Source: Haloarcula sp. DT43
GTDB taxonomy: Archaea; Halobacteriota; Halobacteria; Halobacteriales; Haloarculaceae
Direction of reading: 5' to 3'
DNA: 64,000 nucleotides
Assembly (NCBI RefSeq): GCF_037078405.1
Contig: NZ_JAYMGZ010000001.1
Location: 124,001-188,000, forward strand
Under the pieces are notes generated by a model. That model saw only the letters and a list, made by a program, of their open reading frames with translations. It was not told the DNA's origin and searched no databases. A program made the translations under genes and the position numbers. This document shows positions 1 through 64,000 of this stretch, in pieces (the first letter of the stretch is position 1; each line of letters starts with the position of its first letter).

Positions 1-1
1 A

Positions 2-670
2 GAGATGGAGGTCGCCCGGCGGGAACAGGACGAGTACGCGCTCCGGAGCCACCGGCGCGCCGCCGACGCGACGGAGTCGGGCCGGTTCGACGACGAACTC
101 GTCCCCATCGACACCGGGGACGGGCGGCTCGAAGCGGACGAGGGCATCCGCCCGGACACCACGCTCGAACAGCTGTCCGAACTCCCGACGGTGTTCAAAT
201 CCGAGGGGACGGTCACGCCCGGCAACGCCTCGCAGGTCTCCGACGGGGCGGCGGGGCTGCTGGTCACGTCGCGCGAGTTCGCGGAGGAGCGCGACCTCGA
301 CATCCTGGCCGAGGTCGGCGCCCACGAGGTCGCCGGCGTCGACCCGACCGTGATGGGCATCGGCCCGGTGCCAGCCGTCCGCAAGCTCGCCGAGCGCCCC
401 GACCGCGAGACGGACGACTACGACCTCGTGGAGCTCAACGAGGCCTTCGCCTCGCAGTGTCTGTACTGCCAGCGCGAACTGGGCTTCGACGACGACAGCT
501 ACAACGTCAACGGGGGCGCAATCGCCATCGGCCACCCGCTCGGGGCCTCCGGCGCGCGCCTCCCGGTGACGCTGGTCCACGAGATGAACCGCCGCGGCGC
601 GGAGCTCGGGCTGGCGACCGAGTGTGTCGGCTTCGGCCAGGGCGCAGCCATCGAGTTCCGGCTCCCCTGA
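2..670 (+). CDS. Thiolase (acetyl-CoA acetyltransferase family), 3' part
   Basis: C-terminal part of a thiolase; the reading frame is already open at the left edge, so the true start lies outside the window. Visible motifs are NEAFASQ, then [16 protein letters not shown] with the active-site His, then CVGFGQGAA carrying the second catalytic Cys. This is the usual order in the thiolase C-terminal domain. Thiolases condense or cleave acyl-CoAs in beta-oxidation or in acetoacetyl-CoA formation; the direction and substrate cannot be decided from this half. The nucleophilic Cys of the N-terminal half is not in the window. No operon partner follows, since the next gene is convergent. Confidence 0.93.
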
Positions 671-736
671 CTGGGCGCTGACGGGACGTCGAACGTCGTG
701 ACAACAGTCGGTTGCGGACGTCGCGCGGCGGGGTCG

Positions 737-1204
737 CTAGTCGGCGGCCACGTCGCCGGCCGCCGTCGCCTCGGCGGGGCTCGTCAGCGAGTGGACGTAG
801 TCGTCGAGGTCGAGCGCGAAGGTGGCGTCAGTCGAGAGGTCGACCCACGAGAACTCGAACTCCGCGCCGCGCTCCTCGCCGGTGCCGGTGACGGTGTGGA
901 CCCAGTGGTCCCGCGACTCGTGGACGGGGAGGTGGTAGAACGACCGGACGTACCGCTTCGGCGGGGACTGGCGGCGCGTCCAGACGTCGGTGGCGATGTG
1001 TTGCAGGCGCTCGAAGGAGGCCAGGCCGCTCTCCTCGACGGCCTCGCGCTGGACGGCGACCCGCGGTTCCTCGCCCGGTTCGACGGTGCCTTTCGGAATC
1101 TGCAGTCCGTCGTGGCCCGGTCCCTCGAACACCAGGAGCTCCGACCCGTTCCTGGTGATGTAGGCGCAGGCCTTCTTCACGTACGTCGCCCGCTGTGGTT
1201 GCAT
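737..1204 (-). CDS. Nudix hydrolase
   Basis: A 155-aa protein with a complete Nudix box at about residues 39-61 (GTVEPGE, seven residues, then REAVEESGL), which fits Gx5Ex7REUxEExGU. Nudix enzymes hydrolyse nucleoside diphosphates linked to another moiety; the substrate cannot be read from the sequence. The start is placed at the ATG at 1204, just before [13 protein letters not shown], because that is where Nudix homology begins; an in-frame extension to 1261 is open but would add an unrelated leader. The gene stands alone, convergent with the thiolase and divergent from the DUF47 gene. Confidence 0.88.
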
Positions 1205-1411
1205 GCCATCCGGTAGCGACGGTGGACATATAGTAGTACCCACATATCTGCCTAAAACCATATTAGGTCATCGGGGGAGGCAAAGGTGATACCCGGCCGC
1301 AGCGTCCGGCCGGCCGGCGACGTGTCAGCGAAAACGGTCAAGTAACGCTACCGAAGCGGTATATAGCCCACATAGCAGCGTTTTCCAGCTGGTTTTCGCT
1401 TGGGTACACTG

Positions 1412-2071
1412 ATGGGAACTGGAACGGCGGAGCACACGGCCGACGTGGCAGACAGGGCGGCGGCGTACCTCACCGCGGTCGAGGACTGCCTCGTCGCGCT
1501 GCCACAGGCGCTTGCGGTGTACGGCGACGCCCAGTTTGCGGACGCGGCCGCCGAACTCGGGCGACAGGAATCGGTCTGTGACGACCACCGGCGGCGGCTC
1601 TGCGGGGCGGTCGGCCGGGCTCGGCCGGAGTTCACCGCGCTGTACCTCAGGGGCGCGGAGCTCACGGAGCTGTTCACGATGGTGGACGCGGTCCCGGACG
1701 CCGCGGAGACGTTCGTCCGGGACCTCGACGCGATGTCGCCGTCGCTGACCGAGCCGACACTGGAGCGGCTGGCGGACGTCGCCGCGCTCGCGTGTGCGGC
1801 CACCGCACTGCTGACGGAAGCCACCGAGGCGTACGTCCGGGCGCTCGTGACCGACGACGACGCGCCGGCGATTGCCGACGCGGTCGACCGAATCACCGAC
1901 CTGGAGTCACAGTGCGACCAGCATCGGGACGAACTCGTCGCCCGGGCGTTCGAACGCCAGTCGACGGCCGACGCCCTCGTGGTCCGCGAACTCGTCCGGT
2001 CGCTGGACGCGGTCCCGAACGCAATCGAGGACGCCGCCGACCAGCTGGTGTTTTGTTGGGCGGATATGTAG
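1412..2071 (+). CDS. DUF47 (PhoU-like) helical protein
   Basis: A 219-aa, almost wholly helical acidic protein resembling the DUF47 family, the PhoU-like proteins usually found next to low-affinity phosphate (Pit-type) permeases and thought to modulate phosphate transport. The two halves have similar helical patterns, with DLESQCDQHRDELV in the second half typical of the family. No phosphate permease gene is present nearby, so the link to phosphate is by family only. The ATG at 1412 is preferred over a TTG at 1400 four codons upstream. Confidence 0.72.
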   Translation: MGTGTAEHTADVADRAAAYLTAVEDCLVALPQALAVYGDAQFADAAAELGRQESVCDDHRRRLCGAVGRARPEFTALYLRGAELTELFTMVDAVPDAAETFVRDLDAMSPSLTEPTLERLADVAALACAATALLTEATEAYVRALVTDDDAPAIADAVDRITDLESQCDQHRDELVARAFERQSTADALVVRELVRSLDAVPNAIEDAADQLVFCWADM

Positions 2072-2171
2072 CCGCGGTCGGCCCCGACGGGACGCTCCGA
2101 GCGACAGCCACGGACGGCCCGTTGTCGCCCGTTGTCGTGGGCTTATCAGCGTCGGTTCCGTGGGGACAGCC

Positions 2172-2627
2172 ATGAGTCTCAAGTCGATGTTCAACGACAT
2201 CCCGTTCGTCGAGCAGTTGGGGATGGAGATAACCGCCGTCGGGGACGGCTCGGCGGCGGGCGAGCTCCCCTTGCGGGACGGCCACTCCTCGAACCCCGAA
2301 GCGATAATCGCACACGGCGGCGTCACCTACTCGCTCGTCGACACCGTCGGCGGGGCGGCCGTCGTCTCGCAGTCGGGCAGCGTCTCGCCGACGGTCGACA
2401 TGCGAATCGACTACCTCGCGCCGGCCACCACCGACCTGCGGGCCGAGGCCGAGGTGGTCCGGGACGGCGGGAGCGTGTCCGTCGTCGACACGGAGGTGTA
2501 CGACGCCGACGGCCACCACGTCGCGAGCGCTCGCGGAACGTACAAGACGGACGGCAACAGCGGCGAGTCTCCGTGGACGAGAGGCGTCGACGACAGCGAG
2601 GTTGAGGGCCTGGCCGGCGACGACTAG
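2172..2627 (+). CDS. PaaI-type hotdog thioesterase
   Basis: A 151-aa hotdog-fold protein. IIAHGGVTYSLVDTVGG is the helix and loop region of PaaI-like acyl-CoA thioesterases (HGG plus the following Asp), followed by the strand patterns VDMRIDYLAPA and VSVVDTEVYD typical of the fold. Family members hydrolyse acyl-CoA, often phenylacetyl- or hydroxybenzoyl-CoA; the substrate here is unknown. The C-terminal ~20 residues are an acidic tail. It converges on the antiporter gene with a 4-base overlap at the 3' ends. Confidence 0.85.
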   Translation: MSLKSMFNDIPFVEQLGMEITAVGDGSAAGELPLRDGHSSNPEAIIAHGGVTYSLVDTVGGAAVVSQSGSVSPTVDMRIDYLAPATTDLRAEAEVVRDGGSVSVVDTEVYDADGHHVASARGTYKTDGNSGESPWTRGVDDSEVEGLAGDD

Positions 2628-4528
2628 TCGCCGCCGACCATCTTCATCCCGTCGCGCACGGACTCCCGACGGCCCAGCAGCGTCACCATGTCGCCGTCCT
2701 CGAGGACGTATTCGGCCGTGGGGACCTCGGCGTGCTCGTGGCGCTCGCCGCTCACGAGCGCGATCAGGCAGGCCTCGGGCAGCATCGGCCCGACCTCGCG
2801 TATCGACTTGCCGATGAGGTCCGGGTTCTCGACTTTGACCTCCTGTACGTCCCCGCTCCGGCCGATGTCGGTCATCCAGTGGGCGATGGCCGGGCGCTCT
2901 ATCTGGTTGTCGATAGCCCAGGCCGTCGCCATCGCCGAGGAGATGGTCCGGACGCCGAGATCCTCGAAGGCCTCGACGTTGTCCGGGTTGTTCGCGCGGG
3001 CGATGACGCGGTCGACGCCGAACTTCGAACTCGCCAGCTGCGAGACGAGCAGGTTCGCGTCGTCGTCGCCGGTCGCCGCCACGACGGTCTTCGCGTTCTC
3101 GGCCCCGGCCGACCGCAAGATGTCGGTGTCGGTACCGTCGCCGATTTCGACGGCGTAGCCGTCGTTGCGGGCTCGTTCGACTATCGCTTCGTCCTGTTCG
3201 ATGATGACGACGTTCTCGCCCCGGTCTTCGAGGCGCGCGGCGAGCGCTCGGCCCACCTGTCCGCCGCCGACGATGATGACTCGCATTGGTATCACATCCA
3301 GTTTTTCCGCGATGAACCGCGCCAGGCCGCCCTCGAACAGGGCGGTGGCGAAGATGACCAGAAAGACGGTCCCCAGCAGGATGTCCGCCTGCGTCCCCAG
3401 GAGCTCGGCCTGGGCCCCGGTGACCTCCTCGGCCGCGTTGTGGAGCTCGACGGCGAACAGCGTGGCGACCGAGGCCGGGATAATCCCGCGGGGGCCGACG
3501 AAACTGACGAACAGTTTCTCGCTGGTCGTGAACCGGTCGCCGACGGTCGAGACGAACACCAGCAGCGGCCGGATGAGCAGGGCGACCGCGAGGACGACGA
3601 CGATGCCCGGCAGCCCCACGTCGATGAGCGACGCGAGCTCAAGCTGGGCCGCCAGCGCGATGAACACGAACGACAGCACCAGCAGCGTGATGTCGCCTTT
3701 GAACTCCTCGATGTCCTCCTCGTAGGGGTGGTCGACGTTGCCAAGCGCCATCCCCGCCGTCGCGGCGGCGGCGACGCCGGCCTCGGTCGCTATCGTGTTC
3801 GCGCCCGCGTACGCGATGAGCGCCCCGGCGAGGACGAGCAGGCGGGAGTTCCGCGGCGCGTCGCCGGGGGAGAGGTCGACGTACTGCAGGAGGTAGTAGA
3901 CGACGCCGGCGACGAGGAGACCGACCAGCAGCCCCGTCCCCAGCCGGAGCGCGAACGCCCGCAACAGCCCCTCGCTCGACGCCGCGGGGTTGACCGTCTC
4001 GAAGATGACGACGGCGATGATGGCCGCGGTCACGTCGTTGACGATGCCCTCCGTCTCCAGCGCGGCGGCGACGCGGTCCCGGACCGGGACGACGTTGAGA
4101 ATCGGGGTGATGACCGTCGGCCCGGTGGCGACCAGGAGCGCGCCGATGAGGAAGGCGACGTTCCAGGAGACGGCCGCCGAATTGAACGCCAGTTTGACCG
4201 CGATAGCGGTGCCCACGAGCGCGATGGCCGCGCCGACGGTGACGAGCCGGAACGTCGCGGCCGGGGCCTCGCGCAGCCGGTCGAAGCGGAGGTGGTAGGC
4301 CCCCTCGAAGACGATGATTGCGACCGCCAGGCCGACGATAGCGGACAGCGCCCCGCCGAAGGTGCCGTCGCCGATGATGCCCAGCCCCGGCTGGCCGATG
4401 ATGACGCCCACCAGCAGGTAGAAGATGATGCTGGGCACGCGCAAGCGGGCGGCGAGGACCTGTGCGAGGACGCCGAGTCCGATGATGCCGGCAACGAGCG
4501 GTATCAGTAGCCCCGAACTACCAGCCAC
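2624..4528 (-). CDS. CPA1/CPA2-type cation:proton antiporter with TrkA-N and TrkA-C domains
   Basis: About 634 aa. Residues ~1-400 form roughly a dozen hydrophobic segments of a monovalent cation/proton antiporter. They are followed by a Rossmann-type TrkA-N domain (MRVIIVGGGQVGRALAARL) and a C-terminal TrkA-C domain, both known in K+ channels and K+/H+ antiporters as nucleotide-gated regulatory modules. The likely role is K+ or Na+ exchange across the cytoplasmic membrane, important in a salt-in halophile; the ion is not decidable. Two GTG starts are possible (4582 and 4528). 4528 is chosen because a TATA-like element lies at 4568-4573, which would put the transcript start between them and give a short leader. 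Confidence 0.88.
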   Translation of the reverse strand: MAGSSGLLIPLVAGIIGLGVLAQVLAARLRVPSIIFYLLVGVIIGQPGLGIIGDGTFGGALSAIVGLAVAIIVFEGAYHLRFDRLREAPAATFRLVTVGAAIALVGTAIAVKLAFNSAAVSWNVAFLIGALLVATGPTVITPILNVVPVRDRVAAALETEGIVNDVTAAIIAVVIFETVNPAASSEGLLRAFALRLGTGLLVGLLVAGVVYYLLQYVDLSPGDAPRNSRLLVLAGALIAYAGANTIATEAGVAAAATAGMALGNVDHPYEEDIEEFKGDITLLVLSFVFIALAAQLELASLIDVGLPGIVVVLAVALLIRPLLVFVSTVGDRFTTSEKLFVSFVGPRGIIPASVATLFAVELHNAAEEVTGAQAELLGTQADILLGTVFLVIFATALFEGGLARFIAEKLDVIPMRVIIVGGGQVGRALAARLEDRGENVVIIEQDEAIVERARNDGYAVEIGDGTDTDILRSAGAENAKTVVAATGDDDANLLVSQLASSKFGVDRVIARANNPDNVEAFEDLGVRTISSAMATAWAIDNQIERPAIAHWMTDIGRSGDVQEVKVENPDLIGKSIREVGPMLPEACLIALVSGERHEHAEVPTAEYVLEDGDMVTLLGRRESVRDGMKMVGGD

Positions 4529-4567
4529 AGTTGGCCTCCATCTGTCCGAGCTATCGCGTCGCCGTCG

Positions 4568-4573
4568 TATAAA
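4568..4573 (-). promoter_or_regulatory. TATA-like box for the antiporter gene
   Basis: TTTATA read on the minus strand, 40-45 nt before the GTG at 4528. With the archaeal spacing of about 25 nt from TATA to transcript start, transcription would begin near 4543, downstream of the alternative GTG at 4582. It therefore supports the shorter reading frame. Confidence 0.5.
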
Positions 4574-4686
4574 CGCATTCACTCGGTGGACGCGTGGCGG
4601 CGTGTCATCCCTCAGTTGCTTTCCGGGAGCGCGGGGCGACCCCGGCGGTCACACCACGCCCCGTGGACCGCCGACCCACAGGGCAG

Positions 4687-5634
4687 TCACCGGTTCCGGC
4701 TCACCGGGAACTTCACCCGGTCGGGGTGCTCGTTGAACCGTTCGAGGATGTCCGCGTACAGCGCGTTCCGCACCCGGGTGCCGCGGCGCGGGTGGACGAG
4801 ATAGCGGAGCCGAAGCTCGACCCACGACTCCGCCTGCGTGACGTTGACCGTCGGCCGCTCGTTCACGTCGAGTTCGACCGGCGTCTCGGCGAGGCGGTCG
4901 CGGTACTCCCGGACCTGGCGGGCCATCTCGTCGCCGAGGTGGTCGGTCGCCACGTCTATCATCTCCTCGGAGGCGAACTGCAGGTCGGTCTCGTAGGCGA
5001 CCTGTATCGAGAGCTCGTTCCAGACGTACTGGACGCCCTCGCCGTAGAAGTTGACGACGCGCGAGGACAGCACCGTGCTGTTGGGGACGGTCACGATGCG
5101 ACCCGACGGCTGGTTCGAGGAGACGAGGTCGCCGTCTATCTCCCAGACCTCCGTGACGAAGAAGTCGACCGCGACCACGTCGCCGCGCATCTCCTCGATG
5201 GCGATGCGGTCGCCCACCTGATAGGGGCGTTTCGTCACGATGTACAGCCAGCCGATGAGCGAGAACAGGGGCTGTTGCAGGGCGAACGTGACCGCGAACC
5301 CGAGCACGCCCAGCGAGAACAGCACGCTCACCCACTCCCGGGTGACGACGCCAAACACCGCGACCATCCCGAGGACGCCGAAGACCAGCCGGATGGCGTT
5401 GCGCACGTCGTGGCGGCGGCGTTTGTTCTGCGTGTGGGCGAGGAGATACGACTGGCAGAGGGTGTAGCTCCCGTAGACGGCGAGCACGAGCGACGCGAGC
5501 GTCAGCCCCAGCAGCGTGAGCGGTTCGAGTTCCACCCCGAACAGCCGCTCGTCGAAGCCGAACCGGCGGACGAACCGCGAGCCGGCGTACAGGACGACCG
5601 CACAGAGCAGCGAGACAGAGCCGGTTCGGCGCAT
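4687..5634 (-). CDS. MscS-family mechanosensitive channel
   Basis: A 315-aa protein. The first ~150 residues carry several transmembrane segments; the pore-lining helix region is VLFSLGVLGFAVTFALQQPLFSLIGWLYI, followed by the beta domain PYQVGDRIAIEEMRGDVVAVDFF and VTVPNSTV, the MscS hallmark. It should open on hypo-osmotic shock to release solutes. The ATG at 5634 (MRRTGSVSL) is the natural start just before the first hydrophobic stretch. The soluble C-terminal domain is acidic. Confidence 0.9.
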   Translation of the reverse strand: MRRTGSVSLLCAVVLYAGSRFVRRFGFDERLFGVELEPLTLLGLTLASLVLAVYGSYTLCQSYLLAHTQNKRRRHDVRNAIRLVFGVLGMVAVFGVVTREWVSVLFSLGVLGFAVTFALQQPLFSLIGWLYIVTKRPYQVGDRIAIEEMRGDVVAVDFFVTEVWEIDGDLVSSNQPSGRIVTVPNSTVLSSRVVNFYGEGVQYVWNELSIQVAYETDLQFASEEMIDVATDHLGDEMARQVREYRDRLAETPVELDVNERPTVNVTQAESWVELRLRYLVHPRRGTRVRNALYADILERFNEHPDRVKFPVSRNR

Positions 5635-5666
5635 ACCACGACACCGTGGCCCGCCGTGAAAAAGCC

Positions 5667-6575
5667 CTACTCCTCGCGGTTGTCCAGTGCCACGAGGACG
5701 CCGCGGACGTTCAGGCGCATCTCGGCGCGGCCCTTGCGCTCGCCCCAGGTGTCGGTGTCGGCCCGCTCCACGAAGTAGTCGACGACCGCCTCGTCGTCGT
5801 CGAGTTCCGCGCGTTTGTGCTCGACCTCGGCGACCCACTCGGGCAGAATCTCGGCGTAGGTCGCCAGTTTGTCGCCGGCCTCGGCGGGGCCGTAGTGGCC
5901 GAACATGAGGACCGCCGGGTCCAGTTCCTGCAGCATCGCCACGTCGTCGAGAGCCCCGTCGAGCGTGAAGTTGACCGGCGGGGTCGTGACGTGCATCTCG
6001 TCGGTCGACGGCGCGTAGATGCCGGCGGCGTCGGCGGTGAACACGCCGTCGACGGCGGGGTCGTAGAAGACGACCTGGTGGGGGGCGTGGCCCGGCGCGT
6101 GCATGACGTCCAGCGAGTGGTCACCCAGGTCGATTTCGTCGCCGTCGGTCAGCGTCTCGATGCGGTCTTCCGGGACCGGGACCGGCTCGCCGTAGTACGC
6201 TATCTGGTCGCCGACGGCGTGTTTGGTCCCCTCCCAGAGCCGTTCCGGGTCGACGAGGTGGCGCTTCCCGGACTCGTGGACGTACACCGTCGCGTTCGGG
6301 CAGTCCTCGGCGAGGTAGCCGGCCCCGCCGGCGTGGTCGAGGTGGACGTGGGTCACTGCGATGACTTCGAGGTCCTCGGGCGCGATGCCGACCGATTCCA
6401 TCGCCGCGAGGATGTTCCCGTGTCGCGCGCCGATGCCGGTGTCGACCAGCGCCGGCCGTTCGGCGTCGACGATGTAGACCGACCCGTACTCGGTCACGTC
6501 GTACATCCCGGTGTCGACGTAGTGGACGTCCGTGCAGTCCCCGACCGTCACCTCGTAAACGTCACCGATTCCCAT
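5667..6575 (-). CDS. Metallo-beta-lactamase-fold hydrolase
   Basis: A 302-aa MBL-fold protein with the metal-binding series THVHLDHAGG, HAPGHAPHQ, FTADAAG and FGHYGP, in the order of glyoxalase-II-like binuclear hydrolases. The substrate is unknown. The ATG at 6575 (MGIGDVYEVTVGD) is taken as the start because the fold begins there; an open extension to 6656 has no family-like sequence. The C-terminal ~60 residues, after the last ligand, are helical and charged. Confidence 0.87.
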   Translation of the reverse strand: MGIGDVYEVTVGDCTDVHYVDTGMYDVTEYGSVYIVDAERPALVDTGIGARHGNILAAMESVGIAPEDLEVIAVTHVHLDHAGGAGYLAEDCPNATVYVHESGKRHLVDPERLWEGTKHAVGDQIAYYGEPVPVPEDRIETLTDGDEIDLGDHSLDVMHAPGHAPHQVVFYDPAVDGVFTADAAGIYAPSTDEMHVTTPPVNFTLDGALDDVAMLQELDPAVLMFGHYGPAEAGDKLATYAEILPEWVAEVEHKRAELDDDEAVVDYFVERADTDTWGERKGRAEMRLNVRGVLVALDNREE

Positions 6576-6682
6576 ACACTCCCTCGTGACCGGCGGGGGC
6601 AAAACCGTTGTGCCACAGCCGTCGTGACACTCGAGCGTGATGAAGGGCAAAACCATTTAGCCGGACTCGGAAACAGGACTGT

Positions 6683-7126
6683 ATGTACGACGCCGTACTC
6701 GTCCCGACCGACGGCTCCGAGGGGTCCGCCACCGCGGCCGAGCACGCAATCGACCTCGCACAGCGCCACGACGCGAGCCTGCACGCGCTGCACGTCCTGG
6801 AGACCGAGCAGGTGGTCGACCAGATTCCCGACTTCGAGGACAGCAGTATCTTCGACCGCCTCGCCGACGCCGGCCAGGGAGCCGTCGACGACATCCGGTC
6901 GCAGGCCGAGGATGCCGGCGTCGGCCCTGTCGAGACGGCGGTCGAGCAAGGCGTCCCCCGCGAGGAGGTCGTCGACTACGTCAGGGACCACGACATCGAC
7001 GTGGTCGTGATGGCGACCGAGGGCCGGACCGGCCCCTCCCGGGAGCTCATCGGCAGCGTCACCGAGTCGGTCATCCGGGCCTCGCCGGTGCCGGTGCTGG
7101 CGGTCAAGGTCGGCGGCGAGGCGTAG
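6683..7126 (+). CDS. Universal stress protein (UspA family)
   Basis: A 147-aa single UspA domain. It opens with MYDAVLVPTDGSEGS and ends with VVMATEGRTGPSRELIGSVTESVIRASPVPVLAVK, the glycine-rich nucleotide-binding signature of ATP-binding Usp proteins. The role is a general stress-linked nucleotide-binding factor; a specific partner cannot be inferred. The ATG at 6683 begins the canonical first strand. It is divergent from the MBL gene and probably has its own promoter in the short AT-richer gap. Confidence 0.93.
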   Translation: MYDAVLVPTDGSEGSATAAEHAIDLAQRHDASLHALHVLETEQVVDQIPDFEDSSIFDRLADAGQGAVDDIRSQAEDAGVGPVETAVEQGVPREEVVDYVRDHDIDVVVMATEGRTGPSRELIGSVTESVIRASPVPVLAVKVGGEA

Positions 7127-7192
7127 CGGGGCCGGCGACGGACCCATCGCGGGACCGACACGCCTAATTTCTGCCGTCGAGAACCGTCGGCC

Positions 7193-8575
7193 ATGTTATC
7201 GAGACAGTTCGTCCGGGAGCACCCCGAGACGGTCCGTGACGCCATCGAGCGCAAGGGCGTCACGGGCGTGGACCTCGACGAAATCCTCGAAATCGACGAG
7301 GAGTGGCGGGAACTGAAGGCCGAAGGCGACGGGCTCCGGCAGGAACGCAACGAGGTGTCCAGCACAATTGGCCAGCTCAAACAGGAGGGCAAGGAGGAGG
7401 AGGCCCAGGAGGCCATCGAGCGCTCCCAGAAGCTCAAGGAGGAACTGCAGGACATCGAGGAGCGGGCCGACGAACTGGAGGCGAAGCTGGAGGCGGCGCT
7501 GCTGGAACTCCCGAACGTCCCTCACGAGTCGGTCCCGACCGGCGAGGACGAGTCGGACAACGTCGAGCGCTACCGCGAGGGCTTCGACGACCTGCGGGAC
7601 CTGCCCGACGAGGTCGTCCCCCACTACGACCTCGGCGAGGACCTGGACCTGCTCGACTTCGAACGGGGCGCGAAGGTGACCGGCGGCGGCTACCAGTTCG
7701 TCAAGGGCGACGGCGCGCGCCTGGAGCACGCGCTCATCCAGTTCATGCTGGACGTCCACCGCGAGCAGGAGTACGTCGACGTGTTGCCGCCGATTCCGGT
7801 CAACTCCGACTCGATGGAGGGGACCGGCCAGCTCCCGAAGTTTGCCGAGGACGCCTACCGCGTCGGCGCGCGCCAGGACGACGACTACGACGGCGACGAC
7901 CTCTGGCTCCTGCCGACGGCGGAGGTCCCGGTCACCAACATGTACCGCGACGAGATACTGCTGGACGACGACCTCCCGGTCAAACACCAGGCGTTCTCGC
8001 CGAACTTCCGCCGCGAGGCCGGCGAGCACGGCACAGAGACGCGCGGCTACGTCCGCGTCCACCAGTTCCACAAGGTCGAGCTCGTCAACTTCGTCCGCCC
8101 GGAGGAGAGCTACGACCGGCTGGAGGGGCTGCTGGAGGAGGCCGCCGAGGTTCTGGACCGCCTCGACCTGCCCTACCGCGTGCTCGACATGTGCACCGGT
8201 GACATGGGCTTTACCCAGGCCAAGAAGTACGACATCGAGGTGTGGGCCCCCGGCGACGACATGGACGAGGGCCCGGAGCGGGGCGGCCGCTGGCTCGAAG
8301 TCTCCTCGGTGTCGAACTTCGAGGACTTCCAGGCCCGCCGTGCCGGCCTGCGCTTCCGGCCCGAGCGCCACGAGTCCGCCGAGTACCTCCACACGCTGAA
8401 CGGCTCCGGGCTGGCCGTCCCGCGCGTCCTCGTGGCCATCCTGGAGTACTACCAGAACGACGACGGCACCGTCACCGTCCCCGAACCGCTGCGCCCGTAC
8501 ATGGGCGGGCAAGAAGTCATCGAGGGCCACGAGCCAGTCGGCGAGAGCGCGGTCGGAGCCGGCGAGAAGGAGTGA
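7193..8575 (+). CDS. serS: Seryl-tRNA synthetase
   Basis: A 460-aa class II synthetase charging tRNA-Ser with serine. The N-terminal ~110 residues are the antiparallel coiled-coil arm (long runs of E, K and L), followed by the catalytic core with LLPTAEVPVTNMYRDE, the motif 2 region FRREAGEHGTETRGYVRVHQFHKVEL, the Ser-binding region MCTGDMGF, and motif 3 GSGLAVPRVLVAILE near the C terminus. It is the ordinary (bacterial/eukaryotic-like) type, not the rare methanogen type. The ATG at 7193 fits the usual MLSRQFVREHPE start. Confidence 0.97.
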   Translation: MLSRQFVREHPETVRDAIERKGVTGVDLDEILEIDEEWRELKAEGDGLRQERNEVSSTIGQLKQEGKEEEAQEAIERSQKLKEELQDIEERADELEAKLEAALLELPNVPHESVPTGEDESDNVERYREGFDDLRDLPDEVVPHYDLGEDLDLLDFERGAKVTGGGYQFVKGDGARLEHALIQFMLDVHREQEYVDVLPPIPVNSDSMEGTGQLPKFAEDAYRVGARQDDDYDGDDLWLLPTAEVPVTNMYRDEILLDDDLPVKHQAFSPNFRREAGEHGTETRGYVRVHQFHKVELVNFVRPEESYDRLEGLLEEAAEVLDRLDLPYRVLDMCTGDMGFTQAKKYDIEVWAPGDDMDEGPERGGRWLEVSSVSNFEDFQARRAGLRFRPERHESAEYLHTLNGSGLAVPRVLVAILEYYQNDDGTVTVPEPLRPYMGGQEVIEGHEPVGESAVGAGEKE

Positions 8576-8615
8576 GACGCAGTAGCCGTCGTCGCAGCGC
8601 TGTCGACCGCGCCGG

Positions 8616-8987
8616 TCAGCGCGTGTACGTCTCGATGCGTTCGATGTCGTCCCCGGCGAACGTGAACACGTCCACGAAGCCGACGATGCGCTCGCCGTCG
8701 GCGTCGAGCAGGCGGCCGCGGGCGACCACCTCGGCGGGCGCTGTCCCGTCGTCGGTCGCCGCGCCGTCCGACTCCCGGCAGTAGAGACCGTCGAGCGGGT
8801 GGGTGGTGTCGGTCTGGGGCCGTTCCTCGCGCATGAACCGCACGAACCGCTCCCGGCCCTCGATGGTCCGGTCGGGGCGGTCGTGGACGAACGACGGGGC
8901 CAGCAGCGAGGCCAGCCGGTCGTAGTCGTCGCCGTCGATGGCGTCGTAGTACGCCCGGGCACGCTGGAGGAGCGAGGGTTGCGTCAC
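8616..8987 (-). CDS. SnoaL/NTF2-like small protein
   Basis: A 123-aa alpha+beta protein of the SnoaL/NTF2 cone-fold type: LLQRARAYYDAIDGDDYDRLASLLAPSFVHDRP, GRERFVRFMREERPQ, and the final strands FVDVFTFAGDDIERIETYTR. Members are small-molecule isomerases or binding modules; no catalytic residue set is certain here. The GTG start at 8987 overlaps the stop of the peroxiredoxin gene by 4 nt (GTGA), so the two are probably translated together. Confidence 0.75.
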   Translation of the reverse strand: MTQPSLLQRARAYYDAIDGDDYDRLASLLAPSFVHDRPDRTIEGRERFVRFMREERPQTDTTHPLDGLYCRESDGAATDDGTAPAEVVARGRLLDADGERIVGFVDVFTFAGDDIERIETYTR

Positions 8988-10522
8988 GTGTCCGCTTCGG
9001 GGTCGTCGGACGTGTCTCTGTCGCTCGCCGTGCCGGCGGTGTCCGGGTCGTCGTCCTGCTCGGGGCCGGCCGCGGACTCGCCCGCGTCGCCGTCCTCGGC
9101 CGCCGTCGGGTCGGTCAGGTCCAGTTCGGCCGACTCGTCGGTCTCCTCCTCGGACTCGCTCGCGGGCGGCTGGGCGGCGTCGCCGGACTCGCTCCGTGGC
9201 TCCGGGCTCGCGTCGTCGGGCGCGGGGTCGTCCGCGCCGCCGACGGTCTCGGGCGGGGTTTCGACCATCGCGGTCGACGGCTCGGTCGGGGCGTCGGCCG
9301 ACTCGCGCTCGGCCTCGCTTTCGGCCAGTTCCGCCTGAATCTCCTCGATGTCGGCGTCGTCGACCTCCGATATCTCGCCCGCGTCGCCGGTCGCCGCTCC
9401 GTCGTGGTCCGGCGCCGTCGACTGTGCCGGGCGAGCGGTCCCGTCGGCGGAGTCGCCCGGCGTCGACTGGTCGGCGAACTGGCCGGCCGCGTCGTCGGCG
9501 CCGCCGTCCGGGGACGACCCCGCCAGTTCGCCGGCCTTCCGCTCGGCCTCCTCGTCGATGTCCACGTCGAGGGAGGTGTCGGCGGCCGCGTCGTCCGCCG
9601 GGAGGAAGGTCGGCTCGTCGTCGGCCTCGTCCGTCTCCAGCGTCGCAAGCTCCGGCGGCCACGGGCCGTCGGGGTCGGGGGGGTCCTCGTAGCCGCGGGC
9701 CGTTTCCAGCGGGCCCTCGGCGTCGTCCCGGAGCGCCTGGCCCTCCGCCCCGTCCCCACTGGAGTAGGCGCGGGCGGCCCGGGCGAGCCAGTCGCTGGCC
9801 TGCCACAGCGAGTTCGCTTTCGTCTTCACGTCCTCGTAGACCCGCTTCAGGGCCTCGTCGTCGACGAAGCGGACGGCGGTGTCGAAGTGGTCCGCGGCGG
9901 CGTCGAACTCCTCGCGGGCCTGCTGGAAGTCGCCCTGCGCGACCATCCACTCGGAGTCGCGGAAGCCGCCCATCGCCGCGGTGAACGCCCGCCGCGCTTC
10001 GGTGTAGTGGGCGTGGCCGACGCGGTAGCGAGCGAAGGCGGTGTCGTCGCCGCCGGTGTCCGCGATGGCGTCCTTTATCTCCTCGACGCGGGGGAGTTCC
10101 CGGAGGTCGTCGGTGCTCCAGGCGTACTGCACCTCGCCGTCGTGGTCGATGACGACGACGGCGCGCTCGATGAGCCGCTGGCCGATGTCGTCGACGAAAT
10201 CGAGGCCGTACTCGCGGGCGACCTCGTGGTCGGTGTCGGACAGCAGCGGTATCTTCAGGTCGTAGCGGTCGGCGAAGGCCCGGTGGCTGTACACCGAGTC
10301 CGGGCTGACGCCCAGGATGGTCACGTCCTTCTGCATCGTAAAGAGGTCGAGTTCGTCCAGGTCACAGGCGGTCTCGTCACAGGCCGGGTTGAAATCCGCC
10401 GGGTAGAACGCGAGGATGACCACGTCCTCGCCGAGGTAGTCGGCCAGTCCGACCCGCGTTCGGTCGCCGTCGACGAGCGCCGGCAGTTCGAACAGCGGTG
10501 CCGCCGTCCCCTCTGAAAGCAC
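8984..10522 (-). CDS. Bcp/AhpC-type peroxiredoxin with helical middle region and long acidic tail
   Basis: A 512-aa three-part protein. Residues ~1-155 are a thioredoxin-fold peroxiredoxin of the Bcp type: FYPADFNPAC carries the peroxidatic Cys48, and Cys53 is five residues on, as in Bcp enzymes with a resolving Cys in the same helix. Asn45 stands where Thr is usual. Residues ~160-265 are a helical region rich in Ala, Asp, Arg and Trp resembling TPR-like bundles. Residues ~290-512 are an acidic low-complexity tail of Asp, Glu, Ala, Ser and Thr with no visible fold. The catalytic part should reduce peroxides; the tail is well beyond the usual ~155-aa Bcp length. The start is a GTG. Confidence 0.85.
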   Translation of the reverse strand: MLSEGTAAPLFELPALVDGDRTRVGLADYLGEDVVILAFYPADFNPACDETACDLDELDLFTMQKDVTILGVSPDSVYSHRAFADRYDLKIPLLSDTDHEVAREYGLDFVDDIGQRLIERAVVVIDHDGEVQYAWSTDDLRELPRVEEIKDAIADTGGDDTAFARYRVGHAHYTEARRAFTAAMGGFRDSEWMVAQGDFQQAREEFDAAADHFDTAVRFVDDEALKRVYEDVKTKANSLWQASDWLARAARAYSSGDGAEGQALRDDAEGPLETARGYEDPPDPDGPWPPELATLETDEADDEPTFLPADDAAADTSLDVDIDEEAERKAGELAGSSPDGGADDAAGQFADQSTPGDSADGTARPAQSTAPDHDGAATGDAGEISEVDDADIEEIQAELAESEAERESADAPTEPSTAMVETPPETVGGADDPAPDDASPEPRSESGDAAQPPASESEEETDESAELDLTDPTAAEDGDAGESAAGPEQDDDPDTAGTASDRDTSDDPEADT

Positions 10523-10581
10523 ACCTCGTACAACCGAGGCCGGCTATAACAGTGTTTGCCCGCTATCACGGAGCGAGGCGC

Positions 10582-10588
10582 TTTTATC
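10582..10588 (+). promoter_or_regulatory. TATA-like box for tsr3
   Basis: TTTTATC 22-28 nt before the GTG at 10610. That spacing is what a leaderless haloarchaeal transcript would show, and it argues for the internal GTG rather than the more upstream in-frame start at 10556. Confidence 0.5.
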
Positions 10589-10609
10589 GGCCAGCGCGCT
10601 ACGGACGGT

Positions 10610-11125
10610 GTGGAACTGCACGTCCGGTACGAGGGCGACGACGACCCCGAGAAGTGTAGCGCGCGGAAACTGGCCCGCATGGACGAGGCCGACCTCCACC
10701 GCGCGACGCGGTCGACGCCGCCCGGCATCGTGCTCAACCCCTTCGCCGAGCAGGCGCTGTCGCCGGCCGACCGCCCGACCGCCGGCGACGGCGCTCGACA
10801 CAGCCGCCTGGTCGCGCTCGACTGCTCCTGGGAGACCGCCGAGCGGGAGGCGTTCGACCTCGAAGGGGTGCACCGCTCGCTCCCCTTCCTCGTCGCCGGC
10901 AATCCGGTCAACTACGGGACGGCCTTCCAGCTGAACACCGTCGAGGCCTTCGCCGGTGCGCTCGCCATCCTCGGGGAGCGCGACCACGCCGAGCGCATCC
11001 TGTCGACGTTCTCCTGGGGCCACACCTTCCTGGAACTGAACGAGGAACCGCTGGAGCGGTACGCGAACTGCGAGGATTCGGGCGACGTCATCGACGTCCA
11101 GGACGACTACCTCGCCGAGGAGTAG
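10610..11125 (+). CDS. tsr3: Tsr3-type 16S/18S rRNA aminocarboxypropyltransferase
   Basis: A 171-aa member of the Tsr3 (former DUF367) family, which transfers the 3-amino-3-carboxypropyl group of SAM to a small-subunit rRNA uridine derivative. Family blocks are [41 protein letters not shown] and the C-terminal [18 protein letters not shown]. The N-terminal segment [19 protein letters not shown] also matches the family. The start is taken at GTG 10610 from the leaderless promoter spacing; an upstream start at 10556 would add 18 residues without family character. Confidence 0.9.
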
Positions 11126-11239
11126 TCACCGGGGCTTTGCTGGCTTCTCGTTGAGCGGCGCATCGCAGTTCGGGCAGGCCTCTCTGGCGTGTGCCTCGAA
11201 CACGTCGTCGATGCGTTCTCCGCAGGCTTGACACCGCAT
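11126..11239 (-). CDS. 37-aa two-CxxC zinc ribbon microprotein
   Basis: A short ATG-to-TGA frame encoding 37 aa: Cys3 and Cys6 in MRCQACGERI, then Cys22 and Cys25 in EACPNCDAPLN, and a lysine/proline tail. Two CxxC knuckles with ~15 residues between them can bind one zinc ion, as in other very small haloarchaeal zinc proteins. The stop directly abuts the stop of tsr3 (convergent, zero gap). The function is unknown. The even spacing of the knuckles and the clean frame make it a real gene. Confidence 0.75.
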   Translation of the reverse strand: MRCQACGERIDDVFEAHAREACPNCDAPLNEKPAKPR

Positions 11240-11294
11240 GACAATAGTTAGTATCTCTACAATAATGTAGCTTCGGCTTCACGTCTCAGGGCAG

Positions 11295-12649
<1,355 letters not shown>

Positions 12650-12745
12650 TTCTCCGGCTCAATCGCCGCCACGACCGGCGGCCGTTCGTCGCCAGTCCGT
12701 TACCGTTTGGTGTGTCGTGCTGTCGTCAGCTGGCGGCCCAGTGGC

Positions 12746-13357
12746 TCACTCGTCGGGGTACTTGGGCTCGCGGCGCTCGGCCCGCCCCAGCGCGCGCTCG
12801 ACGACCTCGCGGACGTCGCCGTGGAAGACCCCGCCGTGGCCCGAGTACATGTATTCGACGCCGGCGGGCATGCGGTCGAGGAGGGTCTCGATGCTCTCGG
12901 TGAGGCGCTCGCGGGACTGGCCGGGGCGGTCGGTGCGGCCGAAGGAGCCGTCGTCGAACGCGCCGTCGTCGTGGACGACCACGTCGCCCGAGAACAGCGA
13001 CGACGACGAGACCAGCGAGACGTGGTCGTCGGCGTGGCCCGGCGTGTAGACGACCTCGCACTCCTCGTCGCCCACGAGCAGGGTGTCGCCGTCGTCGAGC
13101 GCGTGGTCCCGGCGCGGGTGGGAGCCGTACGCGTACAGCGGCGCGTCGAAGGCGTCGAGGACGGCGTCGAGTTGCTGGACGTGGTCGCCGTGCTGGTGGG
13201 TCACCACGACGGCGTCGAGCGCGTCGGCGTGTTCGCGGACGGCGTCGACGACGCCGCGCATCGCACCGGCGTCGACCAGCGTCGTCCGCTCGCCGGTCGC
13301 GAGGTAGGCGTTGCAGGTGAACGTCTCGGCCTCGGCGGTGACGTTGTGAACGTCCAT
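12746..13357 (-). CDS. Small metallo-beta-lactamase-fold hydrolase
   Basis: A 203-aa MBL-fold protein with TLVDAGAMRG, VVVTHQHGDHVQQL (HxHxDH), YTPGHADDHVSLV, LFSGDVV and MYSGHGGVF: a full set of ligands for a binuclear metal centre in glyoxalase-II style. The substrate is unknown. The ATG at 13357 starts the first strand. It is a different subgroup from the MBL gene at 5667-6575 and not an obvious duplicate. Confidence 0.88.
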   Translation of the reverse strand: MDVHNVTAEAETFTCNAYLATGERTTLVDAGAMRGVVDAVREHADALDAVVVTHQHGDHVQQLDAVLDAFDAPLYAYGSHPRRDHALDDGDTLLVGDEECEVVYTPGHADDHVSLVSSSSLFSGDVVVHDDGAFDDGSFGRTDRPGQSRERLTESIETLLDRMPAGVEYMYSGHGGVFHGDVREVVERALGRAERREPKYPDE

Positions 13358-13508
13358 ACGGAACCCCTGTGGCCCGGCCGGCTTGAGTGTACTGTCCCCG
13401 GCCGGCCGCGGGTCGCTGTCCGGGACCGGAGAACGACGTGTTGGAAAGTCAACAGTCGGAAACCGGCGAGTGATTTTTCACTGTGAACGTCATAGTTGTA
13501 CACGTACC

Positions 13509-13694
13509 ATGGGGTTCGGGAGCTACGACGAGTCGGAACAAGACAATCAGGAGTACGACACAGACTTCGAGGACGAGGACGGCCTCGATGCTGAAGAAAA
13601 CGCCCACGAGGGCGACATCGAATACGAGTTCACCGCGTCGAACGACGAACTACTCGACAGACTGGAAGACATCAAGGACAACCAGAACACGTGA
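13509..13694 (+). CDS. Acidic 61-aa haloarchaeal protein
   Basis: A very acidic 61-residue protein beginning MGFGSYDESEQDNQEY and ending LLDRLEDIKDNQNT. The N-terminal half is an Asp/Glu-rich, probably unfolded stretch and the C-terminal ~25 residues form a short amphipathic helix. I recognise the pattern as a conserved haloarchaeal small protein but know no function. It overlaps the next gene by 4 nt (GTGA), so the two are probably co-translated. Confidence 0.8.
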   Translation: MGFGSYDESEQDNQEYDTDFEDEDGLDAEENAHEGDIEYEFTASNDELLDRLEDIKDNQNT

Positions 13695-14254
13695 AGTCCG
13701 GGGCGCGGGCCCTCGGTTTCGCGGAGTCGTATCGGGCGGAAACCAGCCAGTTCGCCGGCGCGGTCGTCCGCGCCAGCAGGGCGGTCGACGGCTTCGTTTT
13801 CGGCACCGCAACGGTCGGGGGGACCGACGCGACCGAGACGGTGTGTGAGATGGTCGACCGGCTGGACCGCGAGGACGTCCGCTACCTGCTGGTGGCGGGC
13901 ATCGCGCCGGCGTGGTTCAACGTCCTCGACCTCCGGCGACTGCACGCGGAGACGGACCTGCCGGTCGTCTCGGTGACCTTCGAGTCCTCGCCGGGACTGG
14001 AAGGGGCCATCCGCGAGGCGTTCGACGACCCCGAGGCGGTGCGGGACCGACTGGCGACCTACCGCGACCAGCCGGCGCGCCGCCCGGTGTCGGTGAACGG
14101 CGAGACGGTGTACGCCCGGAGCGTCGGCATCGACGACAGCGCCGCCGCCGACGTCGTCCGCGCGTTCACGCCGGAGGGCGGCCGGCCGGAACCGCTCCGG
14201 GTCGCCCGACTGGCGGCGCGGGGCCTGGTGGAGACGGAGCGACCCGGCGACTGA
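13691..14254 (+). CDS. DUF99 family protein
   Basis: A 187-aa protein of the archaeal DUF99 family, which has an endonuclease-V-like fold. Family features are the start KSGARALGFAES, the strand-loop VVRASRAVDGFVFGTATVGG, YLLVAGIAPAWFNVLDLRRLH, and LPVVSVTFESSPGLEGAI. A nuclease role has been suggested only by structural similarity and is unproven. The GTG start at 13691 sits in the GTGA overlap with the acidic protein upstream. Confidence 0.85.
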   Translation: MKSGARALGFAESYRAETSQFAGAVVRASRAVDGFVFGTATVGGTDATETVCEMVDRLDREDVRYLLVAGIAPAWFNVLDLRRLHAETDLPVVSVTFESSPGLEGAIREAFDDPEAVRDRLATYRDQPARRPVSVNGETVYARSVGIDDSAAADVVRAFTPEGGRPEPLRVARLAARGLVETERPGD

Positions 14255-14380
14255 GTTATCTATCGCTAAAGTATTCCGAAACCGGATTGAAACCGTATCT
14301 GAACGGCACTGGTTGCCACTACGCTATTAGCTATAGCCAAACACACACTGATTGTTCGATACGGTGTACGTGGGACCACG

Positions 14381-14824
14381 ATGGCCGAAAGCAGAACGCG
14401 CGCGAGGAAGACTGTGGAACAGGTAGAGCGGACCGAACAGGACAACGTCGACAGCACCGTCACTCGGTACGAAGGCGACCAGCCGACGGACCGCAGCGTC
14501 TACGGGACGCGCCAGCAGGGCAGCCAGCTCGTGTTCTTCGACGGGCAGACCCCCGACAGGGAGACGGCTCGGAGCGGCGACGTCCAGGCGCAGACGCGTG
14601 ACGCGCTCGACCGGGTCCGGACCATGGCGGCCGGGGCCGGCCTCGAACCGGCGGACCTGATGCGGACGACCGTGTACCTCACCGAGATGGACGAGTTACC
14701 GGCGGTCAAGCGGGCGTACGCGGAGTTCTTCGACGGACAGCGACCGTCGCGGACCGTCGTCGGCGTCGGGAGCCTCCCGAACGGCGCAGCGGTGCAAATC
14801 GAGGCGACGGCCGTAAAGCGGTAA
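14381..14824 (+). CDS. RidA/YjgF family protein
   Basis: A 147-aa protein with a RidA domain over residues ~40-147: LVFFDGQTP, then DALDRVRTMAAGAGLEPADLMRTTVYLTEMDELPAVKRAYAEFF and SRTVVGVGSLPNGAAVQIEATAV. The Arg of SRTVV and the late Glu are the substrate-binding residues of RidA imine deaminases. About 40 extra N-terminal residues, charged and Thr-rich, precede the domain. It probably removes reactive enamine/imine intermediates. The upstream gap 14255-14380 is AT-richer and presumably holds its promoter. Confidence 0.88.
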   Translation: MAESRTRARKTVEQVERTEQDNVDSTVTRYEGDQPTDRSVYGTRQQGSQLVFFDGQTPDRETARSGDVQAQTRDALDRVRTMAAGAGLEPADLMRTTVYLTEMDELPAVKRAYAEFFDGQRPSRTVVGVGSLPNGAAVQIEATAVKR

Positions 14825-14890
14825 CCGCCGTCACCGTCGGACGCGACGGCGGACCGCCGCGTTTGATAGCCCCCGGCGCGAACGGCGGGT

Positions 14891-15478
14891 ATGGAGCAGA
14901 TGGACGGTCTCGACGTGGTCGACTGCGAGCGCTGTGACGACCTCTGCGTGTCGCGCTCGCGCATCGTCAACGGCGTCGGGCCCGCGGACGCGGACCTGCT
15001 GTTCGTCGGCGAGGCCCCCGGGGCGAACGAGGACGAACAGGGCGAGCCGTTCGTCGGTCGCAGCGGCGACGTGCTGGACGAGACGCTGCGCGAGGTCGGG
15101 CTGGACCGCGGCGACGTGCGTATCACCAACTGCGTGCGGTGTCGGCCGCCGGACAACCGCGACCCGCGGACGGCCGAACTGGCGAACTGCCGGGAGTACC
15201 TGGAGGCGGAAATCGACCGCGTCGACCCCGAGGTGGTCGTCACGCTCGGGAAGGTGCCGGCCGAGCACCTGCTAGAGCGCGACGTGGCCGTGACGGGCGA
15301 GGCGGGCGACGTGTTCGACGTGGCTATCGTCGGCGAGCCCCGCCGCGTCCTCGTCTCGGTCCACCCGGCGGCGACGCTGTACGACCCGAGCCAGAAAGAG
15401 ACGTTCGAGGCGGCGCTCGAAACCGCCGCGGAGTTCACCGACGCCCGGAGCGGACAGTCGCGACTCGGCGAGTTCTAG
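14891..15478 (+). CDS. Family 4 uracil-DNA glycosylase (4Fe-4S)
   Basis: A 195-aa uracil-DNA glycosylase of the iron-sulfur family 4, excising uracil from DNA. The motif 1 region is FVGEAPGANEDEQGEPFVGRSG and the motif 2 region VSVHPAA. Cys12, Cys15, Cys84 and Cys100 reproduce the C-x2-C ... C-x15-C cluster spacing of the family; Cys19 and Cys81 are extra. The length is normal. It is a single-gene unit, probably with its own promoter, convergent with the following minus-strand gene. Confidence 0.93.
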   Translation: MEQMDGLDVVDCERCDDLCVSRSRIVNGVGPADADLLFVGEAPGANEDEQGEPFVGRSGDVLDETLREVGLDRGDVRITNCVRCRPPDNRDPRTAELANCREYLEAEIDRVDPEVVVTLGKVPAEHLLERDVAVTGEAGDVFDVAIVGEPRRVLVSVHPAATLYDPSQKETFEAALETAAEFTDARSGQSRLGEF

Positions 15479-15505
15479 CCCAGTCGGACACGCGGTTCGG
15501 AGCCG

Positions 15506-15871
15506 TTACGACGTCGCGAGGTCCATCGCCTCTGCCTTCGTGTCGACCAGCGAGATGTCGACGTCCGGAATCTCGCCGACCTGGCTCTTGAGCGCCATCT
15601 TCTTGATGCCCTCGGAGACGATGACCCAGGACGTGATGCCGAACTCCTTGCCGGCCTCCGCGGCCTCCTGGGCCCGCGCGAACACGTCCCCGTTCAGCGC
15701 CCCCTCCATCTGGAGGTTCGAGATGTGTGTGTCGACCGTCGGCCGTGCGGCGAGTTCCTCGAACCGTGCGTTGACTTCCGCGAACATCTCGTCTGTCAGC
15801 TCCATCTCCTTGGGAAACTCAGCGATGACAACGTTGCCGTCGACGTACAGAACGTCTTTGATATCGACCAT
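15506..15871 (-). CDS. 121-aa conserved protein, possibly STAS-like
   Basis: A 121-residue alpha/beta protein: IKDVLYVDGNVVIAEFPKEMELTDEM, then FEELAARPTVDTHISNLQMEG, then FGITSWVIVSEGIKKMALKSQVGEI and a final strand DVDISLVDTKAEAMDL. The alternation suggests a compact STAS/SpoIIAA-like fold, an inference from pattern only. The function is unknown. The ATG at 15871 is preferred over a TTG one codon upstream. Its promoter region (15872-16011) is shared with the divergent hisH. Confidence 0.6.
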   Translation of the reverse strand: MVDIKDVLYVDGNVVIAEFPKEMELTDEMFAEVNARFEELAARPTVDTHISNLQMEGALNGDVFARAQEAAEAGKEFGITSWVIVSEGIKKMALKSQVGEIPDVDISLVDTKAEAMDLATS

Positions 15872-16011
15872 CAACCACTGTACGTGGCGTATTGGTAAAA
15901 CTGGACCAGGTAATTATCACCAGTGATATCTCAATGCCGCTGCGAGCGGGGTCGCATCGAAGGCTTGTTCGAACAGGAAGTCACTTATCTGCCGTCGGCG
16001 AAGGGGCGGGT

Positions 16012-16659
16012 ATGAGTGTCAGACAGACGACCGCGGACGTGGTCGTCGTCGATTACGGGCTCGGGAACCTCCGGAGCGTCACGCGCGGCCTCGAACGCGC
16101 CGGCGCGGACGTGACGCTCTCGGAGGACCCCGCCGAGTTCGACGCGGCCGACGGCATCGTCCTGCCCGGCGTCGGGGCCTTCTCCGAGGGGATGGACAAC
16201 GCCGGGCCGTTCCGCGAGGCGCTGGTCGAACAGGCCGAGGCCGGCACGCCGCTGTTTGGCATCTGCCTCGGGATGCAGATGCTGCTGACGACGAGCGAGG
16301 AGGCCGACCACGAGGGCCAGGGCGAGGCCGAGGGGCTGGACCTCATCCCCGGGCAGAACGTCCGGTTCAGCCGCGACCAGACCGTCCCGCACATGGGGTG
16401 GAACGAACTCGACGTGGTGCGGGACCACCCGCTCGTCGAGGGCGTCGACGGCGAACACGCTTACTTCGTCCACTCCTACTACGCAGTCCCCGACGACGAG
16501 AGCGCGACGGTGGCGACGACGGACTACGGCACCGACTTCGCCTCCATCGTCGCCAACGAGGCCGGCAACGTCTTCGGGACGCAGTTCCATCCGGAGAAGT
16601 CCGGGGAGACGGGGCTTCGCATCCTCCGGAACTACGTCGACTACTGCCTCGACCGCTGA
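16012..16659 (+). CDS. hisH: Imidazole glycerol phosphate synthase, glutaminase subunit
   Basis: A 215-aa class I glutamine amidotransferase that feeds ammonia to HisF in histidine biosynthesis. It has the start VVVDYGLGNLRSVTRGLERAG, LPGVGAFSEGM, the nucleophile elbow GICLGMQM with Cys85, and the His-Glu pair in FGTQFHPEKSG. The length is normal. HisF and other his genes are not nearby, which is usual for haloarchaea, where his genes are scattered. The ATG at 16012 follows a CTTATC TATA-like element about 20 nt upstream. Confidence 0.96.
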   Translation: MSVRQTTADVVVVDYGLGNLRSVTRGLERAGADVTLSEDPAEFDAADGIVLPGVGAFSEGMDNAGPFREALVEQAEAGTPLFGICLGMQMLLTTSEEADHEGQGEAEGLDLIPGQNVRFSRDQTVPHMGWNELDVVRDHPLVEGVDGEHAYFVHSYYAVPDDESATVATTDYGTDFASIVANEAGNVFGTQFHPEKSGETGLRILRNYVDYCLDR

Positions 16660-16683
16660 GCGGTCGCCGCGGGATTCGTACGT

Positions 16684-17529
16684 ATGGCTACAGGGGATTC
16701 TGTCGTCCTGCTGACCGGCGCGGCGTCGGGCATCGGTGCCGCGACAGCGCGGGCGTTCGCCGACGACGGCTGGACCGTCTACGCGACGGACGTCCGGACC
16801 GAGTTTCCGACCGCCGTCCGCGAGCGCTGTCGCTGTCTCGAACTCGACGTGACCGACGGCGAGCAGGTCGAGGCCGTCGTCGACCGGATTATCGCGGAGA
16901 CCGGGCGACTCGACTGTCTGGTGAACAACGCCGGCTACGCGGTCGCCGGGCCCGCCGAGGACGTCGACGGCGACGACGTTCGCAAACAGTTCGACGTGCT
17001 GGTCCACGGGCCACACCGGCTCGTACAGGCGGTGCTCCCCGAGATGCGCGAGCGCGGCGGGCGCATCGTCACCGTCTCCAGCGTGCTGGGCCACACCGCC
17101 TCGCCCGGGCTCGGCGCGTACTCGGCCGGCAAGGCCGCCGTCGAGTCACTGACCGACGCGCTGCGGATAGAGGTCGCCGATACGGAGGGAGTCCACGTCT
17201 CGCTCGTCGAACCGGCGTGGGTCGAGACCGGCTTTGCCGAGGGCGCGCTGGAGGGGCTGCGCGACGCGAACCGGACGCCGACCTACGACCGGACCTACGA
17301 CGCGCTGGAGGACGGCTGGGTGCTCACCGGCGGGCCGCTGGCGACGACGCCGGAAACCGTCGCCACGACGGTGCTGGCCGCGGCGACCGACGACCCGCCG
17401 AAGGCCCGCTACCCCGTCGGTGCCTTCGCGGCGTTCGTCCGGTGGACCCACTGGCTCCCGGCACGGTTGCAGGACCCGATTCACCGCGGGTTCGGCCGCG
17501 TGAGCGCGGCGCTGGGGCGGTGGCTGTGA
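16684..17529 (+). CDS. Short-chain dehydrogenase/reductase
   Basis: A 281-aa classical SDR: LTGAASGIGAATARAF (TGxxxGxG), an Asp-rich second strand end, LVNNAGYA, VSSVLGH, and YSAGKAA (YxxxK). VEPAWVETGFAEGAL follows the cofactor loop. The C-terminal ~60 residues extend beyond the core, including an aromatic, Pro-rich segment (FVRWTHWLPARL) that could touch a membrane. The substrate is unknown. It is coupled by a 4-nt overlap to the ADC-like gene downstream, suggesting one pathway. Confidence 0.9.
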   Translation: MATGDSVVLLTGAASGIGAATARAFADDGWTVYATDVRTEFPTAVRERCRCLELDVTDGEQVEAVVDRIIAETGRLDCLVNNAGYAVAGPAEDVDGDDVRKQFDVLVHGPHRLVQAVLPEMRERGGRIVTVSSVLGHTASPGLGAYSAGKAAVESLTDALRIEVADTEGVHVSLVEPAWVETGFAEGALEGLRDANRTPTYDRTYDALEDGWVLTGGPLATTPETVATTVLAAATDDPPKARYPVGAFAAFVRWTHWLPARLQDPIHRGFGRVSAALGRWL

Positions 17530-18257
17530 CGCGACTCTCCGACGGCGACCGGGTTCGGCTCTCGACGGGCCACGAGGTGACGCTCCCGCTGGTCACCGAG
17601 GCGACAGTCGCCGGCGCGGTACTCCCGGCGCGATACGACGTTGCGGCGTCGCTGCTGCCCGACGGACTGACGCCGGTCCGGGCGACGGCGCAGCGGGCCG
17701 CGGTCGTTGTCCTCTGTGTCGAGTACCACCGCATCGGCGACGACGCGATGGCCCCCTACGACGAGTTCGCGGTGATGGTTGCGGCGACGCCTGGGCGACG
17801 ACCGCCGTTGCTGCCCCTGCTGACCCGCGCGGCCGGGGCCTACGTCTGGTCGCTGCCGGTGACGACCGAGTCCGCCCGCGCCCTCGGCGACGAAATCTGG
17901 GGCTACCCGAAGACGGTCGCCGACATCGACCATCGCGACGACGCGACCCGCCGCGAGACGACGGTCGTCGAGGACGGCGACCGCGTGGCGACGGTGGGAA
18001 TCGACTGGCCCCGGACCTGGGCGCGCCGGGAGCGGATAGCGAGCTACGCGGTCCGGGAGGGGCGACTCGAACGGACGCCCGTCGCGTTCCAGGGGAAACT
18101 GGGGGCCGCGCCGCTGAGCGGGCGCGTCCACGTCGACCCGGGCGACCACGAGCGGGCCGACACGCTCCGCGCGCTGGACCTCGGCCCCCGGTCGGTGCTC
18201 CGGTTCTCGCTGGACGGACGGATTACGTACGGCGCTGGGCGGGCGGTAGAGCGGTAG
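17526..18257 (+). CDS. Acetoacetate decarboxylase family protein
   Basis: A 243-aa protein with the overall pattern of the ADC fold: a lipocalin-like barrel with LPARYDVAASLLPDGLTPV near the start, GDEIWGYPKTVADIDH in the middle and a final LDGRITYGAG. The Lys of GYPK lies where ADC enzymes carry their Schiff-base lysine, so a decarboxylase or related role is possible but unproven; many family members have other activities. It starts with a GTG inside the stop of the SDR gene (GTGA). Confidence 0.75.
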   Translation: MTRLSDGDRVRLSTGHEVTLPLVTEATVAGAVLPARYDVAASLLPDGLTPVRATAQRAAVVVLCVEYHRIGDDAMAPYDEFAVMVAATPGRRPPLLPLLTRAAGAYVWSLPVTTESARALGDEIWGYPKTVADIDHRDDATRRETTVVEDGDRVATVGIDWPRTWARRERIASYAVREGRLERTPVAFQGKLGAAPLSGRVHVDPGDHERADTLRALDLGPRSVLRFSLDGRITYGAGRAVER

Positions 18258-18329
18258 CAGCGCGTGGCGGTAGTCAAGAGCAGTATGGAAGCCGTACCAC
18301 AAGCGTACCGCGCCGGAGGCGCGGTTTCC

Positions 18330-18365
18330 CCGGACTCGCCGCACTGCGGCGAGTCCGGCCTTTTT
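18330..18365 (+). terminator. Hairpin followed by T5, terminator-like
   Basis: Perfect 12-bp arms (18330-18341 and 18347-18358, extendable by two pairs into the CACTG loop) followed by CC and TTTTT. It lies about 70 nt after the ADC-like gene, between two convergent genes. The shape is that of an intrinsic terminator for the plus strand. Confidence 0.55.
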
Positions 18366-18380
18366 CGCCCACGTTTTTGT

Positions 18381-18423
18381 ACGGGGGTTGAGCGCTCGCC
18401 AGCGGCGAGCGCGAGGCCCCCGT
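18381..18423. repeat. Nested imperfect inverted repeat between convergent genes
   Basis: Outer arms ACGGGGG and CCCCCGT enclose a perfect 9-bp inner pair, GCGCTCGCC and GGCGAGCGC (18392-18400 and 18404-18412, AGC loop). A third small hairpin, CCGCGCC-GGA-GGCGCGG, lies at about 18309-18325. With the T-tailed hairpin between them, the 180-nt gap consists largely of three successive stem-loops. Confidence 0.7.
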
Positions 18424-18437
18424 GGAAAAAGGTGGGT

Positions 18438-18791
18438 TTACAGAAACTCCCGGACCTCGGAGTACCACATGTCGTGGTCGTCAACGGCGTCGATGGCCTC
18501 GGCGACGCGGACGGCGATGGCGTGCCAGCAGAGCTGGTCGGGGTCCTCGGCGTCGAGGTTGTACTCGCTGTCGGCGCAGGTACAGCCGCCGTCCTCGACG
18601 ATGTACTCGTCGTCGTGGCCGACGACGACGGTGAAATCCCGGTACTGCTTGACCCGGCTCTCGCCGACGGCCTCGATGGCCTGGTGGCCGCGGTCGCCGT
18701 GGACGTCGACGATAGCCGACACTGCGTCGGGGGTCAGCTCCCCGGCGGCTTCGAGATCGGCCACCCACTCCTCAACTCCGGTCACAGCCAT
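18438..18791 (-). CDS. SWIM zinc-finger protein
   Basis: A 117-aa protein with a SWIM motif: Cys70-x-Cys72 in GGCTCADSEY, then Cys88-x-His90 in QLCWHAIAV (CxC-x15-CxH). SWIM domains bind zinc and are found in DNA- or protein-binding modules. The N-terminal ~45 residues are helical (VEEWVADLEAAGELTPDAVSAIVD), followed by three strands leading into the SWIM motif. No catalytic domain is attached. The partner and target are unknown. Confidence 0.85.
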   Translation of the reverse strand: MAVTGVEEWVADLEAAGELTPDAVSAIVDVHGDRGHQAIEAVGESRVKQYRDFTVVVGHDDEYIVEDGGCTCADSEYNLDAEDPDQLCWHAIAVRVAEAIDAVDDHDMWYSEVREFL

Positions 18792-18902
18792 GCTACGGAA
18801 AGGGGTGACAAAACGGCGTCGGCTTCGAGACCCCCGGCGGGGAGTTATCAATGCTTGTACTGTGCCCAGAAGGGTAAACACGGAGCGGCGGCTTCGTCCG
18901 GC

Positions 18903-20579
18903 ATGGACCTCCCGTGGCTGGCGCTTGGCTCGTTCGCCGCGGGACTCGGCTCGGTGTATCTGCTGACACGGCTCCGGACTCACTGGGGCAAGCCCGGCGC
19001 GCAGTGGTTCGTGGCGACCATCGTCACGCAGACGGGCTGGTGTTTCGCCTACGGGGCGGCGCTGCTCGTGTTCGACCCGACCCTTCGGCTCGCGCTGGAG
19101 ATGGTCGCCTGGCTGGGCATCATCTGGATAGGCTTCTGTTTCCTCTCCTTTGCGCTTGGCTACACCGGCCGGACGAGCGTCCTGGAGAGCTGGTGGTACC
19201 GGGCCGTGGCGGTGCTCCCGCTGGCCGGCACGGCGCTGGTCGTCACGAACCCGCTCCACACCGTCGTCTGGGAGGGGTTCCGTGTCGTGCCGGTCGCCGG
19301 CAGCGCCGGGGCGGAGTACGCGGTTTTGCCGGTCGGACTGCTCACGATTATCGTCGCGATGCTGTTCGTCAGTTTCGGGACGCTGCTGGTGTTCGATACG
19401 GTCGTCAGCTACGGCCCGCTGTACCGACGCGAGGCGCTGGCGGTCGGCCTGAGCCCGATACCGCCCGGCGCTGCGGTGTTGCTGTGGGCCGGCGGCGTCG
19501 GGCCGGTGCCGGCGGTGAACCTGACGACGCTCATGTTCCTGCCCCACGTCGCCCTGGACCTGTACGCGTTCGTCCGCAGCGACATGTTCGAGTTCCACCC
19601 GGCAACCCGCCGGGCCGGCGAGCGGGCGGCCATCCACGACATCGCCACCCCGGTCGCCATCGTCGACGAGCAGGGTCGCGTGGTGAACCTCAACCCCGCC
19701 GCCGAGCGGATGCTCGCCGTCGACAAGCACGCGGCGCTGACGGAGCCGCTGAACGGCTTCCTGACGGGCGATACCATCGAGACCGACGGCGGGGAGTCCC
19801 GGCTCTCCATCGATACCGGGGGCCGCCACCGCGAGTGCAAGGTCCGACAGACGGCGCTGCGGGACGAGTCGGGCACCCAGTTGGGTTACACGGTCGTCTT
19901 TCAGGACATCACCGACGAAATCCGACGCGAGCGCCGCCTCGAAGTGCTCAACCGCTTTCTCAGGCACAACGTCCGCAACGAGAGCGTCGTCATCCAGGCC
20001 CGCGCGGAGCTACTGGCGGCGGAACTCGACGGCGAGCAGGCCGACCACGCGGCGACCATCGAGCGGTCGGTCACGCGCCTGGTCGACTCCGGCCAGAAGG
20101 CCCGCACCCTCGCCGAAGCGGGGGCCGGCGACGCGGCCCCCGAACCCGTCGTGCTGGCCGACCTCGCCGCCGAGGTCGTGGCGGCCGCCCGCGAGGAGTA
20201 CGGCGGCTCGGTCGCTGTGGAGATACCCGACGACCTCCGGCTGACGACCCAGCCGGCCCTGCTTGAGATTCTGCTCGCCAACCTCGTCGAGAACGCCCTC
20301 CAGCACGTCCCGGACGCCGCAGTGACCGTCAGCGCCGCGGTCGAGGGTGACGACGTGGTGGTGACCGTCAGCGACGACGGCCCCGGGGTGCCGGACCACG
20401 AACTCGGCGTGCTGGAGCGGGGCCGTGAGACGGACCTGAACCACGGCAGCGGCATCGGCCTCTGGCTCGTCCGCTGGACGACCACGACACTTGAGGGGGA
20501 CCTCGACTTCGACACGAGCGACGGAACGACGGCGACGGTGCGACTGCCCCGGGAGCGGACGGTCGCCGAAGCAAGATGA
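18903..20579 (+). CDS. 7TM-PAS sensor histidine kinase
   Basis: A 558-aa membrane histidine kinase. Residues ~1-225 form seven hydrophobic helices of the 7TM sensor type (no large extracellular loop). A PAS domain follows (IATPVAIVDEQGRVVNLNPAAERMLAVD ... VVFQDITDE), then the H-box NRFLRHNVRNE with the predicted phosphorylated His355, and a HATPase domain with LVENALQH, SDDGPGVP and GSGIGLWLVRW. No response regulator is adjacent, as is common for haloarchaeal kinases. The ligand is unknown. Confidence 0.93.
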   Translation: MDLPWLALGSFAAGLGSVYLLTRLRTHWGKPGAQWFVATIVTQTGWCFAYGAALLVFDPTLRLALEMVAWLGIIWIGFCFLSFALGYTGRTSVLESWWYRAVAVLPLAGTALVVTNPLHTVVWEGFRVVPVAGSAGAEYAVLPVGLLTIIVAMLFVSFGTLLVFDTVVSYGPLYRREALAVGLSPIPPGAAVLLWAGGVGPVPAVNLTTLMFLPHVALDLYAFVRSDMFEFHPATRRAGERAAIHDIATPVAIVDEQGRVVNLNPAAERMLAVDKHAALTEPLNGFLTGDTIETDGGESRLSIDTGGRHRECKVRQTALRDESGTQLGYTVVFQDITDEIRRERRLEVLNRFLRHNVRNESVVIQARAELLAAELDGEQADHAATIERSVTRLVDSGQKARTLAEAGAGDAAPEPVVLADLAAEVVAAAREEYGGSVAVEIPDDLRLTTQPALLEILLANLVENALQHVPDAAVTVSAAVEGDDVVVTVSDDGPGVPDHELGVLERGRETDLNHGSGIGLWLVRWTTTTLEGDLDFDTSDGTTATVRLPRERTVAEAR

Positions 20580-20671
20580 GTGTGGAATCGTCGTAGACAG
20601 CCGAGACAACCGACCGAGCAGCCTGCGACTACACAACCGACCAGACGCAGTGCCATTGCACAGCCGACATC

Positions 20672-20690
20672 GGGTGGGACTGAAAGGGCC
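20672..20690 (+). repeat. 19-nt repeat copy A
   Basis: GGGTGGGACTGAAAGGGCC. An identical copy on the other strand occurs at 47409-47427. Both lie in intergenic DNA outside any gene. Confidence 0.7.
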
Positions 20691-20723
20691 GGGCGCTTTC
20701 TGGCCGTTCGCAGTAAGTCAGGT

Positions 20724-20732
20724 ACCGCCAGA
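20724..20732 (+). repeat. 9-bp direct repeat, left (putative target duplication)
   Basis: ACCGCCAGA immediately left of the inverted repeat that begins at 20733. The same nine bases occur immediately right of the opposite inverted repeat, at 21634-21642. Confidence 0.85.
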
Positions 20733-20748
20733 GAGGGTGTCATACAAC
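20733..20748 (+). repeat. Left terminal inverted repeat
   Basis: GAGGGTGTCATACAAC. Bases 20734-20748 are the exact reverse complement of 21618-21632. Confidence 0.85.
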
Positions 20749-20833
20749 GGCTCACATGGCCGTTCTTCGCTACCCGATTCGCTCAGTGCAACGAGCACAG
20801 GGATCACATCCGAAGTCAACCAGATACCGTCAC

Positions 20834-21226
20834 TCAACGATACTCTTCAACGTCTACGACGCGCTTGGTCTCTTCGTGCGTGAGATCACTGTCATCGGAG
20901 ACCACGGGTGCATCAAGTTCTCGGCCCACGGCGGCGATGAGACCGTCCATCCCGGCGAGGAACCGGCCTTGCGGTCCAACCTCGCTAGCGATTTCGCCGG
21001 CTATCTCAGCTGTTTCCTTGTCGGTCTCGTAAACCTCACCCCACGAAAGGTCAGCTGTTACCGCTGCGACATCGCCATCCGGGGCATTCCCCGCTCCGAC
21101 AAGGACCTCGGCGTACGCTGGGGCCGGGATAATGAACCGTTCATCGTCATGGGCCAGTAGATACGCAGCGGTGGCGTCGACACCGTTGAGATAGTCGATG
21201 AGAAATGTCGCGTCGAGGACTTTCAT
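20834..21226 (-). CDS. vapC: PIN-domain toxin VapC
   Basis: A 130-aa PIN-domain ribonuclease. The acidic active-site set is visible: Asp5 in MKVLDATFLIDYL, Glu40 in PAYAEVLVG, Asp94 in AGMDGLIAAVG, and Asp112/Asp114 in VVSDDSDL. VapC toxins cleave RNA (often tRNA) and are neutralised by the cognate VapB. The ATG overlaps the vapB stop by 4 nt. It lies inside the inverted-repeat unit and is less GC-rich than its neighbours. Confidence 0.92.
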   Translation of the reverse strand: MKVLDATFLIDYLNGVDATAAYLLAHDDERFIIPAPAYAEVLVGAGNAPDGDVAAVTADLSWGEVYETDKETAEIAGEIASEVGPQGRFLAGMDGLIAAVGRELDAPVVSDDSDLTHEETKRVVDVEEYR

Positions 21227-21462
21227 TCGTCGTCCGCCAGTCGACGCATCCGGTCTTTCGACTTCTGCTTGGACTTCTTACGTGCCTCTCGGGCCCGGTC
21301 AGCCTGTTCGTCTGCCCACCGGCCGAACCCAGCCATGAGGTCGCGGTCGTCCGCAAGCATCCGCTGCAACACATCGTTATAGCTCTCGCCCTCCCGGCGG
21401 CGGCGGTCAAGTTCTCGCTTCACCGTGTCGCTAACTCGAATCTGCTCATCCGCGGTCGCCAT
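21223..21462 (-). CDS. vapB: Antitoxin VapB
   Basis: A 79-aa antitoxin partner. The N-terminal ~35 residues (EQIRVSDTVKRELDRRRREGESYNDVLQRML) fit a ribbon-helix-helix type DNA-binding domain, and the strongly basic, helical C terminus (ARKKSKQKSKDRMRRL) would wrap the toxin. The position upstream of vapC with a 4-nt overlap is the standard antitoxin-first order, allowing autoregulation of the pair. The ATG at 21462 is chosen over an open upstream extension to 21555. Confidence 0.85.
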   Translation of the reverse strand: MATADEQIRVSDTVKRELDRRRREGESYNDVLQRMLADDRDLMAGFGRWADEQADRAREARKKSKQKSKDRMRRLADDE

Positions 21463-21617
21463 TGGTACGTTGACGTTCGCGTTGACAGAGATTAATACTT
21501 GTGGGGCAAACGATGGAATCTCGCCGGGAACAGCTGCTGTTACCTGAAAATTCAATACGCACTCCTACTGAGCGGTCGATTCAGACTACAGTATCTGAAA
21601 TCAACACCCTGTCAAAA

Positions 21618-21633
21618 GTTGTATGACACCCTG
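21618..21633 (-). repeat. Right terminal inverted repeat
   Basis: GTTGTATGACACCCTG on the plus strand; 21618-21632 pair perfectly with 20734-20748. Confidence 0.85.
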
Positions 21634-21642
21634 ACCGCCAGA
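21634..21642 (+). repeat. 9-bp direct repeat, right (putative target duplication)
   Basis: ACCGCCAGA, identical to 20724-20732, immediately outside the right inverted repeat. Confidence 0.85.
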
Positions 21643-21693
21643 CCCAACAGGCAGGTCCGAACGACTTAACGGCGCACGCACGGACCGGGGAGT

Positions 21694-22797
21694 ATGCGCG
21701 TCAGTGAGGGCCGAGTGAGCGTCACGGTGCCGGAACAGCCCGACGCGGGGAAGGGCGCGGACGTGTTCTTCAACCCCGTTCAGGAGCTGAACCGCGACAT
21801 CACCGTGGCGGCACTGCGGGCCTACCGAGAGCGAACCCCGCGCGTGTCGACGTATCTGGACGCCACCGCCGCAAGCGGTATCCGGGGCGTCCGCGCGGCG
21901 GCCAACGACTGGGAGACGACGCTGTGTGACATCGACGACGACGCGACGGCGCTGTGTGAGCAGAACCTCGAACGCAACGACCTCGCCGCATCGGTCCGGC
22001 GGTCGGACGCGAACGTGCTCATGCACTCGGAGGCGTTCGACGTGGTCGACGTGGACCCGTTCGGGACGCCCATCCCCTTCGCCGACGCGGCCGTCCAGGG
22101 GACCAAACACCTCCTCTGTGTGACGGCCACCGACACGGCCCCGCTGTGTGGGGCCCACTTCGAGAGCGGCGTCCGCTCGTACGGCGCGGTCCCGCGCAAC
22201 ACGGAGTTCCACGCCGAGATGGGGATGCGCGTCCTCCTGTCGGCGATGGTCCGCACCGCCGCCCGCTACGACATCGCCGCCCGGCCGATTCTCAGCCACG
22301 CGACGAAACACTACGCCCGGACCTACCTGGAGTTCGACCACGGCGCGAAAGTCGCCAACGACTGCATCGACGACCTCGGGTACGTCCACCACTGCCAGCA
22401 CTGCCTCTGGCGCGACCACGAGCGCGGCCTCATCGCCGACGCTCCCGACGCCTGCACGGTCTGTGACGAACACCTCCAGACCGCCGGCCCCATCTGGCTC
22501 GGCCGGACCTGCGACCCCGAGTTCGCCGACGCCGTCGCCGACCACGTGACGGAGGAGATGGGCACCGCCGACGAGGCGATGGAGCTGCTGGCGACGCTCG
22601 GGGCCGAAATCGACACGCCGACCCACTACGACCAGCACCGCCTCTGCAAGCGCTGGGGCCGCGGCGCGGAGGCGATGGACACTTTCATCGAGAAACTGCG
22701 GGACGCCGGCTTCGACGCCTCCCGGACCCACTACGGCGGCACGACGTTCAAGACGGACGCCGACGTGGTCGAAATCCGCGAGGCGACGGCCGACTGA
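21694..22797 (+). CDS. trm1: tRNA (guanine26-N2)-dimethyltransferase
   Basis: A 367-aa SAM-dependent enzyme that makes m2,2G26 in tRNA. Motifs are [20 protein letters not shown], the SAM-binding [17 protein letters not shown], and [17 protein letters not shown] with the catalytic Asp-Pro-Phe. A C-terminal zinc-type cluster follows ([12 protein letters not shown] ... CTVCDEHL). The ATG at 21694 lies just outside the vapBC element. Confidence 0.95.
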
Positions 22798-22807
22798 GCG
22801 AGGACGC

Positions 22808-23224
22808 TCACCGGCCGTTGGCCCGCCCGAGGCTCTCCCGGACCGCGGCGACGAAGTCGTAGCCCAGCAGGTACACCGGGCGCAGGAAGTAGTTCGCCAT
22901 CCCCGCGAGGCCGAGCAGGCCCCCGATGGCCTGCATCTCGCCGGGCGTGGCCGACAGCCGCACGAGCAGCGCCAGGACCGTCACGAGCGGCGCGAGCCAC
23001 AGCGACCGGACGACGCCGTCCACGTCGACGCCGGCGACGGGACCGAACCGGTCCGCGTCCGACCGGGCGGCGTACAGCACAGCGGTCAGTGCCAGCAGGC
23101 CCGCGATAATCGGCAGGGACGCGCCGCGGCCGGCGGCACCGAGGCCGATGGCCAGCGCTGCGGCGACGAGCAACAGGACCGTCACCCGCATCGTCCCGTG
23201 CCGGATGGCCGCTTCCGTATCCAT
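22808..23224 (-). CDS. Four-helix integral membrane protein, unknown
   Basis: A 138-aa protein with about four membrane helices (VTVLLLVAAALAIGLGAAG, LPIIAGLLALTAVLYAA, LWLAPLVTVLALLVRL, and a last hydrophobic stretch near LLGLAGMANYFLRPVYLLG). No family is recognised. The soluble ends are short: an N-terminal MDTEAAIRHGTMR and a basic C terminus. It converges on trm1 with a 10-nt gap and is divergent from the MATE gene. Confidence 0.7.
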   Translation of the reverse strand: MDTEAAIRHGTMRVTVLLLVAAALAIGLGAAGRGASLPIIAGLLALTAVLYAARSDADRFGPVAGVDVDGVVRSLWLAPLVTVLALLVRLSATPGEMQAIGGLLGLAGMANYFLRPVYLLGYDFVAAVRESLGRANGR

Positions 23225-23318
23225 ATCCGGTCGTTGCGGCGGTGCTGTATAAACCCTGTGAGGGCGGCGTCCCTTTCTTAACACCTTTCGGGGCCGACCG
23301 CCAAGCGGGGGCGAAGAC

Positions 23319-24755
23319 GTGCGTCTCACACTCAATCCAGTCCGTGGCGTCCTCCTGTTCGTCGGCGCGCTGCTGGCCCGAGCGGGACTCGTCGAGCGCG
23401 AACGGGTCCGCCGGGCGACGGCCCTGTCCTGGCCCCGCATCGTCACCGGGCTCGCCCGGATGTCGAAGTCGACAGTCGACGTGGCGATGGTCGGGCTGGC
23501 GCTCGGGCCGACGGCCATCGCCGGCGTCGGCTTCGCCGCCCCGTTCTGGGAACTGGTGTTCGCGCTGGGCGGCGGCGTCGCCGGGGGCACCATCGGCATG
23601 GTGTCACAGCGGTACGGGGCCGACGCCGACGAGGAGTTGGCGGTCACCGTCACGACCAGCGCGGTCGTCGTACTGGGGCTGACAGTGCCGCTCATGGCGG
23701 CGTACCGGGTCGGTCCCGGCCTGCTCGTCGACCTCGTCGGAACGGGGTCGACGGCCGTCGAGTACGGCCGCCAGTACCTGCGGGTCGTCGCGCTCGGGGT
23801 GCCCTTCGCCGCGCTGAACCTCATCGGCAGCCGGACGCTGGTCGGGGCCGACGACGCCTGGACCCCGATGCTGTTGCGGGCCGGCGGCGCGGTCGTCAAC
23901 ATCGCGCTGAACGCCCTGTTCATCTTCGGGTTCGGCCTCGGCGTCGTCGGCGCGGCGATGGGGACGGTCATCGCGAACGTGCTGGTCACGGTCGGGTTCG
24001 CGGTCGGACTGGTCCGTGGTGGCCTGCCGGTAATCGGCGCGTTCCCGGTCCAGGTGCCGATGGCACGGCCGTTCCTCGACCGTGAGTTGGGGTGGGACCT
24101 CGCGGAGACCGGCGCGCCGCTCGTGGGCGCGAACCTCGCGCGGACCGGGGCGCAGTTCCCGCGGCTGTTCATCGTCGGCCTGTTCGGGCCTGGCGTGGTG
24201 TCGGCCTACGTCGTGGCGCTTCGCGTCCGGGCGCTGCTCGATACGCCCAACTGGGGGCTGAGCCTCGCGTCCAGCAGCCTGGTCGGTCAGGCGCTGGGCG
24301 ACGGCGACGAGGCCGAGGCGACCGTCTGGGCGGAGACGGTGCTCCGGCTGAGCGTCGGCGTCTACATCGTCGTCGCGGCGGCCCTGTTCCCGTTCTCGCG
24401 GGGCATCGCCCGCCTGTTCGTCTCCGACCCGACGGTGCTCCCGCTGGTGACGGTGTTCGTCGCCGTGGCGTGTGCCAGCGTCGTGTTCCGAGGGGTCGAC
24501 GGCGGCGCAGTGGGGCCGCTCCGGGCCAGCGGCGACACACGCTGGCCGCTGTACTCCCAGTTGGCCGGGATGTACCTGTTCGCGCTCCCGCTTGCGTATC
24601 TCGGCCACGTCACCCCGCTGGGCGAACTCGCGCTGTACGCCTCGCTGGTCGTCGAGACGGCCGTGCCGGCGGCGGTGACCTACTACCGCTTCCGGTCGGG
24701 AACGTGGCGGGTCGTGAGCCGCTCGTACCGGCCCGACGCGGCGCTGGACGACTGA
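23319..24755 (+). CDS. MATE family efflux transporter
   Basis: A 478-aa protein with twelve hydrophobic segments in the two-lobe MATE arrangement; typical stretches are GFAAPFWELVFALGGGVAGGTIGMVSQRYGA and LGVPFAALNLIGSRTLVGADDAWTPML, with the matching segment in the second lobe (SLASSSLVGQALGDGD). MATE exporters move organic cations or metabolites out of the cell in exchange for Na+ or H+. The start is a GTG. It is followed after 47 nt by the YihY-type gene and may be co-transcribed with it. Confidence 0.9.
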   Translation: MRLTLNPVRGVLLFVGALLARAGLVERERVRRATALSWPRIVTGLARMSKSTVDVAMVGLALGPTAIAGVGFAAPFWELVFALGGGVAGGTIGMVSQRYGADADEELAVTVTTSAVVVLGLTVPLMAAYRVGPGLLVDLVGTGSTAVEYGRQYLRVVALGVPFAALNLIGSRTLVGADDAWTPMLLRAGGAVVNIALNALFIFGFGLGVVGAAMGTVIANVLVTVGFAVGLVRGGLPVIGAFPVQVPMARPFLDRELGWDLAETGAPLVGANLARTGAQFPRLFIVGLFGPGVVSAYVVALRVRALLDTPNWGLSLASSSLVGQALGDGDEAEATVWAETVLRLSVGVYIVVAAALFPFSRGIARLFVSDPTVLPLVTVFVAVACASVVFRGVDGGAVGPLRASGDTRWPLYSQLAGMYLFALPLAYLGHVTPLGELALYASLVVETAVPAAVTYYRFRSGTWRVVSRSYRPDAALDD

Positions 24756-24802
24756 GGCGTGTCAGTCACAGTATATTTGCGACGCCGCCCCGAAGTGCTC
24801 GC

Positions 24803-26026
24803 GTGGACCGTACACGCGCCGTTTCCGTCGCCCGACACGTCGTCCGCACCGTCCGGGAGGAGGAGGTCTCCTTTCTCGCCGCCGGCATCGCCTACTACAT
24901 GTTCGTCTCGCTGCTGCCGCTGTTGTTGCTGACGCTGGTCGTCGGCACGCTGGCGGGCGGCGAGGCCTTCGCCGAGCGAGTCGTCAGCGCCGCCGGTGAC
25001 GTGCTGACGCCGGCGGCGTCGACGCTGCTCGAAGACGCGCTGACGAGCGGGGCCGGCCGCGGCGGCGCGACCGTCCTCGGCGTCGGCGTCACGCTGTGGA
25101 GCGCGCTGAAGGTGTTCCGCGGGCTCGATACGGCCTTCAGTCGCGTCTACGGGACCGACGGCCCGGATTCGATTGTCGGGGAACTCGTCGACGGGCTGGC
25201 CGCGCTGGGGGGCATCGGCATCGCGCTGGTCGGCCTCGGCGTCGTCGGCGCGTTCGGGACGGTCCTGGGCGTCCAGGTCGCGCTCGGCGGGCTCGCGCTC
25301 GTCCCCGTGCTGGCGGTCGCGTTCCTCCCGCTGTACTACCTCTTTCCCGACCAGGAGATGACGGTACGGAGCGCCGTCCCCGGCGCGGTGTTCGCCGGTA
25401 TCGGGTGGACGCTGCTCGGGACGGGGTTCAACGTCTACGCCGCACAGGCCGACTCGTACCAGGTGTACGGCGTCGTCGGCGCGGTGCTCCTGCTCGTGAC
25501 GTGGTTTTACTTCGCCGGACAGGTGCTGCTCGTGGGCGCGGCGGTCAACGCGGCGCTCGCGGACCGGCAACTACAACAGGTATCGCGCCGACGGTCCGGC
25601 AAAGCGATGAGTGAGGACGCTGACGACACGCCCCCGCCAGCCGGCCCGGGCGGCGGGGACGCCGACGCGCTGACCGACGAGGAACTCAGGGAACTGCGCG
25701 AGGAGTTCGAATCGTTCCGCGAGGACGTCGAGGACCGGACGCTCCACCGCGACGAGGTGCGGTCGGACCTCAAACAGTACGTCCGCCGGCGGATGCGCCG
25801 CGGGCACGCCCGGCAGTGGGGCCCCTACGTCGTCCTGCTGTACGGCACGGTGATGACGCTGGGCGCGTTCTACTACCTGCAGGGGCTGTGGGCCGTCCTG
25901 GCGATGCTGGTCGTCTGGCTGTCGACGCTGGGCCTCTACGCCGTGATGATTGCCGTCGGCGTGACGCTCACCGCCACCGGGCTCCCTGGGCGGCTCATCG
26001 ACCGCGTGCGCGACTGGCGACAGTGA
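24803..26026 (+). CDS. YihY/BrkB family membrane protein
   Basis: A 407-aa protein. Residues ~1-265 are the YihY domain with about six helices, including VSFLAAGIAYYMFVSLLPLLLL at the start and VYGVVGAVLLLVTWFYFAGQVLLVGAAVNA at the end. A charged, coiled-coil-like segment follows (LTDEELRELREEFESFREDVEDRTL), then two further C-terminal helices. The family was once called ribonuclease BN in error; its real activity is unknown. The GTG start at 24803 precedes the first helix. Its stop overlaps the PAP2 ATG by one base. Confidence 0.88.
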   Translation: MDRTRAVSVARHVVRTVREEEVSFLAAGIAYYMFVSLLPLLLLTLVVGTLAGGEAFAERVVSAAGDVLTPAASTLLEDALTSGAGRGGATVLGVGVTLWSALKVFRGLDTAFSRVYGTDGPDSIVGELVDGLAALGGIGIALVGLGVVGAFGTVLGVQVALGGLALVPVLAVAFLPLYYLFPDQEMTVRSAVPGAVFAGIGWTLLGTGFNVYAAQADSYQVYGVVGAVLLLVTWFYFAGQVLLVGAAVNAALADRQLQQVSRRRSGKAMSEDADDTPPPAGPGGGDADALTDEELRELREEFESFREDVEDRTLHRDEVRSDLKQYVRRRMRRGHARQWGPYVVLLYGTVMTLGAFYYLQGLWAVLAMLVVWLSTLGLYAVMIAVGVTLTATGLPGRLIDRVRDWRQ

Positions 26027-26916
26027 TGCGGGCTGTCGGCGTCGCCGAGGTGCTGTCGGCCCTGCCCGGCGCGGTCGTCGTGCTGTTCGCGCTGGTCACC
26101 CAACTGGGGGACTTCTGGTTCACCTTCTCGGCGTGTGCGCTGCTGTACTGGCTGGGGCCGCGGACCCCGGCGCTCGGTCGGGGCCTCACCCGCGACCGGA
26201 CGGCGATGGTGGTCGCGCTGCTCGCCGGCGCGGTCGCGCTCGCCGTCTCGCTGAAGGCGGTGTTCGCACTGCCGCGGCCGCCGGGCGCGGGGACGGCGAC
26301 CCACGCCGACTTGGTGCCGGTGGCGCTACGGGGAGTCTACGAGTCGATGGCGACCGGCGAGGGCTACGGCTTCCCCAGCGGTCACGCGACCGTCTCGCTG
26401 CTCGTCTGGGGCGGGTTCGCGTGGGCGCTCCGGGTCGGCACCCGACGGAGCCGAACCGCGGTCGCCGCCGCCGTCGTCGGCCTCATCGGGCTCTCGCGGC
26501 TGGTGCTCGGCGTCCACTACCTCGCCGACGTGCTCGCGGGCTTTGCCATCGCCGGAACCTTCCTCTGGCTCGCGCTGGCCGCGCTCGGGACGCCCGAGCG
26601 GGTGTTCGGCCTCGCCGCCGCCGTCGCCGGGGTGGCGCTGCTCGTCGCCGGCCTCTCGCGGGACACTGGAGCGGCGCTGGGGCTGACCGTCGGTGGGGCC
26701 GTCGTCTGGTCGCTCGTCGGCGACTCGATTCCCGACCCGACCCGCCGCGGCGTCGCGTTCACCGTGTTGCTCGGCGTCGCTACGGTCGGCGTCCTCCTCG
26801 GCGGGACGCTCGCCCTCGAACCGACGCCGGGCGTCGTCGGGCTCGCGGCGGCGCTGGGGACCGGGCTGCTACTGGCGCTGCCGCTGGCCGGTGAGGGACT
26901 CGCGGAAAAATACTGA
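26026..26916 (+). CDS. PAP2-type membrane phosphatase
   Basis: A 296-aa polytopic protein with the three PAP2 phosphatase motifs: KAVFALPRP (KxxxxxxRP), FPSGHATVSL (PSGH) and SRLVLGVHYLADV (SRxxxxxHxxxD). These act on lipid phosphates such as phosphatidate or polyprenyl diphosphates. The C-terminal third adds extra hydrophobic helices. It is translationally coupled to the YihY gene (TGATG), suggesting a shared envelope-lipid role. Confidence 0.92.
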   Translation: MRAVGVAEVLSALPGAVVVLFALVTQLGDFWFTFSACALLYWLGPRTPALGRGLTRDRTAMVVALLAGAVALAVSLKAVFALPRPPGAGTATHADLVPVALRGVYESMATGEGYGFPSGHATVSLLVWGGFAWALRVGTRRSRTAVAAAVVGLIGLSRLVLGVHYLADVLAGFAIAGTFLWLALAALGTPERVFGLAAAVAGVALLVAGLSRDTGAALGLTVGGAVVWSLVGDSIPDPTRRGVAFTVLLGVATVGVLLGGTLALEPTPGVVGLAAALGTGLLLALPLAGEGLAEKY

Positions 26917-26928
26917 GACGGGAGCCGC

Positions 26929-28281
26929 TTAGAACTTCTCGAGGTACTGGTCGAGTTCCCACTGGGAAACGTCGACGAGGTACTCCTTGTGTTCCTGGCG
27001 CTTGGCCTCGACGAAGTTCTCGTAGACGTGCTCGCCCAGCGCGTCGCTGACGACTTCGTCGGATTCGAGTTCGTCGATGGCCTCGCCGAGGTTCTCGGGC
27101 AGCGTGGTGATGCCGTACTCCTCGCGCTTCTCCTCGTCGAACTCGTAGATGTTCTCGCGGACCGGGTCGTCGCACTCGAGGTCGCGCTCGATGCCGTCCA
27201 GCCCGGCGTGGATGAGGGCGGCGAAGGCGAGATAGGGGTTACACGACGGGTCGGGGAAGCGGGCCTCGATACGCGCGGCGGCCGGCGTGCGGGCGGCCGG
27301 CTTGCGGATGAGCGCCGAGCGGTTGCGGTCGGACCAGGCGACGTAGACGGGGGCCTCGTAGCCCGGGACCAGCCGCTTGTAGGAGTTCACGGTCGGGTTG
27401 GTGACCGCGGCGATGGCGGGTGCGTGGTCGAGGATGCCCGCGATGAAGCTCTGGGCAGTCTCCGAGAGGCCGAACTGGCCGTCCTCGTCGTAGAACGCGT
27501 TGTCGCCGTCCTGGAACAGCGAGATGTGGGTGTGCATCCCGGAGCCGTTGATGCGCGGGATGGGCTTGGGCATGAACGTCGCGTGCAGGTCGTGCTCGGC
27601 CGCGATGGCGCGGACGACGGACCGGAAGGTGGCGACGTTGTCGGCCGTGGTCAGGGCGTCGTCGTACGTGAAGTTGATTTCGTGCTGGCCCTGGGCGACC
27701 TCGTGGTGGGAAGCCTCGATGTCGAAGCCCATGTCCTCGAGACCGTAGATGATGTCTCGGCGAACGTCGCTGGCGAGGTCCTTCGGCGCGAGGTCGAAGT
27801 AGCCGCCGGCGTCGTTGGTGTTCGTGGTCGCGCGGCCGTTCTCGTCCTCCTCGAACAGGAAGAACTCCGGCTCGGGGGCCGCGTTGACATCGTAGCCCAT
27901 CTCCTCGGCGCGGTCGATGGCGTCCTTGAGGACCCCACGGGGGTCGCCCGAGAACGGCTCGCCGGTCGACGTGTCGATGACGTCACAGATGAGTCGGGCG
28001 CTGGAGCCGCCTTCGACGTTTTCTCTCCACGGGAGCACGGAGAACGTCGAGGGGTCCGGGTCCAGGCGCATGTCGGACTCCTGGATGCGGACGAAGCCGT
28101 TGATGGAGGAGCCGTCGAAGTAAATCCCCTCTGTGAAGGCTTTTTCCGCCTGGTCGGCTGTGATCGAGACGTTCTTGATTGTGCCGAGGATGTCGGTGAA
28201 TTGGAGTCGCAGGAAGTCGACGTTCTGCTCTTCTATCTCGTCGAGTACCTCCTGTGCCTCCTCTGAGAGTTCGCTTGTCAT
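26929..28281 (-). CDS. glnA: Glutamine synthetase type I
   Basis: A 450-aa glutamine synthetase (glutamate + NH4+ + ATP to glutamine). It has the N-terminal beta-grasp [38 protein letters not shown], the Glu-rich [50 protein letters not shown] and [16 protein letters not shown]. The length is that of the compact alpha-type without the adenylylation insertion. The start is the ATG at 28281 ([15 protein letters not shown]). It is divergent from lrp, with which it shares a 126-nt intergenic region containing TTTGGACA twice. Confidence 0.97.
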
Positions 28282-28407
28282 CTTTGGACACCAGATAGGA
28301 ACATTGCTACTACTAAAACCCTGCTGATTTACGCAAAGGTTTCGGCGCTTTCGCTTACATTTGGACATTCGTAAAATTCTAAACCCTGGGGTACGTTTCT
28401 GGATGTA

Positions 28408-28866
28408 ATGACGTACGAAAATCTCGACCGTGAGCTAGTGAATGCCCTGCTGGGGGATGGCCGCGCGAGCCTCCGGAGCCTGGGCGAAGACCTCGACGTC
28501 TCGGTGACGACCGTCTCGAACCACCTCTCTGACCTCGAAGACGAGGGCATCATCAACGGCTACACGCCGAAGGTCGACTACGACAAGCTCGGCTACGACG
28601 TGACGGCCATCATCCAGCTCAAGGTCGAGGGGTCGTCGCTCCCGGCAGTCACGAGCGACCTGAAAGAGCACAAACAGATGATTTCGGTGTACGAGGTCAC
28701 CGGCGACTACGACATCATCGCGGTCGGGAAGTTCACCGACACCGACGGCATGAACGCCCAGATAAAGGAACTGCTCACCGACCCCGACATCAGGGAGTCA
28801 AACACCTCCGTCGTGCTCAACGCCGCGAGCGAGCACGAGCAGTTCGACCTCGACCTCAAGGAGTAA
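28408..28866 (+). CDS. lrp: Lrp/AsnC family transcription regulator
   Basis: A 152-aa regulator. An N-terminal winged HTH ([47 protein letters not shown]) is followed by a ligand-binding RAM/ACT-like domain ([11 protein letters not shown] ... [16 protein letters not shown]). Genes of this type lie next to glnA in other haloarchaea, where Lrp has been linked to glutamine synthetase control; here the divergent arrangement suggests it regulates glnA and itself. The ATG at 28408 lies about 25 nt after TTCTAAA, as for a leaderless message. Confidence 0.93.
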
Positions 28867-28942
28867 CCCGCCCTTCTGCGGCCGTTCCGACCCCCGCGAC
28901 CGACAGGTCCGTCGGACGCCTGAGAGCGTACCGACGCATACT

Positions 28943-28956
28943 TGACTGACCAGTCA
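28943..28956. promoter_or_regulatory. TetR-type operator candidate
   Basis: TGACTgaccAGTCA, a 5-bp inverted repeat with a 4-base centre, ending 14 nt before the ATG of the TetR gene. The position suits autorepression of the tetR-MATE pair. Confidence 0.6.
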
Positions 28957-28970
28957 GTTAGTTACGCGTA

Positions 28971-29567
28971 ATGAACGACGGCGACACGGCCGACGACATC
29001 ATGGACGCGACCTACCGTGCACTGTGTACGCACGGCTACGCGGACCTGACGATGCAGGACATCGCCGACGAATCGGACAAGAGCAAGGCTGCCCTCCACT
29101 ACCACTACGACAGCAAGCACGACCTCCTCTGTGCGTTCCTCGAATACCTCTACGACGGGTTCGTCGACCGGACCGAGGACCCGAACGGCGAGACGTCACA
29201 CGAGCGGCTGCTCGCGCTCGTCGACTCGGTGCTCGACAAACCCGACGACGGGAGCGAGGAGTTCGGGACGGCGATACTCGAAATCCGCGCCCACGCGCCC
29301 CACGAACCGGAGTTCCGGGAGCGGCTCACGGAGTTCGACGACTACCTCGTCGATGAACTCCAGGCGGTCCTCGAGGACGGCATCGCCGACGGGACGTTCG
29401 ACCCCGGCCTCGACGCCGAAGACACCGCCCGGTTCATCGTCACCGTGCTGACCGGGGCCGCGACCGAGCGCGTCACGACCGGCCGCCCGGTCGAGTGTAC
29501 CCGGCGGATGCTCACCGAGTACGTCGAGACGCACCTCCTGGCCGAACAGCGGGGGGTCGAAGCGTGA
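28971..29567 (+). CDS. TetR family regulator
   Basis: A 198-aa TetR/AcrR repressor. The HTH is at residues ~10-55 (ADDIMDATYRALCTHGYADLTMQDIADESDKSKAALHYHYDSKHDLL), followed by the helical ligand-binding domain. It is coupled to the MATE gene downstream by a 4-nt overlap, with a palindromic site in front, which suggests it represses the pair and is released by an exporter substrate. The ligand is unknown. Confidence 0.93.
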   Translation: MNDGDTADDIMDATYRALCTHGYADLTMQDIADESDKSKAALHYHYDSKHDLLCAFLEYLYDGFVDRTEDPNGETSHERLLALVDSVLDKPDDGSEEFGTAILEIRAHAPHEPEFRERLTEFDDYLVDELQAVLEDGIADGTFDPGLDAEDTARFIVTVLTGAATERVTTGRPVECTRRMLTEYVETHLLAEQRGVEA

Positions 29568-31051
29568 GCGTCCGGCGGAAACTGGGCCGTCTGGGCGCGC
29601 GGCTCGGCGACCTGTTCAAGGGCCAAGAGGAACTGGACCTGACGAGCGGCGACATCGGCAAGCCGCTGCTCTTCCTGTCCTTCCCAATCGTCATCACGAA
29701 CCTGCTGCAGGTGGCGTACAACCTCGCCGACACGTTCTGGCTGGGCCAGTACTCGACGACGGCGCTCGCGGCCATCTCATTTGCCTTCCCGATGATTTTC
29801 CTGCTCATCTCGCTTGGGATGGGGCTGTCGGTCGCCGGCAGCGTGCTGGTCGCCCAGTACACCGGGGCCGAGGAGCACCGCGAGGCCGAGTACGCCGCCT
29901 CCCAGACGGTGACGTTCGCCCTGCTCGGCTCCGTGCTGCTGGGCACGACCGGCTACTTCTTCGTCGAGGACTTCCTGTCGCTGCTGGGGGCGTCCGAGCA
30001 GGTCCTGCCCGGCGCGACCGGCTACTTACAGGTCGTCTCGCTCGGGCTGACGGCGATGTTCGGCTTCTTCGTGTTCATCTCGCTGATGCGCGGGGCCGGC
30101 GACACCATCACGCCGATGCTAGTGATGTTCGGGACCGTCGTGTTGAACATCGTCATCGACCCGTTCCTCATCTTCGGCTGGTGGGTGTTCCCCGAGATGG
30201 GCGTCGTCGGCGCGGCCGTCGCGACCATCTTCTCCCGCGGGGTGGCCCTGGTCGTCGGCCTCGGCATCTTACTGTCGGGCCGGCGCGGCGTGCGGATTCA
30301 CCTCGGCGACATGTCGCCCGACGCGGAGTACCTCCGGAAACTGCTCAGGCTGGGCGTCCCGGCCTCTATCGAGGGGACCGGGCGGGCGCTGTCGGTCAAC
30401 GCCATGCTGTTCATCGTCGGGACGTTCTCCGTCACCGTCGTGGCGGCCTTCGGCGTCGGCATCCGCGTGTTCTCGCTCGTGTTCATGCCGGCCATCGCGA
30501 TGGACCGCGGCGTCGAGACGATGACCGGCCAGAACCTCGGTGCCGAGCGGCCCGACCGCGCGGCGGCGGCCAACCACTTCGCCGCGAAGGTGTCGTTCGT
30601 CATCCTCACCGTGCTGGGCGCGGTCACTATCTTCGCCGCACCGACCGTCGTCAGCGTGTTCAGCGACGACCCCGAGGTCGTCCGCATCGGGGCCGAGTTC
30701 CTCCAGTGGGTCGCCCCGACCTTCGGCTTCATCGGCATCGTCCGGGCCTACTCCGGCGGGTTCCGCGGGGCCGGCAAGACCCTCACCGCGGCGGCGCTGG
30801 CGGTCACGATGCTCGGCGTCATTCGCCTGCCGGTCGCCTGGGTCGCCTCCCGCCCGGTCGCGGTCCCGGCGTGGCTCGGCCCCCAAGTCGTCGACCTCTT
30901 CGCGTACTCGCTGGCCGAACAGGGCATCTGGCTCGCCTTCGGCGTCTCGAACGTCCTCGCCGCCGGCATCGCGGCCGCCTGGTTCCTCCGGGGGACGTGG
31001 CGCGACGCCGACGCGCGGGCCGGCGGCGAGCCGGCCGTCGCGGACGACTGA
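29564..31051 (+). CDS. MATE family efflux transporter (TetR-coupled)
   Basis: A 495-aa multidrug/toxin exporter with twelve membrane helices. After an N-terminal charged stretch, LTSGDIGKPLLFLSFPIVITNLLQVAYNLADTFWLGQYS begins the first lobe, and MRGAGDTITPMLVMFGTVVLNIVIDPFLIFG is typical MATE. It belongs to a different subgroup from the MATE gene at 23319. The GTG start at 29564 overlaps the TetR stop. Regulation by the adjacent TetR is inferred from the coupling and the upstream palindrome. Confidence 0.92.
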   Translation: MSVRRKLGRLGARLGDLFKGQEELDLTSGDIGKPLLFLSFPIVITNLLQVAYNLADTFWLGQYSTTALAAISFAFPMIFLLISLGMGLSVAGSVLVAQYTGAEEHREAEYAASQTVTFALLGSVLLGTTGYFFVEDFLSLLGASEQVLPGATGYLQVVSLGLTAMFGFFVFISLMRGAGDTITPMLVMFGTVVLNIVIDPFLIFGWWVFPEMGVVGAAVATIFSRGVALVVGLGILLSGRRGVRIHLGDMSPDAEYLRKLLRLGVPASIEGTGRALSVNAMLFIVGTFSVTVVAAFGVGIRVFSLVFMPAIAMDRGVETMTGQNLGAERPDRAAAANHFAAKVSFVILTVLGAVTIFAAPTVVSVFSDDPEVVRIGAEFLQWVAPTFGFIGIVRAYSGGFRGAGKTLTAAALAVTMLGVIRLPVAWVASRPVAVPAWLGPQVVDLFAYSLAEQGIWLAFGVSNVLAAGIAAAWFLRGTWRDADARAGGEPAVADD

Positions 31052-31075
31052 GAGAAGGGAGAGACCGGGTCGGCG

Positions 31076-31594
31076 TCAGCGCCGCTCGGCCCGCTCGAAG
31101 CGCTCGTCGGTGAGGTACACGTCGCCGTCCCGGACCGCGACCGCGATACTGTCGAGGGCGTCGCCGGCACAGGGACCGTGCGTACAGACGCCGTCCTCGG
31201 GCTCGAACTGCGCGCCGTGTCTGTGACACACTAGCTGGTCACCCCGCACAATCGCGCCCCGGCCCGGGTCGAGGGGGACTTCTGGCCGGTGGGGACAAGA
31301 GTTGCGCCAGGCGGCGACGGCGTCGCCCGAGCGGTGCAGGATGCAGTCGACGCCGCGCCGGCCGTCGCGGGCTTCGAACACGAGCGTGCTGTCGGTCGGC
31401 ACCGCGTCGAGGGCGGCGATGCGGCGCGGGTCGTCGCTGTCGGTCTCCTGGCCGTCGTCGGCCGCCCGGCCGCCGGCCGAGAAACTGAACCGGACGGTCG
31501 CGTCGCCGGCGTCGACCTCGCCGTCGTCGTCGTGTACTCGGACCGACTCCGACTCCTCGCCGGTGTCGACGGTCACGTCCACGGGGTCGCTCAT
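31076..31594 (-). CDS. Rieske [2Fe-2S] domain protein
   Basis: A 172-aa protein. The C-terminal ~110 residues are a Rieske domain with Cys100-x-His102 (SCPHRPEV) and Cys123-x2-His126 (VCHRHGAQF), the canonical pair of two-residue ligands for a 2Fe-2S cluster. The N-terminal ~60 residues are acidic and Asp/Ser/Thr-rich without a clear fold. No oxygenase catalytic domain is fused, so it is a ferredoxin-like electron carrier or a subunit of a larger system not seen here. Start at ATG 31594. Confidence 0.87.
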   Translation of the reverse strand: MSDPVDVTVDTGEESESVRVHDDDGEVDAGDATVRFSFSAGGRAADDGQETDSDDPRRIAALDAVPTDSTLVFEARDGRRGVDCILHRSGDAVAAWRNSCPHRPEVPLDPGRGAIVRGDQLVCHRHGAQFEPEDGVCTHGPCAGDALDSIAVAVRDGDVYLTDERFERAERR

Positions 31595-31690
31595 AGCCAC
31601 TGGTCGTCCGGTGACGTACATAGCGATATCGGAGTCGACCGGGGCTGCCGGTTGCAAAACGGAGTTATGTCAGGGGGGTTGAACGTCTGT

Positions 31691-31924
31691 ATGGACCGAG
31701 ACGACGTCTCCGTCGAAGTGGAGGTCGAGGTAGAGGTAGACACAGCGGAACTGGAAACCGAGGTCGAGGACATGGCGGAGTTCGAGGCGGAACTGGAGGG
31801 CAAGGGCGTCCAAATCGAACTCGAGGCCGAGGTCGAGTTCGCCGAGAGCGAGGCCGAGAGTCAGGAAGAACCGGCCGACGACACACCCGAGGCGAGCGAC
31901 GAGGACGGCGAGGACGAGGCCTAG
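31691..31924 (+). CDS. Highly acidic 77-aa protein with alternating Val-Glu stretch
   Basis: A small acidic protein starting MDRDDVSVEVEVEVEVD, then a Glu-rich helical segment and a tail of Asp, Glu and Ala. The alternating Val-Glu run would make one amphipathic strand. No family is recognised. A GGGGGG tract (31672-31677) about 13 nt upstream may act as a ribosome-binding site for the ATG at 31691; an alternative ATG at 31667 would add MSGGLNVC. Low complexity makes the call less certain, but the acidic codon pattern fits a real haloarchaeal gene. Confidence 0.55.
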   Translation: MDRDDVSVEVEVEVEVDTAELETEVEDMAEFEAELEGKGVQIELEAEVEFAESEAESQEEPADDTPEASDEDGEDEA

Positions 31925-31929
31925 GTCCG

Positions 31930-32886
31930 CTAGTCCCGGTCAGCCGCCCGGACGTACAGCCCGTAGCGGTACAGCGACCCGTCGTCCCACAGGAGCTGTC
32001 CGTTGACTGCGTCGTCGACCGTTCCGAGTCCGAGTCGGTCGAGGAGCGCCTCGAAGGGGGTCGAGAGCGGCGTCGTTTCGACGTGGCGGCCGCGACTGCG
32101 TGCGCGGTCGAGCGTCGACCGCACGTCGGCCCGGAGCGACGCCCCCGAGAGGTCGGCGTCGATTCTGGTAGCGAACACGACCTCGCGGAACTGCTCGCGC
32201 GAGGGCGCGATTTCGAGCGCCAGCGTGGAGTAGGCCGTCTCTGAGAGCCGTCGCGTCTCCGTCTCGATGCGGTAGTTCCACGGGCCGCCGGACTCCATCG
32301 TGACGACCCGCCCGTCGAGAGTCCCGTCCGCGAGGGGGCTCTCGCGCTCGGCGGACCGTCGGAGGACGTACGCGCCGTTCCGAAGGAGGTCGGCGCTCGC
32401 ACCGTCACCGTCGGTCTGGGCGTGGCTGTGGAGGATTTTCGCCACGCGCGCGCTCGGCCGGTCCAGCGAGTCGACGGGGACGGCGTCGTCGGGCACGGTC
32501 GCGTCGTCAGCCAGCGGGGCCGCGCGGACGAGCGTCCGCTCGACGGTGTCGCTACCGGTGACGACGGCGTCGGTCTGGTAGTATCGGCCGTCGTACTCGA
32601 CGTACGCGTCTTCCGGGACCGGGCGGTAGCCGTGCGTCGTATGGCGGCCGTCGGGGAGGACGGTTTCGAGGGCCTCGTGGGCGGGCACACCGAACAGCGG
32701 GTCGTCGCTGGGCTCGTAGAGCGCGTGCCCGACTGGCGACGCCGCGACCGTCTCGACGGTGAGCGTGTACTCGCGGTTCGGGCCGTCAGAACCGACCACG
32801 TCGGACGTGGTACAGCCGGCGAACCCGGCAAGTGCTATCGACCCCGCGGCCTGGAGGAGGCGGCGGCGAGTGCTGTCGGGGACCAT
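31930..32886 (-). CDS. Tat-exported lipoprotein of unknown function
   Basis: A 318-aa secreted protein. The N terminus has a twin-arginine signal (residues 7-9 RRR, then LLQAAGSIALAGFAGC) with a lipobox ending at Cys25, so it should be exported folded by Tat and anchored by a lipid on the outside. The rest is acidic and contains about eight strands with no recognised family; a possible internal repeat is visible between the YRPVPEDAYVEYDGRYYQTDAVV and VVTMESGGPWNYRIETETRRL regions, but weakly. The gene is alone. Confidence 0.75.
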   Translation of the reverse strand: MVPDSTRRRLLQAAGSIALAGFAGCTTSDVVGSDGPNREYTLTVETVAASPVGHALYEPSDDPLFGVPAHEALETVLPDGRHTTHGYRPVPEDAYVEYDGRYYQTDAVVTGSDTVERTLVRAAPLADDATVPDDAVPVDSLDRPSARVAKILHSHAQTDGDGASADLLRNGAYVLRRSAERESPLADGTLDGRVVTMESGGPWNYRIETETRRLSETAYSTLALEIAPSREQFREVVFATRIDADLSGASLRADVRSTLDRARSRGRHVETTPLSTPFEALLDRLGLGTVDDAVNGQLLWDDGSLYRYGLYVRAADRD

Positions 32887-32970
32887 ACGTGAGCCGTACA
32901 GACCGTCCGGGGAAAGTTCTGTGGAGCCGCCGGAGCGCGGCGGTCGTCCACGTCGGGACAGCCGGCGGCC

Positions 32971-34491
32971 TCACTCGAACCAGTCGACGAAACTGCCGTC
33001 GAGCAGCGTCTCCTCCTGGTTGCGGATGTAGGTGGCCTGCATCCCCCAGATGGCCTCCGCCAGCGGGACGTTCTCCTCGACGCGGCGGCGGACGTAGTCG
33101 TGTTTCCAGCGGGCGGGCGTGAGCCGGCGGTCGACGCGCTCGCGCAGCGGCCGGATGTAGCTGTGGGCCTCCTCGGCCGAGAGCCCGCGCTGTTCGAGGC
33201 CCTCGCGGGCATGCTCGAACAGTTCGCCGTATATCTCCTCGGTGCTGGTCGTCGTCGCCCCGTCGGCGGTTATCCACTCGATTTTCGCCCGGAGGCCGTT
33301 CCGGGCGGCGGTGTAGAAGTTCTTCTTCGCCGTCTCCCAGTCCAGCGACCGGATGGGATGTTCGAGCTGTGGCAGGCTCTCCATCAGGCCCGCGAAGACG
33401 GCCGCGAAGCCGATTGCGTCGTCGACGGTCGGCTGTGCGGCCAGCGGGCGGAACTCGATGCGGGCGTTGGCCGCCGACCGCGTCGCCCCCTCGAACACCG
33501 GCCTGACCCACCGCCAGTAGGAACCGTGCTTGTGCCGGAAGTGGACGAAGTCGTCGTCGAAGCGGGTGCCCGACTGCAGGTCGACCGGGACGATGGTGTC
33601 GTCCTCGACGATGTCGTCGATGGCCGCCTCGACTGAGTCGAAGTCCGGCGGGAAGCAGACTTTCGGCGGCGTCGGGTCGCCGGCGGGCGGGTTCAGCACC
33701 GACTCGAAGACGCCGATGCGGTTCTCCATGTGCGCGCCGGCGACGATTTCGGGGTCCGGTGCGTCGTCGTACAGGTCCGGCGGGAAAAACGGCGAGTTGA
33801 CGCCGAGGGCCAGAAGCGGCGCGGCGATGCGGAGCGCGTAGCTGAAATACTCCGGCAGGTCCGGAGCGTGGGGAATCTGGTAGTGGGGCTGAATCGAGGT
33901 GATGAGCGACTCCGGCATCACCGTCTCGGCCTGCAGCGAGGCGTGTGGCGCGTCGATTTCGAACGCCGAGGGGTAGTCCGTGTTCGCCATCGTGTGATAG
34001 CGGACGGAGTCGGACATGTTCGTCCCGATGCGGACACCGCTCTGCTCGACGCAGTCACAGAGGTACTCGCGGGCCGTCTCGCCGGCTGGCGGGACGGTCC
34101 ACATGCCGTCGGAGACGAGGCGGATGCCCTCGTTTCGAACCCGCTGCTGGGCCGGCAGCAGCGAGGCCTTCAGCTCGTTGCGCTGGGCCACCAGCCCGTG
34201 GGAGTTCAACGGCTGCGGGCTCGTCTGCATCTCCGCGTTGTGCAACCCGAGTTCCTTCTCGAACCCGATGAGTTCGAGCAACTGGCGGGGGACCCGCTGG
34301 AGCGCGTCTGTCTGGTCGTCGACGGCGTACAGCTCCAGCTCCATCCCGACAATCGCCTCGGTGTTGTCGAACGTCCCGTCACGAACGGCGGATTTGAGCG
34401 CCTCAGCCTCCTCGCGAGCACGCTCGTTGAACGCCTCGGTGTCCGTCGTGAGCGCCTCGGCCACCCGGTCCGCCAGTTCCGAAGCCGACAT
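32971..34491 (-). CDS. Glutamate-cysteine ligase (GCS2) family protein
   Basis: A 506-aa protein whose core matches the GCS2-type ATP-grasp-like ligases: VGMELELYAVDD (metal/glutamate site), LGLHNAEMQTSPQPLN, SDGMWTVPPAG, SVRYHTMANTDYPSAFEIDAPHASLQ and ARIEFRPLAAQPTVDDAIGF. The family forms an amide between the gamma-carboxyl of Glu and an amine. It is longer than the ~360-aa haloarchaeal GshA that makes gamma-glutamylcysteine, with a C-terminal helical extension of ~140 aa, so it may be a related but different ligase. Start at ATG 34491. Confidence 0.78.
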   Translation of the reverse strand: MSASELADRVAEALTTDTEAFNERAREEAEALKSAVRDGTFDNTEAIVGMELELYAVDDQTDALQRVPRQLLELIGFEKELGLHNAEMQTSPQPLNSHGLVAQRNELKASLLPAQQRVRNEGIRLVSDGMWTVPPAGETAREYLCDCVEQSGVRIGTNMSDSVRYHTMANTDYPSAFEIDAPHASLQAETVMPESLITSIQPHYQIPHAPDLPEYFSYALRIAAPLLALGVNSPFFPPDLYDDAPDPEIVAGAHMENRIGVFESVLNPPAGDPTPPKVCFPPDFDSVEAAIDDIVEDDTIVPVDLQSGTRFDDDFVHFRHKHGSYWRWVRPVFEGATRSAANARIEFRPLAAQPTVDDAIGFAAVFAGLMESLPQLEHPIRSLDWETAKKNFYTAARNGLRAKIEWITADGATTTSTEEIYGELFEHAREGLEQRGLSAEEAHSYIRPLRERVDRRLTPARWKHDYVRRRVEENVPLAEAIWGMQATYIRNQEETLLDGSFVDWFE

Positions 34492-34560
34492 GTCCCCGGC
34501 TTTGCGGCCACGGGTGTTAAGAATGCCCCCGTGGACTCACACAAAAACAACACCACATCC

Positions 34561-34645
34561 GCTCACAGCAGTTCGCCGACGTCGATCACTCCCGACCTCG
34601 CCGAAAGAGCAGTTCACACATGCTCACAGCAGTTCGCCGACGTCG
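34561..34645. repeat. 24-nt direct repeat, two copies 61 nt apart
   Basis: Bases 34561-34584 are identical to 34622-34645 (both contain CAGCAGTTCGCCGACG). The right copy spans the last codons and stop of the HTH gene; the left copy is downstream of it in the transcription direction, outside the gene. Confidence 0.7.
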
Positions 34646-35118
34646 CTCATCGTCTCCCCCAGGGGGTCTCGCTCCTCTGTCGTAAGCGCACCCTCCACCG
34701 CGTCGCGGGCGGCGGGCAGCGGTTCGTGGGTCTGAACGTACACGGCCAGGGCGAACTCCCGCTCGGAGACGCCGGCGAGCGCGATGGCATCGCTGCGGGA
34801 GAGGTCCCCGGCGAGCCAGTCGGCGACCACCTCGCGGCCCGTCGGACCGACCGGCGTCACCTGCTCGCCCAGCAGATGGAGCGTCTTGGCGGCGGTCACG
34901 GGCGCGACGCCGGCGGCACGGCCCGCGTCGCCGACGCTCCTGCCGGCGGCGTAGGCCTCGACGAGCGTCGCCGCTGTCGCCGCCGAACACGGGAGGTCGT
35001 CGGCGACCGGGACCAGTCGCTCAGAGAGCGGCGCGTCGGTCTCGTCGACGGCGGCGACGCCGCGGTCACGCTGGCGAGTCGTGACCTCGACGCCGGCGGC
35101 GATGTCCGACAGAGCCAT
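34624..35118 (-). CDS. HTH-containing protein, divergent from tfb
   Basis: A 164-aa acidic protein. Residues ~45-85 (AATAATLVEAYAAGRSVGDAGRAAGVAPVTAAKTLHLLG) read as a helix-turn-helix of the resolvase/sigma-4 type, and the second half (LAGDLSRSDAIALAGVSEREFALAVYVQT) has a second helical pair that could be another HTH. It is probably a DNA-binding regulator. It is divergent from tfb across a gap with three palindromes, so it may control itself or tfb; this is inference. The TATA-like TTAAAT lies ~27 nt before the ATG. Confidence 0.65.
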   Translation of the reverse strand: MALSDIAAGVEVTTRQRDRGVAAVDETDAPLSERLVPVADDLPCSAATAATLVEAYAAGRSVGDAGRAAGVAPVTAAKTLHLLGEQVTPVGPTGREVVADWLAGDLSRSDAIALAGVSEREFALAVYVQTHEPLPAARDAVEGALTTEERDPLGETMSDVGELL

Positions 35119-35175
35119 TAAAATATCCTTTCCAGTTCCGGAATTTAATGCTGTCGGTGTCTCGATAGGCGACGG

Positions 35176-35189
35176 CGGTCGGCCGACCG
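35176..35189. promoter_or_regulatory. 14-bp palindrome upstream of tfb
   Basis: CGGTCGGCCGACCG, a perfect palindrome in the gap between the HTH gene and tfb. Confidence 0.55.
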
Positions 35190-35190
35190 G

Positions 35191-35215
35191 CTACCTACCG
35201 GTTACCGGTAGGTAG
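35191..35215. promoter_or_regulatory. 25-nt perfect inverted repeat upstream of tfb
   Basis: Arms CTACCTACCGGT and ACCGGTAGGTAG, twelve matching pairs around a single T. It is about 75 nt upstream of the tfb ATG and about 75 nt upstream of the divergent HTH gene. The symmetry and spacing suggest a dimeric regulator site. Confidence 0.7.
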
Positions 35216-35222
35216 TTTCGCC

Positions 35223-35234
35223 CGGAACGTTCCG
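35223..35234. promoter_or_regulatory. 12-bp palindrome upstream of tfb
   Basis: CGGAACGTTCCG, the third palindrome in a 59-nt stretch, closest to the tfb promoter. Confidence 0.55.
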
Positions 35235-35288
35235 AAACCCCGCCGCTGCATCGGTTTTTTAACCCCCGGTCCGGCCGTAGTCGTACCC

Positions 35289-36149
35289 ATGAGCACGACA
35301 GTGACGCACTGTCCGGAATGTGATGGGTCGGTCAAACAGCAGGGCGTCGAGTCGGTCTGCAGTCACTGCGGCCTGGTCGTCGGCGAGGACGCCATCGACC
35401 CCGGGCCGGAGTGGCGCTCCTTCGACGATGACGACACCGACCGGGCACGCACGGGTGCACCGTTGACGCGGTCCCGTCACGACCGCGGCCTCTCGACGGA
35501 AATCGGCCGGTCGACGCGGCTGAAAGGACGCAAGCGCCGCCAGTTCGCCCGCCTCCGGCGCGAGCACAACCGCGCGCAGATAAGCTCGAAACGCGAGCGG
35601 AACAAGGTGTACGCCTTCACGGAAATCCGGCGTATCGTCGGTTCGATGGCGCTCTCGGACGCGATACGCGACCGGGCCTGCGTACTGTTCGAGTCCGCAC
35701 AGAACGAGGACCTGCTCCAGGGGCGGACGCTGGAAGGGTTCGCGGCCGCGGCCGTCTACGCCACCTGTCGGACCGAGGGCGTCGCCCGGACCGTCGACGA
35801 ACTCTGTACCGTTGCCAAGGCGACCCGGGCGGAGCTTCGGGCGGCCTACGACGCCCTGAACCGGGAGCTCGGACTGCCGACGGGGCCCATCGACCCGCGG
35901 GAGTACGTGCCGCGGTTCGCGACGGCGCTGGACCTGCCGACGGCGGTCCGACAGCGCGCGGAGGCGCTCGTCGACGAGGCGCGGGAGCGTGGGCTGGTCA
36001 GCGGGCGGAACCCGGCCGGCGTGGCGGCAGCGTGTCTCTACACCGCGGCTCGGGAGCAGGACGTGGCGCTCACACAGGCCGAGGCGGCGGCGACGGCGGA
36101 CGTGACGCCGGTCACGCTGCGGGGCACCTACACCGAACTACAGGAGTAG
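35289..36149 (+). CDS. tfb: Transcription initiation factor TFB
   Basis: A 286-aa archaeal TFIIB that bridges TATA-bound TBP and RNA polymerase. The zinc ribbon uses Cys8, Cys11, Cys24 and Cys27 (HCPECDGSV ... VCSHCGLVV), followed by the B-reader region around PEWRSFDDDD and GLSTEIGR, then two cyclin folds (LEGFAAAAVYATCRTEG and PAGVAAACLYTAAREQ). Haloarchaea carry several TFBs of differing specificity. At 286 aa it is a little shorter than the ~320-aa general paralogues. Its last 22 bases overlap the 3' end of the convergent minD-like gene. Confidence 0.94.
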   Translation: MSTTVTHCPECDGSVKQQGVESVCSHCGLVVGEDAIDPGPEWRSFDDDDTDRARTGAPLTRSRHDRGLSTEIGRSTRLKGRKRRQFARLRREHNRAQISSKRERNKVYAFTEIRRIVGSMALSDAIRDRACVLFESAQNEDLLQGRTLEGFAAAAVYATCRTEGVARTVDELCTVAKATRAELRAAYDALNRELGLPTGPIDPREYVPRFATALDLPTAVRQRAEALVDEARERGLVSGRNPAGVAAACLYTAAREQDVALTQAEAAATADVTPVTLRGTYTELQE

Positions 36150-36829
36150 ACGGCGTCGGCGAGCGCCCGGATCGAATCCCGCGCCGGCGTCTCGGGTGCC
36201 GTTTCTCGAATCGGCTGGCCGTGCGTCTGTGCCGTCGCCAGCGGCTCGCTCTCCGGAACGGCGACGGCCGGCGCGCCGAATCGGTCCGCGACCGCGCCGG
36301 TCGCGGGAGTCGGGCCGGCGCGGTTGAGGACGACCCGGCAGAGGCCGGCGTCGAGTTCGCGGGCCAGCGCCCGGACGCGGAGCGCGTCGGCGAGGGCCGC
36401 GCCCTCCGGTGTCGTCACGAGCACCGCGGCGTCGGCGGCCGCGAGGGGGAGTCCCACGTCGGCGTGCAGGCCGGCCGGCGAGTCCACGACGACCCAGCGG
36501 TAGGTCCGCTCCAGCGCGGCGAGGACGTCCGCGATACCCCGCAGGTCGGCGCTTCGAGCGCCGGCCAGCGTCCGCCCGCAGGGAACGAGGGGCACGGGCC
36601 CGTCCTCGCGGACGGCCTCGTACGGGTCGGCGCGGTCGGCGAGAACGTCGTGGAGGTCGGGGCCGCGGCTGGAGGGGAGGTCCGCCATCCCGAGGTCGCC
36701 GTCGACGACGACGCCGCCAGCGTTCGCGGGTGCGTCCGGTCGGTCGAGCGCGTCGAGTTCCGCCGCGAGGTTGTACGCGATAGTCGACTTGCCGACGCCG
36801 CCCTTGCCGCCGGTGACCGCCAGAATCAT
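36128..36829 (-). CDS. minD: MinD/ParA-type ATPase
   Basis: A 233-aa P-loop ATPase with the deviant Walker A GGKGGVGKST (signature Lys9, Lys14), VVVDGDLGMADL and VVVDSPAGL. These features group it with MinD/ParA proteins, which switch between monomer and ATP dimer to position or activate a partner. The usual membrane-targeting C-terminal helix is not obvious. It is the last gene of the mcm-side cluster, coupled to the previous gene by ATGA. From memory, the same order (mcm to minD to tfb) is present in Haloferax volcanii, where this copy is called minD1; that is unverified here. Confidence 0.88.
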   Translation of the reverse strand: MILAVTGGKGGVGKSTIAYNLAAELDALDRPDAPANAGGVVVDGDLGMADLPSSRGPDLHDVLADRADPYEAVREDGPVPLVPCGRTLAGARSADLRGIADVLAALERTYRWVVVDSPAGLHADVGLPLAAADAAVLVTTPEGAALADALRVRALARELDAGLCRVVLNRAGPTPATGAVADRFGAPAVAVPESEPLATAQTHGQPIRETAPETPARDSIRALADAVYSCSSV

Positions 36830-37581
36830 GCGAGCCGGACCAGCGTCTCGGTCGGCACCGTGGCGGCCGCCCGGCGGTCGGCGAGCCGCTCGGCCCGCCG
36901 GGCCAGCGCCCGGAGCGTTTGCTCGTCCGCATCGCCGCGTGCCGCGACCGCCCGGGCTCCGGACAGGCCGCCGGCCGCCCGAACGGCGTCGGTCGCCGCC
37001 GGCAGCGAGTCCGCCTCGGCCAGCCGCTCGGCCCGGTCGACGCGCCGGGCGACGGTTTCGAGCCACTGCGACACGGAGTCGGGGAGGTGCTGGTCCGACC
37101 GCTGCCCTCGTACAGTCCGCGGTTCGGCCGGCGGCGGCCCCGGTTCCGACCCCTGTGCGACGGCGGTCCCGTCCGGTCGCCGACCCCGGCCTTCGGCCGC
37201 CCCCGCTGGGTCGCTCGTCGGCACGGCGTCGGCGGGCGGCGACGGGTCACCGAGTTCCCGGACGACGGCGTCGATGGAGTCGAGTCGCTCGTCCGCCGGC
37301 ACGTCGTCGGGGGCGGGCTCGACGCTCGCCAACTCCGCCGGCTGGTCGGTCGGCGGGGCCGGCGTCGCGTACCCGAGGGCGTGCGTGCCCGGGCCGACGA
37401 CCCCGTCGAAGCCGTTCTCGGTCCAGCCGGCCTCGGGGACGCCCTGTCGTCTCGGCGGCCAGAGGGGGCCGTCGAGGCGGTTCCGGACGGTGATACGAGT
37501 CGGTTCGGCGATGTCGTCGACGGTCGCCGTGACGAGCGTCACGCCGTCGACCCGCTCGGCGCGACAGTCGAAGCTAACCAT
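36826..37581 (-). CDS. Unknown 251-aa protein of the minD cluster
   Basis: The N-terminal ~75 residues are folded-looking and strand-rich (DCRAERVDGVTLVTATVDDIAEPTRITVRNRLDGPLWPPRRQ). The middle ~75 residues are Pro/Asp/Glu-rich and probably unstructured. The C-terminal ~90 residues are helical, with Ala/Arg/Glu repeats. No family with known function is recognised. It overlaps the minD start by 4 nt, so its protein and MinD are made together; it may be the partner that the ATPase acts on or through. Confidence 0.7.
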   Translation of the reverse strand: MVSFDCRAERVDGVTLVTATVDDIAEPTRITVRNRLDGPLWPPRRQGVPEAGWTENGFDGVVGPGTHALGYATPAPPTDQPAELASVEPAPDDVPADERLDSIDAVVRELGDPSPPADAVPTSDPAGAAEGRGRRPDGTAVAQGSEPGPPPAEPRTVRGQRSDQHLPDSVSQWLETVARRVDRAERLAEADSLPAATDAVRAAGGLSGARAVAARGDADEQTLRALARRAERLADRRAAATVPTETLVRLA

Positions 37582-37613
37582 AGGGACGGTGCCCCGGTCC
37601 TGCAGTTTAAACC

Positions 37614-38423
37614 TCAGCAGCGGACGACCGGTGCATCGAGACAGTCCGCCGCGGCCGTCGGGGTCCCGAACCGGTCCGTTTCGAGGACCACCGGTGCGGG
37701 CGTCCGAGCGACCCGGAGGACGGCCAGGGCGGCCGTCACGGGGTCCGCCTCGAACGGGTCGTCGGGAAGCGGCCCCGGAACAGTTTCGACGGCCCGGGCG
37801 AACGCACCGGCACACCGGTCGACGAGTGTCGCTCGGGCGCTCCGCCGGAGGTTGGCCAGTTCGTCGGACAGTCGCCGCTGTTCCGCCAGCGCGTCCCGAT
37901 AGGCGCGTGCTCGCTCCCGGCGGAGTTCGCGCGTCTCCCTGGCGGCGGCCCGGCGCGTCTCCCGCTCGCTCAGTTCCGTCGCGGCGTCCCGGAGCGCGGC
38001 CTGTGCCGGTCCCTCGTCCGCCCCGACCGCCCTGCGAGCGGCGAGCCGACCGCGGTGGGCAGCGACTGTCTCCCGCAGGTCGTCGACGGTCGCCGCCGGA
38101 ACCGGGTCGACGGGGTCCGGGAGGTCCGGCGGCGAACAGTCGAGGTCGGCCAACTGGGCACGGCACTCGGCGATAGCCTCGTCCTGCGGCGTCTCGTGCC
38201 CCTGCGACCGGGCGGCGGCCGCGAGCGCGGTCCGCGTTCGCAGCCCCATCGACGAACGGACGTGGCCGGCGTAGGCGTATACGGCCGGCGGCTCCGGGCA
38301 GGAGACGGCCGGGAGACACCGCTGCCCGCGGATGCCCGCGGCGAGGGCCGTCCCATCGACCGGGCGAGGCCGGAGGTCGACGACAGCGCCCGTGTACGTG
38401 GTCCCGGCGACGCGGAGCTTCAC
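37614..38423 (-). CDS. Unknown 269-aa coiled-coil protein of the minD cluster
   Basis: An N-terminal domain of ~75 residues with strands and a Cys-Pro-rich loop (GQRCLPAVSCPEPPAVYAYAGHV) is followed by ~110 residues of charged helix rich in Ala, Arg and Glu (RETRRAAARETRELRRERARAYRDALAEQRRLSDELANL), which should form a coiled coil, and a final alpha/beta region. The layout of two ends around a coiled coil suggests a structural or DNA-associated role, but no family is recognised. The GTG start overlaps the upstream stop (GTGA). Confidence 0.7.
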   Translation of the reverse strand: MKLRVAGTTYTGAVVDLRPRPVDGTALAAGIRGQRCLPAVSCPEPPAVYAYAGHVRSSMGLRTRTALAAAARSQGHETPQDEAIAECRAQLADLDCSPPDLPDPVDPVPAATVDDLRETVAAHRGRLAARRAVGADEGPAQAALRDAATELSERETRRAAARETRELRRERARAYRDALAEQRRLSDELANLRRSARATLVDRCAGAFARAVETVPGPLPDDPFEADPVTAALAVLRVARTPAPVVLETDRFGTPTAAADCLDAPVVRC

Positions 38424-38755
38424 AGGTCGACGCCCCGGAGTTGCTCCGGGGCCGGGAGGTCACGGCCCGACGCGAACCGCTCGTAGGGCGTCGCCGGCTC
38501 CGTCCGCGCCTCGTAGCGCCTGGCCGCCTCGCGGACGCGCTCCGGCACGTCCGCCGGCTCGAACGGCTCGACGCGTTCTAGCTGGACGTCAAGCCCGTGT
38601 TTCTCGTGGAGCCGGAGCGCCTGGAAGGCCCCGAACTCGGTTCCGGAAAGCAGCGCCGCTCTCCCGAACTGGCGAACGACACAGTCTTCGTGGGCACGAC
38701 AGGCGTTCCGCAGGTCCCTGCGTGCCGCCCGGGAGTAGGTGACGACGAGTAGCAC
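38420..38755 (-). CDS. Unknown 111-aa protein of the minD cluster
   Basis: A compact protein, LLVVTYSRAARRDLRNACRAHEDCVVRQFGRAALLSGTEFGAFQALRLHEKHGLDVQLERVEPF, then a helical tail. It begins with a strand and a basic helix and carries two Cys. No family is recognised. The GTG start at 38755 fits a leaderless message from the TATA-like box at 38778-38785, making this the first gene of a short operon ending in minD. Confidence 0.68.
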   Translation of the reverse strand: MLLVVTYSRAARRDLRNACRAHEDCVVRQFGRAALLSGTEFGAFQALRLHEKHGLDVQLERVEPFEPADVPERVREAARRYEARTEPATPYERFASGRDLPAPEQLRGVDL

Positions 38756-38777
38756 TGGTCGAACGTTGCTATTATTG

Positions 38778-38785
38778 CTATAAAA
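38778..38785 (-). promoter_or_regulatory. TATA-like box of the minD cluster
   Basis: TTTTATAG on the minus strand, 23-30 nt before the GTG at 38755, in an AT-rich patch unusual for this genome. It separates the minD-side genes from the mcm-side pair upstream. Confidence 0.6.
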
Positions 38786-38912
38786 TTTTACTGAATTGAA
38801 GTGGTTTTCGAGTGAATATATAGGTGGGTGGCGAGACAGATAGAGGGAGTCAACCGGGGCAAAACGGCACAATCTGCGGGAGAAATCAGCAGTCCCACGA
38901 CATCGGGACGGC

Positions 38913-39185
38913 CTACTCGACGGCCGTGACGGTGAACTCGCCGGCGTCGGAAACGAGGTCCCGGACGCGTTCGCGGGCTGCTGTCTCGGACGGCGCGAGG
39001 ACCACGAGCCCGTCAACGGCGGCCCCGCCGCTCGCCCGGTATGCCTGCAGGTCGCCCTCGAACTCGGTCGCGTAGGTCCGGAGCGTCCCGCGAACGTCCC
39101 GTTCGAGGTCACCGAGCGACTTCGACCCGGCCTCGAAGTCGGCCAGCGCCTCCTCGATGTTGCGGAGCGCGGAGATGCGGTCCAT
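38913..39185 (-). CDS. Unknown 90-aa protein downstream of mcm
   Basis: A small helical then strand-containing protein: MDRISALRNIEEALADFEAGSKSLGDLERDVRGTL, then VDGLVVLAPSETAARERVRDLVSDAGEFTVTAVE. No family is recognised. It follows mcm with a 1-nt gap, so it is co-transcribed with the helicase; a role in replication is possible by association only. Confidence 0.75.
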   Translation of the reverse strand: MDRISALRNIEEALADFEAGSKSLGDLERDVRGTLRTYATEFEGDLQAYRASGGAAVDGLVVLAPSETAARERVRDLVSDAGEFTVTAVE

Positions 39186-39186
39186 G

Positions 39187-41283
39187 TCAGGTCGTCCGGA
39201 GGTGGTCGGTGCGGGGCTCGTACACCTCGCCTTTCTGTTTCAGTTTGTCTATCTCGTGTTCGGCTTTGGACTCGTCGATGCCGACTTCCTCGGCCCGTTC
39301 GATGACGACGTCGGCGGGCGCGCCCTCGTCGTACTCGTCCTCGATGTCGGAGATGATGCCCTTGATGTTCTGGATGCGGTCGCGCTGGGTCTTGGACTGG
39401 CCCGTCTCGACCACGTCGGCGTCGAACTCGCCGGTTTCGGGGTCGACTCCGATTTCCTTCAGGCAGTAGTGGGCGATGTCGACGGCCCGGTCGGCGTCGG
39501 CCTCGTCGACGGTGTCAGACAGCCGAATCCGGGCAGAGGCCTCGGCCAGTCGGACCAGCGCCTCCAGTTTCCGGGCGGTGACCGGGACCGGCGCGTCCTC
39601 GTCCTGTCCCTTGAGCCGCAGGTCGACGTAGAAGTCCTCGATGCGCGATTTCGCCTCCTCGGTCATCGTCGGGAAGCAGTTGCGCTTGGCGTAGGCGACG
39701 TACTTCCGGAGCAGGTCCGGTTCGATGGTCGGCGCAACCTCCTCGGTGACCGTGTCGACCTCCTCCTCGCTGAAGTTCGAGGTCGGGTTCTGCGTCCGGT
39801 GAGTGTTGAGTTCGCCGGCGTAGTTGGTCTGGATGATGTGCTCGGCGAGGTTCCGGTCGGCCTCCTCGTCGGGCTTGTCGGTGACGGTGAAGATGAGGTC
39901 GAACCGGGAGATGAGCGCCGGTTCGAGGTCTATCTGCTCGCCGATGGGCTCGTACTGGTCGAAGCGACCGTACTTCGGGTTGGCCGCGCCCAGTAGCGAA
40001 CAACGGGACTTGAGCGTCGCATTGATGCCGGCCTTCGAGACACTGATGCGCTGTTGTTCCAGCGCCTCGTGCATCGCCGACCGGTCCTCCGGCGTCATCT
40101 TGTCCAGTTCGTCGATGGCGGCGATACCCTGGTCGGCCAGCACGAGCGCGCCGGCTTCCAGCGTCCACTGCTGACCGTCGCCGAAGTCGTCGCGGACGGC
40201 CGCGGCTGTCAACCCCGCGCTCGACGACCCTTTCCCGGAGGTGTAGACGGAGCGGGGCGCGATATTCTCGATATATGATAACATCTGAGATTTTCCGGTT
40301 CCAGGGTCTCCTATCAACAACATATGGAGGTCCCCGCGTATTCGAGATCCGTCAGGAAGCTCTTTGGTCACCCCCGAGAAGAGCTGGAGCATCATCGCGA
40401 GCTTCTCCTTCTCGTAGCCGTAGATGGAGGGGGCGATAGCGCCGACCATCTTGTCGTAGATGTCGGATTCGGTGGAGAGTTCGAATATTTTCTCTTTATC
40501 CGCGTCAGTAATATCCATGTCCTCGAACTGCTCGTCCTCGATTTCGACGCTGACGCCCTCCATGTAGATGTCGAACATCGGGGACTTCTCGTTGTCGTTG
40601 CCGCGCTGGTCGAGCTTGAGAACCCCGGTCACGCGGACGTGGTCGCCCGCGGTGACGTGGCCCGTGATGTCGTCCTCGATGTTGACGTCGATGGACTGGG
40701 GCGTCTCCCCGCCGCGCAGTCCCTCGGGGGACTCCTGGACGCGGAGCTTCTGGGCGTCGATGAACTGCGACTGGTCGGTGTTGAGTCGGAACGGGCCCTG
40801 CCGTTCACAACCCTGGCAGTCGTGGGGCTCCTGGAAGTCACCGGCCGTCTGTGGGATGCGCGTGAGCGTGCCACAGCGCTGGCACTCGAAGGCCGCCTCG
40901 ATGACCTTCGGACGGACGTCGGTTGCCTTCCGGATGATGCCCTGGACGGCGACGAGGTTGCCGTGGTGTTCGTGGCGCAGGTCTCGGATGTCCTCCGACT
41001 CGGGGAGGTTGCGGACGCGGACGTGGGCCTGCCCGAGCGAGACGTCCACCGGGAGGTCGTACAGCCGGAGGGCCTCCTCGGCGTACTCCTGAATCTGTTC
41101 GGGCTTCGTGCGGTAGTCGTCGGCCAGGTCGGGGTCGAACCGATAGAGGTCGTCCCAGTCGATGTACAGCGACTTCTGGTCGTTGGGGTATTTCTGGGCG
41201 AGCTCACCGATTTCGTTTCGGTAGTAGTTGCGGTAGAACTCCTCGAAGCGGTCGATGAGTTCGGTGTTCTCGGCGGTCGCCAT
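39187..41283 (-). CDS. mcm: Replicative helicase MCM
   Basis: A 698-aa replicative DNA helicase. The N-terminal domain has a four-Cys zinc site (FECQRCGTLT ... DCQGCERQG) and an OB fold. The AAA+ core has Walker A GDPGTGKSQ, Walker B AAIDELDKM and the arginine-finger region ISRFDLIF, and a C-terminal winged helix follows. No intein interrupts the ATPase motifs, although haloarchaeal MCMs often carry one. The ATG at 41283 (MATAENTELIDRFEEFY) is chosen over an open upstream extension. Confidence 0.97.
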   Translation of the reverse strand: MATAENTELIDRFEEFYRNYYRNEIGELAQKYPNDQKSLYIDWDDLYRFDPDLADDYRTKPEQIQEYAEEALRLYDLPVDVSLGQAHVRVRNLPESEDIRDLRHEHHGNLVAVQGIIRKATDVRPKVIEAAFECQRCGTLTRIPQTAGDFQEPHDCQGCERQGPFRLNTDQSQFIDAQKLRVQESPEGLRGGETPQSIDVNIEDDITGHVTAGDHVRVTGVLKLDQRGNDNEKSPMFDIYMEGVSVEIEDEQFEDMDITDADKEKIFELSTESDIYDKMVGAIAPSIYGYEKEKLAMMLQLFSGVTKELPDGSRIRGDLHMLLIGDPGTGKSQMLSYIENIAPRSVYTSGKGSSSAGLTAAAVRDDFGDGQQWTLEAGALVLADQGIAAIDELDKMTPEDRSAMHEALEQQRISVSKAGINATLKSRCSLLGAANPKYGRFDQYEPIGEQIDLEPALISRFDLIFTVTDKPDEEADRNLAEHIIQTNYAGELNTHRTQNPTSNFSEEEVDTVTEEVAPTIEPDLLRKYVAYAKRNCFPTMTEEAKSRIEDFYVDLRLKGQDEDAPVPVTARKLEALVRLAEASARIRLSDTVDEADADRAVDIAHYCLKEIGVDPETGEFDADVVETGQSKTQRDRIQNIKGIISDIEDEYDEGAPADVVIERAEEVGIDESKAEHEIDKLKQKGEVYEPRTDHLRTT

Positions 41284-41500
41284 CTGAGTGGACAGTCGTT
41301 GTGCCCACTCGCCCAAGAAGGTTCGCAAACCGGGGTGGAACTGAAACGGGACGCCGTCGGAGACGGGACGGCGGCGGAACCGACCCCGAAACGAAGGGGT
41401 GGGTCAGTGGGACGGTAGTGCAGACACGACTGGGTCGCGCGGATTCGAAGTAAGCCGGGCGCGCCGGAGACTGTCGCACACGGTGTTCCCGGCAGTAAGA

Positions 41501-41573
41501 TGGGATCGCTCGGATTTGAACCGAGGGGACGGGCACCCAAGGCCCGAAGGTTACCAAGCTACCCCACGATCCC
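41501..41573 (-). tRNA. tRNA-Pro (anticodon UGG)
   Basis: A 73-nt cloverleaf on the minus strand. The acceptor stem GGGATCG pairs with CGATCCC, with discriminator A at 41501. The anticodon stem CGGGC/GCCCG holds the loop CTTGGGT, giving anticodon TGG. The T arm is CTCGG-TTCAAAT-CCGAG. No intron and no encoded CCA. A TATA-like TTTACT lies about 30 nt upstream. Confidence 0.95.
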
Positions 41574-41628
41574 GTATTAGAGTCTGGACCCGACAGCGAG
41601 TAAAGCGTTTCGTTGCGAAGTGCCCGTG

Positions 41629-43530
41629 TCACGCGGGAGCGAGGCCCCAGAAGTACGCGATACCGAGCGTCGTCACGACGGCGAAGACGGCCTGTAGCGG
41701 CGCGCCGACCCGCAGATAGTCGGTGAACCGGTAGCCGCCGGGACCGTAGACGAGGAGGTTCGTCTGGTAGCCGACCGGCGTCATGAACGCCGTCGAGGCG
41801 GCGAACGTCACGCCGAGGACGAACGCGAAGGCGTTGGCGTCCAGTTGCCGGGCGGTCTCGATGGCGACGGGAATCATCAGAACGACGGAGGCGTTGTTCG
41901 AGATGATGTTCGTCAGCAACGCCGTGACGAGGTACATCAGCCCGAGGACGACGGCGAGGCCGGCCCCGGCGGTGAGGACGCTGCCGGCCCCCATGACGAA
42001 CAGTTCGGCGAGGAGGTCGGCGCCGCCGGTCTCCTGTAAGGCGATGCCCAGCGGGATGACGCCGGCGAGCAGGAAGATGACGTCCCACTGGACGGCGTCG
42101 TACAGCTCCGTCGGGCGCAGGCAGCCGGTGAGGACCATCGCGAGCGCGCCGCCGAGCGCCGAAATGACGATGTGGACCGGGGTCAGCGCCGCGACGCCGA
42201 CGACGGCGGCGACGATGCCGACGGCGACGGGAATCTTCGACCGGCGGAAGTCGGGCCGCTGGACCTCCTGAGCGACGATGAAGTCGTTGTTGCGGTTGAG
42301 GCGGTCGATGCTGTCGGGAGTGGCCTGCACGAGGAGCGTGTCGCCGATGCGGAGCTTGACGTGGTCCATCCGCTGGCGGTAGAGGTCCTGGCCGTGTCGG
42401 AGCGCCAGTACGGTCGCGTCGTAGCGCTGGCGGAAGTTCGTGGAGACGAGCGTCTCGCCGATGAGCGAGGAGCCGGGGGCGACGACGACCTCGACGAGGT
42501 TCTTGCGCTCGTGTGCGGTCTCCAGTTCCGCGTCGTCGACCTCGACTTCCGGAATCACGTCCAGGCCCTCGACGTCGAGGAGGTCGACGAGGGTGTCCCG
42601 GTCGGTCCGGACGGCGAAGACGTCGCCGGCCCGGATGGACTTCTGGCCCAGCGGTTCGAGGAACGTCCGTTTCTCGCGGACCAGCTGGACGACGTCGACG
42701 TCGAACTCCGACGTGGCGAGGCCCTCGCCGACCGTCTGGCCGACCAGGGGGGAGTCCGCGCGGACGACGACCTCGGTGAGGTACTCGCCCATCTCGAACT
42801 CCTCGGTGAGGTCCTCCTCGACCGGGATGCGCGACGGGACCAGATACCGCCCGACGGTGAGGAGATAGACGGTGCCGACGACGGTCACGACGATGCCGAG
42901 CTGGGTGAACTCGAACATGCTGAACGGGCGGCCGATGAGTTCGGCGGAGAGCTGCGAGGCGAGGATGTTCGTCGAGGTGCCGATGAGCGTCAGCATCCCG
43001 CCGAACATCGAGGCGTAGGACAGCGGCAGGAGGAGCTTCGACGGGGAGAGCTTCCCCGTGTGCGCGATGTCGGTCACCATCGGGAGGAGGATGGCGACGG
43101 CGGCGGTGTTGTTGATGAACCCGGAGATGGGGGCGACCAGGCCGACGGTCGCACCCAGCTGTCGCGTCTCGCTGTCTCCGGTCAGCGGGGCGAGCTTCGA
43201 GCCCAGAATCTGGACGATACCGGTCCGCTGGACGCCGTCGGAGAGGATGAACATCGCGAGCACCGTTATCGTCGCCGTCGAGGCAAAGCCCGAGAGCCCG
43301 CGGTCGAGCGGCGAGACGCCGTCGCCGGCCTGGTGTAACACGTACACCGGTTCGGCGAGCAGGCCGAGGTCGACCGCAAGTACCGTCGCCGGTTCGGCCA
43401 GCATCAGGGCGACCATGACGCCGATGGCGGTCACGTCGACCGGCAGCGCCTCCGTCGCAAACAGGGCCAGCGCGGCGACGATGACCGCGAACACGAACAA
43501 CATCCCCGGCGTGACAGGTGGCAGCGACAC
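41629..43530 (-). CDS. SLC13/DASS-type carrier with two TrkA-C domains
   Basis: About 633 aa. N-terminal and C-terminal membrane halves (GFINNTAAVAILLPMVT and TNIISNNASVVLMIPVAIETA carry the SNN-like substrate/sodium motifs) flank two cytoplasmic TrkA-C domains in the middle (EMGEYLTEVVVRADSPLVGQTV and VEVVVAPGSSLIGETL). This architecture is typical of putative sulfate or dicarboxylate carriers. A GTG at 43530 is chosen as start; a TTG at 43557 and an ATG at 43503 are alternatives. Confidence 0.87.
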   Translation of the reverse strand: MSLPPVTPGMLFVFAVIVAALALFATEALPVDVTAIGVMVALMLAEPATVLAVDLGLLAEPVYVLHQAGDGVSPLDRGLSGFASTATITVLAMFILSDGVQRTGIVQILGSKLAPLTGDSETRQLGATVGLVAPISGFINNTAAVAILLPMVTDIAHTGKLSPSKLLLPLSYASMFGGMLTLIGTSTNILASQLSAELIGRPFSMFEFTQLGIVVTVVGTVYLLTVGRYLVPSRIPVEEDLTEEFEMGEYLTEVVVRADSPLVGQTVGEGLATSEFDVDVVQLVREKRTFLEPLGQKSIRAGDVFAVRTDRDTLVDLLDVEGLDVIPEVEVDDAELETAHERKNLVEVVVAPGSSLIGETLVSTNFRQRYDATVLALRHGQDLYRQRMDHVKLRIGDTLLVQATPDSIDRLNRNNDFIVAQEVQRPDFRRSKIPVAVGIVAAVVGVAALTPVHIVISALGGALAMVLTGCLRPTELYDAVQWDVIFLLAGVIPLGIALQETGGADLLAELFVMGAGSVLTAGAGLAVVLGLMYLVTALLTNIISNNASVVLMIPVAIETARQLDANAFAFVLGVTFAASTAFMTPVGYQTNLLVYGPGGYRFTDYLRVGAPLQAVFAVVTTLGIAYFWGLAPA

Positions 43531-43598
43531 GTCTGTCCCCTGCGGGGCCAGCGACAAAAGGATGGGTCGTTTGCGGCCGGACGGGCCGGCGACCGACG

Positions 43599-43605
43599 TT
43601 TATCC
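43599..43605 (+). promoter_or_regulatory. TATA-like box for the 57-aa zinc ribbon gene
   Basis: TTTATCC, 24-30 nt before the GTG at 43629: leaderless spacing. Confidence 0.5.
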
Positions 43606-43628
43606 GTGTCGGGGCCGAACGAACGCCA

Positions 43629-43802
43629 GTGAGCCTCTTCAACGACCTCGGCCGGAAGGTCGAGGAAATGAAACAGGAGGTCGAGACCGCGTCCGACGAG
43701 GAAGCCACCCATCGGTGCGCCGAGTGCGAGACGCTGCTTTACGCGGACCACGGCGAGTGCCCGGAGTGCGGGAGCGCGTCGGTCGTGGCCCGGAGCGGAT
43801 AG
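43629..43802 (+). CDS. 57-aa zinc ribbon protein
   Basis: A short N-terminal helix (MSLFNDLGRKVEEMKQEVET) is followed by a single zinc ribbon with Cys30, Cys33, Cys44 and Cys47 (HRCAECETLLYADHGECPECGSAS). It is one of several tiny CxxC proteins in the window. Function unknown. The GTG start is supported by the TATA-like element upstream. It is divergent from the SLC13 gene. Confidence 0.8.
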   Translation: MSLFNDLGRKVEEMKQEVETASDEEATHRCAECETLLYADHGECPECGSASVVARSG

Positions 43803-43823
43803 CTACGGCCGCCGAGCGCGGAC

Positions 43824-45125
43824 TTACCGCGCCGGCCCGTCGCGTCCCAGGTCTTCCAGCAGGGCGTCGTAGCTCCGGGCGAACACCGCCTGCTTCCTGA
43901 GCGACGTCATCGCGACCTGGAAGACCGGGACGGCGAACTGCCCGGCCGGTCCGGTAACGACGACGGCCGCCTCGTGCTCCGTAGCGTCGGTCCACTCGCC
44001 GTCGAGGTGTCGGACCAGCACCTCGCCGAAGTACCCGCCGAGTTCCCGGACGACGCTCGTGAACGCCCGGTCGTCGAACGACGCGTCGCTCCCGAAGGTC
44101 GTCTCGGCGAAGCGCTCGGCGTCCCACTCCGCGTCGACCAAGTCGTCAAGCCGCGAGAGCGAGGCCGGCGAGAAGTCGAGGTCGCGTTCGCCCCAGAACT
44201 CGGCGAACTCGGCGGCAGTGTCGGCGTGAGCCGCCCGAACCGTGCCGGGCTCCCAGGGGCGGGCCGTCGAGTCGGTGACCCCATCGTTGCCAGCGGGCGA
44301 CGAATCTCCGCCCCCGTCGCCGGGCGGCACTTCGGGCGATTGGTTCGGATTCCCGCCGACGGCCGGGTCGCCGAGCGCGTCGGCGGCGGCCGTCGCGTCG
44401 CTTTCGAGCGCCGGCTCCGCCTCGTCGATGTACGCGGCCGCCTCGTCCGCCGTCGTCCCGCCAGCGGCCTCCTCCGGGGTCGCCTCATCGGCGGCCTCCT
44501 CCGTCACCGTCTCGCTGACCTCGGGCGGTCGTTCAGCGGTGTCGGTGGCTGGAGCGTCGTGTTCGTCGGCAGCGTCGTCGACCCCCGTCGGCTCGGCGAC
44601 GGGACCGTCGGCGTCGCCTTCGGCCGTCCCGCCCTCGTCGGCGTCGAGTGCCAGTTCGGATTCCAGCCGCGTCACGACGGCCGCAAACACCGGGTCGTCG
44701 CGGAACGACCGCCTGGCCACGTCGAACACCGCGACGGTGACGGCGTCGTCCGGGCCGGCGACGGTGACGCCCCACCGGCCCCCGGACTGGACCCACTCGC
44801 CGTCGTAGGCCCGCACGAGCACCTCGCCGAGGTAGCTCCCGAACCGGACCGTGTTCCCGGTGTAGGTCGTCGCGTCGGCGTCGTCCGCGGTCTCCCCGTC
44901 GTAGCTCTCCTCGACTGCGGCATCGAGGCGAGCGAGCGCGGCGGGGTCGAACGTCAGCGGGTCCGCCCCGTCGACGACGGCGTCGGCGTACCGGCGGAAC
45001 GCCGCCGGGTCGAGCGTCGCCGTATCCAGGCGGTCCGACCCGTGGTCGTCGGCGGTCCGCTCGTCCCCGTCGGCCGCCGAACCGTCGCCGCCGACGGCGC
45101 GACGGATGGTATCGAACAGGCCCAT
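43824..45125 (-). CDS. 433-aa protein with an internally duplicated domain
   Basis: Two copies of the same ~125-residue domain lie at about 37-165 and 305-433. Compare RFGSYLGEVLVRAYDGEWV with ELGGYFGEVLVRHLDGEWT, and VAVFDVARRSFRDDPVFAAVVTRLE with VPVFQVAMTSLRKQAVFARSYDALLE. They are joined by ~130 residues of acidic low-complexity linker. The domain resembles small bacterial and archaeal alpha/beta domains of unknown function. Start at ATG 45125 (MGLFDTIRRAVGG). Confidence 0.75.
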   Translation of the reverse strand: MGLFDTIRRAVGGDGSAADGDERTADDHGSDRLDTATLDPAAFRRYADAVVDGADPLTFDPAALARLDAAVEESYDGETADDADATTYTGNTVRFGSYLGEVLVRAYDGEWVQSGGRWGVTVAGPDDAVTVAVFDVARRSFRDDPVFAAVVTRLESELALDADEGGTAEGDADGPVAEPTGVDDAADEHDAPATDTAERPPEVSETVTEEAADEATPEEAAGGTTADEAAAYIDEAEPALESDATAAADALGDPAVGGNPNQSPEVPPGDGGGDSSPAGNDGVTDSTARPWEPGTVRAAHADTAAEFAEFWGERDLDFSPASLSRLDDLVDAEWDAERFAETTFGSDASFDDRAFTSVVRELGGYFGEVLVRHLDGEWTDATEHEAAVVVTGPAGQFAVPVFQVAMTSLRKQAVFARSYDALLEDLGRDGPAR

Positions 45126-45191
45126 GGGCACCGGAAGCACGTGCCGCTACAAGAATGTGTGCCCGAGCTGACGGTCGAGGAACAGGTTCGA

Positions 45192-47237
45192 CTAGTGCTC
45201 GTCGCGTAGTTCCATGTCGGCGACGATTTCGTAGGGGTGGTGCTCCTTCCGGATGCCGTCGAGCAACTGGAACGCCTCGTCGGGCGCGAGGAAGTGCCGG
45301 GTCACGGCCCGGCCCAGCGGCGTCGGTTCGAGGCCGTCGATGAACTCGTATTCGAGCAGTTTGCCCAGCGCGTGTTTCGTCGGCACCGCGCCGACCATCC
45401 GGTCGTTGAGCCGCTTGGCCTGCTTGCCGGCGACGGTGACGTTCGCCAGCGTCTCCTCGACGGCCGCGCCCTCGTCGTAGCGGGTGATGACCGGCTCCAT
45501 CTCGCCTTTCAGGAGCTTGAACGCCACCTCGTCCTCGGTCATCTCCATGCTGTTGTGGTACGAGCAGTCCGGTTCGACCAGCATGTAGACGGTCCCCTTG
45601 TCGTGGTAGTCCGGGCGGCCGGCCCGGCCGAGCATCTGGCTGAACTCCTGGACGGTGAGCCACTCGATGCCCATCGCCAGCGAGTCGAAGATGACCTGCG
45701 AGGCCGGGAAGTCGACCCCCGCCGCGAGCGCCGCCGTCGTCACGACCGCCGCCAGGTCCTGGTCGGCGAACTGCCGCTCGACGCGCTGGCGCTTCCGGTT
45801 GTCCAGCCCGGCGTGGTACGGCGCGGAGCTGTACTCCAGTTTCCGGGAAATCTGGTGACAGCGCCGCCGGGAGTTGGTGAAGATGATGGTCTGGCCGCGG
45901 TACCCCTTGCTGGATTTGTTGTCGAAGGCCCGCTTGACCAGCTTGTTCTCCGTGTCGATTTTCTCGCGGCCGTCGGCGAAGGTGACGTGGCGCTCGATGG
46001 GGACCGGCCGCTCCTCGAACTCGATGAGCGTGGCCCGCAACTGGTCGGCCAGCTGACCGGGGTTGCCGACCGTCGCCGAGAGGTAAATCCACTGCGTGTC
46101 GCCGCTGTCGGGCGCGCCGCCGGTTTCACAGTAGTATTTCAGCCGGGAGATGAGCCCGTCGAGCCGGTGGCCCCGCTCGTCCTCGCCGAGCGTGTGGACC
46201 TCGTCGATGACGACGGTGCCGACGGTGCCCAGGTCTTTGCCGGTCCGGAGCGCGTGGTCGATGCCCTCGTAGGTCCCGACGATGACGTCGGCCTCGGGGT
46301 CGAAGCGCCCGCCCTCGTCGGCGATGCGGCTCGCGCCCACCCGGAGCGAGACATCGACCATGTCGCCGTAGCGGTCCTTGAACTGCTCGTACTTCTGGTT
46401 CGCCAGCGCGACCAGCGGGACGAGAAACAGCATCGTCCCCTTGCCGTTGAGGACGCGGTCGATGCCGGCCATCTCGCCGACGAGCGTCTTCCCCGTCGCC
46501 GTCGCGCTCACGACCAGCTGGTCGCGGCCCTCGGTGGCCCCGTGCTCGACGGCGAGGCTCTGGACCGGCAACAGGGTGTCGAACCGGGATTCGAGGTGCT
46601 CCTGCATCCCGGGATGGAGGTCGAGCGAGTCCACCCGGACGGGGTCGACCTCGTCGACGGTCGCCGAAATCTCGTCGAACTTCGTCAGGTCGGGGTCCAG
46701 TTGGCCCGACAGGAGGTTCGTCACCCGGTCGAGGTCCTGGACTTCGAGCAGGAGCTCTTCGAGGCGGTCGCGGGCGTCGGCGCTGATGCTGCCCGTGAAC
46801 GCGAGTTCGCGGTCGAGCTGCTGGCGAGCGCACTCCGGACAGATTGTCTCGTCGTCGGTCTCGATAGCGGTCTCGCTGGTAATCGGCGAGTAGCGCCCGT
46901 CCGAGGCACACAGCCGGCAGGTCCGGACGACCTTGGCCTCGACCTGGTAGGCGTCGAGGGTCTCGCGGATGCGGTCGCGCGCACGCGGTGCGGTCTGTTC
47001 TGAGATGCGAATGCGGGCCGCACGGCGGGCGAGCTCGACGAACTGGTCGGGCGAGCGGAGCTCCTCGCTGGTCCCGTCCTTGACCCGGAGCCGGCGCGGG
47101 CGGGGCCCGGCGTCGGTCTCCTTGAGTTCGAGGATAGCGTGGAAGAGCCGCTCGCCGTCCCGCTGTGCGACGACGCGGTACTCGTCGCCGTGTTCGTGGA
47201 GGAACAGCGTCTCTACCTGTGCGGCCTGCTGTGACAC
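45192..47237 (-). CDS. Ski2-type DEAD/DEAH helicase with N-terminal zinc site
   Basis: A 681-aa superfamily 2 helicase. The N-terminal ~220 residues contain a four-Cys site (RTCRLCASD ... ICPECARQ). The helicase core has the Q-motif region LLPVQSLAV, Walker A SATATGKTLV, IDEVHTLG (DEVH), SAT (motif III) and motif VI QMLGRAGRPDY, followed by a C-terminal helical domain. These features are those of the Ski2/Hel308-like group; RNA or DNA as substrate is undecided. The start is a GTG at 47237. Confidence 0.88.
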   Translation of the reverse strand: MSQQAAQVETLFLHEHGDEYRVVAQRDGERLFHAILELKETDAGPRPRRLRVKDGTSEELRSPDQFVELARRAARIRISEQTAPRARDRIRETLDAYQVEAKVVRTCRLCASDGRYSPITSETAIETDDETICPECARQQLDRELAFTGSISADARDRLEELLLEVQDLDRVTNLLSGQLDPDLTKFDEISATVDEVDPVRVDSLDLHPGMQEHLESRFDTLLPVQSLAVEHGATEGRDQLVVSATATGKTLVGEMAGIDRVLNGKGTMLFLVPLVALANQKYEQFKDRYGDMVDVSLRVGASRIADEGGRFDPEADVIVGTYEGIDHALRTGKDLGTVGTVVIDEVHTLGEDERGHRLDGLISRLKYYCETGGAPDSGDTQWIYLSATVGNPGQLADQLRATLIEFEERPVPIERHVTFADGREKIDTENKLVKRAFDNKSSKGYRGQTIIFTNSRRRCHQISRKLEYSSAPYHAGLDNRKRQRVERQFADQDLAAVVTTAALAAGVDFPASQVIFDSLAMGIEWLTVQEFSQMLGRAGRPDYHDKGTVYMLVEPDCSYHNSMEMTEDEVAFKLLKGEMEPVITRYDEGAAVEETLANVTVAGKQAKRLNDRMVGAVPTKHALGKLLEYEFIDGLEPTPLGRAVTRHFLAPDEAFQLLDGIRKEHHPYEIVADMELRDEH

Positions 47238-47408
47238 AGTCGTACAGAGGCGACTGCGCTACTTGAGCGGTTCGGACTAGGTGTGAGTGGGCCGAACACG
47301 CAGCGACGGTTTCGAACAGCCAGAGAGCCCCCTCGCGGACGACTCGCCTGACTCCGTGCGCTCCTCGCTCCGCTGCGGTGCTACGGTCGTCAGACTCGCC
47401 CGCCACTC

Positions 47409-47427
47409 GGCCCTTTCAGTCCCACCC
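47409..47427 (-). repeat. 19-nt repeat copy B
   Basis: The exact reverse complement of the 19-mer at 20672-20690. It lies in the 276-nt gap 47238-47513 between the helicase and cupin genes. Otherwise that gap is GC-rich, without a supported gene. Confidence 0.7.
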
Positions 47428-47513
47428 ACGGTGGACTGGTCGGCCGGCCCGAGAGCGGCCGGTCCGGGCCTCGGCTATCGCTGTTCACGGACTGGGCCAA
47501 GTACTGCGACCAC

Positions 47514-47879
47514 TCACTCCTGCAGCGTGATTTCGTCGTCGCCGGCGGGAACCGCACAGAGGAACGCGCCGGGGTCGTCGCCGTCGTTGCGGTACCAGTG
47601 GACCGCGCCGGCGGGGATGTAGAGGCTGTCGCCGGCCTCGACCTCGTACTCCTCGCCGTCGATGCCGACGGTGTACCGGCCGGCGAGGACGTGCTGCTGG
47701 TGTTCGACGTCGTTGGTGTGTTTCGGCACGCTGCCGCCGGGCGCGAGCGTGAAGCGCCGAATCGCGAGATTGCCGCCGCCCCGTTGTGCGCCGACGAGGA
47801 CACCTTTTTCGAGCCCCTCGGCCGCGTCGACGGTCTCGTACTCGACGTCCTCGGCCCGGCGAATCAGTGGGTCGCTCAT
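47514..47879 (-). CDS. Single-domain cupin
   Basis: A 121-aa cupin barrel. Motif 1 is seen in GGSVPKHTNDVEHQQHVLAGRYTVGIDG (His residues and a Glu as metal ligands) and motif 2 in LYIPAGAVHWYRNDG (the His ligand). Cupins of this length include metal-dependent isomerases, dioxygenases and sugar-binding proteins; none can be chosen here. Start at ATG 47879, divergent from the M50 protease. Confidence 0.88.
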   Translation of the reverse strand: MSDPLIRRAEDVEYETVDAAEGLEKGVLVGAQRGGGNLAIRRFTLAPGGSVPKHTNDVEHQQHVLAGRYTVGIDGEEYEVEAGDSLYIPAGAVHWYRNDGDDPGAFLCAVPAGDDEITLQE

Positions 47880-47979
47880 GTCCACGCCGACGCGGGCACG
47901 GTGCAAAGACGTACCGGCGACGCTGCCCGCGACAGTCCCGCCAAGGGGGCTTAAGACCGTCGGCCGAGAAACGACGGGT

Positions 47980-49185
47980 ATGCGCCGGTTCCGCATCGGA
48001 AGCGCGTTCGGAATCCCCATCCAGCTGGACCTGACGTTTCTCCTCGTGTTGCCGCTGTTCGCCTGGATTATCGGGACACAGATAGGGCAGACGACCGAGC
48101 TGTTGAACGAGACGTTGAACGCCGGGCTCGACGCCGCCGTCCTCACCGACGGCACGCTCGTGTGGGTGCTCGGCGTCGGCGCGGCCGTCGGCCTGTTCAC
48201 CGGCGTCGTCCTCCACGAACTCGGCCACTCGCTGGTGGCCATCCGCTACGGCTTCCCCATCGACTCCATCACGCTCTGGCTGTTCGGCGGCATCGCACAG
48301 CTCAGCGAGATGCCCGAGGACTGGAAGCAGGAACTGGTCATCGCCATCGCCGGCCCGGTCGTCAGCATCGCCGTCGGCACGGTCTGTTACGTCGCGTTCC
48401 AGGTGCTCCCCAGCGGCTCGGCCACCGCAATCGAGTCGGCGCGGTTCATCCTCGCGTATCTGGCGCTGATGAACCTCGCGCTGGCGGCGTTCAACATGCT
48501 CCCCGGCTTCCCGATGGACGGCGGCCGCGTCCTGCGGGCGCTGCTGGCCCGCCGGCGGTCCTACGCCAGAGCCACCACCATCGCCGCGGAGGTCGGGAAA
48601 ATATTCGCCGTCTTCCTCGGCCTCTTCGGCATCTTCGTCCTCGGGAACATCTTCCTCGCCGGCCTCGCCTTCTTCATCTACATCGGCGCGGCAGGGGAGT
48701 CCCGCCAGACGTCGATGCGGGCCGCGTTCGAGGGCGTCACCGTCGCGGACGTGATGACGCCGGCCGACCACGTGACGACGGTGTCCGAGGACGTCTCCGT
48801 CCGGGAGCTCATCCAGACGATGTTCCGGGAGCGCCACACCGGCTACCCGGTCGAGCGCGACGGCGAGGTCGTCGGCCTCGTGACGCTCGAAGACGCCCGC
48901 GCCGTCCGGGAGGTCGAGCGCGAGGCCTACACCGTCGGCGACGTGATGACGACGGAGATTATCACGATACGCCCGGAGACCGACGTGATGGACGCGCTGA
49001 CATCGCTCCAGCAGAACTCCGTCGGTCGCCTCCTCGTCACCGACGAGGACGGCTCCTTCCAGGGGCTGCTCACCCGCTCCGACATCATGACCGCGCTCTC
49101 GATTATCAAGTCCAGCAGCGACTACACCGCCATCGGCGACCCGGAGACCCGGACCGTCCGCCCGGAGTCGAAGATAGAGCGGTAG
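47980..49185 (+). CDS. Site-2 protease (M50) with two CBS domains
   Basis: A 401-aa membrane metalloprotease. The zinc motif HELGH is in VVLHELGHSLVAIRYG, and the third ligand region is NMLPGFPMDGGRVLRALLA, with membrane helices around both. The C-terminal ~150 residues form a CBS pair (VADVMTPADHVTTVSEDVSV and VGDVMTTEIITIRPETDVMDAL), probably binding adenosine nucleotides. It cleaves substrates within the membrane; the target is unknown. Its stop touches the stop of the next, convergent gene. Confidence 0.93.
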   Translation: MRRFRIGSAFGIPIQLDLTFLLVLPLFAWIIGTQIGQTTELLNETLNAGLDAAVLTDGTLVWVLGVGAAVGLFTGVVLHELGHSLVAIRYGFPIDSITLWLFGGIAQLSEMPEDWKQELVIAIAGPVVSIAVGTVCYVAFQVLPSGSATAIESARFILAYLALMNLALAAFNMLPGFPMDGGRVLRALLARRRSYARATTIAAEVGKIFAVFLGLFGIFVLGNIFLAGLAFFIYIGAAGESRQTSMRAAFEGVTVADVMTPADHVTTVSEDVSVRELIQTMFRERHTGYPVERDGEVVGLVTLEDARAVREVEREAYTVGDVMTTEIITIRPETDVMDALTSLQQNSVGRLLVTDEDGSFQGLLTRSDIMTALSIIKSSSDYTAIGDPETRTVRPESKIER

Positions 49186-49833
49186 TCACTCGCCGGCGAG
49201 ACACGACATCGCCTCCTCGTCGGAGACCTGCTCGAACCGCTCGTAGTACTGACCGACGGCGCGGAAATCGGACGGACAGGCCAGACAGACCACCTCGTCG
49301 ACCAGCGTCTCGAGGTCAGCGATGGCCCGCGGCGAGCCGACCGGGACCGCGAGCACGAGTCGCTCGGGGCCCGCCTGTCTGAGTTGCTCGATACAGGCCC
49401 GGGCCGTCGCGCCGGTCGCCACGCCGTCGTCGACGAGACACACCCGCTTGCCTGTAAGCGCCGGCGACGCCGCCGTGTCCCGGTACCGACGGGCCTTCTG
49501 TCGTGCTACTTCGGCCATCTCTGCCCGCGTGCTCGCGACGTACTCGCGGGGAATCCCTCTGTTCTCGATGACGTCGGTGTTGAGCCAGACCGACCCGTCG
49601 GCCGCGACGGCACCGACGGCGAACTCGGGGTTGTCCGGCGCGCCGATTTTCTTCGCAACCGCGATATCCAGCGGCGCGCCGAGCGCGTCGGCGACGGCCC
49701 GCCCGACCGGCAGTCCGCCACGCGGTATCGCCAGGACCACGTCGGCCTCGATGTCCCGCTCGCGCAACGCCTCGCCCAGCCGTCGGCCGGCGGCGCGCCT
49801 GTTCTCGAACGTCGGGGGGCGGTCGCGTGCCAT
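49186..49833 (-). CDS. Phosphoribosyltransferase-like protein
   Basis: A 215-aa type I PRTase fold: the N-terminal VVLAIPRGGLPVGRAVADAL, then VAKKIGAPDNPEFAVGAV, and the PRPP loop VCLVDDGVATGATARA. This layout matches the stand-alone PRTase-like proteins found in many prokaryotes, whose base is unknown. The ATG at 49833 (MARDRPPTFENRRAAG) is preferred; an upstream in-frame extension to 49872 looks non-coding. Confidence 0.88.
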   Translation of the reverse strand: MARDRPPTFENRRAAGRRLGEALRERDIEADVVLAIPRGGLPVGRAVADALGAPLDIAVAKKIGAPDNPEFAVGAVAADGSVWLNTDVIENRGIPREYVASTRAEMAEVARQKARRYRDTAASPALTGKRVCLVDDGVATGATARACIEQLRQAGPERLVLAVPVGSPRAIADLETLVDEVVCLACPSDFRAVGQYYERFEQVSDEEAMSCLAGE

Positions 49834-49895
49834 ACCGGTCGGTTCGCTGTCCAGCGGCAAATATCTCCGCACACTCGCGGCCGATGGGCCCCGTG

Positions 49896-50174
49896 TCAGT
49901 CGCCGTCCAGCGCCGCGGCAATCGCTTCGAGTTCTTCCTTCCGGAACGGCCGCTCCGCGCCCGCCGGGTCGTCGTCGTCCCGCTCGCCGATTCGGAAGAG
50001 AATCCCCGCCCGCATCTGTGGCTTCGACGGCAGTCGGTCCGCGTCGATGTCGTACCCGACGGCCTCACAGATTGCCGCCAGGGCCTCCTTGGTGAAGGCA
50101 GTCGAGACCGGGCGTTCGTACCGCCCGACGGCCGCGCGTATCTCGTTTCGCAGTTCGTCGACAGTCGGTGACAT
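49896..50174 (-). CDS. 92-aa haloarchaeal protein
   Basis: A small, acidic, mostly helical protein: MSPTVDELRNEIRAAVGRYERP, then FTKEALAAICEAVGYDIDADRLPSKPQMRAGILFRIGERDDDDP and FRKEELEAIAAALD. The two similar FxKEEL/A blocks suggest a small helical domain duplicated or folded on itself. No function is recognised. It stands between the PRTase and the HNH gene, all on the same strand. Confidence 0.7.
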   Translation of the reverse strand: MSPTVDELRNEIRAAVGRYERPVSTAFTKEALAAICEAVGYDIDADRLPSKPQMRAGILFRIGERDDDDPAGAERPFRKEELEAIAAALDGD

Positions 50175-50217
50175 ACCCACACGGGCGACGGGACCGATTG
50201 TGTAGGTTCCGGTCCGG

Positions 50218-51066
50218 CTACGCCGACACACTGGCCGGGACAGCGGCGTCTGTTCGGGGGACTCCGGCCCGCCATCGCAGTTCCGCCCGGGAGACCCGCC
50301 CGAACTCTGCTCGCCGGTGACAGCCCGGACACAGCGAGACGACGTTGTCCAGCGTGTGTGCGTCCCGAACCGTGAGCGCCGGCACCGCAGCGAACAGTCG
50401 GACCGGCACGATGTGGTGCACGTCCGGGTTCCGTCCCAGTTCGTCGGCAGTAGTGCCACAGAGGACGCAGGCGTAGCCGTCCCGGTCGAGGGCCCGCTCG
50501 CGCACCGCCCGCCAGCCCGGCCCGTACTCGCCGACACCGCCGCCACGCCAGTTCGGATGCCCGTCGCCGGTGAACGCCTCGGAGAGCCACGCGGCGTGAC
50601 ACTCGCGGCTACAGAGGACGACTTCACCCGTGATATCGCTTGGATACCGCTCGACTTGACCTTCACAGACGGAGCACTCGAAACTGAGTTTCCCGCCGTT
50701 CCAGTTTGGATTGTCCGAGCCGGAAATCTGTCTCGTGTGTCGCCAGTCGGCGTTCTCGACACACTCAGCGCAATAACAGCCCTCTTTCTCCGACGGATAG
50801 TACTCGAAGGTCGTGCCACACCCGTCACAGGTCGTCTCCTCTTTTGCATCCGAATAGTTCGGGTTATCGGCCCCCGAAAAGGAGACTGCAACGTCACGGC
50901 ACTCCTCGGAGCAGTAGCGCTTCTCGTGCTCGGAATAAAACTGTTCCGAGCAGTGGTTACACTCTCGGTTCGGCAGTCGTTCGCCGTGGACACTGCTGTG
51001 GTGAACGCCCAGTTCCCGTGTTGAGTCGAACGTGCGGTCACAGGAGGGGCACTCGTAGTTGGTCAT
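50218..51066 (-). CDS. HNH endonuclease with multiple zinc-finger modules
   Basis: A 282-aa protein. It opens with a C2H2-like finger (YECPSCDRTFDSTRELGVHHSSVH), then three Cys-rich modules (ECNHCSEQFYSEHEKRYCSEEC, TCDGCGTTFEYYPSEKEGCYCAEC, ECSVCEGQVERYPSDITGEVVLCSREC), each followed by a DNPN(W/Y) or HPNW motif, and a C-terminal HNH nuclease domain (VHHIVPVRLF, LDNVVSLCPGCHRRAEFG). Fingers would target DNA and HNH cut it. Base composition is less GC-rich than its neighbours, and it lies 95 nt from a tRNA gene: signs of horizontal origin. Phage or homing-type nucleases have this layout. Confidence 0.88.
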   Translation of the reverse strand: MTNYECPSCDRTFDSTRELGVHHSSVHGERLPNRECNHCSEQFYSEHEKRYCSEECRDVAVSFSGADNPNYSDAKEETTCDGCGTTFEYYPSEKEGCYCAECVENADWRHTRQISGSDNPNWNGGKLSFECSVCEGQVERYPSDITGEVVLCSRECHAAWLSEAFTGDGHPNWRGGGVGEYGPGWRAVRERALDRDGYACVLCGTTADELGRNPDVHHIVPVRLFAAVPALTVRDAHTLDNVVSLCPGCHRRAEFGRVSRAELRWRAGVPRTDAAVPASVSA

Positions 51067-51161
51067 CGAGCAATACTGCTTCCTGACATGTTATAAATAA
51101 ATGGAGGGCAGAGTGGGACTGGAAACGCTAAAGTCTCGAAATCAAGACGTAGAAGGTCTAA

Positions 51162-51233
51162 GTCCGGGCGCGGGAATTGAACCCGCCTCTTAGCCACCAC
51201 AAGGCTAAAGGATGCCACTACCCCAGCCCGGAC
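51162..51233 (-). tRNA. tRNA-His (anticodon GUG) with encoded G-1
   Basis: A 72-nt cloverleaf on the minus strand. The acceptor stem TCCGGGC/GCCCGGA is preceded by G at position -1, which pairs with C73: the special extra pair of tRNA-His, here encoded in the gene. The anticodon arm TAGCC-TTGTGGT-GGCTA gives GTG. The T arm is GCGGG-TTCAATT-CCCGC. No intron, no encoded CCA. Confidence 0.95.
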
Positions 51234-51402
51234 ACGCTTGCTGAAGCACTCATAGATATCCCGCTGGAACAGAAATACGTTACGAATCTGGAAACCAGTG
51301 GGTCGTGCGAGCGCGTGACAGCGGCGGTGGGTCGGACGCCGGCCCTGTCTATCGGCCGCTTCGAGACGCTTTTAGGCGGCCGACGCATACAACTGGACAC
51401 GC

Positions 51403-51855
51403 GTGGCCATCACGGACAAAATCTACGTCAAGAACCACCAGCAGCTCGCCTCCCAGCTGGAGACGAGCTTCCCGAAGGGTGCGTTCAAGGGCGCGACGCT
51501 GGACATCCTCTTCCAGGGAGAGGGGCTGGCGAAGCTCGACGAAGCCACCAGGGAGCGGGTCCTCGATTTCGCCGAGGACTTCCTGGACTGCGACTGTGAG
51601 GCCAACCCACACTGTGGCTGTGCCGAGCGGAAGTTCATCTCGTACCTGCTGGAACTGCGCGAGCAGGGGATGGGGCCGGACGCAATCGTCGACGTGATGA
51701 GCGACGACTACATGCTGTATGCCTATCCGGGGGACGTACTCTCCTTCCTGGATAACTCCGTCAGAACGTTAGAAGCCGTGGAAACCCTGGCAGATGTCGA
51801 TGGGCGCGACGACGTGGCCGAGGACGTGCAGCGACTGCGAAATCGGCTGGTGTAA
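51403..51855 (+). CDS. 150-aa conserved protein with a CxC/CxC cysteine cluster
   Basis: A mixed helical protein with a central cysteine group (FLDCDCEANPHCGCAERKF) that could bind a metal, between an N-terminal helical half and a C-terminal half (LELREQGMGPDAIVDVMSDDYMLYAYPGDVLSFLDNSVRTLEAVETLA). The first residues, AITDKIYVKNHQQLASQLETSFPKG, look like a conserved start. Family unknown to me. The GTG start at 51403 fits a leaderless promoter (TTTTAGG about 30 nt upstream). Confidence 0.75.
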   Translation: MAITDKIYVKNHQQLASQLETSFPKGAFKGATLDILFQGEGLAKLDEATRERVLDFAEDFLDCDCEANPHCGCAERKFISYLLELREQGMGPDAIVDVMSDDYMLYAYPGDVLSFLDNSVRTLEAVETLADVDGRDDVAEDVQRLRNRLV

Positions 51856-51905
51856 CGTAACGCATCATCTCCGAGTAGCCCGGTCAGTAATTATCCGGAA
51901 AGCAG

Positions 51906-52466
51906 TCAGTCGTTTCGAACCAGTGTATCGTCGGCGAGAAACCGTTGCAGCGTGTGTGCGTCCCCTTCTAACGTCTTGAGATGAACACACAACAGTTCGC
52001 TCGTGGTTTTGTCCTGGAATTGTTCAGCTAATTCGACGTGATCGCGAATCTGGACGGCAAGCGTCGCGTAGCCGTCGAGGTCCCGTTCGAGCGAGGACCG
52101 AACGTCGAAGCGGTGGGGCGTCTCGATGTGCATCGGGGCGTGTTGGCGGATGCCCATCGGTCCACAGACAGGTACGCCACCGAGTGCGTGGACACGGATT
52201 GCGATGTCGTCGGTTATCTCAGTGAGTCGGTCCGCGGCCGATTCGAGGAACGTCGCAACGTCGTGCCACTCGGCGCCGTCGATGGTCCAGTAGTGTTTCC
52301 GGACCTGATTGAACAGGAGGTACAACCCCGACAGTTCGGCGTTCAGGGCAGTCACTAGTCGTTCCGCAACGGCCGGTTCCAGTCTGACTTCGTTCGCTCG
52401 GACGGTATCCCACTCCTGTCGGCGGTGTTCTGCACCGGGGTTCCGAAGATGTGGCGTACTCGCCAT
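51906..52466 (-). CDS. Dps-like ferritin-fold protein, copy 2
   Basis: A 186-aa four-helix-bundle protein of the Dps/DpsA group: LNAELSGLYLLFNQVRKHYWTIDGAEWHDVATFLESAADRLTEITDDIAIRVHALGG matches Dps helices A-B over 38 positions from the Trp to the LGG without gaps. Dps proteins form dodecamers that store iron and protect DNA. In this copy some canonical ferroxidase ligands are replaced: Tyr for His before the conserved Trp, Ala for the second His, and Ile for the Glu eight positions before the ALGG block. It is transcribed with the other copy, 2 nt downstream of it. Confidence 0.82.
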   Translation of the reverse strand: MASTPHLRNPGAEHRRQEWDTVRANEVRLEPAVAERLVTALNAELSGLYLLFNQVRKHYWTIDGAEWHDVATFLESAADRLTEITDDIAIRVHALGGVPVCGPMGIRQHAPMHIETPHRFDVRSSLERDLDGYATLAVQIRDHVELAEQFQDKTTSELLCVHLKTLEGDAHTLQRFLADDTLVRND

Positions 52467-52468
52467 GG

Positions 52469-53044
52469 TTAGTCGGTCGCCTCCCTCTGAACGAGGGTGT
52501 CGTCTTCGAGGAACTGTTCGACCCTGTGGGCGTCGACTTCGAGTGCCATTAGATGGTTACGCAGTCGCTCTGCCGTGCCCGAATCGCCCATCTCCTCGGC
52601 AAGGGCCACGTGTTCGCGCATGCTTGCGACCAGTGTCGCGTAGCCATCGAGGTCCCCCGAAAGCGAGGCGCGGAGGTCATAGAGGTCCTCGGCTTCCAGG
52701 TGGACCTCAGCGTGCTTCTGAATCGTCGGCGGCGTGTTCGGCGGGATACCGCCGAGTTCGACGATTCGAACCGCGAGGTCGTCGTTGATGTCGCGAACGC
52801 GCTTGTACGCGTCTTCGAGGAACTCGGTGACATCGTGGAACTCGGCGCCTTCAGCCGTCCAGTAGTGCTTTCGCAGGAGGTAAAAGAGATTGAATGACCC
52901 GGCGTGGTCGGTACAGAGGGCGTGTACGATCTCCTCGGCGACATCGCTGTCGATCCGAAGGTCGTTTCCGTCGAGTGTCTCCCACTCTTGACGACGGACG
53001 CCGGTCTCGGGTTCGCGGACCAGTCCAAGTTGGTTCTCCGTCAT
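52469..53044 (-). CDS. Dps-like ferritin-fold protein, copy 1
   Basis: A 191-aa paralogue of the downstream gene, also Dps-like (LLRKHYWTAEGAEFHDVTEFLEDAYKRVRDINDDLAVRIVELGG). The same ligands differ from classical Dps: Tyr for His, Thr for His and Val for Glu in the corresponding positions. It is first in the two-gene unit, followed after 2 nt by copy 2. The two proteins are clearly paralogous but divergent, so the duplication is not recent. Its promoter region contains a palindrome at 53134-53151. Confidence 0.82.
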   Translation of the reverse strand: MTENQLGLVREPETGVRRQEWETLDGNDLRIDSDVAEEIVHALCTDHAGSFNLFYLLRKHYWTAEGAEFHDVTEFLEDAYKRVRDINDDLAVRIVELGGIPPNTPPTIQKHAEVHLEAEDLYDLRASLSGDLDGYATLVASMREHVALAEEMGDSGTAERLRNHLMALEVDAHRVEQFLEDDTLVQREATD

Positions 53045-53133
53045 GTTTTCACCTCGACCGCGCTCCTGTGGGACATACTACTCATAGTTGACCTTGATTG
53101 TCCGACCACATAAGGATTGTCAGAAAAGTAATA

Positions 53134-53151
53134 TTTTAGGCGGGCCGAAAC
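53134..53151. promoter_or_regulatory. Imperfect palindrome upstream of the dps pair
   Basis: TTTTAGGC-GG-GCCGAAAC: seven of eight positions pair. It lies about 90-105 nt before the start of the first dps gene, upstream of a TATA-like CCTTATG. Its form recalls metal-responsive (DtxR-type) operators. The rest of the 289-nt gap 53045-53333 contains no supported gene. Confidence 0.45.
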
Positions 53152-53333
53152 TATGGGACGGAGACACCACGACCGGGAAAGCGGAGAGACCAGCCGTTCG
53201 TCCGCTAATTATTGATGAGACAGCAAGCGAGTTCCGTTAGACGGGTGGTTTCGGCTGCATAAAACACGTCAGTTATTTGAATTGACGGCAGCGAAGAGAA
53301 AGACGGCCGAACAAAGAGATCGCGATGACGCGC

Positions 53334-53765
53334 TCAGATGTCGTCGAAGCTGCCGATGCGATAGGAGGCGTCCTCCTCCTCGCCCTGGTCCAGGTCTTCG
53401 AGGTGGATGACCTCGTCCTGGTCCATCTCGTCGAGTCGCTGGCGGAGTTTGGTGACGTAGCGCTTGTGTTCTTCCAGTTGTTCGCGGAGGTGTTCGGCTT
53501 CGAGTTCGAGCCGCTCGTGTTCGCGGACGAAGCTCTTCGGGACCTCGACTTTCGGGGGGAAGCTCTCGGTGCTGGTCTCAGTCGCGTCGTCCTCGAACTC
53601 GTGTTCCGGGGCGACTTTCACCTGCCCGTCGTGGGAGACGAGCGTGTCGACGTAGTCCCGGAACACCGCGGACAGCGAGATGTCGCGCTCCTCGGCGATT
53701 TCGCGGAGGGTCTCGAATTTGTCCTCGCTGACCCGAAAGGAGATAGTCTTGTTTTTGTTGCCCAT
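53334..53765 (-). CDS. Ribbon-helix-helix protein with coiled-coil tail
   Basis: A 143-aa protein. The N-terminal ~48 residues (NKTISFRVSEDKFETLREIAEERDISLSAVFRDYVDTLV) are a ribbon-helix-helix (CopG-like) DNA-binding domain. The C-terminal ~65 residues are a charged coiled coil (EHERLELEAEHLREQLEEHKRYVTKLRQRLDEMDQ) and an acidic end. It probably binds DNA as a dimer. The ATG at 53765 is preferred over an open extension to 53897. Confidence 0.85.
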   Translation of the reverse strand: MGNKNKTISFRVSEDKFETLREIAEERDISLSAVFRDYVDTLVSHDGQVKVAPEHEFEDDATETSTESFPPKVEVPKSFVREHERLELEAEHLREQLEEHKRYVTKLRQRLDEMDQDEVIHLEDLDQGEEEDASYRIGSFDDI

Positions 53766-53890
53766 AGTTATGTACCGTTTTAGTGGCAACGTATTTAATC
53801 GTTTGTCAGACGCTACCGCTCGCCGCCCGTGGGCGACGGCGGCGGAACCGGTGTGATTTAACAGCCGGCCGGCCCGGGTTCCGGACAGAG

Positions 53891-54319
53891 ATGGCAACAG
53901 ACATCGACGCGACCGCCCACCACTTCGGCATCATCGTCAGCGACCTGGACCGCGCCGTCGAGTTCTACCGGGACGTGCTCGGACTGGACGTACTGACCCG
54001 CTTTTCGGTCGGCGGCGCGGCGTTCGGAACCGCAGTCGACATCGAGGGGGCCAGCGCCGAACTGGTCCACCTCGACGCCGGCGGCGCGCGCCTGGAACTG
54101 GCGACATACGAGCCAGAGGGCGAAGCGATGCCGGACCCGGAGCTCAATCGACCGGGGGCGACCCATCCCGGCCTGGAAGTCGACGACCTCGACGCCGTCG
54201 CCGACCGGCTCCCCGACGACGTCGAAACCCTGAGCGGCCCGCAGACGACCGAGAGCGGGACGACAATCATGTTCGTCGTCGACCCCGAAGGGAACCTCAT
54301 CGAGCTACTGGAACCCTAA
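53891..54319 (+). CDS. Glyoxalase/VOC fold protein
   Basis: A 142-aa protein made of two VOC half-modules: HHFGIIVSDLDRAVEFYRDVLGLDVLTRFSVGG and THPGLEVDDLDAVADRLPDDV ... FVVDPEGNLIELLEP. His10 or His11, the Glu of LEL, His of THPGLEV and the last Glu of LIELLEP are the plausible metal ligands of a glyoxalase- or epimerase-like enzyme. The substrate is unknown. The ATG at 53891 begins the first strand. Confidence 0.88.
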   Translation: MATDIDATAHHFGIIVSDLDRAVEFYRDVLGLDVLTRFSVGGAAFGTAVDIEGASAELVHLDAGGARLELATYEPEGEAMPDPELNRPGATHPGLEVDDLDAVADRLPDDVETLSGPQTTESGTTIMFVVDPEGNLIELLEP

Positions 54320-54335
54320 AAAGCCGCCGGCCGGG

Positions 54336-54950
54336 TCAGTCCGCGCTGGCTTCGGCCTGTTCGTCCTGGAGGCTCTCCAGCGCGCCGACGACCGACTGCC
54401 GGTAGTTCTCGACGGAGAGCTGGTCGTACTCCTCGTCTGCCATCGCGATGTACTCGTCGACGGCCGGGTCATCCATGTCGGCCTCCGCGTAGCGCCTGAC
54501 CCTATCGAGGGTGCGCTCGGCCGTCTCGACGACCCAGCGGTCGCGGGTCGCCTCGTCGACCTCCGAGATGGACTCGGGGCGAATCGAGACGTTCACCTCG
54601 CCGTCGTCGGTCTCGTAGGTCCGCGGTTTGCCGACGACAGCGACGTAGGCCGGCGGCTCCAGTTCGCGTAGCATCGAGGCCGCGTCGGGCTGGTACTGCC
54701 CGGCGTACATGAAGAACGTGTCGCCGTTGGGGTCGACGACCCGTCCCTGCCAGTACTCGCTGTCCTCGCCGACGTCCTCGGTTTCGGTGAGGGTGCCGAC
54801 CAGGAACACGCGGTTGGCGCGCTGGCCGGTCGGGAGGAGGACGTACACCGGCGCGCGGTCGTCGTCGGATTCCTTGAACGTGTAGCTCGCGTCGTTGAAC
54901 TCGCGTGCGAAGACGCGCCGTGCGACCTCGCGGGTGGGTGTGCTCGCCAT
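54336..54950 (-). CDS. rpap3: RPA-associated protein (COG3390 type)
   Basis: A 204-aa protein with an N-terminal OB-like region (REVARRVFAREFNDASYTFKE and RVFLVGTLTETEDVGEDSEYWQGRVVDPNGDTFFMYAGQYQP) and a helical acidic C terminus. In other haloarchaea such proteins are encoded directly behind rpa3 and help the RPA protein; the position here, starting at the base after the rpa3 stop, agrees. It is probably part of single-stranded DNA metabolism. Confidence 0.85.
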   Translation of the reverse strand: MASTPTREVARRVFAREFNDASYTFKESDDDRAPVYVLLPTGQRANRVFLVGTLTETEDVGEDSEYWQGRVVDPNGDTFFMYAGQYQPDAASMLRELEPPAYVAVVGKPRTYETDDGEVNVSIRPESISEVDEATRDRWVVETAERTLDRVRRYAEADMDDPAVDEYIAMADEEYDQLSVENYRQSVVGALESLQDEQAEASAD

Positions 54951-55892
54951 CTAGATCGACCTCGCTTTGATGAGAATCTCGTCGGCATCCACGGCCCCGG
55001 TCAGTCGCTCCTGCTCGTCGGCGAGCAGGTACCGGCCGAAGGTCGGCCCCCGGACGCGGTAGTACCGCCCGAGAATCTTCTGTCGCATCTCGTCGGCGAC
55101 GACGGTGGTGTCGAGCGCGTCCATCGCCATCTCCTTGGCCTCCGCCAGCGAGATGCCGGTCAGCTCCTCGGTCGCCGTCTCGTCGAAGATGACCTCGGTG
55201 ACCTCCTCGCCGTCGTCTAGGACGCCCTTGATTCGGAGGTCGAACTCGCCTTCGACCTCGCCGTGTTCGCTACAGCGGCCGTTCTGGAGGACGCGGGTAC
55301 AGTCGTCTTCGGGGCAGCGCTTGATGAGCCCGGACCCGGACTGGATGTCGACCAGCGCGCCCTCGGCCTCGACGCTGTCGTCGCCGACCTCGATTGCCTC
55401 GTCGAGCTCCTCGATGGTGGTCGTCCGGTTGAGCTTCACGGAGAAGCGACCCTGGTACTCGTCGGTGACGACGTTGCGCAGGGCGTAGGACTTGCCCTCC
55501 TCCAGGGAGGGGAGGTCGGACTTGGACCACTTGGTGAACTTTATCGTGCCCGTCTCGTCGCCCAGCAGGCCGACCTGGGCCACGGCGTCGGCGCGTGGCT
55601 CCCAGAGTTCGACGACCGTCGCGCGAACGTCGACCCACTCCTCGGGGGCGTCGACGTCGGCGACGTTGACCTGCTCGTTGCCGCCGCCACCGCCGCCCAG
55701 CTGGTCGCGGTCCATGCCGGCCTCGTCGAGGTACGTGTTGACGACGCTCCGGCGGGCCTCGCTGATGGGCACCTGGTAGTCGTTGACCAGCGTCTCGAGC
55801 CTGTCGACGACGTCGTCGACGGCGATGTCCAGCTGGTCGGAAAACTGCTCGTGTATCTCTGTCGCGTGGGTACGCAAATCTGACTCAGTCAT
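54951..55892 (-). CDS. rpa3: Single-stranded DNA-binding protein RPA (Rpa3 type)
   Basis: A 313-aa replication protein A homologue. An N-terminal helical part precedes an OB fold (WVDVRATVVELWEPRADAVAQVGLLGDETGTIKFTKWSKSDLP). A zinc-finger region has KRCPEDDCTRVLQNGRCSEHGEVEG, and a C-terminal region resembles the RPA41-type fold. A poly-Gly linker follows the N-terminal helices. It should bind single-stranded DNA in replication and repair. The adjacent rpap3 supports assignment to the Rpa3 rather than the Rpa1 group. Confidence 0.88.
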   Translation of the reverse strand: MTESDLRTHATEIHEQFSDQLDIAVDDVVDRLETLVNDYQVPISEARRSVVNTYLDEAGMDRDQLGGGGGGNEQVNVADVDAPEEWVDVRATVVELWEPRADAVAQVGLLGDETGTIKFTKWSKSDLPSLEEGKSYALRNVVTDEYQGRFSVKLNRTTTIEELDEAIEVGDDSVEAEGALVDIQSGSGLIKRCPEDDCTRVLQNGRCSEHGEVEGEFDLRIKGVLDDGEEVTEVIFDETATEELTGISLAEAKEMAMDALDTTVVADEMRQKILGRYYRVRGPTFGRYLLADEQERLTGAVDADEILIKARSI

Positions 55893-56055
55893 TGGCTGTC
55901 ACTGTCTCCGCCTGGTTTTCGTTGGGAGACAGTCGACAGTTGGTCGCCTTCGGTTATAAACGCTCGCCCAGCGGAGTGAAAGTGAAGCCGTGCGTTCGCC
56001 GGACCGAGACAGACCGCGCGAGAAGATTGATTTGTCGCGGGACACAACGGGCGGT

Positions 56056-56340
56056 ATGGCCGACGACGACCAACTCGCGCGGTTCATCCGGGAGACGCTA
56101 CGGTCGGCCGAGCAGCAGCTCTCGGACGCGAAGGAGGCCTACAAGAACGGGAAGCGGTCGGCGGAGGCCGGCCTGCCCAGAGACGAGGAGGGACGGGCCC
56201 GCGTCGTCTGTCGCCGCCACGCCGAGTACCGCGCGGTGTCGATGGACGCCCAGCGGCGGCCCGTGTGTTACGACGCCGAGAGTCCGGACTGTCAGGGCTG
56301 TGTCGAAGACATCAGGGACGGGACGATAGAGACGTGGTGA
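56056..56340 (+). CDS. 94-aa haloarchaeal protein with His/Cys-rich half
   Basis: The first half is helical (DQLARFIRETLRSAEQQLSDAKEAYKNGKRSAEA), and the second carries RVVCRRHAEYRAVSMDAQRRPVCYDAESPDCQGCVEDI, with four Cys and a His that could bind zinc. Function unknown. ATG at 56056 follows a short AT-richer stretch. Confidence 0.75.
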   Translation: MADDDQLARFIRETLRSAEQQLSDAKEAYKNGKRSAEAGLPRDEEGRARVVCRRHAEYRAVSMDAQRRPVCYDAESPDCQGCVEDIRDGTIETW

Positions 56341-56422
56341 GCGACAGTCGACGGGGCCGCGTTGCTCGTCGACCGCGCGCTCGCGGTACAACACTTTAGC
56401 ACGGGCCGGGCGAAGCCGGGGT

Positions 56423-57412
56423 ATGGACAGACCGCTCGTCGCGCTCGTTTTGGCCGGTGGGACCGGCACGCGGCTGTATCCGGCGAGCCGGAGCGACCGG
56501 CCCAAACAGTTCCTCTCGTTCGGGCCCGGGGAGTCGCTACTCGCCGAGACGGTCAGTCGGGTCGGGTTCGCGGACGAGACGTACGTGTTGACCCGGGAAT
56601 CCTTCGCCGACGGGGTGCGAGCGCGCGTCCCGAACGCGGCGGTGCTGACCGAGCCGGAGCCGAAAGACACCGGGCCGGCGCTCGTGTACGCGGCCCACCG
56701 CGTCCGCGAGCAGGTCGGGGACTGCGTTTTGCTGTGTCTGCCCAGCGACCACCGGGTTTCGGGGCCGTTCGAGCGGGTCGGGCGGACGGCCGCGCGAGTC
56801 GCAGTGGAAACGGAGGGGGTCGTCACCGTCGGCATCGAGCCGGACCGGCCGGCGACCGGCTACGGCTACGTCAAGCCAGGCCCGTCCGGAGACGGCTTCG
56901 CGCCGGTCGAGACGTTCCACGAGAAGCCCGACCGGGAGACCGCACAGCGGTACGTCGAGGAGGGGTTCTACTGGAACGCCGGCCTGTTCGCGTGGACGCC
57001 GACCGCCCTCCTGTCGGCCGCGGCAGCCTCGCCGCTCGCGCCCATGGTCGAACGGCTGGACGAGGCCGACGCGGCGTTCGACGCCGTCGACCCGGTGAGC
57101 ATCGACTACGCGGTGCTCGAAGGGGCCGAGAACGCCTTCGTCGTCCCGGCGGCGCTTGACTGGGACGACCTGGGGTCGTGGGACGCCGTCGAGCGAGTGC
57201 TGGACAGCGAGGACGGGAACGCGGTACTGGGCGACGCAGTCACTATCGACGCCGACGGGAACGTGCTGGCGAGCGACGGCCACGTCAGCGCCGTCGGCGT
57301 CGACGACCTCGTGGTGGCGTCCTTCGACGACCGCACGCTCGTCGTCCCGAAAGACGAGGCCCAGCGCGTCCGCGACGTGGTCGCGGAACTGCGGGACGAC
57401 GGCCTGTTCTGA
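56423..57412 (+). CDS. Mannose-1-phosphate guanylyltransferase-like nucleotidyltransferase
   Basis: A 329-aa sugar-1-phosphate nucleotidyltransferase. The signature LAGGTGTRLYPASRSDRPKQFLSF matches the GDP-mannose pyrophosphorylases (GxGxRLxPxSR..PKQF), with LPSDHRV and EKPDRETAQRYVEEGFYWNAGLFAWTP further on. It would make GDP-mannose for glycan assembly. The second half lacks the mannose-6-phosphate isomerase domain found in bifunctional ManC. The ATG at 56423 follows a TTTAG element about 25 nt upstream. Confidence 0.9.
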   Translation: MDRPLVALVLAGGTGTRLYPASRSDRPKQFLSFGPGESLLAETVSRVGFADETYVLTRESFADGVRARVPNAAVLTEPEPKDTGPALVYAAHRVREQVGDCVLLCLPSDHRVSGPFERVGRTAARVAVETEGVVTVGIEPDRPATGYGYVKPGPSGDGFAPVETFHEKPDRETAQRYVEEGFYWNAGLFAWTPTALLSAAAASPLAPMVERLDEADAAFDAVDPVSIDYAVLEGAENAFVVPAALDWDDLGSWDAVERVLDSEDGNAVLGDAVTIDADGNVLASDGHVSAVGVDDLVVASFDDRTLVVPKDEAQRVRDVVAELRDDGLF

Positions 57413-57418
57413 CCGCCG

Positions 57419-58201
57419 CTAGCTCCGCATCGACCCGCCGTCGACCGGGAGCGCCGTCCCGGTGACGTAGGAGGAGCGGGCCGAGGAGAGATACGCCACC
57501 ACGTCGCCGAGTTCCTCGGGCTGACCGACCCGTTCCAGCGGCGCGTCCGACCACGACTCGATGCCCGCCTCGTAGGAGTCGTACTCGCCGCGCTCGACGG
57601 CGGCCTCGACCAGTTCCTCGATGCGGGGCGTCTCGTGTGCGCCGGGCAGGACGGCGTTGACGCGCACCTCGGGCGCGAACTCCCGAGACTGGGTCTTCAT
57701 CAGGCCGATGACCGCCCGCCGGACGGCGTTCGACAGCACGAGGTCGTCGATGACCTCCCGCACCGAGCGGGACGTGATGTTGACGATGGTCCCGGCGTCG
57801 GAATCGCGGAGGTGCGGGTAGGCGGTCCGCGTGGTCCAGACGGCGCTCATCACCAGCAGGTCGTAGGCGCTGTACCACTCGCGTTCGGTCGTCTCCATGA
57901 ACGGGCCGGGGGCCGGGCCGCCGGCGCTGGTGACGACGTGGTCGAGGCCCCCGAAAGTGTCGACGGTCTGCTCGACCAGCGCCTCGACCTGGTCGGGGTC
58001 GGTGATGTCGGCTTCGACGGCCAGCACGTCGCCGTCGCCGACCGATTCGAGTCGGTCGCGAGCCGCGTCGACGTGGGCCGGCGTCCGGCCACAGACCGCC
58101 ACGTTCGCGCCCTCGGCGGCGAGGGCTTCGGCGCTCGCGAGTCCGAGTCCGCTGGTCGCGGCTGTACACAGCGCTGCGTTGCCTTCGAGTTCGAGGTCCA
58201 T
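57419..58201 (-). CDS. SDR family protein with altered active-site motif
   Basis: A 260-aa SDR: AATSGLGLASAEAL (cofactor loop), a Cys-Gly-Arg after the second strand, and VTSAGGPAPG. The usual YxxxK is not seen; the segment after VNITSRS reads DLVLSNAVRRAVIGLMKTQ, with Leu where Tyr is normal. This matches an atypical haloarchaeal and bacterial SDR subgroup. The C terminus (YVTGTALPVDGGSMRS) is FabG-like. Whether it is a true dehydrogenase or an altered enzyme is open. Start at ATG 58201. Confidence 0.82.
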   Translation of the reverse strand: MDLELEGNAALCTAATSGLGLASAEALAAEGANVAVCGRTPAHVDAARDRLESVGDGDVLAVEADITDPDQVEALVEQTVDTFGGLDHVVTSAGGPAPGPFMETTEREWYSAYDLLVMSAVWTTRTAYPHLRDSDAGTIVNITSRSVREVIDDLVLSNAVRRAVIGLMKTQSREFAPEVRVNAVLPGAHETPRIEELVEAAVERGEYDSYEAGIESWSDAPLERVGQPEELGDVVAYLSSARSSYVTGTALPVDGGSMRS

Positions 58202-58250
58202 ACCGGGACGAAGTACCGACTGGCTCAAAGAAGTCCCGCTCGCGGACCGC

Positions 58251-58700
58251 CTAGCTGCCCCAGAAGTTGTCCCGACTGCCCAGCCGCCGGCCGTCGTCGT
58301 CCGCGTCGTCCGTCTCCTCGGTGTCGGCGTCACTTTCCTCCGTGTCGGCGTCCGAAGGCTCTTCGTCCATCTCCAGGCGCTCGATTTCCTCGGCCCGGGC
58401 GTGGTTCGAGTGGACGTTCGTCACCTTGACCAGCGAGCGCGCCGGCGGGAGCACGCCGTCGACCATGATGATGAAGCCGTCCTCGGTCCGGCCGACGCCG
58501 GCACCGCTCTCGTGGATGTCCTCGACGTCGACGGTGACCTCCTCGCCCATTTTGACCGGCTGGCTCTTGAGTTCCGAGATGGGCTGGTTGTAGTGATTGC
58601 ACCACTCGGCACCGCCGCGGTCGCCGTAGTGGGTACAGCCCATCCCCTGGATTCGTTCGGTGAATTTGGGACAGTCGTCTGCGAGCGGACAGTCGGCCAT
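58251..58700 (-). CDS. TRAM-domain protein with Cys cluster
   Basis: A 149-aa protein. The N-terminal ~40 residues are cysteine-rich (DCPLADDCPKF ... GCTHYGDRGGAEWCNHY), followed by a TRAM RNA-binding domain (QPVKMGEEVTVDVEDIHESGAGVGRTEDGFIIMVDGVLPPARSLVKVTNVHSNHARAE). A low-complexity acidic tail follows. TRAM proteins act in tRNA modification or as RNA chaperones in archaea. Start at ATG 58700. Confidence 0.87.
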   Translation of the reverse strand: MADCPLADDCPKFTERIQGMGCTHYGDRGGAEWCNHYNQPISELKSQPVKMGEEVTVDVEDIHESGAGVGRTEDGFIIMVDGVLPPARSLVKVTNVHSNHARAEEIERLEMDEEPSDADTEESDADTEETDDADDDGRRLGSRDNFWGS

Positions 58701-58846
58701 ATCAGGGGATAGCGCGGCCGCTGGCAAAACGCTTGCGACCCCGCCGGAGCGGCCCGTGGGCCGGTTATTACGTTTGAGATTTTCACCGGCACACACTTTA
58801 GCGCCACTCGCTGGTTGTCGCGTAGCATTCGGTAACACTCGAAGCT

Positions 58847-60292
58847 ATGAGAACGCAGACGTCGGCGGGACTGGTGTGCCTGCTTCTGGTTTGTGCGTCC
58901 CCGGCCGCTCTCGGTGTCGAGCCGGGCCCGGCCGGACAGGTCGGCGGCGACAGCGCGATTGACGTCCGGTACACAGTCGCACGGGAGCCGGCCCAGGCCG
59001 GGCGAGTGCGGGTGACCGCGACGATTGAGCGACCGCGGCACGTCGCCGGCCTGTCGGTACGGCCACCGGCGGGGACGACGGTACGCCGGGCCGACGGCCT
59101 CTCCCGCGACGGTGACCGCTGGCGCGTCGACGGTCCCGGAACGGCACGGCTGACCTACACCGTGCCCGTCGGCCTCGCGACGACGTTCGGCCAGCGGACC
59201 GCCGACACCGACGACTGGACGCTGCTCGCCAGGCAGGAACTGTCGCTGCGCGCCCGCTGGCGCTGGCACGTCGGCCCGCGGCCCAGGTGGAACGAGTCGC
59301 TCGCACTCGCGCCCGGCCAGCGCGGCGTCGCCGGGACCACGGCGGCCTACATCGGCCCCCACGAGACGGCGACCGCGACGGTCGACGGCGACCGAATCAC
59401 GCTCGTCGTCCCGGCGGCCGCGGACCTGCGGCCGAACCGGACCGCGGTGCTGCACTCCATCAGCCACGCGAAGCGCGCCTCGACCGCCGGACGGGACCAC
59501 GACCACGTCCGCGTGTTCGTCGCCCCGAACGGGCTCGCGTCGGGGGGATACGCCCCCACGAACGGCGAGCCGGACGTCATCGTCAACGCCGGCGAACCGG
59601 TCCACTCCCCGGTCAACGTCTGGGTCCACGAGTACCGCCACACCCGACAGACGTTCGCGGTGACACCGGCGATGGCGTGGCTCGAAGAGGGCAGCGCCGA
59701 CTACCACACGGCGGCGCTCACCTACGCCGCGGGCGACATCGGACGAGACCGGTTCCGGGACAGGGTCACGACCGAGCGCTACGAGACGGCGGACCTGACA
59801 CGGCCCGACAGCTGGGACGGTCCCGGCCCGCAGTACCACAAGGGGGCGCGCGTCGTCGCGGCCATCGACGCCCGCATCCGACAGGCGACCGAGGGTCGCC
59901 GGACGTTCGAAGCCGTCCTCGACAGGCTGATGCGACGGGACGACCGCGTCACCCTCGCGCTGTTCGCCAAGACGGTGTCTTCCGTCGCCAGGGCGGACCT
60001 CGGCGCGTTCGTTCGGGGGGCCGTCACCGGCGACGCACCGACGGTCCCAATCGACGGCCTCACCGACAGCGGCCCGCGACGGAGCGGGTCGGCGGACACG
60101 ACCGAGCGGCCGACGAACGCCGCGCCGTCGGTCGGGAGCGCCGCCACGGCGACGAACGGTGACGAGCCCGCAGCCGGCGTCGACACGGCCCGACCCGTCA
60201 CCGACCGCCACGGCGAGTGGACCGTCCTCGGGACGCTCGGCATGCTGTCGGTGCTGCTGGCCCGTCGCCAGCGACGGCGCGAACGGCCGTAG
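58847..60292 (+). CDS. Secreted membrane-anchored metallopeptidase-like protein
   Basis: A 481-aa protein with an N-terminal signal peptide (AGLVCLLLVCASPAALG). The zinc motif is HEYRH (His261, Glu262, His265), with the third ligand in WLEEGSAD (Glu280/281), the HExxH...E layout of the peptidase-MA/M1-like gluzincins. About 200 residues of strand-rich sequence precede it. A short hydrophobic helix near the C terminus (TVLGTLGMLSVLLA) with a basic end suggests a membrane anchor. It is probably a cell-surface peptidase; the substrate is unknown. Confidence 0.8.
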   Translation: MRTQTSAGLVCLLLVCASPAALGVEPGPAGQVGGDSAIDVRYTVAREPAQAGRVRVTATIERPRHVAGLSVRPPAGTTVRRADGLSRDGDRWRVDGPGTARLTYTVPVGLATTFGQRTADTDDWTLLARQELSLRARWRWHVGPRPRWNESLALAPGQRGVAGTTAAYIGPHETATATVDGDRITLVVPAAADLRPNRTAVLHSISHAKRASTAGRDHDHVRVFVAPNGLASGGYAPTNGEPDVIVNAGEPVHSPVNVWVHEYRHTRQTFAVTPAMAWLEEGSADYHTAALTYAAGDIGRDRFRDRVTTERYETADLTRPDSWDGPGPQYHKGARVVAAIDARIRQATEGRRTFEAVLDRLMRRDDRVTLALFAKTVSSVARADLGAFVRGAVTGDAPTVPIDGLTDSGPRRSGSADTTERPTNAAPSVGSAATATNGDEPAAGVDTARPVTDRHGEWTVLGTLGMLSVLLARRQRRRERP

Positions 60293-60398
60293 CTTCCGCC
60301 TCCCGTCATCTGCTCCGGGAACGCCGGCCACGGCGTCGCGCCGGACCGAACATGTTCTTCCACAACGGTCATGCCGACCGCTTCCGTGCCCTCCGGCA

Positions 60399-60761
60399 AT
60401 GGCGTCACAGTCACTCTTCGAGCGAATCGGCGGTCGGGACGCGGTCGAGGCGGTGGTCTCTGACTTCTACGACCGCGTGCTCGACGACCCCCTTCTCGAA
60501 CCGTACTTCGAGGACACCGACATGGACCGGCTCCGCAGCCACCAGACCCAGTTCATCAGCGCCGTCGCCGGCGGCCCGGTCGACTACGACGGCGACGACA
60601 TGCGGACCGCTCACGAGGGGCTGGGCATCACCGAGGACGCGTTCGCAAACGTCGCAACCCACCTCGAAGCCGCGCTCCGGGAGAACGGCGTTCCCGACGA
60701 CGACGTCTCGGCGATTCTCGGCGAGGTCGCCGCCATGGAAGACGACATCGTGGAGTCGTAG
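60399..60761 (+). CDS. Truncated hemoglobin, group I type
   Basis: A 120-aa two-over-two globin: LFERIGGRDAVEAVVSDFYDRVLDDPLLEPYFEDTD begins the fold, Tyr24 is the likely B10 tyrosine that stabilises bound O2, and His72 in MRTAHEGLGI is the proximal haem ligand. The length is normal for the family. It may bind O2 or NO. The ATG at 60399 begins the canonical MASQSLFERIGG. Confidence 0.93.
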   Translation: MASQSLFERIGGRDAVEAVVSDFYDRVLDDPLLEPYFEDTDMDRLRSHQTQFISAVAGGPVDYDGDDMRTAHEGLGITEDAFANVATHLEAALRENGVPDDDVSAILGEVAAMEDDIVES

Positions 60762-60883
60762 ACAACTGGTCGCCGCGAAAGCGGGTCGGAGAGCGGGCAC
60801 GCGATGCCAGCCCCACTCGGTTTGCCGTGGTTCGACGCTTTCGGTGGTGTTTCAGAACGCCACGGTGTCGTTCAGCAGCGTCA

Positions 60884-60988
60884 CGGGCACGGTGGGATTC
60901 GAACCCACGACCGTCGGATGTCTTCCCCCGGTGGCAGCGCCAGCGGGGATAGAAGTCCGACGCTCTATCCGGACTGAGCTACGTGCCC
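60884..60988 (-). tRNA. tRNA-Arg (anticodon UCU) with a 30-nt intron
   Basis: On the minus strand: acceptor GGGCACG/CGTGCCC with discriminator G, D arm GCTC...GAGC, anticodon stem TCGGA/TCCGA and T arm GTGGG-TTCGAAT-CCCAC. The anticodon loop CTTCTA(intron)A gives anticodon TCT. The intron (60920-60949) follows position 37. Splice-site folding: CTTC pairs with GAAG as a 4-bp central helix with 3-nt bulges TAT and ACA and helices on both sides, a canonical bulge-helix-bulge. No encoded CCA. Confidence 0.95.
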
Positions 60989-61038
60989 TCGCTGCCGCAT
61001 ACTTCCGGCGGTGACAAAAGACGTGCGGAACGCGGCGG

Positions 61039-61335
61039 TCAGCCACCGTGGTCGATGTCTTCTTCGACGTCGTCGGCCGTCGTGATGGCGTTGACGTTGC
61101 CGGTCTGGACCGCGGCCAGCCCGTCGATGTCACAGAGCGGGTCGATTTCGTCCTGCGTGGTCGAGACCAAGAGGTCGCCGAACTGGAGGCGGCGCTCGAC
61201 GGTCGCGCCGGCGGCCGCCGCGGCCGCGGCGACGCGGTCGGGGTCGGCGTCGTGGGCCGTTTCGAGGACCAGTTCGACGGGTTCGCCTTCGATGGGGGCT
61301 GCGCGCAGGCTCTCGACGGCGCGGGAGACGTACAT
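61039..61335 (-). CDS. 98-aa conserved haloarchaeal protein
   Basis: A small alpha/beta protein: VELVLETAHDADPDRVAAAAAAAGATVERRLQFGDLLVSTTQDEIDPLCDIDGLAAVQTGN. The two similar V-beta-A-helix units suggest a ferredoxin-like fold. Function unknown. It starts one base into the stop of the DUF373 gene (TGATG), so it is made with it. Confidence 0.78.
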   Translation of the reverse strand: MYVSRAVESLRAAPIEGEPVELVLETAHDADPDRVAAAAAAAGATVERRLQFGDLLVSTTQDEIDPLCDIDGLAAVQTGNVNAITTADDVEEDIDHGG

Positions 61336-62432
61336 CACTCGGAGGAGGGGCCGCCGGGGCCTTGGTTGTGCTGTTCGGGGCGGTCGAAGCGGGCCTCCGC
61401 GACGGCGAAGGCCAGCGTGCTGACCAGGCCGAGCAGGGTCCCGCCGGTGAGCATTATCGCGAGGTACTCCAAGTCCTGAGCGCCGAGGAAGAAAGCGCTG
61501 ACGGCGTGTAACACGGCGGCAATCGAGAGGACGTAGAAGGGGGCGTTCAGGTACCGCCAGCGGAAGCTCCCGTCGAGGTACTCGTCGGTCACGCGGCCGA
61601 GGCTGGAGGTGATGCCGGCGGCGGCGAACCACTGAATCGCGCCCGCTATCAGCGACGCGATGACTTCGATGGCGTCGGGGTCGGTCTGGCGTTCGAGCTC
61701 CTGGACGCCGCTGACGCCGCCGATAGCCAGCAGCGCGGCCGCGACGACGTAGGTGATAATCGTCACGCGGCCGGCGTACAGCCCGGCCGTCGTCCGCTCG
61801 ACCGCTTCGTCCAAGAGCTTCTCCGCGCCGAGGCCCCGCGCGAGGATGTACAGGCCCAGCAGGCCGGAGATGACACCCAGCGCGGAACCGGGGTATCCCA
61901 GCGCCTCGACGGCGATTGTCAGCGGGTAGATGAGCAGGAGGATGCCGAGCGGGACCAGGATGGTCCCGCGGGTCTCCGGGTCGTCGAGCACCTGCTTGAT
62001 GGTGTAGTACATCGATTCGAGGTTCTGGGCCTGGCGGACGACGACGCGGCGGACGCCGTCGATGCGGACCCGCGAGCGGATGACCGGCACCACCGACTCG
62101 TCCTGTGCGCCGTCGGTGACGAGCAGCGCCCGCACGTCCTCGCTGGCCGCGAGCGACGCGAGGACGGTATCGACCTCCTCGCCGACCGCGCGGTTGGCGG
62201 CGACGTCGCTCCCGTCGACGCCGGTGACGGCCGCGACTTCGACCGGCTCGTCGGTGATGTCGTCGTAGATGTGGACGCCCTCGAAGAGGACGTTCACGTC
62301 GGAGTCCTCCGGGTCGTTCGAGGCCAGCGCCACCGCTGCGTCCACGACGGCGTCGCGCCCGATGACGGGCGTCTCGATGCCGGTCTTGCGGCCGAGGTCG
62401 TCGTCGAGGTCGATACACAGCACCAGCAGCAT
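61335..62432 (-). CDS. DUF373 family membrane protein
   Basis: A 365-aa protein of the archaeal DUF373 family. An N-terminal soluble domain of ~130 residues (LCIDLDDDLGRKTGIETPVIGRDAVVDAAVALASNDPEDSDVNVLFEGV) is followed by several hydrophobic helices. The function is unknown. The cluster with the 98-aa gene is tightly coupled. The start ATG is at 62432. Confidence 0.88.
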   Translation of the reverse strand: MLLVLCIDLDDDLGRKTGIETPVIGRDAVVDAAVALASNDPEDSDVNVLFEGVHIYDDITDEPVEVAAVTGVDGSDVAANRAVGEEVDTVLASLAASEDVRALLVTDGAQDESVVPVIRSRVRIDGVRRVVVRQAQNLESMYYTIKQVLDDPETRGTILVPLGILLLIYPLTIAVEALGYPGSALGVISGLLGLYILARGLGAEKLLDEAVERTTAGLYAGRVTIITYVVAAALLAIGGVSGVQELERQTDPDAIEVIASLIAGAIQWFAAAGITSSLGRVTDEYLDGSFRWRYLNAPFYVLSIAAVLHAVSAFFLGAQDLEYLAIMLTGGTLLGLVSTLAFAVAEARFDRPEQHNQGPGGPSSE

Positions 62433-62478
62433 CTATCGGCGCTACGCCGTCTGTGTTTAACTTCTTTCGGGGACCGGC

Positions 62479-62970
62479 TCAGTCCGGCGTCCCGCGGGTC
62501 CGGCGTTCGACGAGCAACAGCGCCGCGAGGCCGAGGATGATGAGCGTGTAGGCCCCGGCCGCGAGGAGGGCGGCCTGTTCGGTGGCGTACTCGCCGGTGC
62601 GGAAGATGATGGCCTTCCGGACCATGGCGATGACGCCCGTGTAAATGACCAGGCGGACGATGCGCCGGGTCTCGCTCTCCTGGGTGTAGGCGACGACGGT
62701 CTGGTACACCTCGACGATGATAAAGAGGAGCAGGGCAGTGTCGATGAAGCCGACGACGACCAGCGGGTCGGTGATGTCGCCGCGGATGGCGCTCTGGAAT
62801 ATCTGGAGTCCGAGGTCGAACACGCCGATGGCAAACAGCAGGACCAGCACCAGCGCCGCGACCACCTCGACGTAGCGGATGGCCGTCTCGCTGAGGGCCA
62901 ACACCCTGTCGTCGAACGACTCCGCCGCCGGCAGCGACCCGCCCACGGGGTCGGACTCCTCGTCGTCCAT
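62479..62970 (-). CDS. PsiE-like membrane protein
   Basis: A 163-aa protein with about four membrane helices (VVAALVLVLLFAIGVFDLGLQIF and VGFIDTALLLFIIVEVYQTVVAYTQE) preceded by an acidic N terminus. The region of YQTVVAYTQESETRRIVRLVIYTGVIAMVRKAIIF matches the PsiE/DUF2165-type family associated with phosphate starvation in bacteria. Function unknown. ATG at 62970 (MDDEESDPVGG) is chosen over an open upstream extension. Confidence 0.83.
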   Translation of the reverse strand: MDDEESDPVGGSLPAAESFDDRVLALSETAIRYVEVVAALVLVLLFAIGVFDLGLQIFQSAIRGDITDPLVVVGFIDTALLLFIIVEVYQTVVAYTQESETRRIVRLVIYTGVIAMVRKAIIFRTGEYATEQAALLAAGAYTLIILGLAALLLVERRTRGTPD

Positions 62971-63007
62971 ACGCCCGAGACGGACGCCAGCACATTCAAA
63001 GCGGTCC

Positions 63008-64000
63008 CTACCTGGCGTGGCCCGGGTCGGCCGGCCGCGGCTCGTAGGCCTCCGGTGTCGTCCCCAGTCTGGCGACGAGCCACAGCACCGGGAGCAACAG
63101 GACGCTCCCAACGACGAACGGCGACCAGTAGCCGACGGCGAAGTACAGACCGCCCATGACCGGCGGGCCGACGGTCCGGGCGAGGCTGCCAGCACCCTGC
63201 GTGATGCCGAAGGCGCTCCCCTGGACGGCCGCACTGGCCCGCTGGGAGACCAGCGCCGTCAGCGTCACCGAGAGGATGCCGTTGCCGAGCGGCAGCAGCG
63301 TCAGGACGAGCAGGAGGCCGAGCAGGTCGGCGGTGAGAAACGGGACGAGTGCGGTCAGGTCGGGCAGGACCGAGCCGATGGTCCGCGAGGTCGGGATGGC
63401 GCCGACGCCGACGACGAGGAGGCCGGTCCCGAGAATCGAGAGCCGGACCGGGCTGTACCGGGCCGAGAGCCGCCCGACCAGGACGCCCTGCGTGACGACC
63501 GCGAGGACGCCGATGTAGGTCAGCAGGAGCGCGCTCTGGGCCGCGGTGTAGCCGTAGATGTCGGCGACGTACGGGACGAACATCACCTGCACGCCCGAGA
63601 AGGCAAACGAGACCAGGAAGAACGCGGCGAGGAGCGGTCGGAGGCCGGCAGTCGCCACCGCCGTCCGGAGCTGTGAGAGCGCCGAGGGACGGTCGGTCGC
63701 CGTCGGGGTCCCGGAAGCGGGCCTGGACTCGGGGAGAAACAGGAGGGCGACGACGACGCCACAGAGGCTCGCGGCCGCGGCGGCGAAACTCGGGAGCGAG
63801 AACCGGGTGATTGGGACGGCCGCCGGTACGAGCGCGTCGACGGCGGCGACCGTGGCATCGAAGCTCAGTACCGCGCCGATGCCGGGGCCGAAAATGAACC
63901 CCAGCCCGAACGCGGCTCCGATAAAGCCCAGGGCGGCGGCCCGCCGTTCCGGCGGCGTCACGTCGGCGACGTAGGCCTGCGCGGTCGAGAGGTTCCCGCC
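63008..64000 (-). CDS. MFS exporter, TetA-like, 3' part
   Basis: The C-terminal ~330 aa of a major facilitator transporter; the frame continues beyond the right edge. AQAYVADVTPPERRAAALGFIGAAFGLGFIFGPGIGAVL is the conserved helix 4-5 region of TetA-type drug/proton antiporters, and GNGILSVTLTALVSQRASAAVQGSAFGITQGAGSLARTVGP the corresponding second-half motif. It probably exports small hydrophobic compounds. The N terminus is outside the window. Confidence 0.92.
   Translation of the reverse strand, partial: GGNLSTAQAYVADVTPPERRAAALGFIGAAFGLGFIFGPGIGAVLSFDATVAAVDALVPAAVPITRFSLPSFAAAAASLCGVVVALLFLPESRPASGTPTATDRPSALSQLRTAVATAGLRPLLAAFFLVSFAFSGVQVMFVPYVADIYGYTAAQSALLLTYIGVLAVVTQGVLVGRLSARYSPVRLSILGTGLLVVGVGAIPTSRTIGSVLPDLTALVPFLTADLLGLLLVLTLLPLGNGILSVTLTALVSQRASAAVQGSAFGITQGAGSLARTVGPPVMGGLYFAVGYWSPFVVGSVLLLPVLWLVARLGTTPEAYEPRPADPGHAR

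Follow-up and report, generated by a model that had tools for sequence, protein, structure and literature searches.

Mobile insertion cassettes (MICs) are units that, like the one described here, lack a transposase, are bounded by IS-type inverted repeats and a target duplication, and carry a passenger gene; their movement in trans is assumed. The unit that we analyzed lies at trm1 in a 64-kb stretch of the Haloarcula sp. DT43 genome (hereafter the window). Its terminal repeats are related to those of a known IS (they have ISH11-type tips), the 9-mer ACCGCCAGA is found twice around it and once in an empty site, and its passenger genes are present without a transposase. The MICs named in the papers that we found are bacterial, whereas the present family is archaeal and its many cargos are interchangeable. 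Its elements further differ in having inner junction blocks that are conserved, and one and the same cassette is found in unrelated end types.

Haloarchaeal MITEs, such as ISH2, which is mobilized by ISH8 (PMC10264941), and those of Haloquadratum (PMC3119063), likewise have no transposase, have IS-like terminal repeats and target duplications, and are related to an IS at their tips only. They are short and non-coding, save for ISH2 (one small ORF, a family of its own), whereas the elements described here contain full genes from many families; the trm1 unit, at 899 bp and with an intact operon, is neither short nor free of passenger genes. With ISH11, ISHma6, and ISNpe17 (IS5-like) the elements share the tip AGGGTGTCATAGAAC, and transposase-bearing hybrids use a cargo-type end. 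ISH11 copies are listed with 6-9 bp duplications (PMC10264941). The ends of the ISH11-type IS do not contain the inner blocks, and internal deletion of ISH11 does not account for the cargo elements.

Tn3-family TA transposons (PMC7157771) also hold a type II toxin-antitoxin (TA) pair inside a transposon. There, the TA pair abuts a resolution site and the transposon encodes its own transposase (PMC7157771), whereas the trm1 unit has no transposase, no Tn3-type transposase or resolvase is found beside its TA pair, and the TA is one among many cargos. In integron cassettes, single genes are exchanged at short conserved junctions; a similar exchange may take place here, and a tandem pair is found in one genome (G010), but the units described here are bounded by IS terminal repeats and target duplications; the unit and the transposase-bearing hybrids contain no integrase, and no attC was recognized by inspection. 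Cargo-bearing non-autonomous elements of haloarchaea were not found in the literature (open-licence papers), and this widespread family of one-gene mobile elements, present in dozens of genera, is apparently undescribed. Through it, an IS group that is common among haloarchaea is connected with a broad set of single-gene mobile elements, and it provides a concrete route for shuffling accessory genes (TA, acetyltransferase, MazG-like, tRNA-synthetase-like, and lipoprotein genes) at fixed chromosomal sites.

The vapBC unit at trm1

The unit is flanked by a histidine kinase gene on one side and trm1 on the other, and from the sequence it looks to stand upstream of a putative trm1 promoter. Its features, in window coordinates, are as follows.

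20724..20732, no strand: left target-site duplication ACCGCCAGA, from the sequence; present once in the G027 empty site
20734..20748, plus strand: left terminal inverted repeat AGGGTGTCATACAAC, common to ISH11-type IS ends (AGGGTGTCATAGAAC)
20734..20791, plus strand: conserved left end, 58 bp; 56/58 and 54/58 against the differently loaded elements of G003 and G031, chance level beyond
20783..20790, plus strand: left cassette junction motif TCAGTGCA (TCARTACAG in the family), where vapBC cassette homology to G010 begins
20834..21226, minus strand: vapC, PIN-domain toxin, 130 aa (Pfam PIN PF01850, E=1.3e-10; acidic PIN-type residues present)
21223..21462, minus strand: vapB antitoxin, 79 aa (Pfam VAPB_antitox PF02697, E=8.6e-14)
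21490..21498, minus strand: candidate TATA-like box GTATTAATC, 28-36 nt upstream of the vapB start, predicted from the sequence
21551..21561, plus strand: right cassette junction motif TTCAATACGCA; G010 cassette homology is perfect to here and then lost, and the motif bounds other cassettes too
21562..21632, minus strand: conserved right end (33-element alignment), containing the inner block and the subterminal repeat
21583-21571, minus strand: inner block TGAATCGACCGCT, within the conserved right end and present in a second terminal-repeat family too
21604..21611, plus strand: subterminal ACACCCTG, repeating the right tip 22 nt further in
21618..21632, minus strand: right terminal inverted repeat, from the sequence
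21634..21642, no strand: right target-site duplication ACCGCCAGA, from the sequence

Re-checking bore out the coordinates of the original prediction throughout. The left arm (AGGGTGTCATACAAC, 20734-20748) is the exact reverse complement of 21618-21632 (15/15), and one G separates each arm from its copy of ACCGCCAGA (20724-20732 and 21634-21642). Between the arms are only vapB and vapC, both intact and both with Pfam matches, and ACACCCTG occurs twice on the right with a spacing of 22 nt (21604-21611 and 21626-21633), as predicted; its inner copy is part of the right-end block that is conserved in the 33-element alignment of the family. When inverted repeats of 13 nt or more, bordered on the outside by direct repeats of 8 nt or more, were sought in the 64-kb window, the vapBC unit was the one structure returned; 30 equally long first-order Markov sequences returned zero.

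The two genes overlap by 4 nt and pair a PIN toxin with a VapB-type antitoxin, the composition of a type II VapBC operon. Judging from the TATA-like box, vapBC seems to have a promoter of its own within the cassette. Longer antisense or overlapping ORFs in the unit were rejected as mechanical entries of the ORF list. The unit is present as a single copy in its own genome. Homologs of vapBC are common and are also found elsewhere without the element ends, as in G027, in which a 94% identical vapBC without terminal repeats is located on a 100-kb plasmid and not at trm1.

A query made of the joined flanks matched the trm1 neighborhood in all 32 genomes of the genus. The single 9-mer that was expected to remain upon removal of the unit exists as a real empty site: in G027 the flanks are contiguous around a single ACCGCCAGA, as compared to the two around the unit in the window, and G005 has an empty site with a single ACCGCTAGA.

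A family of elements with ISH11-type tips

Matches to the ends are found in 65 of the 293 genomes of the order and in 38 of 87 genera, some of the matches being weak. About 40 elements, picked by their ends, were read in detail, so that counts among them are not a census. They have common ends with unrelated genes inside, including those for an alpha/beta hydrolase, GNAT acetyltransferases (one of which closely resembles ArsN1), a MazG-like and a SnoaL-like protein, a tryptophanyl/tyrosyl-tRNA-synthetase-like protein, DUF7344 proteins, and lipoprotein-like or membrane proteins. Perfect duplications surround a number of cargo elements (for example, L032, L033, L034, L039, L043, L044, L101, L142, L143, L157, L161, and L165); many of the sampled elements have no recognizable duplication, either as older copies or because of imperfect end calls. 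Same-ended elements thus occur at other sites with other target duplications; for the vapBC element itself, neither its own genome nor 60 relatives yielded a further copy elsewhere. Ends free of cargo were not found with a joined left-plus-right query (two candidates scored per genome).

Among individual elements, L165 (G227:C8) is 1.7 kb long, with a W/Y-class tRNA-synthetase-like gene as cargo and an 8-bp duplication. A 775-bp GNAT element is found with identical flanks in Haloarcula G028 (L039) and on a Halobacterium noricense plasmid (L274), reflecting either a shared plasmid or a contaminated assembly. Elements identical to L034 and L039 in other records were considered as recent transpositions and rejected: their flanks are identical too, so these are the same plasmid segments and not evidence for movement.

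The tip AGGGTGTCATASAAC is present in 18 of the 32 genus genomes, and a reversed control pattern in 0 of 32. In G016 it bounds 12 copies of a ~1067-bp unit, an ISH11-type IS, with 7-10 bp duplications. Each of the three copies inspected has a gene for a 330-aa DDE_Tnp_1 transposase, and two are flanked by 7-8 bp duplications. Proteins closely related to this transposase carry the annotations ISH11, ISHma6, and ISNpe17 (IS5-like). No ISH11-type transposase is found between the arms of the vapBC unit, which shares the tips alone with ISH11. Relatives that do encode a transposase and have the same kind of ends, which the original prediction had suggested seeking, are represented by the ISH11-type IS and by the hybrid L174 (G189). 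The latter joins a cargo-type left end (AGGGTGTCATACAACAGTTCACACACG...GAATCGGTCAGTACAG) to a 171-aa ORF, a transposase 83.5% identical to the ISH11-type one, and an IS-type right end, with CTTGGTT flanking both sides; at the level of sequence comparison, it is the strongest link of a transposase to a cargo end. L166 has an IS end on one side and a cargo-type end on the other, both enclosed by a 10-bp duplication, and L158 has 27 nt in common with the consensus left end.

In the genome to which the window belongs (G000), ISH11-like tips and 79% identical transposase fragments are seen only at several contig ends. Contigs C3 (at its end), C5 (at both ends), and C6 and C8 (at their starts) stop within sequence that bears the ISH11-like tips AGCGTGTCATAGAA, indicating that the assembly broke at IS repeats. 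An intact trans-acting ISH11-type transposase in this genome is likely but unproven, and we infer that such an enzyme mobilizes the vapBC copy at trm1. Hairpin MITEs of 147 bp with ISH11-type tips (L103, L104, L105, and L116) are found in several Haloarcula genomes; they were rejected as cargo-free forms because, despite the same tips, their interior is a different hairpin.

Replacement of cargo and the cassette junctions

The same trm1 insertion is found in Haloarcula sebkhae (G003), with a 188-aa membrane protein as cargo and one mismatch in the 9-bp duplication, and in Haloarcula argentinensis (G031), with a 226-aa ORF as cargo and the same 9-bp duplication. The left ends of the window's unit and these elements agree at 56/58 and 54/58 positions, respectively, whereas agreement over the following 80 bases is 22/80 and 27/80; the pair 56/58 (left end) and 22/80 (interior) is that of the window against L031. 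Comparable values are obtained for L033 against L034 (58/58, then 27/80) and for L039 against L043 (56/58, then 19/80); with ends that match at 56/58, the drop to chance level occurs at one base. By their neighboring genes, G027 and G019, which have no element, are closer to the window's genome than are G003 and G031, yet the left flank and left end are 97-98% identical between the window and G003/G031, compared with 86-91% for the neighboring genes. The segment was therefore probably passed between species, and interspecies recombination of the trm1 segment was probably also involved.

Different ends enclose recurring copies, 91-98% identical, of three cassettes (those of vapBC, DUF3592, and a membrane protein), and most breaks fall at the same short inner motifs, even across two unrelated terminal-repeat families. 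In G010, a 94% identical vapBC extends from TCAGTACAACGAG to AATTCAATACGCA, as in the window, with unrelated sequence outside; this cassette has an extra small ORF inside, and a second cassette directly follows it. The locus (L207, G010:C7, 6250-4090, minus strand) is a tandem two-cassette array in which the junction sequence is repeated and the outer ends are GGTCGTGATTATCGC, comprising vapBC with a small zinc-ribbon-like ORF and then a 201-aa membrane protein. The DUF3592 cassette of L157 (G193) is found at 92-98% identity in about 10-12 contexts. Its right break is at query positions 699-703 in eight of them, beyond which lie ISH11-type ends, GGCTCTGTTGAAATC-type ends, or other sequence; its left break is at 47-57 in four contexts and further in elsewhere (94-144 in several). 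In G260 this cassette is held by ISH11-type ends unlike those of G193 (left end, 33/58), and the site flanks are dissimilar. G021 contains the cassette of H. sebkhae at 97% identity, with TCARTRCA as one limit of the match and TCAATACGnACnCT / TCAATACG as the other. Overall, the right junction is fixed in three cassettes and the left junction is partly variable.

The second cargo family (L252-L267) is characterized by the tip GGCTCTGTTGAAATC and by 8-bp duplications that are perfect, and its partner is a 273-aa DDE transposase; in L267, a glutathione-S-transferase gene and the transposase are found together within 4 kb. The left motif TCGGTAAGTACAG and the right motif TGAATTACCCGCT, taken from the ISH11-type ends of the cargo elements, recur at fixed positions in this family, with p values of 0.0005-0.02 (left) and 0.0035-0.026 (right), each in 7 of 8 elements. 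Both inner blocks are absent from the ends of the ISH11-type IS and are thus probably not part of the core transposase site. They may be an inward promoter-like element (BRE/TATA-like), a recombination site, or an accessory binding site.

Proposed mechanism and alternatives

The presence of the same cassettes between different ends, breaking at the same inner motifs, points to an IS-mobilized non-autonomous cargo element with cargo exchange at fixed junctions, an explanation that as a whole we hold to be very probable. Both ends of the 0.9-kb transposon would be recognized in trans by an ISH11-type (IS5-like) transposase, and insertion of such units would yield the 8-9 bp target duplication. 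The elements would form a haloarchaeal group with conserved ends (~58 bp on the left, ~70-80 bp on the right) around one unrelated gene or operon, with vapBC and its apparent own promoter as the passenger at trm1. Cargo would be swapped between sets of ends at fixed points, on the left near TCARTACA and on the right just outside TACGCA, whether through recombination that acts at the inner motifs, through capture in the course of gap repair, or through a dedicated recombinase. The hybrids and the duplications lend indirect support to transposition in trans, which we extrapolate to the trm1 copy; the mechanism of exchange, too, we infer. With junctions located to within a few bases, this mechanism is directly testable in genetically tractable haloarchaea.

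The original prediction saw the TA pair as cargo of a ~0.9-kb non-autonomous element. This view is supported in part. The transposon-like unit stands, but the TA is not the point of the element, given that dozens of unrelated genes share its ends and that two species have other cargo at trm1; the suggested self-stabilizing mobile TA unit would thus be an effect of one cargo at best. That cargos behave like exchangeable cassettes, with junctions inside the ends, was not part of the prediction. To suppose instead an ordinary chromosomal vapBC near chance or regulatory repeats is scarcely credible: homologs are indeed common and present elsewhere without these ends, but such a locus would not account for an empty site with one 9-mer, for the recurrence of the ends at other places with different cargo and different duplications, or for the lack of comparable structures in the randomized windows; the empty site and the family of ends refute it. 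It is also improbable that VapBC is the reason why the element persists, acting as an addiction module that stabilizes the segment. The pair is intact and TA pairs are known to stabilize other mobile elements (PMC12548467), but most elements of the family contain other genes, so that the TA is unnecessary for the spread of the family. Resistance of the segment to loss may be a by-product at most and is unneeded to explain the element.

Two further alternatives concern how cargo is replaced. Haloarchaea recombine readily, and plain homologous recombination across shared ends and flanks, with no dedicated exchange at inner motifs, could account for the cargo differences at trm1; the excess identity of the left flank and end over the neighboring genes fits such a segment transfer. 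We lean against this alternative while taking it seriously, since one cassette occurs in unrelated terminal-repeat families that share short inner blocks only, its right breaks fall at a near-identical base, and the junction motifs are common to three different cassettes. In an integron-like alternative, a recombinase would cut and join at short TCARTAC motifs on both sides of the cargo and so load cassettes into the transposon ends. Direct TCARTAC-type repeats at both cargo edges, the fixed breakpoints, and the tandem array in G010 are all in its favor, yet we judge it unlikely: a recombinase gene linked to the elements was not found, nor were cassette-free ends among the two candidates scored per genome, and left breakpoints are sometimes off the motif. 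A broader form of the idea, a haloarchaeal gene-cassette economy in which genes bounded by TCARTACA (left) and TCARTACGCA (right), vapBC among them, would be moved between unrelated transposon ends by a dedicated recombination activity and then spread by IS, is speculative, and we regard it as rather unlikely. The preferred reading remains that of an IS-mobilized cargo element.

Two other loci were observed in the genome to which the window belongs. A left end resembling that of the tandem array in G010 is located at G000:C5:56427, and an element with GGCTCTG tips (L270, G000:C1:1226420-1227811) contains a transposase remnant and a 286-aa ORF within a perfect GAATAGCT duplication.
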